A stretch of DNA of 39,153 bases from Hydrogenophaga intermedia (lineage in GTDB: Bacteria; Pseudomonadota; Gammaproteobacteria; Burkholderiales; Burkholderiaceae_C). The stretch covers positions 1 to 39,153 of the forward strand of contig CAMDCY010000008.1 in assembly GCA_945890705.1 (NCBI GenBank). Direction: 5' to 3'. The stretch's first letter is position 1; each line of letters starts with the position of its first letter. Below are positions 1-39,153 of the stretch, piece by piece. The position numbers were made by a program, and so were the translations under genes. Under the pieces are notes generated by a model. It was given only the letters and a program-made list of their open reading frames with translations. It had not been told where the DNA came from and searched no databases.

Positions 1-78
1 TTCAGGGGTCCAACGCCTGCGGCGCTGAACACCGGTGATCACTTCCACCCGGGTGGGTCGTATCGAAGACATAGTCAT
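1..78 (-). CDS. Transposase OrfA (IS3 family), N-terminal fragment cut by window edge
   Basis: The minus strand from 78 to 1 reads as 26 codons without a stop, starting ATG. It contains the motif VEVITGVQRRRRWTPE, which matches the N-terminus of IS2/IS3-type OrfA (InsC-like) proteins just before their helix-turn-helix. OrfA binds the IS ends and is normally joined to OrfB (DDE integrase core) by frameshifting. Only the first residues are visible, so whether the transposase is intact cannot be judged. A second ATG two codons in is an alternative start. Confidence 0.7.
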   Translation of the reverse strand, partial: MTMSSIRPTRVEVITGVQRRRRWTPE

Positions 79-143
79 ATCCACAGTCGTATTCCTAGTT
101 GCTAGTTTAAGAAATACCGGTGGGACTGTCTTTCAGGGGGCTA
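1..143 (-). mobile_element. End of an IS3-family (IS2-group) insertion sequence
   Basis: The window opens inside an insertion sequence. Positions 1-78 encode the start of an OrfA-type transposase on the minus strand. Positions 79-143 resemble the terminal leader of IS2-group elements: read inward on the minus strand it begins TAGCCCCCTGAA and runs through an AT-rich leader to the OrfA start. The outer edge is placed near 143 from that resemblance and could be off by several bases, because the other end and any target duplication lie outside the window. The element abuts the downstream side of the capsule-export operon. Confidence 0.65.
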
Positions 144-391
144 ACTCATCGGGCTAATGGGAATCTCACAACACAGAAAAACTTGTTAGTGCTTTTTTTG
201 AATTAAGAAACAGACCAAACATACATACAGCATAAAAAATCATAAAAAAAGTGTTTGTGATACCGTCAAACTTTGGTCAATTAATTTCTTATGATTTTTT
301 AGATTCAACAGCGCACGATGACTTCTATTTGTAAAGTTTGCCGATTAAGTCCAGTCTCGAGTGCTAAGGCGACCATGTAATTGGCTCATTA
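144..391. other. AT-rich gene-free stretch between IS and kpsD
   Basis: No convincing reading frame or RNA gene is seen here. The stretch is clearly more AT-rich than its surroundings, with several A and T runs. It lies downstream of kpsD and holds one notable inverted repeat (listed separately). It may be the eroded junction between the capsule cluster and the inserted IS. Confidence 0.6.
233..301. repeat. 13-bp perfect inverted repeat, 43-nt spacer
   Basis: TAAAAAATCATAA at 233-245 is the exact reverse complement of TTATGATTTTTTA at 289-301. The repeat lies in gene-free DNA past the end of the capsule operon. It could form a long AT-rich hairpin at the 3' end of the kps transcript. AT richness raises the odds of a chance match. 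Confidence 0.5.
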
Positions 392-2038
392 TCAAAATCC
401 AAAAACAACTTTGGCACTGACCGCAATCTGATAGATGATTTGCGTCATGTCTTTCCAGAACTGGCGGTTCTTTTCATCGACCTCGGGCAGCACGAGCACT
501 TGGTCGCCGGCGTAGACATCGCCGCTGGGCAACCAGCGGTCGGTGTCCACCTGTTCAAACCGGCCGTCGCGCCGGGCAATCACCACTCGGCTGGCGTCGG
601 CGCTTTGGGTGTAACCACCCGACAAACGGATGTAGTCCCTCAGGCGAAGCTGGGGCTCAAAGGCCACGGCGTTGGGGAACAGCACTTCGCCGCTGACCAA
701 CACCAAGCTGTCGTTGCGCGGGATGCGCAAGATGTCGCCGTTTTCCAAAAGCATGTTGCCCTTGTTGGCGTTTTGAGCAATTTGCACTTGGCCCAAAGGC
801 TCGACTTGTTTGGCGCGTTCGATCCATTGCAGCGTCAGGTCGGCTTCGTCTTTGCGCAAGCGGGCTTCGTCGCTGCTGCCGCTGCGGGCTGTGAGCATGG
901 CCGTCTCTAGGCTGCGCAGGCTGGTGGCCAGCAATTCTTTTTGGCGCTGCTTCACGCTTTGGCGAAACAGCTGAATGCTGGCCGTGTCGGCGTTGGGGCC
1001 AGGTTCGATCTTGTCCAGCAAGGCTCGCATGCGGGTACCGTAAGGCAACACATATTCCTGCGGGTTGCTGTGCTCACCCTCCACGCGCACGGTGATGGTG
1101 CCGGGCTTTTTGTCGGCGGTGAATTCCACTTCGTCACCGTTGTGCAAAGCCACGTCGGTGGCGGTGTTCAAGGGGTAAGACTCCACATTGCGCACCGGCC
1201 CTGTGTTGCGGGTGATGCGCACGTGGGTGGCTTCGGCACGGGGCTTGGCCATGGCTTTGAGCTGACCCAAGCTGTGCTGCTGGCCGGTGAATTCAAAGCG
1301 CTTGGCGTTGGCAGCCAATCCACTCACACGCACCGTGGATTGACGGGGCGGCACAAAAATCACGTCGCCATCGGCCAATTGCACCAAGGGCATGACACCG
1401 CCAAACACAAAGTCATACAAGCTGACGCTGGCCCGTGTGTTGGAACCCCGTCGTACCTGCACGCCCAAGAATGTGCCGCGCTCGGGGTCGATGCCCCCGG
1501 CTTGGTCCAGGAAGTGCAATAAGCTGTCCAGGCTGGTGCCGTTGTACAGGCCGGGGCGTTGTACAAAGCCGCCCACAAACACCCGCACCGGTTGGGCGCT
1601 GGCCAAGCTGGTGTAGCTGTGCACATTGGACTTGAAGGTTTGGGCCAAGGCACGTTCAACGTGCTGCTGCAGCTCGGCGTTCTTGACACCCATCACGCCA
1701 ATTGGGCCTGCATTGGGTATGAAAATTTGACCACGGGGGTCAACGGGGACGATCGCATCCAAGGTGACAGCGCCCCAAACGCGAATGTGGATTTGATCGC
1801 CGATACCGATTTTGTAGTCCGGGTTGAAGTGGCTGGCACCCTGCTTGGAAAACGCACCGGTGAACAGGTTGGCACCCATCACATCGCTGGGTACGCTGGC
1901 GACCGATGGGCTGGCAGGTGGCGCTGCTGGCACTGCGGCTTGCGGTGCTTGGGCTTGCGCCGCATTCGTGCTGACCGTCAAGGCCAGCAGCATCAGCCAA
2001 CGGGCCAAGGGGTGGGGAATTGCTTGTGGGTGTTTCAT
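392..2038 (-). CDS. kpsD: KpsD-like capsule polysaccharide export outer-membrane/periplasmic protein
   Basis: A 548-residue polysaccharide export protein of the Wza/KpsD superfamily, close to the usual KpsD length of about 560. It would form the periplasmic/outer-membrane channel through which ABC-exported capsule leaves the cell. Residues 1-31 look like a signal peptide with a hydrophobic core (WLMLLALTV) and an Ala-X-Ala cleavage region; no lipobox cysteine is seen. The polysaccharide-export domain begins near residue 74 (YKIGIGDQIHIRVWG). SLBB-like segments follow near 148-200 (VRVFVGGFVQRPGLYN) and again near the C-terminus (VLVSGEVLFPNAV). It is the last gene of the minus-strand operon, 4 bp after kpsE. 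Family assignment is firm; the D subtype rests on length and gene context. Confidence 0.85.
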   Translation of the reverse strand: MKHPQAIPHPLARWLMLLALTVSTNAAQAQAPQAAVPAAPPASPSVASVPSDVMGANLFTGAFSKQGASHFNPDYKIGIGDQIHIRVWGAVTLDAIVPVDPRGQIFIPNAGPIGVMGVKNAELQQHVERALAQTFKSNVHSYTSLASAQPVRVFVGGFVQRPGLYNGTSLDSLLHFLDQAGGIDPERGTFLGVQVRRGSNTRASVSLYDFVFGGVMPLVQLADGDVIFVPPRQSTVRVSGLAANAKRFEFTGQQHSLGQLKAMAKPRAEATHVRITRNTGPVRNVESYPLNTATDVALHNGDEVEFTADKKPGTITVRVEGEHSNPQEYVLPYGTRMRALLDKIEPGPNADTASIQLFRQSVKQRQKELLATSLRSLETAMLTARSGSSDEARLRKDEADLTLQWIERAKQVEPLGQVQIAQNANKGNMLLENGDILRIPRNDSLVLVSGEVLFPNAVAFEPQLRLRDYIRLSGGYTQSADASRVVIARRDGRFEQVDTDRWLPSGDVYAGDQVLVLPEVDEKNRQFWKDMTQIIYQIAVSAKVVFGF

Positions 2039-2042
2039 GGCA

Positions 2043-3155
2043 TCAATCCTGGTGGTCGCGAACGATGGCGTGAACCAGTTGCGCGACGCTGGCCAACAAG
2101 GCCGCGATCAGCAAAAAGACCAAGGTGTTGTAGAGCCGACGGGGCTCGGTGGGCCTGTCGGGCAAGCTCGGTGACTGAATGACCGACAGTTTTTTGATGG
2201 TGCGCGTGGCCTCGACCCGGCCGCGTTCCAGTGCGGTGAGCGCGGTCTCGTACAGGGCTTGATCAAACTGGGCTTGGCGCTCCAACAGCCCAAAGGCTTC
2301 AAGCTTGCGGTTGAGCGGCGTGCCTTGCGAAGAGGCCAACCGGGCCTGCTCTTGGGCGATTTGTCGGTCGATGGCTTGGATTTGTTGGTCCAGCATGACG
2401 ATGTTGGGGTGTTGGGCCACCAGATACGCCGACAGTGCACCACGCTGGGTTTGCAGTTCGCTGCGCTGCGCTTGCAGCTTGCCGACGATGGCCACCAAGC
2501 TCTCGGCCGCCTCTTTGGGTGCGGCCACGCCTTGGGTGTCCTGAAAGTCCAGCACGGCTTTGCGCGACTGCTGCGCTCGACTGGCCATGGTTTGCACTTG
2601 GGTCTCTAAAAACGTCACCTGCGCTTGCGCGAGCTGGTGGGCCAAGCGGTTCATGAAGGCTTCGCCCTCGGCCACGATGCGCTGCGCCAGGGCTTGCGAC
2701 ACCTCGGGCGAATAGGCCTGTGCGCGGATCACCAAGACGCCCGTGAATTCGTCCAATTCCACGCTCACACGGTCCAGGTAGTGCTGGTGAAAAACTTCCA
2801 TGTCTGGGCTTGCGGACCAGAGACGAGAGATGGGGTCACGCCGCCACTGGCTGTAGTGCTGGCGCAGGTCCAGCTGCTTATCCAGCTGCAGCAGCATGTC
2901 GATGGACTGCAGGTGCGAGCGCAACAGCAATTGGTCTGATCGGTTGCCCCCAGCCGAAGCACCGATGAGGCTGGAGATGTCCATGGCGCCACCGCTCGAT
3001 AGGTCGGTGCGCTGAACCACCACACGGGCTTCAGACACATAGCGGTCCGACGCCACCACCAACCAGTACGTGCTGACGATGATGATGGAAGCCAGCGCCG
3101 TGAACCAAATGGGGTTCTTGTGAAAAAGCTGTTGAAGGGCGGCCCAATGCTTCAT
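2043..3155 (-). CDS. kpsE: KpsE-like capsule export inner-membrane protein
   Basis: A 370-residue polysaccharide co-polymerase-type protein (KpsE/CtrB/BexC family), close to the 382 residues of E. coli KpsE. It should bridge the inner-membrane ABC transporter KpsMT and the outer channel KpsD. One membrane helix lies near residues 17-37 and a second near the C-terminus (LVFLLIAALLASVAQLVHAI), with a large periplasmic domain between that includes Gln/Ala-rich, probably coiled-coil, segments around 160-290. The proline-rich segment PSLPDRPTEPRR before the last helix is typical of the family. The ATG overlaps the kpsT stop by 4 bp (ATGA), indicating translational coupling. Confidence 0.88.
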   Translation of the reverse strand: MKHWAALQQLFHKNPIWFTALASIIIVSTYWLVVASDRYVSEARVVVQRTDLSSGGAMDISSLIGASAGGNRSDQLLLRSHLQSIDMLLQLDKQLDLRQHYSQWRRDPISRLWSASPDMEVFHQHYLDRVSVELDEFTGVLVIRAQAYSPEVSQALAQRIVAEGEAFMNRLAHQLAQAQVTFLETQVQTMASRAQQSRKAVLDFQDTQGVAAPKEAAESLVAIVGKLQAQRSELQTQRGALSAYLVAQHPNIVMLDQQIQAIDRQIAQEQARLASSQGTPLNRKLEAFGLLERQAQFDQALYETALTALERGRVEATRTIKKLSVIQSPSLPDRPTEPRRLYNTLVFLLIAALLASVAQLVHAIVRDHQD

Positions 3156-3826
3156 GCGGGCACCTGCTGGTTGGATTGGGCGTATTGGGCCAAGGCGTCT
3201 TCAAGGCGGTCAAACCAAATGGCTTGACCTTCGTGCAACCAAATGCCCGCTTGGCAAAACTGCTTCAGGGTGCCCGGGCTGTGCGACACCATGATCACGC
3301 TGGCGCGATCGGCGATGCTTTTGAACGCCTTGGCGGCCTTGGCTTTGAATGAGGCGTCACCGGTCGATGTGACTTCGTCGGAGATGTACACATCGAAATC
3401 AAACGCGAGCGACAAACCAAACTGCAGGCGCGACTTCATGCCGCTGGAATAGGTTTTGATGGGTTCGTCAAAAGCCACCCCGATGTCGGCAAAGGCCTCG
3501 ATAGAAGCCACCCGTTCGGCCATGTGGCTTTCGTGACCGTGCACGCGGCAAACGAACTTGGCGTTTTGGCGGCCGGTGAGCGAGCCTTGCAACCCACCGC
3601 CAAAACCCATGGGCCAGCTGACTCGGCAATGGCGGGTCACGCGGCCTTTGGTGGCATGGTCAATGCCGCCGATGATTTTGAGCAGGGTCGACTTGCCAGC
3701 GCCGTTGGCCCCCACCAAACCCACGCTGACTTTGGGTGGAATGGTCAGGTTCACACCCTTGAGCACCCAGGGCCCAGGGCCGTAGTCGGTTTGGTAACGC
3801 TTGTGCACGTCTTCGATGACGATCAT
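3152..3826 (-). CDS. kpsT: KpsT-like capsule ABC transporter ATPase
   Basis: A 224-residue ABC ATPase that powers export of lipid-linked capsule through KpsM. Walker A is GANGAGKST (near residues 40-48), the signature is YSSGMKSRLQFG, Walker B is DVYISDE and the switch histidine is in VMVSHS. The segment MIVIEDVHKRY fits the start of KpsT/BexA proteins. I chose the ATG at 3826 because it overlaps the kpsM stop in an ATGA junction; the frame is open further upstream but that part is non-homologous and lies inside kpsM. Length matches the family (about 219-224). Confidence 0.92.
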   Translation of the reverse strand: MIVIEDVHKRYQTDYGPGPWVLKGVNLTIPPKVSVGLVGANGAGKSTLLKIIGGIDHATKGRVTRHCRVSWPMGFGGGLQGSLTGRQNAKFVCRVHGHESHMAERVASIEAFADIGVAFDEPIKTYSSGMKSRLQFGLSLAFDFDVYISDEVTSTGDASFKAKAAKAFKSIADRASVIMVSHSPGTLKQFCQAGIWLHEGQAIWFDRLEDALAQYAQSNQQVPA

Positions 3827-4641
3827 TGGGTCACCAACTTCTTCTGAAAACGCACGTGCAAGGCCAAGCCCAGCCACAACAAAACCAAAGCGCAGGCGAG
3901 CAGGTAGCCCATGTCGGTCTCGGGTGTGGCGTGGTAGTAGCTGGAGAACCCCGATCGCAGCAACTCCAAGGCGTGCGCCACAGGGTTGACCATGAGCCAT
4001 TCGCGGTAGGGATAAGGCACGGCAGACAAGGGGAAAATAACGCCTGACAGCAAATACATGGGCAGCATGGCCATGTCCACCAAATTACCCAGCTCATCCA
4101 CCAACTGCTGCGCCACCGACACCACCAAAGCAAAGCCCAAGCCCAAACACCACAAACCCAGCAAACCGCCCATGACGGTCAGCGGTTCATCGGGCCACCA
4201 TGGCAAACCCATGAGTGCACAGGCAGTCAAGGCAAATGCCATGAGGACCATCATCAACAGGCCCTCCAGCAAGCAACGAACACCCACCGTGTCCACAGGC
4301 TTGACCTGGCGATAAACCAGCAGCGATTGGTTGGCTTTAAGGGCGTTGGCCCCTTGGTTACCGGTGCGGCGAAACAAAAAGAAACCCATAAAACCCAGAA
4401 TCAGCCACAGCACGGTGTCGATACCGCCCACGGTCCGCACGCGAATGACGGTGAACACGAACGCCATGAAGCCGATGTGAAACATGGGCTCCAGCAACAA
4501 CCAAGCCCAAGCCCCCCGGCTCGAGAACAAACGGCTGAGCGATTCGCGCAAGATCAGCGCGTGCCAGACCGAGAGGGTGACCTCGGTGGCGCTGCGCGAT
4601 TGCTGTGCTGGAACGTTCGTGATCAAAAGTGTTTTCTCCAC
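3823..4641 (-). CDS. kpsM: KpsM-like capsule ABC transporter permease
   Basis: An ABC-2 type permease of the KpsM/BexB family with about six hydrophobic segments. Motifs shared with E. coli KpsM include LEP after the first amphipathic region, ANQSLLVYRQVKPVDT and PLSAVPYPYREWLMVNPVAHALELLR. It forms the inner-membrane pore for capsule polysaccharide with KpsT. The start is uncertain. GTG at 4641 gives 272 residues and a natural-looking N-terminus (MEKTLLITNV). GTG at 4671 lies 12 nt after a perfect AGGAGG (4684-4689) and would give 282 residues. TTG at 4698 is a third option. The stop overlaps the kpsT ATG by 4 bp. Two hairpins lie upstream. Confidence 0.85.
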   Translation of the reverse strand: MEKTLLITNVPAQQSRSATEVTLSVWHALILRESLSRLFSSRGAWAWLLLEPMFHIGFMAFVFTVIRVRTVGGIDTVLWLILGFMGFFLFRRTGNQGANALKANQSLLVYRQVKPVDTVGVRCLLEGLLMMVLMAFALTACALMGLPWWPDEPLTVMGGLLGLWCLGLGFALVVSVAQQLVDELGNLVDMAMLPMYLLSGVIFPLSAVPYPYREWLMVNPVAHALELLRSGFSSYYHATPETDMGYLLACALVLLWLGLALHVRFQKKLVTQ

Positions 4642-4648
4642 GCTACCG

Positions 4649-4678
4649 CCATTCGGTGCACATGAGCACACCGAATGG
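4649..4678 (-). promoter_or_regulatory. Perfect 10-bp hairpin at the kpsM translation start region
   Basis: CCATTCGGTG (4649-4658) and CACCGAATGG (4669-4678) are exact reverse complements with a 10-nt loop. On the transcript the hairpin lies between a perfect AGGAGG (4684-4689) and the GTG at 4641, and it includes the alternative GTG at 4671. No T-tract follows on either strand, so it is not a standard terminator. Control of kpsM translation or mRNA processing is an inference. Confidence 0.5.
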
Positions 4679-4701
4679 ATCACCCTCCTCGCCTCCAACG
4701 A

Positions 4702-4715
4702 CCGCCTTGCGGCGG
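4702..4715 (-). other. Small GNRA-loop hairpin after kpsS
   Basis: On the minus strand the sequence CCGCC-GCAA-GGCGG forms a 5-bp GC stem closed by a GCAA (GNRA) tetraloop, six bases past the kpsS stop. It has no T-tract. It may stabilise or mark the 3' end of the kpsS segment in the polycistronic message. Confidence 0.35.
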
Positions 4716-4720
4716 ACAGT

Positions 4721-6007
4721 TCAGAGTCTGGAGAGGGCTGGCCAAGGCTCGTGAGCGTTGGCGTACACCGAGCACGGCACCTGGGTGAGGCGCTTGAGTC
4801 GGCTTAAAAATTCGTCGGTCACGGCAGGGTCGGGTGCCGTGGGGGTTTTCCAAAATTCGTCCAAGGAGCCTTGGAAAGTCACACCAGGACGGTCGTACAA
4901 AGACTGGCCCATGGTTTTGACGGGTTTGTGTTTCTGAATGGCTTGAAGGCCCATGGTGCTGTTGATCACCACCACGCCCTGTGCTTGAGAAATCAGCGTG
5001 GGGTTGTGTCCCTCAACAACATGCATGACGCGCAAATCCACACCGCGCTCCAGCGCGCAGCGCTCAATCCAAGCCTGGCTGAGCTGACCACCGCGGCTCA
5101 TGGGGTGCTCTTTGAACAAAAGCACATGACCGCTGTTGCTGTGTGCGGCAAACGAGCAGATCACTTCCTCAATGAAATGCTGGTTGTTCTCGTACCCGCT
5201 GTGCTCGGTTATCTGTGAGTCGCCTTCGTGCTGCAGTGGCACAAAAAAATAAGGGGGACCCATCTTCACCAAACATTGATGAAGCGCATGATCTTTTTTG
5301 TATCGACGCCACTTGGTAAACCAAGATTTGATCCAGTAGCGGGCATACCAAATGACCGATGTTTCTCGGTGGTGAACGTAGTTAGGAAAGGCTCGCCGAT
5401 GCCACGCCATGGCCCAGTAATAGCGCATGGCGTGAACGACGGTCTTGAAAAAGTGGTGTTTGCACACATCTGGATGGGGTGTTGGGGCTTTTATCGGTGA
5501 GGGATCGCATTCGAAGCGGTCTAGGGTTTTTGAATTCCCGTTGACACCATCGAGCTCCATCGTCATGAAGCCGGGCCTGAAGTAACCCTCCTCCATGACC
5601 ACCACCTTGATTCCCATGGCCTTTGCCACGGGAATGACAGCCGCATGGCAAGGCCTTGACAGTCCAAACAACACCACCGTGTCGACACGGTGCCGCAAGC
5701 ACAGGCTCTTGAACCACTTGGGGAGTGTGTCCATGGGCCAGTTAAACCGATGCAAGAGATGTTTGGGATGGCCCCGTGCGCCTTGACGGTCGCCGCCATT
5801 GAACACAACACGGTGAACCAATTTTCCTTTGCGGGATAACTTCAGTGCCAATTTGGCAAGCAATGGCCCGACAGGGCCTTGCATGAGCAACACCACTTGC
5901 GCCTCGCGCAATTGCACAAGCGCAGGGTTAGAAACTGTGGACGTGCGGCTTCCTGAAAGTGGCCATGCACTTTTGTGTTTTGGAAACGTGTTTTGACTAA
6001 CTGGCAC
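4721..6007 (-). CDS. kpsS: KpsS-like capsule Kdo-linker glycosyltransferase
   Basis: A 428-residue capsule biosynthesis protein aligning by motif with E. coli KpsS: LMQGPVGP (residues 41-48), VVFNGGD, EEGYFRPGFMTMELDGVN, AMRYYWAMAWHRRAFPNYVHH, GDSQITEHSGY, FKEHPMSRG, and NSTMGLQAIQKHKPVKTMG followed by LYDRPGVTFQG. KpsS adds the first beta-Kdo to lyso-phosphatidylglycerol in the conserved capsule lipid linker; its partner KpsC is not in the window. The chosen start is GTG at 6007, which leaves about 25 more N-terminal residues than E. coli KpsS; a GTG about 30 codons downstream is possible. It is the first gene of the minus-strand operon. Confidence 0.9.
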   Translation of the reverse strand: MPVSQNTFPKHKSAWPLSGSRTSTVSNPALVQLREAQVVLLMQGPVGPLLAKLALKLSRKGKLVHRVVFNGGDRQGARGHPKHLLHRFNWPMDTLPKWFKSLCLRHRVDTVVLFGLSRPCHAAVIPVAKAMGIKVVVMEEGYFRPGFMTMELDGVNGNSKTLDRFECDPSPIKAPTPHPDVCKHHFFKTVVHAMRYYWAMAWHRRAFPNYVHHRETSVIWYARYWIKSWFTKWRRYKKDHALHQCLVKMGPPYFFVPLQHEGDSQITEHSGYENNQHFIEEVICSFAAHSNSGHVLLFKEHPMSRGGQLSQAWIERCALERGVDLRVMHVVEGHNPTLISQAQGVVVINSTMGLQAIQKHKPVKTMGQSLYDRPGVTFQGSLDEFWKTPTAPDPAVTDEFLSRLKRLTQVPCSVYANAHEPWPALSRL

Positions 6008-6009
6008 GA

Positions 6010-6079
6010 ACTTCAGCGTTGATTTGATTCATTGAATCATAACTGAAGTTTTTTATAAAACTAACTATGGTTAATTAAC
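6010..6079. promoter_or_regulatory. Divergent kps/XRE control region with nested inverted repeats
   Basis: A perfect odd-centred palindrome TGATTCATTGAATCA (6025-6039) is nested inside the inverted pair ACTTCAG (6010-6016) and CTGAAGT (6043-6049). A second palindrome GTTAATTAAC lies at 6070-6079. For the plus-strand regulator gene, TTGAAT (6032-6037), 16 nt, TATAAA (6054-6059) is a plausible sigma70 promoter. On the minus strand TATGAT (6041-6036) could be the kps -10 box, although a good -35 is not visible. The palindrome overlaps both, as expected for an operator. Binding by the neighbouring XRE protein is inferred from position only. Confidence 0.5.
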
Positions 6080-6108
6080 GGGTTGGAATTGGTTGTAAAG
6101 TTTTATCC

Positions 6109-6546
6109 ATGAGCAGCAAAGCGTTTACCTATGGGGGTATAACGTTTGCCAGTCGGTTGCGGTATAACTTGCAATTGAAAGGTAAAAAAGACAGCCCCAC
6201 CACTCTTGCGCGCGAGTTCAACTTGCGCTGGAGAGGTGTGCCTGTCACCAGCAACGCGGTGCGCAAATGGCTACAGGGCGAGAGCATGCCAACCATGGAC
6301 AAAATGGAAGTGTTGGCCAACATGCTCGGCGTGACAACTGACTGGTTGCGCTGGGGAAATGAAAAACGTACGTCCACTCAACATCCAAGCCGTGCCGGCG
6401 TCATTTACGCATTGAATGAGCCCCAACCGGTTGAAAACATGGAGAAGGCAGTGATGCAGGACTACCGTCTGCTGAACACTTCAAACCAAAAAATTGTGTT
6501 CTCGCTGATGGAGATCATGCTGAAAGAGCAAAAGTCCAACGTTTGA
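6109..6546 (+). CDS. XRE-type helix-turn-helix regulator, divergent from capsule operon
   Basis: A 145-residue protein with a Cro/CI-like HTH in the first half. The segment SNAVRKWLQGESMPTMDKMEVLANMLGVTTDWLRWG (about residues 48-83) has the classic layout: a recognition-helix region, the P-T-x-x-x-M-E-x-L-A turn, and the closing W-L-x-x-G. The C-terminal half is helical with no recognised ligand domain. It is transcribed away from the kps operon across a palindrome-rich spacer, so local control of capsule export or of itself is plausible but unproven. A strong stem-loop follows the stop. The exact target and family name are not recognised. Confidence 0.8.
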   Translation: MSSKAFTYGGITFASRLRYNLQLKGKKDSPTTLAREFNLRWRGVPVTSNAVRKWLQGESMPTMDKMEVLANMLGVTTDWLRWGNEKRTSTQHPSRAGVIYALNEPQPVENMEKAVMQDYRLLNTSNQKIVFSLMEIMLKEQKSNV

Positions 6547-6558
6547 GCGCACAACGAA

Positions 6559-6592
6559 CAAGGGGCCACACTCGTGAAAGTGTGGCCCCTTG
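6559..6592. terminator. 14-bp perfect stem-loop after the XRE gene
   Basis: CAAGGGGCCACACT (6559-6572) and AGTGTGGCCCCTTG (6579-6592) are exact reverse complements around a 6-nt loop. The structure lies 12 bp past the XRE stop and before the oppositely oriented tRNA, so it could stop both transcripts. The T-tract is weak on both sides, so it is not a textbook intrinsic terminator. Confidence 0.65.
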
Positions 6593-6610
6593 TCGGCTGA
6601 ATCAGCAATT

Positions 6611-6687
6611 TGGTCGGCGTGGCGGGATTCGAACTCGCGACCCCTTGCACCCCATGCAAGTGCGCTACCAGGCTGCGCTACACGCCG
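6611..6687 (-). tRNA. tRNA-Pro (anticodon GGG)
   Basis: The minus strand folds as a 77-nt tRNA. The acceptor stem is CGGCGTG/CACGCCG, the D-loop is AGCCTGGTAG, the anticodon stem is CTTGC/GCAAG with a seven-base loop ATGGGGT (anticodon GGG), the T-arm contains GTTCGAATC, and the 3' CCA is encoded. GGG reads CCC/CCU proline codons. It lies downstream of the merR-like gene in the same orientation, an arrangement common in Burkholderiales. Confidence 0.97.
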
Positions 6688-6741
6688 AAGCTTTAAATTA
6701 TACCTTGCGAAAAGACCGCTCTCGCCGCGGCCCAGTGTTTT

Positions 6742-7179
6742 TTATCCGAGGGTGAGCAGTTGACGGATGGCCAACAGTTCGTTGCGCAAAGCGCTGGCCG
6801 GCACCGCCGATCGACCCAAGTCCACCAGGCCCTCATCGGTGGGTTCATCGACCACCTCGATGCCCTCAACGAAGGCGGTCGGTGGATCGACATCGCCCAG
6901 AGCAGCTTTACCCCGATCGGCCGAGACCAACTCTTGCAATTTGTTGCGAGCCCCACTGATGGTGAAGCCTTGGTCGTAGAGCAGGTCGCGGATGCGCCGA
7001 ATCATCAGCACTTCGTGGTGTTGGTAATAGCGGCGATTGCCCCTTCGCTTCATGGGGCGCAACTGAGTGAATTCTTGCTCCCAATAGCGCAGCACGTGCG
7101 GTTTGACACCGCAAAGCTCGCCCACCTCACCGATGGTGAAGTAGCGTTTGACGGGGATGGGGGGGAGCATTTTTTCCAT
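6742..7179 (-). CDS. MerR-family transcriptional regulator
   Basis: A 145-residue MerR-family protein. The winged HTH occupies about residues 9-80 (YFTIGEVGELCGVKPHVLRYWEQEF, then RRGNRRYYQHHEVLMIRRIRDLLYDQGFTISGARNKL). The C-terminal tail lacks the metal-binding cysteines of CueR/ZntR, so it is unlikely to be a metal sensor of that type. I chose ATG at 7179 because MEKMLPPIPVKRYF is a natural start; a TTG three codons upstream is less likely. It follows ihfA in the translation superoperon, a position conserved in many beta- and gammaproteobacteria. Its target is unknown. Confidence 0.88.
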   Translation of the reverse strand: MEKMLPPIPVKRYFTIGEVGELCGVKPHVLRYWEQEFTQLRPMKRRGNRRYYQHHEVLMIRRIRDLLYDQGFTISGARNKLQELVSADRGKAALGDVDPPTAFVEGIEVVDEPTDEGLVDLGRSAVPASALRNELLAIRQLLTLG

Positions 7180-7265
7180 GTAAATCAAGCCGGTATGAAC
7201 CGGAGCATGGAATTTACTCTAAGTTGGGGGGATTGACGCAAACCAGCGAAGTTTTTTTCAGGACT

Positions 7266-7281
7266 GTCGCCCATGGGCGAC
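7266..7281. other. 16-bp perfect palindrome after ihfA
   Basis: GTCGCCCATGGGCGAC is its own reverse complement and begins at the base after the ihfA stop codon on the minus strand. It can form a short tight hairpin, but on the minus strand an A-run rather than a T-run follows. It may act as an mRNA 3'-end stabiliser or partial terminator before the merR-like gene, or as a protein-binding site for that gene. Confidence 0.35.
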
Positions 7282-7623
7282 TCAGGCAGCGTCGGCGCTG
7301 TCTTGAACCAGGTCTTTGAGCTTGGGGCTGGCGTGAAACGTCACCACGCGGCGGGCCTCAATGGCCACCGGCTCACCCGTTCTGGGGTTTCGACCAGGCC
7401 GAGGGGCTTTGGTGCGGATTTGGAAGTTGCCAAAACCCGAGATTTTCACGTCCGTGCCGCTGACCAGGCTGTCGGTCACCAAATCAAAGAACGCGTCGAT
7501 CATGTCCTTGGACTCGCGCTTGTTGAGTCCGATTTGCTCGAACAGCAGATCGGCCAACTGGGCTTTGGTCAGGGCCGGGGTCTCCAGCGTCTCAACCGCC
7601 AACTCCATCAAGGGGGTGCTCAT
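7282..7623 (-). CDS. ihfA: Integration host factor alpha subunit
   Basis: A 113-residue DNA-bending protein of the HU/IHF family. The segment LTKAQLADLLFEQIGLNKRESKDMIDAFFDLV is the dimerisation helix pair. GFGNFQIRTKAPRPGRNPRTGEPVAIEARRVVTFHASPKLK contains the beta arm with the intercalating proline (GRNPRTGE) typical of IhfA. It pairs with IhfB, encoded elsewhere. It lies 15 bp downstream of pheT, the conserved position for ihfA. A 16-bp palindrome (7266-7281) directly follows the stop. Confidence 0.95.
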   Translation of the reverse strand: MSTPLMELAVETLETPALTKAQLADLLFEQIGLNKRESKDMIDAFFDLVTDSLVSGTDVKISGFGNFQIRTKAPRPGRNPRTGEPVAIEARRVVTFHASPKLKDLVQDSADAA

Positions 7624-7638
7624 GTCAATCGCTCCCGT

Positions 7639-10044
7639 TCAAGCGCGCAAACGTGCGCCCACGCGCTCGGTCAAAGACTGCAACACCGCCGCCATGGTCG
7701 ACTCGATAGCCTCATCGGTCAAGGTGGCATCGTCTCGGTTCAAAACCAAGCGCACGGCCAGGCTTTTTTCGTTCTGACCGTCCGCGACTTTGGGTCGGTA
7801 GACGTCGAACAAAGTCGCGCTTTTGAGCCAAGCGCTGTCGATGGCGCGGATGGCTTGCCTGACGGCGTCGTGTGTCACCGATTCTTGCACCACGATGGCC
7901 AAATCGCGCTCGACCGCTTGGTGGCGGCTCACGGGCTTGAACTCGGGCACAGGACGCTGCAGCACCACGGCCCAATCGAGTTCGAACAACACCGGGGCTT
8001 GGGCCAAGTCGTATTGCTGGCGCCAGCGTGGGTGCATCTCACCCAAGTGACCGATGCATTGGCCGTCAAGCCACACAGCGGCACAACGGCCGGGGTGCAT
8101 GGCGGGGTGTTCGGCCGCACGGAACTCTGCCACGCGCGGAGCCAACAAGGCCTGCACATCGCCTTTGACGTCGAAGAAGTCCACGGCGCGCTCGCTCACG
8201 CCCCATTGCAGCGCATCGACCGAACCTTGGCAGATGCCGGCCACGCGCATGGGCTGGTGAAAGCCCGCCACGGTGGTGTCCGAAGACGCCACCGAAGGGT
8301 CTTTGAAAAACACACGGCCCACTTCGAACAAGCGCACCCGTGGGGCTTTGCGGTCCAAGTTGAACTTCAAGGCCGCCACCAAGGAGCCCAGCAAGGATGA
8401 GCGCATGACGCTCATGTGACTGGCAATCGGGTTGAGCAAACGAATCGGGTCGGTGTTGCCCGCGAGCTCACGCTCCCAGCGCTCTTCCACAAAGCTGAAG
8501 TTGATGGTTTCTTGGTAACCCAGGTGCGCCAAGTGGTGGCGCACAGCGTAAGGCGCACGTTGTGCCTCGGCACGCAAACGCGCCGTGATCGGGGCCTTGG
8601 GTGGGGTGTCGGGCAGGTGGTCGTAACCGACGACACGCACCACCTCTTCGATCAGGTCTTCTTCGATCTGAAGGTCAAAACGGTACGCGGGTGGCGTGAC
8701 GGTGAGCACATCGCCCTGCAACGCCACCGGCAAGCCCAAGCGGGTCAAAGCGCCTTCACACTGCGAGACCGTCAAAGGCATGCCAATGACTTGCTGGGCG
8801 CGCGACACGCGCAGTGTCACCGGTGCGGGCACTGGAACGTTGGGCGATTGGTCGTCGATGGGGCCGGCTTGGCCGCCGCAGATCGACAGCACCAATTCGG
8901 TGATGCGCTCCAGGTGCTCCACCGTGGTGGAGGGGTCCACGCCACGCTCAAAACGGTGGCCGGCGTCGGTCGAAAAATTGAAACGGCGCGAACGGCCGGC
9001 GATGGATTTCGGCCACCAAAAAGCAGCCTCGATGAAAACGTTGGTGGTGGCGTCGCTCACGGCCGTGGCTTGGCCACCCATGATGCCGGCCAAGGACTCG
9101 ACCGACTGCGCATCGGCGATCACACCGACCTGAGCGTCGAGCGACACGGTTTGGCCGTTGAGCAATTCGAGCGATTCGCCGCTGCGGGCCCATCGCACTT
9201 CCAAGGCGCCGTGGATCTTGTCCAAATCGAAGATGTGGGTGGGGCGACCCAACTCGAACATCACGTAGTTGGAGATGTCCACCAAGGGCGAGACGCTGCG
9301 CTGGCCGCAACGGGCCAAGCGCGCCACCATCCAAGCGGGGGTTTGGACCTGGGTGTTGACGCCGCGCACGACGCGGCCGCTGAATCGTCCACACAAATCG
9401 GTGTCCACGATGCGCACGGGCAAACGGTCTTGATGGCCCGCCGACACCGGCTGGATCGCGGGGGCCTTCAGCGGAGCACCCGTGAGGGCCGACACTTCAC
9501 GCGCCACCCCATACACGCTCAAGCAGTGCGCCAAGTTGGGCGTGAGCTTGAGGGTGAAGAGCATGTCGTCGAGCGCCAGGTGTTCGCGGATGTTTTGGCC
9601 CACGGTGGCCGCATCGCCGAGCTCCAACAAGCCATTGGACTCTTCGCTGACACCCAGCTCTTTGGCCGAGCACAACATGCCTTGGCTTTCCACGCCGCGC
9701 AGCTTGCCCAGCTTGATTTTGAAGGGTTGGCCATCGGCGCCAGGCGGCAAAACCGCGCCCACCGTGGCACAAGGCACACGGATGCCAGGGCGCGCGTTGG
9801 GCGCACCACAAACAATTTGCAAAGGCTGCGCTTGGCCCACATCGACTTGGCACACCCGCAAGCGATCGGCATCGGGGTGTTGCTCGGCGCTCAGCACCAA
9901 GCCCACCACCACACCGGTGAACGGCGGCGCCACAGGCTCGAGTTCTTCGACCTCCAAACCGGCCATGGTCAGGGTGTCGGCCAGTTGCTGGCTGCTCAGG
10001 TCGGGGTTGCAGAATTCGCGCAACCAAGATTCGGGGAATTGCAT
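7639..10044 (-). CDS. pheT: Phenylalanyl-tRNA synthetase beta subunit
   Basis: The 801-residue beta chain of the alpha2beta2 enzyme that charges tRNA-Phe; the E. coli protein has 795. The start MQFPESWLREF is typical. The N-terminal OB-fold tRNA-binding domain covers about residues 40-150 (VVGLVLSAEQHPDADRLRVCQVDVG). The B3/B4 editing region follows, then B5 (about 400-480), the synthetase-like core, and a C-terminal FDX-ACB anticodon-binding domain (KPVSRHQAVERDLAIVV). It lies 9 bp after pheS in the same operon. No truncation or frameshift is seen. Confidence 0.97.
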   Translation of the reverse strand: MQFPESWLREFCNPDLSSQQLADTLTMAGLEVEELEPVAPPFTGVVVGLVLSAEQHPDADRLRVCQVDVGQAQPLQIVCGAPNARPGIRVPCATVGAVLPPGADGQPFKIKLGKLRGVESQGMLCSAKELGVSEESNGLLELGDAATVGQNIREHLALDDMLFTLKLTPNLAHCLSVYGVAREVSALTGAPLKAPAIQPVSAGHQDRLPVRIVDTDLCGRFSGRVVRGVNTQVQTPAWMVARLARCGQRSVSPLVDISNYVMFELGRPTHIFDLDKIHGALEVRWARSGESLELLNGQTVSLDAQVGVIADAQSVESLAGIMGGQATAVSDATTNVFIEAAFWWPKSIAGRSRRFNFSTDAGHRFERGVDPSTTVEHLERITELVLSICGGQAGPIDDQSPNVPVPAPVTLRVSRAQQVIGMPLTVSQCEGALTRLGLPVALQGDVLTVTPPAYRFDLQIEEDLIEEVVRVVGYDHLPDTPPKAPITARLRAEAQRAPYAVRHHLAHLGYQETINFSFVEERWERELAGNTDPIRLLNPIASHMSVMRSSLLGSLVAALKFNLDRKAPRVRLFEVGRVFFKDPSVASSDTTVAGFHQPMRVAGICQGSVDALQWGVSERAVDFFDVKGDVQALLAPRVAEFRAAEHPAMHPGRCAAVWLDGQCIGHLGEMHPRWRQQYDLAQAPVLFELDWAVVLQRPVPEFKPVSRHQAVERDLAIVVQESVTHDAVRQAIRAIDSAWLKSATLFDVYRPKVADGQNEKSLAVRLVLNRDDATLTDEAIESTMAAVLQSLTERVGARLRA

Positions 10045-10053
10045 GCTCAGGCC

Positions 10054-11106
10054 TCAGCGAAATTGCGACAAGAAACGGACATCGCCGTCGAAGAACAGGC
10101 GCAGGTCGTTCACGCCATAGCGCAGCATGGTCAGGCGGTCCGGCCCCATGCCGAAGGCAAAACCGATGAAGCGCTCGGGGTCCAGGCCCATGTTGCGCAC
10201 CACATTGGGGTGCACCTGGCCCGAACCGGCGACTTCCAACCAACGCCCAGCCAAGGGGCCGCTTTGGAACTGGATGTCGATCTCGGCGCTGGGCTCGGTA
10301 AAAGGGAAAAAGCTCGGGCGAAAGCGCAGAACCAGGTCGTCGCTTTCGAAGAAGGTGCGGCAAAAATCGGTGAAGACGTGCTTCAAATCTTTGAAGCTCA
10401 CGTTCTCGCCGATCCACAGGCCTTCGCACTGGTGGAACATCGGCGAGTGGGTGGCGTCGCTGTCCACACGGTAGGTGCGGCCCGGCGCGATGACGCGGAT
10501 CTCGGGCATGCCCTGCCCCGCGTCCAACGTGGCGCGGTGGCGCTTGACGTGCTGCACCGCGTGGCGGATTTGCATGGGGCTGGTGTGGGTGCGCAGCAAA
10601 TTGGGCGCCTCGGGGCTGCCGCCCTCCACGTAAAACGTGTCGTGCATCGAACGCGCGGGGTGATCGGCGGGCGTGTTCAATGCGGTGAAGTTGAACCAGT
10701 CGGATTCGATTTCGGGGCCATCGGCCACGTCAAAACCCATGGAGCCAAAAATGGCTTCGATGCGCTCGAGCGTGAGGCTCACGGGGTGCAAACCGCCCGC
10801 GGGGCGTTCGCGCCCGGGCAAGGTCACGTCCAAGGCTTCGGACTTGAGCTGGGCCTGCAACTCGGCTTCGGCCAAGGCGGCGCGGCGCTCTTGCAAAGCG
10901 GCTTCAATCGCTTGTTTGGCCACGTTGATGGCCGCGCCTTGGGATTTTTTTTCGTCGACGGACAGCGTGGCCAAGCCCTTCATGAGCTCGGTGATGCGCC
11001 CCGATTTGCCCAAAAACTGGGCTTTGGCGTTTTCCAATTCGGTCGGCGTCTGGGCTTGTTCAAAAGCCAATCGCGCCAAGCTGACCATGTCGTCGAGTGC
11101 GTTCAT
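10054..11106 (-). CDS. pheS: Phenylalanyl-tRNA synthetase alpha subunit
   Basis: A 350-residue class II synthetase catalytic subunit. The N-terminal coiled coil (LEFAQ-type helices, about residues 1-90) is followed by the catalytic core with motif 2 around HTSPMQIR and [18 protein letters not shown], and motif 3 in the glycine-rich [17 protein letters not shown] near the C-terminus. I chose ATG at 11106 ([18 protein letters not shown]) for homology. The frame stays open for about 21 more codons upstream, including two consecutive Phe codons, but these are probably leader sequence. It is followed by pheT in one operon. Confidence 0.96.
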
Positions 11107-11130
11107 ATCGATTCGGTGCAATACGTGCTG

Positions 11131-11221
11131 AAAAAAAGGGGCCAAGACCTGACGGGCAATACCCACCAAGAATCAACCCCTTTGAGCAACCGGACACACC
11201 GAGCAGAACGGATCTGCTCGG
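11131..11221 (-). promoter_or_regulatory. Hairpins in the rplT-pheS leader, attenuator-like
   Basis: On the minus strand, 15 nt past the rplT stop, CCGAGCAGA and TCTGCTCGG (11199-11221) form a perfect 9-bp stem with a 5-nt loop. Further on, AAAGGGG (11183-11177) can pair with CCCCTTT at the start of a run of seven T (11141-11131), giving a terminator-like element 25 nt before the pheS ATG. Phenylalanine attenuation of pheST is known in enterobacteria; here no separate leader peptide is evident, so regulation is only a suggestion. Confidence 0.35.
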
Positions 11222-11235
11222 CCGCCCATCGCGAA

Positions 11236-11595
11236 TCAAGCGGCCAGCTTGGCTTTGACTTGTTCAACGATGCTGCTGAACGCAGCTTGGTCGTGGACGG
11301 CCAAATCGGCCAGCATCTTGCGATCGATTTCGATCGCTGCTTTCTTCAGACCGTTGGCAAACTGGCTGTAGGTCAAGCCGCAGGCGCGAGCCGCAGCGTT
11401 GATACGCGCAATCCACAAGCGACGGAACACGCGTTTGCGGTTACGGCGGTCACGGTAAGCGTATTGACCTGCCTTCATCACCGCCTGTTTGGCGATGCGG
11501 AAGACGTTACCGCGACGACCGCGGAAACCTTTGGCCAGAGCCAGTACTTTTTTGTGTCGGGCGCGAGCCGTGACACCACGTTTGACGCGAGGCAT
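11236..11595 (-). CDS. rplT: 50S ribosomal protein L20
   Basis: A 119-residue protein with the classic L20 start [18 protein letters not shown] and the conserved [34 protein letters not shown] stretch, very basic in its N-terminal half. L20 binds 23S rRNA early in 50S assembly and in several bacteria represses its own operon. It follows rpmI by 24 bp, with a clear Shine-Dalgarno (AAGGAG-like) before the ATG. Length is standard. Confidence 0.98.
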
Positions 11596-11619
11596 GAGTT
11601 ACTCCTTGTTCGTCGTTGA

Positions 11620-11823
11620 TCAAATACCCATGCCGGGCAGCATCTGTGCCATGTGACCCATATTGGTCTCATGAACAGTCACTGCGCCGCGCAAGTGGCG
11701 CTTGTTCTTGGTGGTCTTCTTGGTCAAGATGTGACGTTTGAAGGCTTGACCGCGTTTAACGGTGCCACCGGGACGAACGCGAAATCGCTTCTTCGCGCTG
11801 CTCTTGGTCTTCATTTTGGGCAT
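11620..11823 (-). CDS. rpmI: 50S ribosomal protein L35
   Basis: A 67-residue basic protein with the L35 signature [16 protein letters not shown] and the [16 protein letters not shown] stretch. The frame extends six codons further upstream, but ATG at 11823 gives the canonical N-terminus and is preceded by AAGGAG. It lies between infC and rplT as in most bacteria, with a 170-bp leader that probably carries the operon's autoregulatory structure. Confidence 0.97.
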
Positions 11824-11993
11824 TCTCATGCTCCTTTTCATTTGTGCTCGTGAGGCGCTGCGAACCTTCCGCAGACTTGTTGGCCCCGAGCCACTTTTGA
11901 TGAACCACTTTTCAGCGGTTCAGATTTGGCGCCAGACTTTCGCCCCGCACCTCAGGTCCGTCGGTGACCGTACCGACCAACCCACTACTCGCT
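11824..11993 (-). other. infC-rpmI spacer with stem-loop
   Basis: This 170-bp gap holds a stem-loop at 11901-11922 (TGAACCACT / AGCGGTTCA around TTTC, one mismatch). In E. coli and Bacillus, L20 represses rpmI-rplT translation through structures upstream of rpmI. The position fits such a leader, but I cannot align it to a known L20 binding site. Confidence 0.3.
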
Positions 11994-12602
11994 TCACTCC
12001 ACCGCGTCAGCGGTGGTGCCGGCGGCTTCTGCCGATTTGGCAGGCCCCGAACCGGGCTTTTTGCGGCCGGGCGCGATCATCATGATCATCTGACGCCCTT
12101 CCAGCTTGGGAAACTGTTCCACCACGATCGAGTCGGCCAGGTCATCGCGCAAGCGGTTGAGCAAAGCCAGACCCAAATCTTGGTGGGTGATCTCACGACC
12201 GCGAAACCGCAGCGTGATCTTGCATTTGTCGCCATCGTCCAAAAACCGGCGGATGTTGCGCAACTTGATGTTGTAGTCGCCATCGTCGGTGCCTGGACGG
12301 AACTTCACTTCCTTGATTTCAATGACCGTTTGTTTGGCCTTGGCCTCGGCCGCGCGCTTTTGTTCTTGGTATTTGAACTTGCCGTAGTCCATCAAACGGC
12401 ACACGGGCGGCACGGCGGTGGCGGCAATTTCCACCAAGTCCACGTCCAACTCGCCGGCCATGCGCAAGGCTTCTTGCAGGCTGACGATACCCAAGGACTC
12501 GTTTTCGGGGCCGTTGAGGCGAACCTCGGGGGCCATGATTTCACGGTTCAAACGGTGCGCGCGCTCATCGCGTTGGCGGCGATCACGAAAATTGGTAGCT
12601 AT
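11994..12602 (-). CDS. infC: Translation initiation factor IF-3 with ATA start codon
   Basis: IF-3 keeps 30S subunits free and proofreads start codons. The protein has the N-domain motif [19 protein letters not shown], the linker [17 protein letters not shown] and the C-domain motif [27 protein letters not shown]. No ATG, GTG or TTG exists between an in-frame TGA (12626-12624) and an internal TTG. The only well-placed start is ATA at 12602, seven bases after AAAGGA, giving 202 residues beginning (M)[21 protein letters not shown]. coli infC uses AUU and is autoregulated through it, so a rare start here fits the known mechanism. Starting at the TTG (12551) would remove a normal part of the N-domain. 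Confidence 0.95.
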
Positions 12603-12615
12603 GGTGAATTCCTTT
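12600..12615 (-). promoter_or_regulatory. infC ribosome-binding site and ATA start
   Basis: On the minus strand AAAGGA (12615-12610) is followed by seven bases and then ATA (12602-12600). The upstream in-frame stop TGA at 12626-12624 excludes a canonical start in the right place. IF-3 discriminates against non-canonical starts, so low IF-3 would relieve repression of its own message. Confidence 0.8.
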
Positions 12616-12628
12616 GTGTGGGCTCATC

Positions 12629-12682
12629 AAAAAAAACAAGGCGCCAACACGGCACCCCGAACGCATGCGTAGGAACGGGGTG
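12629..12682 (-). terminator. Hairpin plus T8 tract between thrS and infC
   Basis: On the minus strand CACCCCG and CGGGGTG (12682-12653) enclose a loop that itself contains the palindrome ACGCATGCGT. A GC-rich segment (GGCGCC) and eight T (12636-12629) follow. The T-tract lies about 16 nt past the stem, so this is an imperfect intrinsic terminator. It may reduce read-through from thrS into infC. Confidence 0.4.
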
Positions 12683-12701
12683 TGCTGGGATGAGCAGGGC
12701 A

Positions 12702-14609
<1,908 letters not shown>

Positions 14610-14804
14610 GGAATCTCGTAAAAAAAATAAGGTGATTTTCACACAAACGACAAACGCCCTGAGCTCGCTGAACCAAAGTCCTGTGGAGGCATCCAAGCCC
14701 AGCGTTACCCTCCACTTTGTCAGCTTGCCGTGGCACTGCTCGTTTAAGATGGAGAGCGCTGAAACGCAATTTCATAATCCAACATAACGATTAAGGGCGA
14801 GACC

Positions 14805-17036
14805 ATGGCTGTTGACAAATCCCAAATCATTTACACCCTGACCGACGAGGCGCCCTTGTTGGCGACCGCAGCATTTTTGCCCATCATCCGCACCTTCGCC
14901 AAACCCGCTGGCATCGACATTCAAACGAGCGACATCTCGGTGGCCGCTCGCATCTTGGGCGAGTTCTCCGATTTGCTGCCCGCCGACCAGCGCGTGCCGA
15001 ACAACTTGGCCGAATTGGGCAAGCTTACGCTCAACCCCAAAGCGAACATCATCAAGTTGCCCAACATCAGTGCTTCGGTGGGCCAGTTGACCGCCGCCAT
15101 CAAAGAGTTGCAAGGTAAGGGCTACGCCCTGCCCGACTTCCCAGACGCGCCCAAGAACGACGAAGAAAAAGCCATCAAGGCCCGGTATTCCAAGTGCATC
15201 GGCTCGGCCGTGAACCCCGTGCTGCGCGAAGGCAACTCGGACCGCCGTGCGCCGCGCGCCGTCAAAGAATTCGCTCGCAAAAACCCTCACAGCATGGCCG
15301 AGTGGAGCCAAGCTTCGCGCTCACACGTCTCGCACATGCACGCCGGCGACTTCTACCACGGCGAAAAGTCCATGACCTTGGACCGTCCTCGTGACGTGAA
15401 GATGGAGCTGATCACCAAGAGTGGCAAAACCATCGTCCTCAAGCCCAAAGTCTCTTTGCTCGACCGCGAAGTGATCGACAGCATGTTCATGAGCAAAAAA
15501 GCCTTGCTTGAGTTCTACGAAAAAGAGATCGAAGACGCGCACAAAACCGGCGTGATGTTCTCGCTGCACGTAAAGGCCACCATGATGAAGGTCTCGCACC
15601 CCATCGTGTTTGGTCACTGCGTCAAGATTTTTTACAAAGATGCGTTTGCCAAGCACGGTGCTTTGTTCAAGGAACTGGGCGTCAACGTGAACAACGGTAT
15701 GGCCGATCTGTACTCCAAGATCGCCACGCTGCCCCAGTCCAAGCAAGACGAAATCAAGCGTGACCTGCACGCCTGCCACGAAGGCCGCCCCGAGCTGGCC
15801 ATGGTGGATTCGGCCAAGGGCATCACCAACTTCCACTCGCCCAACGACGTTATCGTGGACGCCTCCATGCCCGCCATGATCCGCAACGGCGGCAAGATGT
15901 GGGGCGCCGACGGCCGCTTGAAAGACGTCAAGGCCGTGATGCCCGAGTCGACCTTCGCACGCATCTACATGGAGATGATCAACTTCTGTAAGTGGCACGG
16001 TGCGTTCGACCCCAAGACCATGGGTACGGTGCCCAACGTCGGTCTCATGGCCCAACAAGCCGAAGAGTACGGCTCGCACGACAAGACCTTTGAAATTCAA
16101 GAAGACGGCGTGGCCAACATCACCGACATCAACACCGGTGAGGTGCTGCTGAGCCAAGACGTGGAAGAAGGCGACATCTGGCGCATGTGCCAGGTCAAGG
16201 ACGCCGCTATCCGCGACTGGGTCAAACTGGCCGTCACCCGCGCTCGCAACTCCGGCATGCCCGTGGTGTTCTGGCTTGACCAGTACCGCCCTCACGAAGC
16301 CCAGCTGATCACCAAGGTCAAGATGTACCTGCACGAGCACAACACGGCCGGTCTGGAAATCCACATCATGAGCCAGGTGCGCGCCATGCGTTACACCCTG
16401 GAGCGCGTAGTCCGTGGCTTTGACACCATCAGCGCGACCGGCAACATCCTGCGCGACTACCTCACCGACCTCTTCCCCATCATGGAACTGGGCACCTCGG
16501 CCAAGATGCTGTCCATCGTACCTTTGATGGCGGGCGGCGGCATGTACGAAACCGGTGCGGGTGGCTCGGCCCCCAAGCATGTGCAGCAATTGGTGGAAGA
16601 AAACCACCTGCGCTGGGACTCTCTGGGTGAATTCCTGGCCTTGGCCGTGTCGCTGGAAGACCTGGGTCTGAAGTCGGGCAACAAAAAAGCCGGCATCTTG
16701 GCCAAAACCTTGGATGCGGCCACCGGCAAGCTCTTGGATAACAACAAGAACCCCTCGCCCAAAACCGGTCAGCTCGACAACCGCGGCAGCCAGTTCTACT
16801 TGGCCATGTACTGGGCCCAAGCATTGGCCGCTCAAACCGAAGACGCCGAATTGGCCAAACAATTCGAACCCTTGGCCAAGACCCTCACCGCCCAAGAAAA
16901 AGCCATCGTGGCCGAATTCAACGCGGTGCAAGGCAAGCCAGTGGACATCGGTGGTTACTACTACCCATCCCCCGAGAAGCTGCAAGCCATCATGTGCCCC
17001 AGCAAAACCTTCAACGAAGCCCTCAAGTCCATCTGA
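14805..17036 (+). CDS. icd: Monomeric NADP-dependent isocitrate dehydrogenase
   Basis: A 743-residue enzyme of the monomeric IDH family, about 80 kDa and unrelated in length to the 416-residue dimeric Icd. It oxidises isocitrate to 2-oxoglutarate with NADP+. The N-terminus ([23 protein letters not shown]), the substrate region [20 protein letters not shown], and [15 protein letters not shown] are typical. The ATG at 14805 follows GGGCGAG. It is divergent from thrS and convergent with aceA, sharing a terminator. The enzyme sits at the TCA/glyoxylate branch point and competes with isocitrate lyase for substrate. Confidence 0.97.
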
Positions 17037-17074
17037 GGCTCTTGTCTACTCACCTCAGGGTGAGCCCCCAACGC

Positions 17075-17102
17075 AAAAAAGCCACCGAGAGGTGGCTTTT
17101 TT
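17075..17102. terminator. Bidirectional intrinsic terminator between icd and aceA
   Basis: AAAAAAGCCACC (17075-17086), loop GAGA, GGTGGCTTTTTT (17091-17102): a 12-bp perfect stem with an A-run on one side and a T-run on the other. It can terminate the plus-strand icd and the minus-strand aceA transcripts. Confidence 0.93.
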
Positions 17103-17144
17103 GTGGTCACTTGACGCCTGCCCTAAGGCAGGCCCCTGCGCCGA

Positions 17145-18476
17145 TCAGTGGAACTGCTCTTCTTCGGTCGAGCCGGTCAAGGCTTTCACGGAGGACGAGC
17201 CGCCCTGGATAACGGTGGTCACGTCGTCGAAGTAACCGGCGCCCACTTCTTGCTGGTGCGACACGAAGGTGTAACCCTTGTCGCGTGCAGCGAACTCAGG
17301 CTCTTGCACCATGTTGACGTAGTGCTTCATGCCTTCGCCGTTGGCGTAGGCATTGGCGAACTGGAAGGTGTTGTACCAGTTGATGTGGATACCAGCCAAG
17401 GTGATGAACTGGTACTTGTAACCCAAGGCGGACAGGTCTTCTTGGAAAGAAGCGATCTGGCTGTCGTTGAGGTTTTTCTTCCAGTTGAACGATGGCGAGC
17501 AGTTGTACGACAGCAGCTTGCCGGGGCAAGCGGCGTGCACCGCTTGGGCGAATTCGCGAGCAAAGCCGATGTCTGGCACACCGGTTTCGCACCACACCAA
17601 GTCGGCATAAGGCGCGTAGGCCACGCCGCGGCTGATGGCTTGCTCCAAACCGTTCTTGACACGATAGAAACCTTCTTGGGTGCGCTCACCGGTCAAGAAA
17701 GGCTTGTCGTTGGCGTCGTGGTCGGAGGTGATCAAGTTGGCCGCTTCAGCATCGGTACGCGCCAACACGATGGTGGAGGTGCCCATGACGTCGGCCGCGA
17801 AACGGGCCGAAATCAGCTTCTCGCATGCCTCTTGGGTAGGCACCAAGACTTTGCCACCCATGTGACCGCACTTTTTCACGGCAGCCAATTGGTCTTCGAA
17901 ATGCACTCCAGCTGCGCCGGAGGCAATCATGTTCTTCATCAATTCGAAGGCGTTTAACACGCCGCCGAAACCGGCTTCAGCGTCGGCCACGATGGGCAAG
18001 AAGTAGTCGATAAACTCTTTGTCGCCGGGGTTGATGCCACGACCCCACTGGATTTCGTCGGCGCGCTTGAAGGTGTTGTTGATGCGGCGAACCATGGTGG
18101 GCACCGAGTCGTACGCGTACAGCGACTGGTCGGGGTACATGGTCTCAGACGTGTTGCCGTCAGCGGCGACTTGCCAGCCCGACAGGTACACGGCTTCCAA
18201 ACCGGCTTTGGCTTGCTGCATGGCTTGACCTGCAGAGATCGCGCCAAAGGCGTTGACGTAGCCTTTCTTGGCGCCGCCGTTGACCTTTTCCCAGAGCTTC
18301 TCTGCACCGCGCTTGGCCAAGGTGTGCTCGATGGGCATGCTGCCGCGCAAACGCACGACGTCAGCGGCCGTGTAACCGCGCTTGACACCCTTCCAACGGG
18401 GGTTGGTCGCCCAGTCTTTTTCCAGGGCTTCGATTTGTTGTTGACGGCTGAGTTGCTCGTTCAGGGATTGGGGCAT
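17145..18476 (-). CDS. aceA: Isocitrate lyase
   Basis: A 443-residue isocitrate lyase that splits isocitrate to glyoxylate and succinate, the first step of the glyoxylate shunt, needed for growth on acetate or fatty acids. The catalytic loop is [14 protein letters not shown] (nucleophile cysteine in KKCGH). The metal/substrate segments [14 protein letters not shown] and [10 protein letters not shown] are present. ATG at 18476 is preceded by GGAG; upstream codons in frame are not conserved. Length agrees with E. coli AceA (434). The promoter carries two palindromic operators. No aceB or glcB is seen in the window. Confidence 0.97.
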
Positions 18477-18543
18477 GGTGAACTCCAAGAGGGTTAAAAA
18501 AAGGTCGGTGTGGGCCAACAGGCTTTGCGTCACCGATGCCTCT

Positions 18544-18593
18544 ACTTTAAGTCTTATAGAAGACTTTGTGAAGCTCTTATGTCTTATATAAGA
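18544..18593 (-). promoter_or_regulatory. aceA promoter with two palindromic operators
   Basis: On the minus strand TTCACA (18572-18567), 17 nt, TAAAGT (18549-18544) forms a good sigma70 promoter about 61 nt before the aceA ATG. TCTTATAGAAGA (18552-18563) lies entirely in the spacer. The perfect palindrome TCTTATATAAGA (18582-18593) lies just upstream of the -35, 30 bp away, with an extra TCTTAT half-site at 18575-18580. This geometry suggests repression by a dimeric regulator bound on one face of the helix. The regulator is not in the window; a GntR-type factor of acetate or propionate metabolism is one guess. Confidence 0.6.
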
Positions 18594-18762
18594 TAAATAT
18601 TTTTCCTATATAAATCATATGTTTATCATTTATATTTCTCAATGCGAAAAACAGTTTTTTATATTGAAAAATATTGTCGCGGTGCACCATTTTTAATATC
18701 ACATGATGGAATACTGTCGGCCATCGTGAAATGGGGTTGGCCGAGTCGGGAATAATCGCTTG

Positions 18763-19680
18763 ATGACCCCAGTCGCTGCCCCTCCCCACCCTCACACCAA
18801 CGCACCGTGGTGGGCTTGGTCCAGCTTGGCGTTGAGCATGGCCTTGGTGGGCACTTACGTGGCACTGTCCAAGCCCTTGGTTTTGATTTTTCCGGTGTTC
18901 TTGCTCGCTTGGATGCGTTTTGGCATTGGCGCACTGGCCATGCTGCACTGGCTCAAACGCCCGGACGATGAGACCCCCACCACGCCCACCACGCGCCGTT
19001 GGTTGTTTGCGCAGTCCTTCTTTGGCAATTTTTTGTTTTCCATTTGCATGCTCTACGGTGTGAGCTTGACCAGTGCGGTTGCGGCGGGCTTGGTGATGTC
19101 CACCATCCCTGCGGTGGTCGCGGTGCTCAGTGCCCTCTTTTTGCGCGAGCGCTTGAACGGCGCCACTTTGGTGGCGATCGGCTTTGCCGCCTTGGGCATG
19201 GCCTTGTTTTCCTGGGGCAAACCCGAGACGACCAGCACGCCCTTGGCGTGGTTGGGTAATGCGCTGGTGTTCGCGGCCGTGGTGTGTGAAGCGGCGTATG
19301 TGGTGATTGGCAAAAAGCTCAGTGGGCAGGTCTCACCCAAGCGCATCGCTGCGCTGATCAACCTGTGGGGCTTGGCCCTGGTCACCCCGCTGGGTTGGTG
19401 GGCCGCCAGTCATTTTGATTTTGGCCAAGTGTCGTCAGGCACATGGGCGCTGTTGGTTTTCTATGGCTTGGCCGCCAGCGTGTGGACGGTGTGGCTGTGG
19501 ATGACGGGCATGCGACACGTGCCAGCCAACCGAGCCGGCGTCTTCACGGTGATGCTGCCCATCAGCGCCGCTGCGGTCGGCGTGCTGGTCATGGGCGAGC
19601 CGATCAACGGTTGGCAGACCTTGGGCTTTGCTTTGTCTTTGCTGGGCTTGGTTGCTGCAACCTGGCCCGCCTCTCGCTGA
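18763..19680 (+). CDS. EamA/DMT-superfamily permease
   Basis: A 305-residue membrane protein with about ten hydrophobic helices and the two EamA repeats (about residues 18-145 and 165-300). The end of the first repeat, VMSTIPAVVAVLSALFLRERLNGATLVAIGFAALGMAL, and the end of the second, FTVMLPISAAAVGVLVMGEPINGWQTLGFALSLLGLV, show the usual E-x-x E-x-L/N-x-x-Q signatures. Members export amino acids or metabolites; the substrate cannot be told from sequence. ATG at 18763 is preferred over the TTG one codon upstream. No clear Shine-Dalgarno precedes it. It is divergent from aceA and ends 6 bp from the convergent TauE/SafE gene. Confidence 0.85.
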   Translation: MTPVAAPPHPHTNAPWWAWSSLALSMALVGTYVALSKPLVLIFPVFLLAWMRFGIGALAMLHWLKRPDDETPTTPTTRRWLFAQSFFGNFLFSICMLYGVSLTSAVAAGLVMSTIPAVVAVLSALFLRERLNGATLVAIGFAALGMALFSWGKPETTSTPLAWLGNALVFAAVVCEAAYVVIGKKLSGQVSPKRIAALINLWGLALVTPLGWWAASHFDFGQVSSGTWALLVFYGLAASVWTVWLWMTGMRHVPANRAGVFTVMLPISAAAVGVLVMGEPINGWQTLGFALSLLGLVAATWPASR

Positions 19681-19686
19681 ACACCG

Positions 19687-20355
19687 TCAGCACCACAAGC
19701 CAGTGGGCTGGGTGATGCCCATCCACAAGGCCCAACCCGAGGTCAAGGCCAAGGCCACGCCCGCCAATCGGATGCCCCAAGCCCCGGATCGCGCACCGTT
19801 CAAGCGCAACAACAACCACGGGCCCAAGGTCAAGGACACCGAAGTGCCGATGGAAAACAAGGCCATGATCAAAGCGCCATCCCACGCGCTGGCCGACAAA
19901 GACGCGACCAACAGGGCCGAATACAACAAGCCACAAGGCATGAGCGCCCAAGCCACACCCAGCATGACCGGCGCTTTGGCACCCATGCGGGTGAGCACGG
20001 GTTTGGCGCGTCGCCACACGGCCTGTGCCCAATGCTCCATCCATGCCGGCTGGCGGGCACGCCAAAGCAAGGCCAAGCCCATCAGCAAGGCTGCCACATG
20101 GAACATGGTCCACAAAGGCCTGACTACCGCGGTGTTCGTGCCCAACCAAGCCAAACCCTGCACCGAGCCTGCGGCAAATGCGCCAAAGGCCGCGTAGCCG
20201 AGCATTCGGCTGAATTGAAAGGTCAGCAAGGCTTGTGTGCTGCGCGTACCGGCGGCTCGGCTGATGCCAGCGCAAGCAGCACCGCACATGGCCACGCAGT
20301 GGGGCCCACCCACCAAGCCCATAAACAAGGCCGTCAAGGCCATCGAAGTTTGCAT
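19687..20355 (-). CDS. TauE/SafE-like (COG2836-type) membrane protein
   Basis: A 222-residue polytopic protein of the sulfite exporter TauE/SafE superfamily, COG2836-type subgroup. The signature GGPHCVAMCGAACAG lies near residues 15-30, with a cysteine pair in the membrane region, and MPCGLLYSALLVASL gives the second conserved Cys/Pro motif. About six helices are visible. It follows hemN by 35 bp in the same direction. In many proteobacteria such genes accompany cbb3 oxidase genes and have been linked to copper or thiol handling; that role is inferred here from context. Actual sulfite transport is unlikely to be its job. Confidence 0.75.
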   Translation of the reverse strand: MQTSMALTALFMGLVGGPHCVAMCGAACAGISRAAGTRSTQALLTFQFSRMLGYAAFGAFAAGSVQGLAWLGTNTAVVRPLWTMFHVAALLMGLALLWRARQPAWMEHWAQAVWRRAKPVLTRMGAKAPVMLGVAWALMPCGLLYSALLVASLSASAWDGALIMALFSIGTSVSLTLGPWLLLRLNGARSGAWGIRLAGVALALTSGWALWMGITQPTGLWC

Positions 20356-20390
20356 GTTCGAATGCTAACGGATAGCCAGACTGCGAGGCC

Positions 20391-21770
20391 TCAAATGATT
20401 TTGGAAAAGCGGGCGCGATCCCAATCGGTTTGCAAGTTTTTGTCGAACACCATGGCGATGGCCCGCACCAAATACCAACCGGTGTCGGTCACTTGGACAC
20501 CCGTCTGGCTGATGCGCACCAAGCCCTCTTGCTCAAAGTCGCGCAAGAGCGCCAGCTCGCGCGAGAAATAGCGCTGAAAGGCAATGAGGTGCCCGAGCTC
20601 AATGGACTCAAACAACAGCTCGCCTTGGCACATCAAGGCCATGATGACCGATCGGCGCAGGATGTCGTCGCGCGACAAGGCCAAGCCGCGCACGATGGGC
20701 AAACGGCCTTGATCGAGCGCGTCGTAATACGCCTCCAAGGTCTTGGCGTTTTGGCTGTAGGTTGCCCCGATGCGGCCAATGGCCGACACACCCAATGCGA
20801 TCAGGTCGCAATCGGGTTGGGTGCTGTAGCCTTGAAAATTTCGATGCAAACGCCCCTGACGCTTGGCCACGGCCAAGGCGTCGTTGGGCAAGGCAAAGTG
20901 GTCCATACCCACATACACATAACCCGCTTCGCTCATGGCGTCCAGGGACATCGAGAGCATGGCCAGTTTCTGGCTGCCGCTGGGCAGTTCGGCGGCGTGG
21001 ATGCGTCGCTGAGGCTTGAAGCGCTCGGGCAAATGGGCGTATCCATACAAAGCAATGCGGTCGGGTCGCAACTCGCTGACCTGCGCCAAGGTGCGTGCAA
21101 ACGACTCGGCGGTCTGCAGCGGCAAACCGTAGATCAAGTCCACGTTGAGGGATTCAAAGCCGATGCGCCGTGCCGCCGCCACCAATTCAAACACCTGCTC
21201 AGGTGGCTGCACGCGGTGCACGGCTTTTTGCACCATTGGGTCGAAGTCTTGGACGCCAAAACTCAAGCGGTTAAAGCCCATGTCAAACAAGGCTTGCAAA
21301 CGCGCGGGTGTGACCGTGCGCGGGTCCACCTCCACCGAGTATTCGCCACCGGGCACCCGATTGAAAAATCGGCGCAACATGGCCATGAGTTGACGCAATT
21401 CGTCGTCGCTCAAAAACGTGGGCGTGCCGCCACCCAAGTGCAGTTGCGAGACGCTGTGCCCCTCGCCAAAGTGCGCCACTTGCAAGGCCACCTCCCGCTC
21501 CAAATAGCGCAAATACTCGGCCCCACGTTCGTGGTGCTTGGTGATGACTTTGTTACACGCGCAGTAGTAGCACACCGAATCACAAAACGGCACATGCACA
21601 TACAAAGACAGCGGGGAGCCCAAGGAGGCGGTGCGCCGCTGTTCCAAGGCTTGGATATAGTCGGTCTCGCCGAAGGCCTCCACGAAACGGTCAGCGGTGG
21701 GGTACGAGGTGTAACGCGGCCCTGGCACGTCGTATCGCTTCAACAATTCATCGGAAATGGCGTGGCTCAC
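20391..21770 (-). CDS. hemN: Oxygen-independent coproporphyrinogen III dehydrogenase
   Basis: A 459-residue radical SAM enzyme (E. coli HemN 457) that converts coproporphyrinogen III to protoporphyrinogen IX without oxygen. The start VSHAISDELLKRYDVPGPRYTSYPTA is typical of true HemN rather than HemW. The cluster motif is PFCDSVCYYCAC (CxxxCxxC), followed by GGGTPTFL and the HemN C-terminal domain. The start is GTG at 21770, seven bases after AGGAG. An FNR-type box lies upstream, with TACAGT (21799-21794) at class II spacing. It supplies haem at low oxygen, as needed for the adjacent cbb3 oxidase. Confidence 0.96.
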   Translation of the reverse strand: MSHAISDELLKRYDVPGPRYTSYPTADRFVEAFGETDYIQALEQRRTASLGSPLSLYVHVPFCDSVCYYCACNKVITKHHERGAEYLRYLEREVALQVAHFGEGHSVSQLHLGGGTPTFLSDDELRQLMAMLRRFFNRVPGGEYSVEVDPRTVTPARLQALFDMGFNRLSFGVQDFDPMVQKAVHRVQPPEQVFELVAAARRIGFESLNVDLIYGLPLQTAESFARTLAQVSELRPDRIALYGYAHLPERFKPQRRIHAAELPSGSQKLAMLSMSLDAMSEAGYVYVGMDHFALPNDALAVAKRQGRLHRNFQGYSTQPDCDLIALGVSAIGRIGATYSQNAKTLEAYYDALDQGRLPIVRGLALSRDDILRRSVIMALMCQGELLFESIELGHLIAFQRYFSRELALLRDFEQEGLVRISQTGVQVTDTGWYLVRAIAMVFDKNLQTDWDRARFSKII

Positions 21771-21820
21771 AGAAAACTCCTGATCGAACTTTCACTGTAT
21801 CGACTCTCGCGCCCAACGAT

Positions 21821-21834
21821 TTGACGTGCGTCAA
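21821..21834. promoter_or_regulatory. FNR-type box in the hemN-fnr spacer
   Basis: TTGACGTGCGTCAA is a perfect palindrome fitting the FNR/ANR pattern TTGAY-N4-RTCAA. Its centre lies about 41 nt upstream of the start point predicted from TACAGT (21799-21794) for hemN, which is class II activator spacing. It lies 104 nt from the fnr ATG, so autoregulation is also possible. Confidence 0.8.
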
Positions 21835-21887
21835 ACAAAGTCGTATCTGCCACGTCTAAGACAAAGTGGTGGGGTTTACTGCAGTCA

Positions 21888-21906
21888 CATACCCCCATGG
21901 GGTATG
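21888..21906. promoter_or_regulatory. CsoR-like palindrome upstream of fnr
   Basis: CATACCCC and GGGGTATG form perfect 8-bp arms with a 3-nt centre (21888-21906), 25 bp before the fnr ATG. The ATACCCC-N3-GGGGTAT layout resembles operators of copper-sensing CsoR and related repressors. TATGCT in the right arm (21903-21908) could be the fnr -10 box. No csoR-like gene is in the window; the identification is by motif shape only. Confidence 0.5.
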
Positions 21907-21931
21907 CTCAAACCGTATTGAAAGTTTTGCC

Positions 21932-22651
21932 ATGGACCTGCCCAGCATCAAAGTCGCCTGCTCCAGTTGCAACCTCAGAGAGTTGTGTTTGCCCATGGGC
22001 CTCAAGGCCGATGAGATGCAAAAACTCGACACCATCGTCTCCAACCGTAAGCGCATCAAACGCGGTGAAGCGCTGTTCAGTGCAGGCGAACGCTTCAGCT
22101 CTTTGTTTGCCGTTCGATCGGGGTTCTTCAAAACACGCGTGACCACCCCAGACGGTCGAGACCAGGTCACGGGCTTTCAGATGACGGGTGAGATCATTGG
22201 CTTGGACGGTATCGTCACCGACCAACACACCTGCGATGCGGTGGCGCTGGAAGACGCGGAGGTGTGCATCATGCCCTTTGCAAAATTGGAAGCACTCTCG
22301 CGCGAATTCACCTCACTGCAGCACCACGTGCACAAAATCATGAGCCGCGAAATCGTTCGCGATCAAGGCGTCATGATGATGCTTGGCAGCATGCGGGCCG
22401 AAGAACGTTTGGCTGCGTTCTTGCTGAACCTGGTTCAGCGTTTGCATGCCCGCGGCTTCTCGCAGTCCGAGTTGGTGTTGCGCATGACGCGCGAAGAAAT
22501 CGGCAGCTACTTGGGTTTGAAATTGGAGACAGTGAGCCGCACCTTCTCCAAGTTCGTCGACGACGGGATCATCGAGGTCAAACAGCGCTACGTCATGATC
22601 AAGGACAACGAAGCCCTCAAGGCCATCGTGAACCTACCCAACTGCGACTGA
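21932..22651 (+). CDS. fnr: FNR-type oxygen-sensing transcription regulator
   Basis: A 239-residue CRP/FNR regulator. Cysteines 10, 13, 19 and 112 match the four [4Fe-4S] ligands of E. coli FNR (20, 23, 29, 122), and the spacing from the third to the fourth is identical (93 residues). The cNMP-binding-like beta barrel spans about residues 30-130, the dimer helix about 130-155. The HTH is TREEIGSYLGLKLETVSRTFSKF with the E-x-x-S-R recognition residues for TTGAT half-sites. I chose ATG at 21932 because upstream codons include non-homologous sequence crossing the palindrome. It should activate the hemN and cco promoters in this window under low oxygen. Confidence 0.95.
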   Translation: MDLPSIKVACSSCNLRELCLPMGLKADEMQKLDTIVSNRKRIKRGEALFSAGERFSSLFAVRSGFFKTRVTTPDGRDQVTGFQMTGEIIGLDGIVTDQHTCDAVALEDAEVCIMPFAKLEALSREFTSLQHHVHKIMSREIVRDQGVMMMLGSMRAEERLAAFLLNLVQRLHARGFSQSELVLRMTREEIGSYLGLKLETVSRTFSKFVDDGIIEVKQRYVMIKDNEALKAIVNLPNCD

Positions 22652-22669
22652 GCGCAAGCCCCATGGGCT

Positions 22670-22963
22670 TTAGGCCAAGGGGTCACGTGATGGTGTTGAG
22701 GCCAACTCGGCGGCGGGAACAGCAGACCCTTGATTGACCTCGTGCGGCGTCATCGCCAACACCATGGTCAATGCGCTGGAGACCATGGCCAACACCCAAA
22801 ACACAAAAAACGCCACGGTGTAGACGGCTTCGCGAGACCAATTCAAAGAAGAGCCAAACCACTGCAAATCGGCGGGATCGGCCACCGCAAACACCGTCAT
22901 CTCCATCACGCCGGCCACCAAAAAAGCGGGCCATGCAATCAACATCCAGCGCGGGTTGGTCAT
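22670..22963 (-). CDS. Small two-helix membrane protein of unknown function
   Basis: A 97-residue protein with two hydrophobic segments (about residues 7-27 and 47-71), a tryptophan-rich loop (DLQWFGSSLNW) and a polar C-terminal tail. I do not recognise a named family. It is the last gene of the ccoNOQPGH direction, 54 bp after the ccoH-like gene and convergent with fnr. The position suggests an accessory role with the cbb3 oxidase or its assembly, but nothing in the residues proves it; there are no cysteines or histidine clusters for metal binding. The frame's codon use resembles that of neighbouring genes. Confidence 0.65.
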   Translation of the reverse strand: MTNPRWMLIAWPAFLVAGVMEMTVFAVADPADLQWFGSSLNWSREAVYTVAFFVFWVLAMVSSALTMVLAMTPHEVNQGSAVPAAELASTPSRDPLA

Positions 22964-23017
22964 TGGAATCCTATTCGTGCAAAGCGTTGGAGTGAAAGAC
23001 CGAGCGACACGGGCGCG

Positions 23018-23302
23018 TCAATGGGCTTTGTCGGGGACCACTGGCGAGGCCGCGTGGTTGCGGGCCTGATGGGCTGGCTGCAACTTGGCCAAGGCGTCGA
23101 TGCGGGCTTGCCCCTCGAGTTGATTGGCAAATGCCAAATCGCGCTGGTAAGCGGCCTTGTCCAGCACGGGGTCGGGAATGGAGAAGGCGATTGACACCGT
23201 GACCACACACGCCGCCACCACCACCAGCGGCCCACCCACGACCAGCCACATCTGGGGCACGCGCCACCAAGCCTCTGAAACCGGTGATGAAGTAACTGTC
23301 AT
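23018..23302 (-). CDS. ccoH: CcoH/FixH-like small membrane protein
   Basis: A 94-residue protein with one N-terminal membrane helix (about residues 18-41, MWLVVGGPLVVVAACVVTVSIAF) and a short polar tail containing DPVLDKAAYQRDLAFANQLEGQARIDAL. The WWRVPQMWLV start and the DxxYxRD region fit the short FixH/CcoH proteins of betaproteobacteria, which help assemble cbb3 oxidase. Canonical FixH is longer (about 160 residues) with an extended periplasmic domain, so this is a short version. ATG at 23302 follows a GGAG. It starts 18 bp after ccoG, in the expected ccoGH order. Confidence 0.75.
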   Translation of the reverse strand: MTVTSSPVSEAWWRVPQMWLVVGGPLVVVAACVVTVSIAFSIPDPVLDKAAYQRDLAFANQLEGQARIDALAKLQPAHQARNHAASPVVPDKAH

Positions 23303-23320
23303 GGAAGACTCCTGAAAAAA

Positions 23321-24739
23321 TCAACGCGGGACCAAAAATGCTGCCGCTTCTCTTACACGAACATCTTCGTTGCCCACGGCTTGGATGTCAAAGTCGATTG
23401 GGTATGAGCCCGGTGTCGAGCCTGGGGGAATTTGAACGCGAACCACCGCCGAACGGACCTCAGCGGGCAAGACCTCGAATTCGTGTTCCGACGCCAAGCT
23501 GATGCCCGGCAGGCCAGTAACAGACACGGTATAGCGTTGTGGGGTTTCGGTGATGTTCATCAATTGCAAACGGAACACGTTTTCAATGCGACCTTGCTCC
23601 ACCATGCGCGCCAACGCGCCACGGTCGCGGATCACGTCGACTTTGAGCGGCGTGCGCAAGAACAAACTGATGAAGACCGTGGCAGTAATGAGCAACAAAA
23701 TACCCGAGTAAATCAGCACGCGCGGGCGCATGGCACGACGCAGCATCTCGGTTTTGGTCCAGTGATTCACCATGCCATTTTGCGTGGCGTATTTCACCAA
23801 ACCGCGGGGGTAACCCACCTTGTCCATGACGTCGTTGCAAACATCGATGCAGGCGCCACAGCCAATGCACTCGTATTGCAAGCCGTTGCGGATGTCGATG
23901 CCCGTGGGGCACACCTGAACGCACAAACTGCAGTCCACGCAAGCCCCCAAACCCATAGCCGCGGGATCGGCCTTTTTCGAACGCGGGCCACGGGGCTCGC
24001 CGCGCTCTTCGTCGTAGGTCACGATGAGCGTGTCTTTGTCGAACATCGCGCTTTGAAAACGCGCGTACGGGCACATGTATTTGCAAACCTGCTCGCGCAT
24101 AAAGCCCGCGTTGCCATACGTGGCAAAGCCATAAAACAGGACCCAAAAGGTCTGCCAAGGGCCTAAGGCCAAGGCTGCGGTGAGTGCAGCCAACTCGCGA
24201 ATGGGGGTGAAGTAACCCACAAAAGTGAAGCCAGTCCACAAAGCCACTGCGATCCAAGCGCTGTGTTTACCCAAGCGTTTGCCCAGCTTACCGAAAGAAA
24301 ATCCAGCCTCATCCAAACGGATACGGGCCGAACGATCGCCCTCGATCTTCTTTTCAATCCACAAGAAAATTTCGGTGTAGACGGTTTGTGGGCAAGCGTA
24401 GCCGCACCACAAACGGCCGGCGATGGCGGTGAACAAAAACAGCGCTAACGCGGAAATGACCAGCAAACCGGTCAGATAAATGAAGTCTTGCGGGTGCAAG
24501 ACCAAACCAAAAATATAAAAACGCCTGGCTTCCAGATCAAAAAGCACCGCCTGTCGGTCGTTCCACTGCAACCACGGAAGACCATAAAACGCCAGCTGTG
24601 TGATCCACACCGTTACCCAACGCCACGCAGAAAAAAAGCCCGCCACCGAGCGGGGGTGAATTCTTTGCTGTGCCGCGTACAACGAGACCTCGATCTCGTC
24701 GTCGCTGCTCGCGGGCACGATGGGGATGATTTTGGTCAC
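23321..24739 (-). CDS. ccoG: CcoG/FixG ferredoxin-like cbb3 assembly protein
   Basis: A 472-residue inner-membrane iron-sulfur protein. The first half has several membrane helices and the motif LWCGYACPQTVYTEIFLWIE. Two ferredoxin-type clusters follow: CVDCSLCVQVCPTGIDIR and CIGCGACIDVCNDVM. After one more helix comes the C-terminal periplasmic immunoglobulin-like FixG domain (about residues 370-472). CcoG acts as a cupric reductase in cbb3 assembly in organisms where it has been studied. It starts 3 bp after ccoP, so it is in the same transcript. Confidence 0.96.
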   Translation of the reverse strand: MTKIIPIVPASSDDEIEVSLYAAQQRIHPRSVAGFFSAWRWVTVWITQLAFYGLPWLQWNDRQAVLFDLEARRFYIFGLVLHPQDFIYLTGLLVISALALFLFTAIAGRLWCGYACPQTVYTEIFLWIEKKIEGDRSARIRLDEAGFSFGKLGKRLGKHSAWIAVALWTGFTFVGYFTPIRELAALTAALALGPWQTFWVLFYGFATYGNAGFMREQVCKYMCPYARFQSAMFDKDTLIVTYDEERGEPRGPRSKKADPAAMGLGACVDCSLCVQVCPTGIDIRNGLQYECIGCGACIDVCNDVMDKVGYPRGLVKYATQNGMVNHWTKTEMLRRAMRPRVLIYSGILLLITATVFISLFLRTPLKVDVIRDRGALARMVEQGRIENVFRLQLMNITETPQRYTVSVTGLPGISLASEHEFEVLPAEVRSAVVRVQIPPGSTPGSYPIDFDIQAVGNEDVRVREAAAFLVPR

Positions 24740-24742
24740 AGC

Positions 24743-25654
24743 TTAGGGCGCGGCTTTGGCTTGAGACAGGCCCCAAACGTAGGCAGACAACACGTGGATT
24801 TGGTCTTCGCTCAATTTGTCTGCTTGAGCGGGCATCTGGTTCGTGAAGCCAACGTTGACGGCGCGCACGATGGCCTCTTCACCCCAACCGTGCAACCAAG
24901 TTTCGTCGCTCAAGTTGGGGGCACCCATGGCGGTGTTGCCTTTGCCATCGGCGCCATGACATGCCGCGCAAGTGGCGAACTTCGGTGCTCCCTGCACTGC
25001 TCGCACAGGGTCGTGCGGCGTTTTGGATAGGCTCATGACGTAGTGAGCAACGTTGAGTACGTCGTCAGCCGTTCCGACAGCCGCACCCATGGGCGGCATC
25101 ACGCCCATACGACCTTGAACCAGCGTGGTTTTGATGGCGTCATGGTCACCACCCCACAACCAGTCCTTGTCGGCCAAGTTGGGAAAGCTGCGGCTGCCGC
25201 GAGCGTCGGAGCCATGGCATTGGGCGCAGTTGTTCATGAACAAGCGCTCACCAATGGCCATCGCTTGCTTGTCTTGGGCCAAGTCCTCGGCCTTCATGTC
25301 CTTGAACTTGGCATACAAAGGGGCGATGGCCGCTTGCAGCTTGTCGCCCTCGGCTTGGTGTGCGCCCGTCGAGGACCAGCCCAGCAGGCCTGGAAACTTG
25401 CCAAAGGTGGGGTACAAAGCCCCGTACACAAAGGCAAAAATGACGGTGATGATGAACAAATACACCCACCAGCGCGGCAGGGGGTTGTTCATTTCTTTCA
25501 AGTCTTCGTCCCAGGTGTGGCCCGTGGTGTTGTCGCCCGAGGCTTTGACCTTGGTGGTGCCGCTGATCCACAACAAGACCAAGCAAGCCAAGATGCTCAC
25601 GATCGTCAGGCCGGCCACGTACAGGTGCCAAAAATCACTTGTGAAGTCGCTCAT
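24743..25654 (-). CDS. ccoP: cbb3 cytochrome oxidase subunit CcoP (dihaem cytochrome c)
   Basis: A 303-residue membrane-anchored subunit. Two N-terminal helices (about residues 10-30 and 62-82) precede two cytochrome c domains with CxxCH motifs CAQCH and CAACH. Distal methionine ligands are likely in GVMPPMG and NQMPAQ. CcoP passes electrons from the bc1 complex or soluble cytochrome c to CcoO/CcoN. The segment DEDLKEMNNPLPRWW is highly typical of CcoP. Third structural gene of ccoNOQP; length is normal. Confidence 0.97.
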   Translation of the reverse strand: MSDFTSDFWHLYVAGLTIVSILACLVLLWISGTTKVKASGDNTTGHTWDEDLKEMNNPLPRWWVYLFIITVIFAFVYGALYPTFGKFPGLLGWSSTGAHQAEGDKLQAAIAPLYAKFKDMKAEDLAQDKQAMAIGERLFMNNCAQCHGSDARGSRSFPNLADKDWLWGGDHDAIKTTLVQGRMGVMPPMGAAVGTADDVLNVAHYVMSLSKTPHDPVRAVQGAPKFATCAACHGADGKGNTAMGAPNLSDETWLHGWGEEAIVRAVNVGFTNQMPAQADKLSEDQIHVLSAYVWGLSQAKAAP

Positions 25655-25680
25655 GGTGTTTCTCTAGTGTCGTGCCAGGG

Positions 25681-25818
25681 TTATTCGTCTTTGAAAGGCA
25701 GCTCGGCTGCTTCATCAAAACTGGCTTTGTTGCGTTTGGACCAAGCCCAAACGATGATGCCCAAAAAAGTCAGCAAACTCACCACGGTGACGGTGCTGCG
25801 CAGGTCGTTGATGTCCAT
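25681..25818 (-). CDS. ccoQ: cbb3 oxidase small subunit CcoQ
   Basis: A 45-residue protein starting MDINDLRSTVTVVSLL with one membrane helix (about residues 10-27, ending IIVWAWSKRNK) and an acidic tail ending in LPFKDE. This is the usual layout of CcoQ (FixQ), which stabilises the cbb3 core complex. It lies between ccoO and ccoP, and an AGGAGACC-type ribosome-binding site precedes the ATG. Confidence 0.92.
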   Translation of the reverse strand: MDINDLRSTVTVVSLLTFLGIIVWAWSKRNKASFDEAAELPFKDE

Positions 25819-25832
25819 AAGGTCTCCTGGGT

Positions 25833-26453
25833 TTACTTAACTGCGGTGCCGAGCACCTGCAAGTAAGCGATCACCGCATCCATTTCGGTTTTGCCTGTGA
25901 CGTCCTGAACCGATTGGGCAATTTCCTCATCGGTGTAGGGCGCGCCCAAGGTGCGCAAAACGCTCATGCGCTTGGGCATGCTCTGGGCATCGACGGTCTT
26001 CTTTTCCAGCCAGGGGTAGGCCGGCATGTTGGACTCGGGCACCAGGTCACGCGGATTCAACAGGTGAATGCGGTGCCACTCATCGCTGTAACGGCCACCC
26101 ACGCGGTGCAGGTCCGGACCGGTGCGCTTGGAGCCCCACTGGAACGGGCGGTCGTAAACGAATTCGCCAGCCAAGGAGTAATGGCCATAGCGCAGCGTTT
26201 CGGACTGGAAGGGGCGGATCATCTGCGAGTGGCAGTTGTAGCAACCTTCTTTGACGTAGACATCACGACCGGCCAACTGCAGCGCGGTGTAAGGCTTCAA
26301 GCCCTCCACCGGTTGGGTGGTGGACTTTTGGAAAAACAAAGGAACGATTTCCACCAAACCACCGACCGCCACCACGAGCGTGATGAGCACGATCATGAGG
26401 AAGTTGTTGGTTTCGATGCGTGCGTGGCCGACGGCCTTTTCATGTTGAGCCAT
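25833..26453 (-). CDS. ccoO: cbb3 oxidase subunit CcoO (monohaem cytochrome c)
   Basis: A 206-residue membrane-anchored cytochrome c. The N-terminal helix is near residues 17-37 ([24 protein letters not shown]). The haem motif is CYNCHSQM within [17 protein letters not shown], followed by [32 protein letters not shown], strongly conserved in CcoO. ATG at 26453 is chosen; the frame opens two codons earlier with TTG. A GGAG lies about nine bases before the ATG. It accepts electrons from CcoP and feeds the CcoN active site. Confidence 0.97.
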
Positions 26454-26466
26454 GTTCAATTACTCC

Positions 26467-27912
26467 TCAGGCGTGGGCTGGGTTGACAGCGGGGATGCGC
26501 ACGTCTTCGATGCGGCCTTGTGTCGCTGTTTTCCAAACGTTCCAAGCCATCACCACCATGCCGCCGAGGTACAAAGCCCCGCCAACCAGTCGGATCACAT
26601 AGAAGGGGAAGGTGGCCTTGACCGATTCCACGAAGGTGTAGGTCAGGGTGCCGTCGGGGTTGATGGAGCGCCACATCAGGCCCTGCATCACACCGGCGAT
26701 CCACATCGCAGCGATGTAGAGCACGATGCCGATGGTGGCCATCCAGAAGTGCAACTCAATGGCGGGCACCGAGTGCATCTTCTTCTGACCAAACAGGCGT
26801 GGCACCAAATAGTAGAGCGAGCCCATGGACACCAAGCCCACCCAACCCAAAGCGCCGGAGTGCACGTGGCCCACGGTCCAGTCGGTGTAGTGGCTCAAAG
26901 CGTTGACGGTCTTGATGGACATCATCGGACCTTCAAAGGTCGACATGCCGTAGAACGACAGAGACACGATCAAGAAGCGCAGGATGGGGTCGTCGCGCAG
27001 CTTGTGCCAGGCACCCGACAAGGTCATGATGCCGTTGATCATGCCGCCCCAGCTGGGCGCCAACAGGATGAGTGAGAAGACCATGCCCACGGACTGCGTC
27101 CAGTCGGGCAAGGCGGTGTAGTGCAGGTGGTGAGGACCGGCCCACATGTAGGTGAAGATCAGCGCCCAGAAGTGCACGATCGACAGGCGGTAGGAGTACA
27201 CCGGACGCTCGGCTTGCTTGGGGATGAAGTAGTACATCATGCCCAGGAAAGCGGCGGTCAAGAAGAAGCCCACGGCGTTGTGGCCGTACCACCATTGCAT
27301 CATCGCGTCTTGCACACCGGCGTAGGCCGAGTAGCTGTGCGTCATGCTGGTGGGGATCTGGATGTTGTTGAAGATGTGCAGCAAGGCCACGGCGATGATG
27401 TAAGCGCCGAAGAACCAGTTGGCCACATAGATGTGGCGAACCTTGCGGATGCCCACGCTGCCAAAGAACACGTAGGCGTAAGCCACCCACACCACGGCGA
27501 TCAGCAAGTCGATGGGCCAAATGAGTTCGGCGTATTCCTTGCTTTGGGTCAAGCCCATGGGCAAGGTGACCACCGCCGCCACGATGACCGCGTTCCAACC
27601 CCAGAAGGTGAAAGCGGCCAACTTGTCGGAAATCAAGCGCGTCTGGCAGGTGCGCTGAACGATGTAGTAACTGGTTGCGAACAAGGTGCAGCCACCGAAC
27701 GCAAAAATCACCGCATTGGTGTGCAAAGGCCGCAAGCGGCCGTAGCTCAACCACTCAATGCCCAAATTCAGCGCAGGCCAAGTCAGTTGGGCAGCGATGA
27801 TCACGCCCACCAACATCCCCACCACGCCGTACACAATGGCCATGATGGCGAATTGCCGAACGACTTTGTCGTTGTAGACCGTCGCTTGACTGGCCTGGGT
27901 TAAAACCGACAT
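26467..27912 (-). CDS. ccoN: cbb3 oxidase catalytic subunit CcoN
   Basis: A 481-residue haem-copper oxidase subunit I of the C family, with about twelve membrane helices. Haem and CuB ligand regions are visible: [11 protein letters not shown] (low-spin haem His), [21 protein letters not shown] (CuB histidine pair), and [12 protein letters not shown] (two haem histidines). ATG at 27912 is preceded by AGGAG; the frame opens 24 codons further up, but that part overlaps the FNR box and promoter. A perfect FNR box lies 66 nt upstream. High-affinity oxygen reduction at low oxygen is its role. Confidence 0.97.
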
Positions 27913-27970
27913 ACAGGACTCCTCAATAATGTCACTCGCTTGAGTGTCCTTGAAAGAATCCTTGAAGACC

Positions 27971-27984
27971 TTGATATAAATCAA
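27971..27984. promoter_or_regulatory. Perfect FNR box upstream of ccoN, overlapping ccoS stop
   Basis: TTGATATAAATCAA matches the FNR consensus TTGAT-N4-ATCAA in all ten half-site bases. Class II spacing (-41.5) predicts a start point near 27936, leaving a 24-nt leader with AGGAG before the ccoN ATG. A weak -10 (GACACT, 27948-27943) is at the matching place. The box includes the ccoS stop codon (27981-27983). Confidence 0.9.
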
Positions 27985-28118
27985 TCGTCGCGCAAAACCC
28001 GCTCACCTTCGCGTTCGATGCTGTCGAACTGCCCGCCTTGCAAAGCCCACCAAAAGACCCCAATGATGGCGAAGACCACCACGATGGAGACAGGTATCAG
28101 TACATACAAAATATCCAT
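27981..28118 (-). CDS. ccoS: cbb3 oxidase assembly protein CcoS
   Basis: A 45-residue protein with one membrane helix (about residues 4-25, [22 protein letters not shown]) followed by the polar [18 protein letters not shown], the standard CcoS pattern (W-x-x-x-x-G-Q-F-D/E-x-x-x-x-x-G-x-R-x-L). CcoS is needed for haem/copper cofactor insertion into CcoN. The ATG starts one base after the ccoI stop, so translation is coupled. Its stop codon lies inside the FNR box for ccoN. Confidence 0.93.
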
Positions 28119-28119
28119 A

Positions 28120-30420
28120 TCAACCTTTTGAAGGGTTTGGGGCCCGTGTCAGGCGCATGGCATTGCCAATCACCCACAGTGAACTGCCCGCCATGCCCAC
28201 GCCCGCCAACCAAGGCGGCATCCAGCCCACCAAGGCCAAGGGAACACACACCGCGTTGTAAGCGGCGGCCCACATGAGGTTTTGCTTGACGATGCGCAGG
28301 GTCCTGCGGGCCATGTGTAAGGTGTTGACGACATCCATGACCGAGCCGCCTTGGATCACAAAATCCGATTGGGCTTGTGCCAAGGGCGCGGCGTGACCCA
28401 AGGCGAAGGACGTGTCGGCGGTGGCCAGCACGGGGCCGTCGTTCAAGCCGTCACCCACCATCGCCACCCGCCAACCTTGGGCTTGCAGGGCTTTGACGTG
28501 GGCCAATTTGTCCTCGGGTGAGGCCTGCGCCACCACATGCCCCACACCGATGCGATCGGCCACGCGCTGTGCGGCCGCTTGGCGGTCGCCGCTGAGCAAA
28601 TGCGTGGCGATGCCCAAGGCATGCAGCGCGCCCACGGCGGCCGCGGCGTCTTCTCTGACCGCCTCTGCGAGTTCGATCGTGGCCAACCAACCCTGCTCAT
28701 CCGCCAAGTACACCCGCGGACTGGGCTCCCCCGAAGGCGGCACATCCGCTGCGGTCAAGCCACAAGCGTCCAAAGACCCCAAGCGCCACACCTCACCGGT
28801 GGGCCAATGTGCCCACAAACCTTGACCGGCCACCTCGCGCACACGCTCCAGCGCCGCGGGGGCCACGTCGGCCCAATGCCGCACCAGGGCCTGAGAGGCC
28901 GGGTGCAGCGACCCTGCGGCCATGGCCACGATACGGCCTTGAACCCACAGCGCCTCGACACCGTCGCGTCGCTGCCAGTCGCGCACCACCAAGCGGTCGT
29001 GGGTCAAGGTGCCGGTTTTGTCAAACACCACAGCACTGACCTGCGAGAGCGACTCAAAGGCTTGCAATCGCCGCACCAGCACGCCCCCACGGGCCAAAGC
29101 ACCCGCGGCGGACAACATGGCTGAGGGCGTGGCCAAAGACAAGGCACAGGGACAGGTGACGATGAGCACCGCCACCGCCACCGACAAGGCTTGCGAGGGA
29201 TCGATCGGCCACCAATACAGCGCCGCACCGGCTGCGGCCAACATGACCAAAACCAAAAAAGGTGCGGCGATGCGGTCGGCCAAAATGGCCAATCGCGGTT
29301 TATCGACCGAGGCTTTTTCCATCAGGCTGACGATTTGCCCAAAGCGGGTTTGTTTGCCCAACACGCTCAAGCGCACCAACACCGGCCCACCCAAATTGAA
29401 GCTACCGGCCACCACCGATTCGCCGCGCAGCTTGGTGACGGGCTCCGATTCTCCGGTGAGCAAGGCCTCGTCCACCGAGGCGCTCTCGCTGAGCAGCTCG
29501 GCGTCGCCCGCAAACACCTGGCCCGCGGGCACCCGCACCACATCGCCCACGACCAATCGACGCGCCGAAACGGTTTTGAACGTGCCGTCGGCTTGCTGCT
29601 GCTCAGCAACCTCGGGCAAGCGGTTCATCAAATGGTCCAGGGCCCCAGCCGTTCGGTCGCGGGCCTTGAGTTCCAAATAACGCCCCCCGAGCAAAAAGAA
29701 CACAAACATGGTGAGCGAGTCGAACCAGACCTCATCGCCCCACGGCCCCGTGGGGTCGAAGGTCGCGGCTGAGCTGGCGACGAAGGTCACGATGATGCCC
29801 ACGGACACGGGCGTGTCCATGCCGATACGCCCCAACTTGAGGTCGCGCCAAGCGCTTTGAAAAAACGGTCCGCTGGCGAAAAAGACCACTGGCAAACTCA
29901 AGACCCAGCTGGCCCAGCGCAGCAGCTGGTCAATGTCGGCGGGGATGTCGCCGGGTTCGGCCACGTAGGCGGGCCACGCGTACATCATCACCTGCATCAT
30001 GCAAAAACCGGCCACGAACAAGCGCCACAAGGCTTTGCGGGTTTCGGCCAGTCGCTCGCTGATAGACAAAGCTTGCTTCAGGGGCAGCAGGCGGTAGCCG
30101 CTGGCGCCCACGGTCTGGGCCAAGCGGGACAGCGGTGTGTCGCTGGGGTCCCACTGCAAGACCAAACGCCGCGTGGCGGCGTGCACGCGGGCCGATCGAA
30201 CGCCTGCCACGCCTTGCAAGGCGGTTTCGACCGTGTCGGCGCAGGCGGCGCAGTACATGCCTTGGACCAACAAGACCGACTCCCGCACACCCGCAACGTC
30301 GTCCGTCAGGGGCAGAGTGAAATCGGCTTGCTCGACCGGATCGTCCAAGACAAGAAAGTCATCCTCAACCGTCAGCGGACCGCGGTGGTCGGCAAAAGGC
30401 GCAAGGACGGCACTGTTCAT
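28120..30420 (-). CDS. ccoI: CcoI/FixI copper-translocating P1B-type ATPase
   Basis: A 766-residue P-type ATPase for copper delivery to cbb3 oxidase. An N-terminal heavy-metal domain carries the GMYCAACAD (CxxC) site near residues 54-62. The transport motif CPC is in VTCPCALS, the actuator motif TGES in LLTGESEPV, the phosphorylation site DKTGT, the HP motif in SLHPAS, and the hinge GDGLNDGP. About eight membrane helices are visible. It is the first gene of ccoIS. No good Shine-Dalgarno precedes the ATG and a perfect FNR box is centred 42 nt upstream, so a leaderless transcript is possible. Confidence 0.94.
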   Translation of the reverse strand: MNSAVLAPFADHRGPLTVEDDFLVLDDPVEQADFTLPLTDDVAGVRESVLLVQGMYCAACADTVETALQGVAGVRSARVHAATRRLVLQWDPSDTPLSRLAQTVGASGYRLLPLKQALSISERLAETRKALWRLFVAGFCMMQVMMYAWPAYVAEPGDIPADIDQLLRWASWVLSLPVVFFASGPFFQSAWRDLKLGRIGMDTPVSVGIIVTFVASSAATFDPTGPWGDEVWFDSLTMFVFFLLGGRYLELKARDRTAGALDHLMNRLPEVAEQQQADGTFKTVSARRLVVGDVVRVPAGQVFAGDAELLSESASVDEALLTGESEPVTKLRGESVVAGSFNLGGPVLVRLSVLGKQTRFGQIVSLMEKASVDKPRLAILADRIAAPFLVLVMLAAAGAALYWWPIDPSQALSVAVAVLIVTCPCALSLATPSAMLSAAGALARGGVLVRRLQAFESLSQVSAVVFDKTGTLTHDRLVVRDWQRRDGVEALWVQGRIVAMAAGSLHPASQALVRHWADVAPAALERVREVAGQGLWAHWPTGEVWRLGSLDACGLTAADVPPSGEPSPRVYLADEQGWLATIELAEAVREDAAAAVGALHALGIATHLLSGDRQAAAQRVADRIGVGHVVAQASPEDKLAHVKALQAQGWRVAMVGDGLNDGPVLATADTSFALGHAAPLAQAQSDFVIQGGSVMDVVNTLHMARRTLRIVKQNLMWAAAYNAVCVPLALVGWMPPWLAGVGMAGSSLWVIGNAMRLTRAPNPSKG

Positions 30421-30455
30421 ACTGCCAAGGGTACCCCAAGAAACTGACGCAAAGC

Positions 30456-30469
30456 TTGATCAATATCAA
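30456..30469. promoter_or_regulatory. Perfect FNR box between ccoI and the usp remnant
   Basis: TTGATCAATATCAA matches the FNR consensus in all ten half-site bases. Its centre (30462.5) is 42 nt from the A of the ccoI ATG. TACCCT (30433-30428) sits where a class II -10 should be, placing the ccoI start point at or next to the ATG. The box could also have driven the divergent usp gene, whose -10 is not obvious. Confidence 0.88.
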
Positions 30470-30524
30470 ACCCGGCGCCGCCAAAAGGCTCAGTCTGGTG
30501 TTTTGACCCACCCAGGAGAACACC

Positions 30525-30755
30525 ATGTAGCGACGCATCTTGGCTGCCACCGACGGCTCCAAACTCTCCCAAAAAGCCGTGACCGTGAAGTCGGATTTGA
30601 TCGCTAAGACCATCATGGCCACGGCCAAACGCAACAAGTGCGACCTGCTCATCATGGCCTCTCACGGTCGCAAAGGCCTCAAACGCTTGTTACTGGGCAG
30701 CGAAACGCAGCAGGTCTTGACCCACTCGACCATCCCGGTCTTGGTCTTGCGCTGA
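30525..30755 (+). pseudogene. Universal stress protein, broken (stop at codon 2, internal deletion)
   Basis: AGGAGA (30514-30519) is followed by ATG at 30525 and then directly by TAG. The same frame continues as RRILAATDGSKLSQKAV, the conserved UspA N-terminus (usually M-Y-x-R-I-L). It then jumps to KRNKCDLLIMASHGRKGLKRLLLGSET and ends HSTIPVLVLR, the conserved C-terminal half with the G-2x-G-9x-G(S/T) ATP-binding pattern. About 75 sense codons remain of a family length near 145, so the middle of the fold (roughly 70 residues) is gone in frame. A TTG at 30540 could still start a 71-residue product. Antisense overlap with the neighbouring fragment is 66 bp. Confidence 0.85.
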
Positions 30756-31310
30756 GAGCGTTTCAATGAGCTGGCCGTGGGTGACGCAAACGCTGTCGCC
30801 CGCGGCACCCGGCACCAAGATCGCTGGGGCCTGCCCTTGACATGGTGTTGGCTCATGGACATCGCTGCAGTGACTGGCGCGGTCCAGCAAAGTCCCTCGG
30901 CGGTCGTCGTTGAGGGTGAACACGTGGCGTGTCCCCGCTTGAAAGGCGCGTTTGCTCCAAACGCCCATGGTGGCGCTGCTGCACACCAAGACCTCGGCTT
31001 GTGTCGACTGGATGACCGACACCAGCCCGTCTTCGGGGGCGTTGGCATCCATGGGCACAGCAATCCAGCCGCCACGCAAACACGCCCACCGCAGTATCGC
31101 GGCCTCCACCGAAGGCCCACGCTGAATGGTGACTCGCGCCCCGGCTGAAACGCCGCGATCCACGAACAGATTCGCCACCATGGCTGTGGCTCGGTCCAAG
31201 TCGCGCCAGCTGTAGCGCAAACCGGTGTCGGTTTCGATCGCCGTGGTGTCCAGATCGGCGGGGAAGCCCGCACGGAAAACCGAAAAAGCGTTGGCGTGGG
31301 AGGGGCTCAT
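30690..31310 (-). pseudogene. Malonyl-CoA-synthetase-like AMP-binding enzyme, N-terminal remnant
   Basis: The frame encodes 206 residues. The first ~180 resemble the N-terminus of MatB-type acyl-CoA synthetases (FPADLDTTAIETDTGLRYSWRDLDRATAMVANL). The protein ends just after the place where the nucleotide-binding motif (Y-T-S-G-T-T-G-x-S-K-G) should be; only a degenerate ILVPGAAGDSVCVTHGQL remains. The adenylation core and C-terminal domain, about 300 residues of a ~500-residue family, are missing, and the last codons are antisense to the usp remnant. Catalysis is therefore not expected. It follows the enoyl-CoA hydratase gene closely. ATG at 31331 is an alternative start. Confidence 0.75.
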
Positions 31311-31336
31311 CTTCGTGTCCGGGTGGGGCATGCCGA

Positions 31337-32101
31337 TCAAAAGCGGGGCGCGCGTTTGTCCAAAAACGCCGCGATGCCTTCGCGGTGCTCGGGGCTGTTG
31401 GCGTAGGCATAAGCCTGCGGCCCAACGTCGGGGCGAACGCCCTCGCGCAAAGCCCGCAGGGTTTGTTTGTTCAAGCGCGCGGCCTGTGGGCTCAGCGCCA
31501 GCACGCCTTGCACCACCTCGGCGCAGCGAGCGTCCAAGGCCGGCGTGTCGTCACAGGCATTCAAAAAACCGCGCTGTACCAGCGTGGGCGCGTCCAAGAC
31601 TTGCGCCAGCAACAGCATTTCACGCACCGTCATCTCACCCAAGGCCGAGCCCACCAGAGCCGCTTCGCGCGGCGCCATGGGAAAGCCCAGCTTGGCGATG
31701 GGTGCGCCAAAACGCGCTTCCACATGCGCCCAGCGCACATCACAACAACTCGCGATCTCCACACCCGCGCCCATGCAGTTGCCCCGGATGTCGGCCACCA
31801 CGGGTACGTCCAGGCTCAGGATCGCCGACAAGCCACCCCAAACGTCGTTTTCATGAAAGTCGCGCAAGGCCACTTCGTCAAAACGAAAGCTGGGGTATTC
31901 GCTGATGTCGCCGCCCGAACAAAAATGCGCACCATCGCCACGCAGCAGCACCACGCGCAACGCGCTCTGGGCTTGCGCTGCTTCAAACACCTCACGCAAT
32001 TGCCGCCACATCGAGCGGCTCATGGCGTTGAACTTGGCCGGGTTGGACAGCACCACCTCGGCCCAATGGCCGTGGTTCGTCCAACGAACCTGCCCGCTCA
32101 T
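31337..32101 (-). CDS. Enoyl-CoA hydratase/isomerase family protein
   Basis: A 254-residue crotonase-fold protein. The two oxyanion-hole segments are [11 protein letters not shown] (about residues 62-72) and [20 protein letters not shown] (about 104-123), followed by [26 protein letters not shown] glutamate equivalent to the hydratase catalytic pair is not clearly placed, so the exact reaction (hydratase, isomerase or hydrolase) is open. The ATG overlaps the lgt stop as ATGA, so it is translationally coupled to lgt. Before decay of the next gene it probably formed a pair with the malonyl-CoA-synthetase-like enzyme. Confidence 0.87.
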
Positions 32102-32910
32102 GCAGCCGCAGCGCGCCGTGCCGACCAGCGCCACAGCCAAGCGCCGCCCAGCACCATGGGCACACACAACCACTGCCCCATGCTCATGCCCAGCGAGAGC
32201 AGGCCCAGGTGCGCATCGGGTTCGCGGAAGAATTCAGCGATGAAGCGCAGCACCCCGTAGCCCATGGCAAACACCGCACTGACCTGCCCCAGCGGACGCG
32301 GCCGACGGGCAAACCACCACAAGACCACGAACAGCAGCAAACCCTCGAGCAAAAATTGGTAGAGCTGCGAGGGGTGGCGCGGCGCAGCGCCCGCGTTGGC
32401 GAACACCATGCCCCAAGGCAACGATGGGTCGGCCAAACGGCCCCACAACTCACCGTTGATGAAGTTACCCATGCGCCCCGCGGCCAAACCGGTGGGCACA
32501 CAAGGCGCCACAAAGTCCAGCACCTGCAGCGCTTGGCGCTGGCGGCTCTTGGCAAACCACAGCAAAGCCACGATCACGCCCAGCAAACCGCCATGAAAGC
32601 TCATGCCACCTTGCCAAACCGCAAAGATCTCCAAAGGGTTCGACAGGTAGTAGCCGGGTTGGTAGAACAGGCAGTAGCCCAGCCGCCCACCCGCGATCAC
32701 GCCCATCACGCCAAAAAACAAAATGTCTTCAACATCTTTTTTCTGCCAGACGCCTTGTGCGCTCAAGGCCGCATAGGGTGGGTGCTGCAAACGGCGCAAA
32801 CCCAGCGCGTAAAACAGGGCAAAAGCGGCCAAATAGGTCAGGCCGTACCAATGGATGGCCAAGGGGCCGATGGCCAAGGCCACGGGGTCGATCTGAGGAT
32901 GTATGAGCAT
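32098..32910 (-). CDS. lgt: Prolipoprotein diacylglyceryl transferase
   Basis: A 270-residue inner-membrane enzyme that attaches diacylglycerol to the lipobox cysteine of prolipoproteins. Start [27 protein letters not shown] and motifs [35 protein letters not shown] (Lgt signature, near residue 150) and [13 protein letters not shown] are all present, with about seven helices. ATG at 32910 is chosen over a GTG two codons upstream. It is divergent from ilvD and overlaps the downstream hydratase gene by 4 bp. Confidence 0.96.
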
Positions 32911-32976
32911 GGACACTATTGTGCCTTGGTATATTTAGATACCTCTCCTGTTTTCCACCCAACCGCAAAGCACACC

Positions 32977-34680
32977 ATGGCCGACAACAAAGTCATCCCG
33001 ATCCAGCCGATCAACCGCCGCAGCGCCAACATCACCGAAGGCAAATCTCGCGCGCCCAACCGCTCCATGTACTACGGCATGGGCTACAAGGAAGGCGACT
33101 TTGGCAAACCCATGGTCGGGGTGGCCAACGGCCACAGCACCATCACGCCTTGCAACAGCGGCTTGCAAAAACTCGCCGATGCGGCGGTGGCGGGCATCGA
33201 AGAAGCCGGTGGCAACGCCCAGATTTTTGGCACCCCCACCATCTCCGACGGCATGGCCATGGGCACCGAAGGCATGAAGTACTCGCTGGTCAGCCGAGAG
33301 GTGATTTCGGACTGCGTTGAAACCTGCGTGCAAGGCCAGTGGATGGACGGTGTGGTGGTCATCGGTGGCTGCGACAAAAACATGCCTGGTGGCTTGATGG
33401 GCATGCTGCGCGCCAACGTGCCTTCCATCTACGTCTACGGCGGCACCATCTTGCCCGGTCACTACAAGGGCAAAGACCTCAACATCGTCAGCGTGTTTGA
33501 GGCCGTCGGCGAAAACGCCGCCGGCAAACTCAGCGATGAAGACCTGCGTGAGATTGAGATGCGCGCCATTCCCGGCACTGGCTCGTGCGGCGGCATGTAC
33601 ACCGCCAACACCATGTCTTCGGCCTTTGAGGCCTTGGGCATTTCGCTGCCCTACTCGTCGACCATGGCCAACCCCCACGACGAAAAAGTCAACTCGGCCA
33701 AAGAGTCGGCCAAGGTGCTGATCGAGGCCATCAAGATGGACCTCAAACCGACGGACATCGTCACCCGGAAATCCATCGAAAACGCCGTGGCCGTCATCAT
33801 GGCCACCGGTGGCTCGACCAACGCCGTGCTGCACTTCTTGGCCATCGCCCACTGTGCGGGCGTGGAGTGGACCATCGACGACTTTGAGGTCATCCGCAAG
33901 CGCACCCCCGTGCTGTGCGACCTCAAGCCCAGCGGCAAAGCCTTGGCGGTGGACCTGCACAAAGCTGGTGGCATACCTCAAGTCATGAAGATTTTGCTCA
34001 ACGCTGGCTTGTTGCACGGTGACTGCATCACCATCACGGGTAAAACCATCGCCGAGGTGCTCAAAGACGTGCCCGACGCGCCACCCGAGCAAAGCGTCAT
34101 CCACACCATCGACCAAGCCATGTACAAGCAAGGCCACTTGGCCATCCTGAAAGGCAACCTGTCGCCCGAGGGCGCGGTGGCCAAGATCACAGGCTTGAAG
34201 AACCCCGTCATCACCGGTCCCGCCCGTGTGTTCGACGACGAGCAATCGGCGCTGGAAGCCATTCTGGCTGGTAAGATCAAGGCCGGTGATGTGATGGTCT
34301 TGCGCTACCTCGGCCCCAAAGGCGGCCCCGGCATGCCCGAAATGCTGGCCCCCACCGGCGCGCTCATTGGCGCTGGTTTGGGCGAAAGCGTGGGCCTGGT
34401 CACCGACGGCCGCTTTTCTGGCGGCACGTGGGGCATGGTCGTGGGCCATGTGGCTCCAGAGGCCGCCGTGGGTGGCACGATCGCCTTTGTTCACGAAGGC
34501 GACAGCATCACCATCGACGCGCACCAACTCATCTTGGAACTGCACGTGCCCGAGGCCGAAATCGCCAAACGCCGCGCCGCATGGACGGCCCCAGCGCCAC
34601 GCTACACCCGTGGCGTGCAGGCGAAATTTGCTTTCAACGCCTCCAGCGCCAGCAAGGGCGCGGTCTTGGACGCTTATTGA
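32977..34680 (+). CDS. ilvD: Dihydroxy-acid dehydratase
   Basis: A 567-residue iron-sulfur dehydratase for valine, leucine and isoleucine synthesis (2,3-dihydroxy acids to 2-keto acids). Cluster-binding cysteines lie in [17 protein letters not shown] and [15 protein letters not shown]. The C-terminal signature [19 protein letters not shown] is present. The reading frame stays open far upstream, but homology begins at [31 protein letters not shown]. The length fits the shorter [2Fe-2S] class rather than the 616-residue E. coli type. It is divergent from lgt across a 66-bp spacer. Confidence 0.96.
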
Positions 34681-34751
34681 GCTGGCGCAGGAACCAATCA
34701 AAACGCCTTAGAATCCAACCGCTTTTTCAACCCAACCGTCAAAGGACGCAC

Positions 34752-35057
34752 ATGAAACGCTTCGCCCTCGTGTTGACCGCATTCGCCGCACTGTCGACCC
34801 CCGCCATGGCCGATGAAGCCTTGGCCAAAGCCAAGAATTGCATGGCTTGCCACGCAGCCGATAAAAAATTGGTCGGTCCTTCTTACAAAGACATCAGCAA
34901 AAAATACGCTGGTAACGCCGCCGCTGTGGCCCAGCTGGGCACCAAAATCCAAAAAGGCGGCTCCGGCGTGTGGGGTGCCATTCCCATGCCCGCCAACCCC
35001 GGTATCAACGACGCCGACGCCAAGAAATTGGCTCAGTGGGTCTTGAGCATCAAGTGA
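34752..35057 (+). CDS. Small periplasmic class I cytochrome c (c551/c8-like)
   Basis: A 101-residue secreted cytochrome. Residues 1-21 form a signal peptide (KRFALVLTAFAALSTPAMA, cleavage after AMA). The haem motif is CMACH and the distal methionine is in IPMPANPGI. The mature length of about 80 residues and KLVGPSYKDISKKY match cytochrome c551/c8 proteins. It could donate electrons to the cbb3 oxidase or to other periplasmic reductases. AAAGGA precedes the ATG, and TAGAAT about 40 nt upstream may be its own -10. A strong terminator follows. Confidence 0.93.
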   Translation: MKRFALVLTAFAALSTPAMADEALAKAKNCMACHAADKKLVGPSYKDISKKYAGNAAAVAQLGTKIQKGGSGVWGAIPMPANPGINDADAKKLAQWVLSIK

Positions 35058-35092
35058 TCTTGGGCGTGAGCCTCACGGCTCACCCGGCAAGA

Positions 35093-35120
35093 AAAAAGCC
35101 ACCCGTTAGGGTGGCTTTTT
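35093..35120. terminator. Bidirectional intrinsic terminator, cytochrome c / acs
   Basis: AAAAAGCCACCC (35093-35104), loop GTTA, GGGTGGCTTTTT (35109-35120): a 12-bp perfect stem flanked by A and T runs. It serves the plus-strand cytochrome gene and the minus-strand acs gene. A smaller hairpin GTGAGCC-TCAC-GGCTCAC lies just upstream (35066-35083). Confidence 0.93.
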
Positions 35121-35139
35121 CGTTGGGGCTTTCGGCCGA

Positions 35140-37104
35140 TCAGTAGGCCTGGCCCAGCTGACTCAGGATCGCTGGGTTTTCCAGCGTGCTGGTGTCTTGC
35201 GTGATGGCTTCGCCTTTGGCCAGCGAACGCAGCAGGCGGCGCATGATCTTGCCCGAACGGGTCTTGGGCAAGTTCTCACCGAAGCGGATGTCCTTAGGCT
35301 TGGCGATCGGGCCAATTTCCTTGGCGATGTGGTCGCGCAACTGCTTGGCAATCGCCTTGCCTTCTTCGGAGTTGGGCAAGGAGCGCTTGAGCACCACGAA
35401 GGCGCAAATCGCTTCACCCGTGGTGTCGTCGGGACGACCCACCACGGCGGCTTCGGCCACCAGCTCGGTGCAGCTCACCAAAGCGGATTCGATTTCCATC
35501 GTGCCCATGCGGTGACCCGAGACGTTCAACACGTCGTCGATGCGGCCGGTGATGGTGAAGTAACCGGTTTTCTCGTCGCGGATCGCGCCGTCGCCGGCCA
35601 AGTAGTACTTGCCCTTGAAGTCTTCGGGGTAGTAGCTCTTCTTGAAGCGCTCAGGGTCGCCCCAGATCGTACGGATCATGGAAGGCCATGGCTTTTTCAC
35701 GACCAAAATGCCGCCTTGGCCGTTGGGCATGTCTTTACCGGTTTCGTCCACGATGGCCGCTTGGATGCCGGGGAATGGCAGCGTGCAGGAACCGGGCACC
35801 ATGGGGGTCACGCCCGGCAGTGGGGTGATCATGTGGCCACCGGTTTCGGTTTGCCAGAAGGTGTCGACGATTGGGCAATTGCCACCACCCACGTGCTTGT
35901 GGTACCACTCCCAGGCGGCGGGGTTGATCGGCTCGCCGACCGAACCCAACAAGCGCAGGCTGCTGAGGTTGTAGCTCTTGGGGTGCACAGCATCGTTGGC
36001 TTCCGCGGCCTTGATGAGCGAGCGGATGGCGGTTGGTGCGGTGTAGAAGATCGATACCTTGTGGTCTTGGATCATCTTCCAGAAGCGGCCAGCGTCTGGG
36101 TAAGTGGGCACGCCCTCAAACACGATTTCGGTGCCGCCCAAAGCCAAGGGGCCGTAGGTGATGTAGGTGTGGCCGGTGACCCAACCGATGTCGGCCGTGC
36201 ACCAGAACACGTCGTCGGCCTTCAAGTCAAAGGTCCACTTGGTGGTCAGTGCGGCGTGCAGCAAATAGCCGCCGGTGCTGTGTTGCACACCTTTGGGTTT
36301 GCCGGTGGAGCCGGAGGTGTAGAGCAAGAACAGGGGGTGCTCGGCACCGACCCACTCGGGCTCGCAGGTGGTGGCTTGCTTGTCGGCCAAGTCGGCCATC
36401 CACACGTCGCGGCCGGCGGTCATGGAGATCTCTGCACCCGAGCGTTTGACGACCAGCACGTTTTTAATGGAGCCGCAGCCACCCAAGGCAATGGCTTCGT
36501 CCACGATGGACTTCAGGGGCAGCAACTTGCCACCGCGCACCTGATTGTCGGCGGTGATGACGGCGACAGCGCCGGTGTCTTCGATGCGGTCGCGCAGCGA
36601 CTGGGCCGAGAAACCACCGAACACCACCGAATGGGTGGCGCCGATGCGGGCGCAGGCTTGCATGGCGGCCACGCCGTCGATGGACATGGATATGTAGATG
36701 ACCACGCGGTCACCTTTTTTGATGCCCAGGCTCTTCAAGGCGTTGGCGAATTGGCAGGTCTTGGCCAGCAGTTGGCTGTAGGTGACCTTGGTCACTTCGC
36801 CGCCGTCGGCTTCAAAAATGATGGCGGTTTTGTCGCCCAAGCCTTTTTCGATGTTGCGGTCCAAGCAGTTGTAGGACACGTTCAAGGTGCCGTCTTCGAA
36901 CCACTTGAAGAAAGGTGCGTTGGACTCGTCGAGCACCTTGGTGAAGGGGGTTTTCCAGGTGATCAGCTCTTTGGCCAAGCGACCCCAGTAACCTTGGTAA
37001 TCGGTTTCGGCTTCTTTGCAAAGGGCTTGGTAAGCGGGCATGCCGCTGACATGGGCGTTTTTCACGAACGCTTCGCTGGGCTGATAAACGGCATTGTTGC
37101 TCAC
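35140..37104 (-). CDS. acs: Acetyl-CoA synthetase (AMP-forming)
   Basis: A 654-residue enzyme (E. coli 652) that makes acetyl-CoA from acetate. The nucleotide-binding motif is [12 protein letters not shown], followed by [17 protein letters not shown], the A5-type motif [10 protein letters not shown], and the C-terminal catalytic lysine region [14 protein letters not shown], the usual acetylation site controlling activity. ATG at 37104 follows AGGAGA. It is divergent from fumA. Together with aceA it supports growth on acetate. Confidence 0.97.
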
Positions 37105-37253
37105 GGAAAGTCTCCTTATTGACGGAACGGATTAGGTATCTACACCCCTGAATGTCGTTTGCCCCTCTTACAAAGCACTGACTGAACAGCCCCCTAAAAT
37201 CGGGGGAAAACCACCCCACGTTTGGGCTTGGCCCGTTTCCCTAGGATTGACCC

Positions 37254-38807
37254 ATGACCACCCTCATCAAACAAGCCGACCTGATCGAATCCGTCGCCGC
37301 CGCCCTGCAGTACATCAGCTACTACCACCCCGCCGACTTCATCTCGCACCTGGCCAGCGCCTACGCCCGCGAACAAAGCCCAGCCGCCAAGGACGCCATC
37401 GCGCAGATCCTGACCAACAGCAAGATGAGCGCCATCGGCCACCGTCCGCTCTGCCAGGACACCGGCATCGTCAACGTCTTCCTCGAAGTGGGCATGGACG
37501 TGAAATTCGACGGCTTCAGCGGCAGCCTGGAAGACGCCATCAACGAAGGTGTGCGCCGCGGCTACAACCAGTCGGACAACATGCTGCGCGCCTCCGTGGT
37601 GGCTGACCCGCACTTCAACCGCAAAAATACCAAAGACAATACGCCCGCCGTGATCTTCACCAAGATCGTGCCCGGCAACAAAGTCGACGTGACCGTGGCG
37701 GCCAAAGGCGGCGGCAGCGAAAACAAGTCCAAGATGATCATCCTCAACCCCGGCGACAGCATCGTCGACTGGGTGCTCAAGACCGTGCCCACCATGGGCG
37801 CGGGCTGGTGCCCACCCGGCATGCTGGGCATCGGCATTGGCGGCACCGCCGAAAAAGCCGTGCTCTTGGCCAAAGAAAGCCTGATGGACGACCTGAACAT
37901 GTACCAGCTGCTCGAAAAATCCAGCCAAGGCGAGAAGCTCGACCAGGTCGAAGAAATGCGCCTGGAGCTCTACCACAAGGTCAACGCCTTGGGCATTGGT
38001 GCACAAGGCTTGGGTGGCCTGACCACCGTACTGGACATCAAGATCAAGATATACCCCACGCACGCGGCCTCAAAGCCCGTGGCCATGATCCCCAACTGCG
38101 CCGCCACGCGCCATGCGCACTTCGTGCTCGACGGCTCCGGCCCCACTTACCTTGAAGCACCTTCGCTGGACCTGTGGCCCAACGTGGGCTGGACGGCCGA
38201 CACCGAAAAAAGCCAGCGCGTGGACCTGAACAAGGTCACGCCCGAGCAGGTCGCCGCTTGGAAACCCGGCCAAACGCTGTTGCTCAACGGCAAGATGCTC
38301 ACCGGCCGTGACGCCGCACACAAGCGCATCCAAGATATGTTGGCCAAAGGCGAGAAACTGCCCGTGGACTTCACCAACCGCGTCATTTACTACGTTGGCC
38401 CCGTGGACCCGGTCGGTGACGAAGCCGTCGGACCCGCCGGCCCCACCACCGCCACCCGCATGGACGGCTTCACCGAGATGATGCTGGCCCAAACCGGCCT
38501 GATCGCCATGATCGGCAAGGCCGAACGCGGCCCCGTCGCCATCGAGGCCATCAAAAAGCACAATAGCGCTTACCTGATGGCCGTGGGCGGCGCGGCCTAC
38601 CTCGTGTCCAAAGCCATCAAACACGCCCAGGTCGTGGGCTTTGCAGACATGGGCATGGAAGCCATTTACGAATTCGACGTGGTCGACATGCCCGTCACGG
38701 TGGCGGTCGATGCGGGCGGCACCAGCGCCCACACCACAGGCCCAGCCGAATGGAAAAAACGCATCGCCACGGGCGAGTTCAAAGGCATCGGCGTCAACGC
38801 CGGCTGA
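37254..38807 (+). CDS. fumA: Class I (iron-sulfur) fumarate hydratase
   Basis: A 517-residue fusion-type class I fumarase, converting fumarate to malate with an oxygen-sensitive [4Fe-4S] cluster. Cluster cysteines are at 67 (LCQDTG), 186 (GWCPPG) and 282 (NCAATRH). The first two are 119 residues apart, as in E. coli FumA (105 and 224). The alpha-type domain covers about residues 1-300, the beta-type domain ([25 protein letters not shown]) the rest. It is followed after 2 bp by murI, so the two are probably co-transcribed. Class I enzymes are common in Comamonadaceae. Confidence 0.95.
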
Positions 38808-38809
38808 AC

Positions 38810-39153
38810 GTGAACGCGCCCATCGGCGTTTTTGACAGCGGCATCGGTGGCCTGAGCGTCTTGCCGGCGCTGCGTGCCGCCCTGCCCCACGAGCACCTGC
38901 TCTACTGGGCCGACAGCGCCCACGCCCCCTACGGCGAAAAAGGCGACGACTTCGTGCGCCTGCGCAGCTTGGCCATCACCGAACACTTGGTGAAGGCGCA
39001 CGGTATCAAAGCGCTGGTCGTGGCCTGCAACACCGCTACCGCCGCCACCATCGCCGCCTTGCGCAGCACCTACCCGCAGCTGCCCATCGTGGGTTTGGAG
39101 CCCGCACTCAAGCCCGCCGCGCAACTCACGCGCACCGGCCGCGTGGGCGTCAT
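38810..39153 (+). CDS. murI: Glutamate racemase, N-terminal part (cut by window edge)
   Basis: Starts with GTG at 38810, two bases after the fumA stop, and is open to the window end (114 codons). The start [18 protein letters not shown], the [12 protein letters not shown] segment and VACNTATA carry the MurI signature, including the first catalytic cysteine in ACNTA. MurI supplies D-glutamate for peptidoglycan. The second catalytic cysteine lies beyond the window. No strong Shine-Dalgarno is seen, so expression by coupling to fumA is likely. Confidence 0.95.

Follow-up and report, generated by a model that had tools for sequence, protein, structure and literature searches.

The question raised by this locus is what a perfect inverted repeat is doing on the proposed −10 element of fnr, and what protein would bind it. 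Oxygen, acting through the iron-sulfur cluster of FNR itself, is usually regarded as what controls this regulator, along with modest autoregulation. A dedicated operator on the fnr core promoter, if true, would give the entire low-oxygen respiratory programme of one bacterial lineage a second input. We analyzed the window (the whole stretch of 39,153 nucleotides, from Hydrogenophaga intermedia) together with its genome (G000; an assembly of 1,923,136 bases, or 1.92 Mb, that is 82.7% complete) and related genomes. The features around the start of fnr are:

20391–21770, minus strand: hemN-type radical SAM gene, divergent from fnr
21794–21799, minus strand: possible hemN −10, TACAGT (by eye)
21821–21834, no strand assigned: FNR-box-like TTGACGTGCGTCAA, between hemN and fnr
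21888–21906, no strand assigned: perfect dyad CATACCCC-CAT-GGGGTATG, proposed operator, read from the sequence
21903–21908, plus strand: TATGCT, proposed −10 of fnr, overlapped by the right arm of the dyad
21932–22651, plus strand: fnr, Crp/Fnr family, passing the NCBIfam model for the Fnr subfamily

The dyad and its promoter context

The dyad is observed directly and ends 25 bp before the fnr ATG (21932). The original prediction, a GC-cored dyad on a possible −10 at this distance from fnr, is correct in sequence, coordinates and spacing. TATGCT starts 29 bp before the ATG, where many congeners have TAAGCT, and it is by lying on this hexamer that the dyad overlaps the predicted (unmapped) promoter. 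If TATGCT is taken as −12 to −7, the dyad extends from approximately −27 to −9. A consensus scan of 21700–22000 found no sigma-70 promoter, and the best −35 at 16–18 bp from TATGCT matches at 2 of 6 positions. Within the dyad, TAC-CCCCATGGG-GTA (21890–21904) forms a TAC-N9-GTA inverted repeat that includes two short G/C tracts.

Two published types of operator share this layout. The available excerpt of PMC3902906 gives ATATACCCCTNAGGGGTATAT as the streptomycete type-2 CsoR consensus, with a TAC-N9-GTA repeat that is needed by Streptomyces lividans CsoR, and reports that a TAC/GTA swap abolishes binding. The FrmR sites of Escherichia coli frm are described, in the excerpt of PMC5146963, as tandem type I ATAC/GTAT repeats around 9-bp GC tracts. 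The putative operator in the window matches both spacings (TAC-N9-GTA and ATAC-N9-GTAT) exactly as given in these excerpts, and this match in layout is a direct one. Exact ATACCCC-N3-GGGGTAT was found in 4 of 150 genomes of the family, the window genome included; in one of the four it lies inside an ABC-transporter-like frame. In two others it directly precedes an frmR-type gene, and an alcohol-dehydrogenase-type gene comes next (both named by eye from the translations); this, with the spacing of the excerpted type-2 CsoR and FrmR sites, bears out the earlier impression that the shape recalls CsoR-family operators.

Two other regulator types were considered and rejected. The LysR-type motif is ATAC-N7-GTAT, and the spacing of the dyad is 9, not 7. 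MerR-type promoters have their −35 at 19–20 bp, and none was seen by eye at that distance.

Conservation, uniqueness and chance

Conservation was assessed in a genus sample of 67 genomes. fnr was found in 62 of these at E ≤ 1e-70 and, with one truncated gene dropped, 61 promoters were read, including that of G000. By a loose rule, the −10 is TAAGCT, TAACCT or TAATCT in 37; TATGCT is preceded by a C-tract/G-tract dyad in 12 and lacks one in 8, and 4 have neither type of −10. Exact TCGACA at 16–18 bp occurs in 23 of the 37 TAAGCT-like promoters, and 29 have a −35 matching at least 4 of 6 positions. The fnr tree places 11 of the 12 dyad promoters in a single 14-member clade with modest support (91/88). 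G000 forms a long lone branch outside this clade; its perfect arms are therefore without a close relative to confirm them.

Seven clade species, picked for their common N3 spacing and anchored on the −10, were compared. GACACCCC-N3-GGGGTATGCTGT is identical at fnr in all of them except for one base in G172, and the three central bases vary; outside these three, the variation consists of one flanking base and the one base in the one species. Identity across these seven selected species is 0.91 for the 24-bp element and 0.76 at the third codon positions of fnr. The linker to the FNR box gives 0.52 (gapped) compared to 0.49 for shuffled linkers, so its likeness is not above chance. Conservation extends to GACA, 12–15 bases upstream of the −10. 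As aligned, GACACCCC-N3-GGGGTATGCTGT is a phylogenetic footprint, directly visible in these relatives, though the seven were selected for carrying it.

Across the whole clade the element is less uniform. A C4 tract with a spacer of 2–3 is present in 9 of the 14 promoters, changed in two (G185 and G160) and absent from three (G159, G209 and G177), and the left half is CAC, not TAC. Arm symmetry was scored in 57 promoters, the 4 of 61 that had no readable −10 being dropped. It reaches p ≤ 0.05 in 8 of the 14 clade promoters and in G000, compared to 1 of the 42 others. Conservation of the dyad at fnr, as originally envisaged, thus holds for a near-dyad in part of one clade and fails for perfect 8-bp arms, which occur in one of the 57 scored promoters, namely that of G000.

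The FNR-box-like TTGACGTGCGTCAA was also considered as a part of the fnr promoter and rejected. Because the gap from box to −10 varies from 34 to 49 bp across the nine clade promoters measured, the box fits hemN better than fnr, and its spacing would suit class II activation of hemN.

Limnohabitans-type fnr promoters (L060, L065, L066, L068, L069, L073 and L075) carry the palindrome GGGTATACCC ∼25 bp upstream of a TAAGCT-like −10 and ∼77–89 bp upstream of fnr. Its 14 sites in nine genomes searched comprise 7 at fnr, 5 inside frames of more than 200 residues and 2 elsewhere. The CsoR-like protein resident in G000 (see below) has no match in three of those seven Limnohabitans-type genomes.

The conserved bases could be a feature of the core promoter only, with GGGGTATGCT as an extended −10, a structural C tract and no regulator. 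TATGCT is present in 14 of 14 clade promoters and GGGG in 13 of 14; no −35 matching at least 4 of 6 positions at 16–18 bp exists in 12 of the 14 or in G000, and an extended −10 could substitute for it. In four congeners outside the clade (G170, G186, G194 and G196), the fnr promoter has GGGGTATGCT but no C4 tract; the right half of the dyad can apparently stand alone, which counts against the operator reading. However, GGGGTATGCT occurs once in G000, at fnr, and we rejected it as a general promoter word because G000 and the 14 clade genomes together contain 20 matches, 14 of them at fnr, compared to 21 in the reversed control. The conservation that reaches GACA in the seven species also speaks against a mere −10. 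We regard the core-promoter explanation as distinctly unlikely.

Chance is another candidate explanation of the perfect arms in the window. The window contains 12 dyads with perfect arms of at least 8 and a spacer of 0–8, compared to 8.1 ± 2.9 in shuffled sequence, so a dyad as such is no rarity there; the isolation of G000 in the fnr tree and the single perfect example among the scored promoters point the same way. On the other hand, the probability of at least one such dyad in the 161-bp hemN–fnr gap is 0.016. Given the right arm GGGGTATG, an 8/8 left arm at a spacer of 2–5 never appeared when the upstream 40 bp were shuffled 2000 times, and both the N3 spacing and GGGGTATGCT match the clade footprint. 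A coincidental match is given hardly any weight.

The perfect TACCCC-N3-GGGGTA core is a single copy in the assembly, at fnr, as a direct count. When up to 2 mismatches are allowed there are 42 sites in G000 compared to 67 for the reversed control, and near-sites are therefore not enriched; of the four sites with 1 mismatch, open frames span all but one. A search of the genome for further ATACCCC-N3-GGGGTAT sites had been suggested earlier, but a set of perfect or near-perfect sites beyond fnr did not emerge.

A search of 66 genus genomes for ACCCC-N2-5-GGGGTATG returned 45 rows (44 sites, that of the window being matched on both strands), compared to 7 control rows. The fnr promoters account for ten of these rows, in nine genomes. 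Among the 41 rows inspected, 9 share a promoter, TTGTACCCC-T[GA]-GGGGTATG, and the genomes that have it do not overlap with the nine that have the site at fnr. A genus-wide regulon was considered and rejected. The genes behind the TTGTACCCC promoter were checked with Pfam in one genome, G202 (L235), where the operon encodes HlyD-type and RND-type proteins, a short frame resembling DUF2892, a SLAC1 channel and a CsoR-family member that has just one sensing Cys; RND and DUF2892 were named by eye. The same promoter is found in L236–L238. In two clade genomes, L243 (∼1041) and L249 (∼1008) have in common a stretch around ACCCC...GGGGTATGAACGGTAGGTTGTGCCCCGCGAGGG, perhaps a repeat or a structured RNA.

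Candidate binders of the dyad

One PF02583 (CsoR-family) gene was found in G000, at 2354–2683 of contig 6, in agreement with the expectation that the genome would contain such a gene. Its product has the first sensing Cys and another Cys 24 residues further on. Alignment to frmR-type proteins shows Ser where these have His, and alignment to PDB chains 7mq1 and 7mq3 shows Ala where these have Cys; the printed alignment to copper CsoR 4m1p stops before position Y. Copper CsoR proteins have Cys-His-Cys at positions X-Y-Z of the fingerprint. With Cys-Ser-Ala at these positions, the resident protein is, by its predicted ligands, no copper CsoR. It also falls far short of the NCBIfam thresholds for FrmR (35.1 bits compared to 133), RicR and RcnR. 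The set of FrmR traits (Pro2, Cys35, His60 and an frmA partner) was not found, since the protein starts with MATRT, has Ser at the His position and has no dehydrogenase in its locus. No copper efflux genes are present in this 3.2-kb locus, where the neighbours are DUF302, OsmC and aldolase genes.

The resident protein likely has an operator of its own. TACCCTAGGGGGTAGGGTA (TAC-N8-GTA; L001 1301–1319) sits between its gene and the divergent DUF302 gene, and is the likely target of the protein. Of 66 genus genomes, 18 have a single copy of this 19-mer with at most 2 mismatches (control 0); it lies within 220 bp of a PF02583 match in all 18 and never at fnr. By translation likeness, a similar lipoprotein frame is divergent from the resident-type gene in 6 of 9 further loci, and the three without it belong to clade members. 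In three clade genomes (G160, G185 and G212) and in G151, the promoter of the resident-type CsoR-family gene has a GGGGTAT half-site instead. This would allow a half-site common to fnr and is only a hint. A search across the clade for matched changes in the operators of csoR and fnr gave no convincing case.

The original prediction was that a copper-sensing CsoR binds the dyad and ties copper supply to FNR and the cbb3 oxidase. The following features of the window bear on this, the cco genes having been named by eye from their translations:

27971–27984, no strand assigned: FNR box TTGATATAAATCAA, where the listed ccoN frame begins (gene named by eye)
28120–30420, minus strand: heavy-metal P-type ATPase gene, passing the NCBIfam copper-translocating model
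30456–30469, no strand assigned: FNR box TTGATCAATATCAA, preceding the heavy-metal P-type ATPase gene, which adjoins the cbb3 genes

FNR boxes at both ccoN and the ATPase agree with the earlier assumption that FNR drives a copper-requiring oxidase. Besides these boxes, copper control could draw on the type-2 shape of the dyad, as described in the published excerpt, and on the presence of a CsoR-family gene in G000; a copper-type member could also be missing from an assembly that is 82.7% complete. Nevertheless, the sole CsoR-family protein found lacks the His and the second Cys of the copper site, its likely operator differs from the dyad and adjoins the DUF302 gene, and the clade genome G206 keeps the footprint where no CsoR-family gene was found. 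Because the ligands are missing and the likely operator is different, we set copper CsoR aside as the binder; copper control of fnr is very improbable.

G206 is 95% complete, and neither a PF02583 search at E ≤ 1 nor a query with the resident protein found such a gene in it. Therefore either this assembly has missed a CsoR-family protein or the binder comes from another family. In G159 the CsoR family was not found, and the C tract is also absent.

The second branch of this choice leads to an alternative in which GACACCCC-N3-GGGGTATGCTGT is the site of an unrelated regulator of fnr in this lineage, and the likeness to CsoR operators is convergence. The footprint of G206 fits it, as do the CAC left half of the clade and the near-restriction of GGGGTATGCT to fnr in the 15 genomes searched. 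Its weaknesses are that the arms in G000 are exactly of the CsoR/FrmR type, as excerpted, and that we know of no other regulator family with the half-site of the dyad. We consider an unrelated regulator unlikely, while taking it seriously.

Proposed regulation and comparison with known systems

The dyad is probably a functional control element. More specifically, it may be a real, lineage-restricted putative repressor operator within the core promoter of fnr, with a shape like that of CsoR/FrmR sites, a reading to which we give somewhat less than an even chance. Protein binding at the dyad, repression by it and the assignment of the binder to the CsoR family are all inferred. Since the dyad covers spacer and −10 bases of a promoter with no recognisable −35, a bound protein would mask both and block RNA polymerase. 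A signal that releases this repression would let an input other than oxygen set the amount of FNR. A CsoR-family protein is the leading candidate for the binder in G000 because of the exact type-2 shape there, although we hold this assignment tentatively and would sooner doubt it than rely on it. The resident protein, as the sole candidate found in G000, is perhaps a thiol-based sensor. We can thus sketch a mechanism, speculative and on balance improbable, in which some lineages place a non-copper, cysteine-based CsoR-family repressor on the fnr −10, so that a thiol-reactive signal (persulfide, aldehyde or oxidant) would free fnr and set the level of the regulator of the cbb3 oxidase and copper pump. 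With FNR boxes at ccoN and at the P-type ATPase, control of fnr would extend to the cbb3 oxidase and the ATPase, its likely copper pump.

The kind of site is already known. Among the open-licence papers listed, titles and abstract openings contain no CsoR or copper control of fnr, nor any description of such a site in this place. They do include a RegA that binds copper (PMC9147068) and the control of Haemophilus fnr by methylation (PMC12345214). Neither "fnr" nor "anr" appears in the main text, as available, of a study of CsoR in Pseudomonas putida (PMC11978298).

Compared with the CsoR type-2 operators of S. lividans csoR, copZA1 and copZA2, to the extent that these are described in the excerpted source, the dyad has the same ATACCCC-N3-GGGGTAT core, the same TAC-N9-GTA repeat and the same two short G/C tracts. 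It differs in its target, which is fnr here and copper efflux there, in a genome where no copper-type CsoR was found, and the clade relatives of the window show CAC instead of TAC. With the FrmR operators, as excerpted, it shares ATAC/GTAT flanking a 9-bp GC tract. In contrast, the E. coli sites are tandem type I repeats with another target, and the resident CsoR-family gene is not frmR-like.

A third comparison concerns the protein. TTHA1953 and CstR are sulfur-linked CsoR-family members that act via cysteine chemistry, and the cysteines of TTHA1953, C39 and C68, are 29 apart, according to the available part of PMC10318464. Judged against that part, the resident protein differs from them in cysteine spacing and DNA site, and no sulfur genes are tied to it. 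It resembles them in having the first Cys and, 24 residues on, another.
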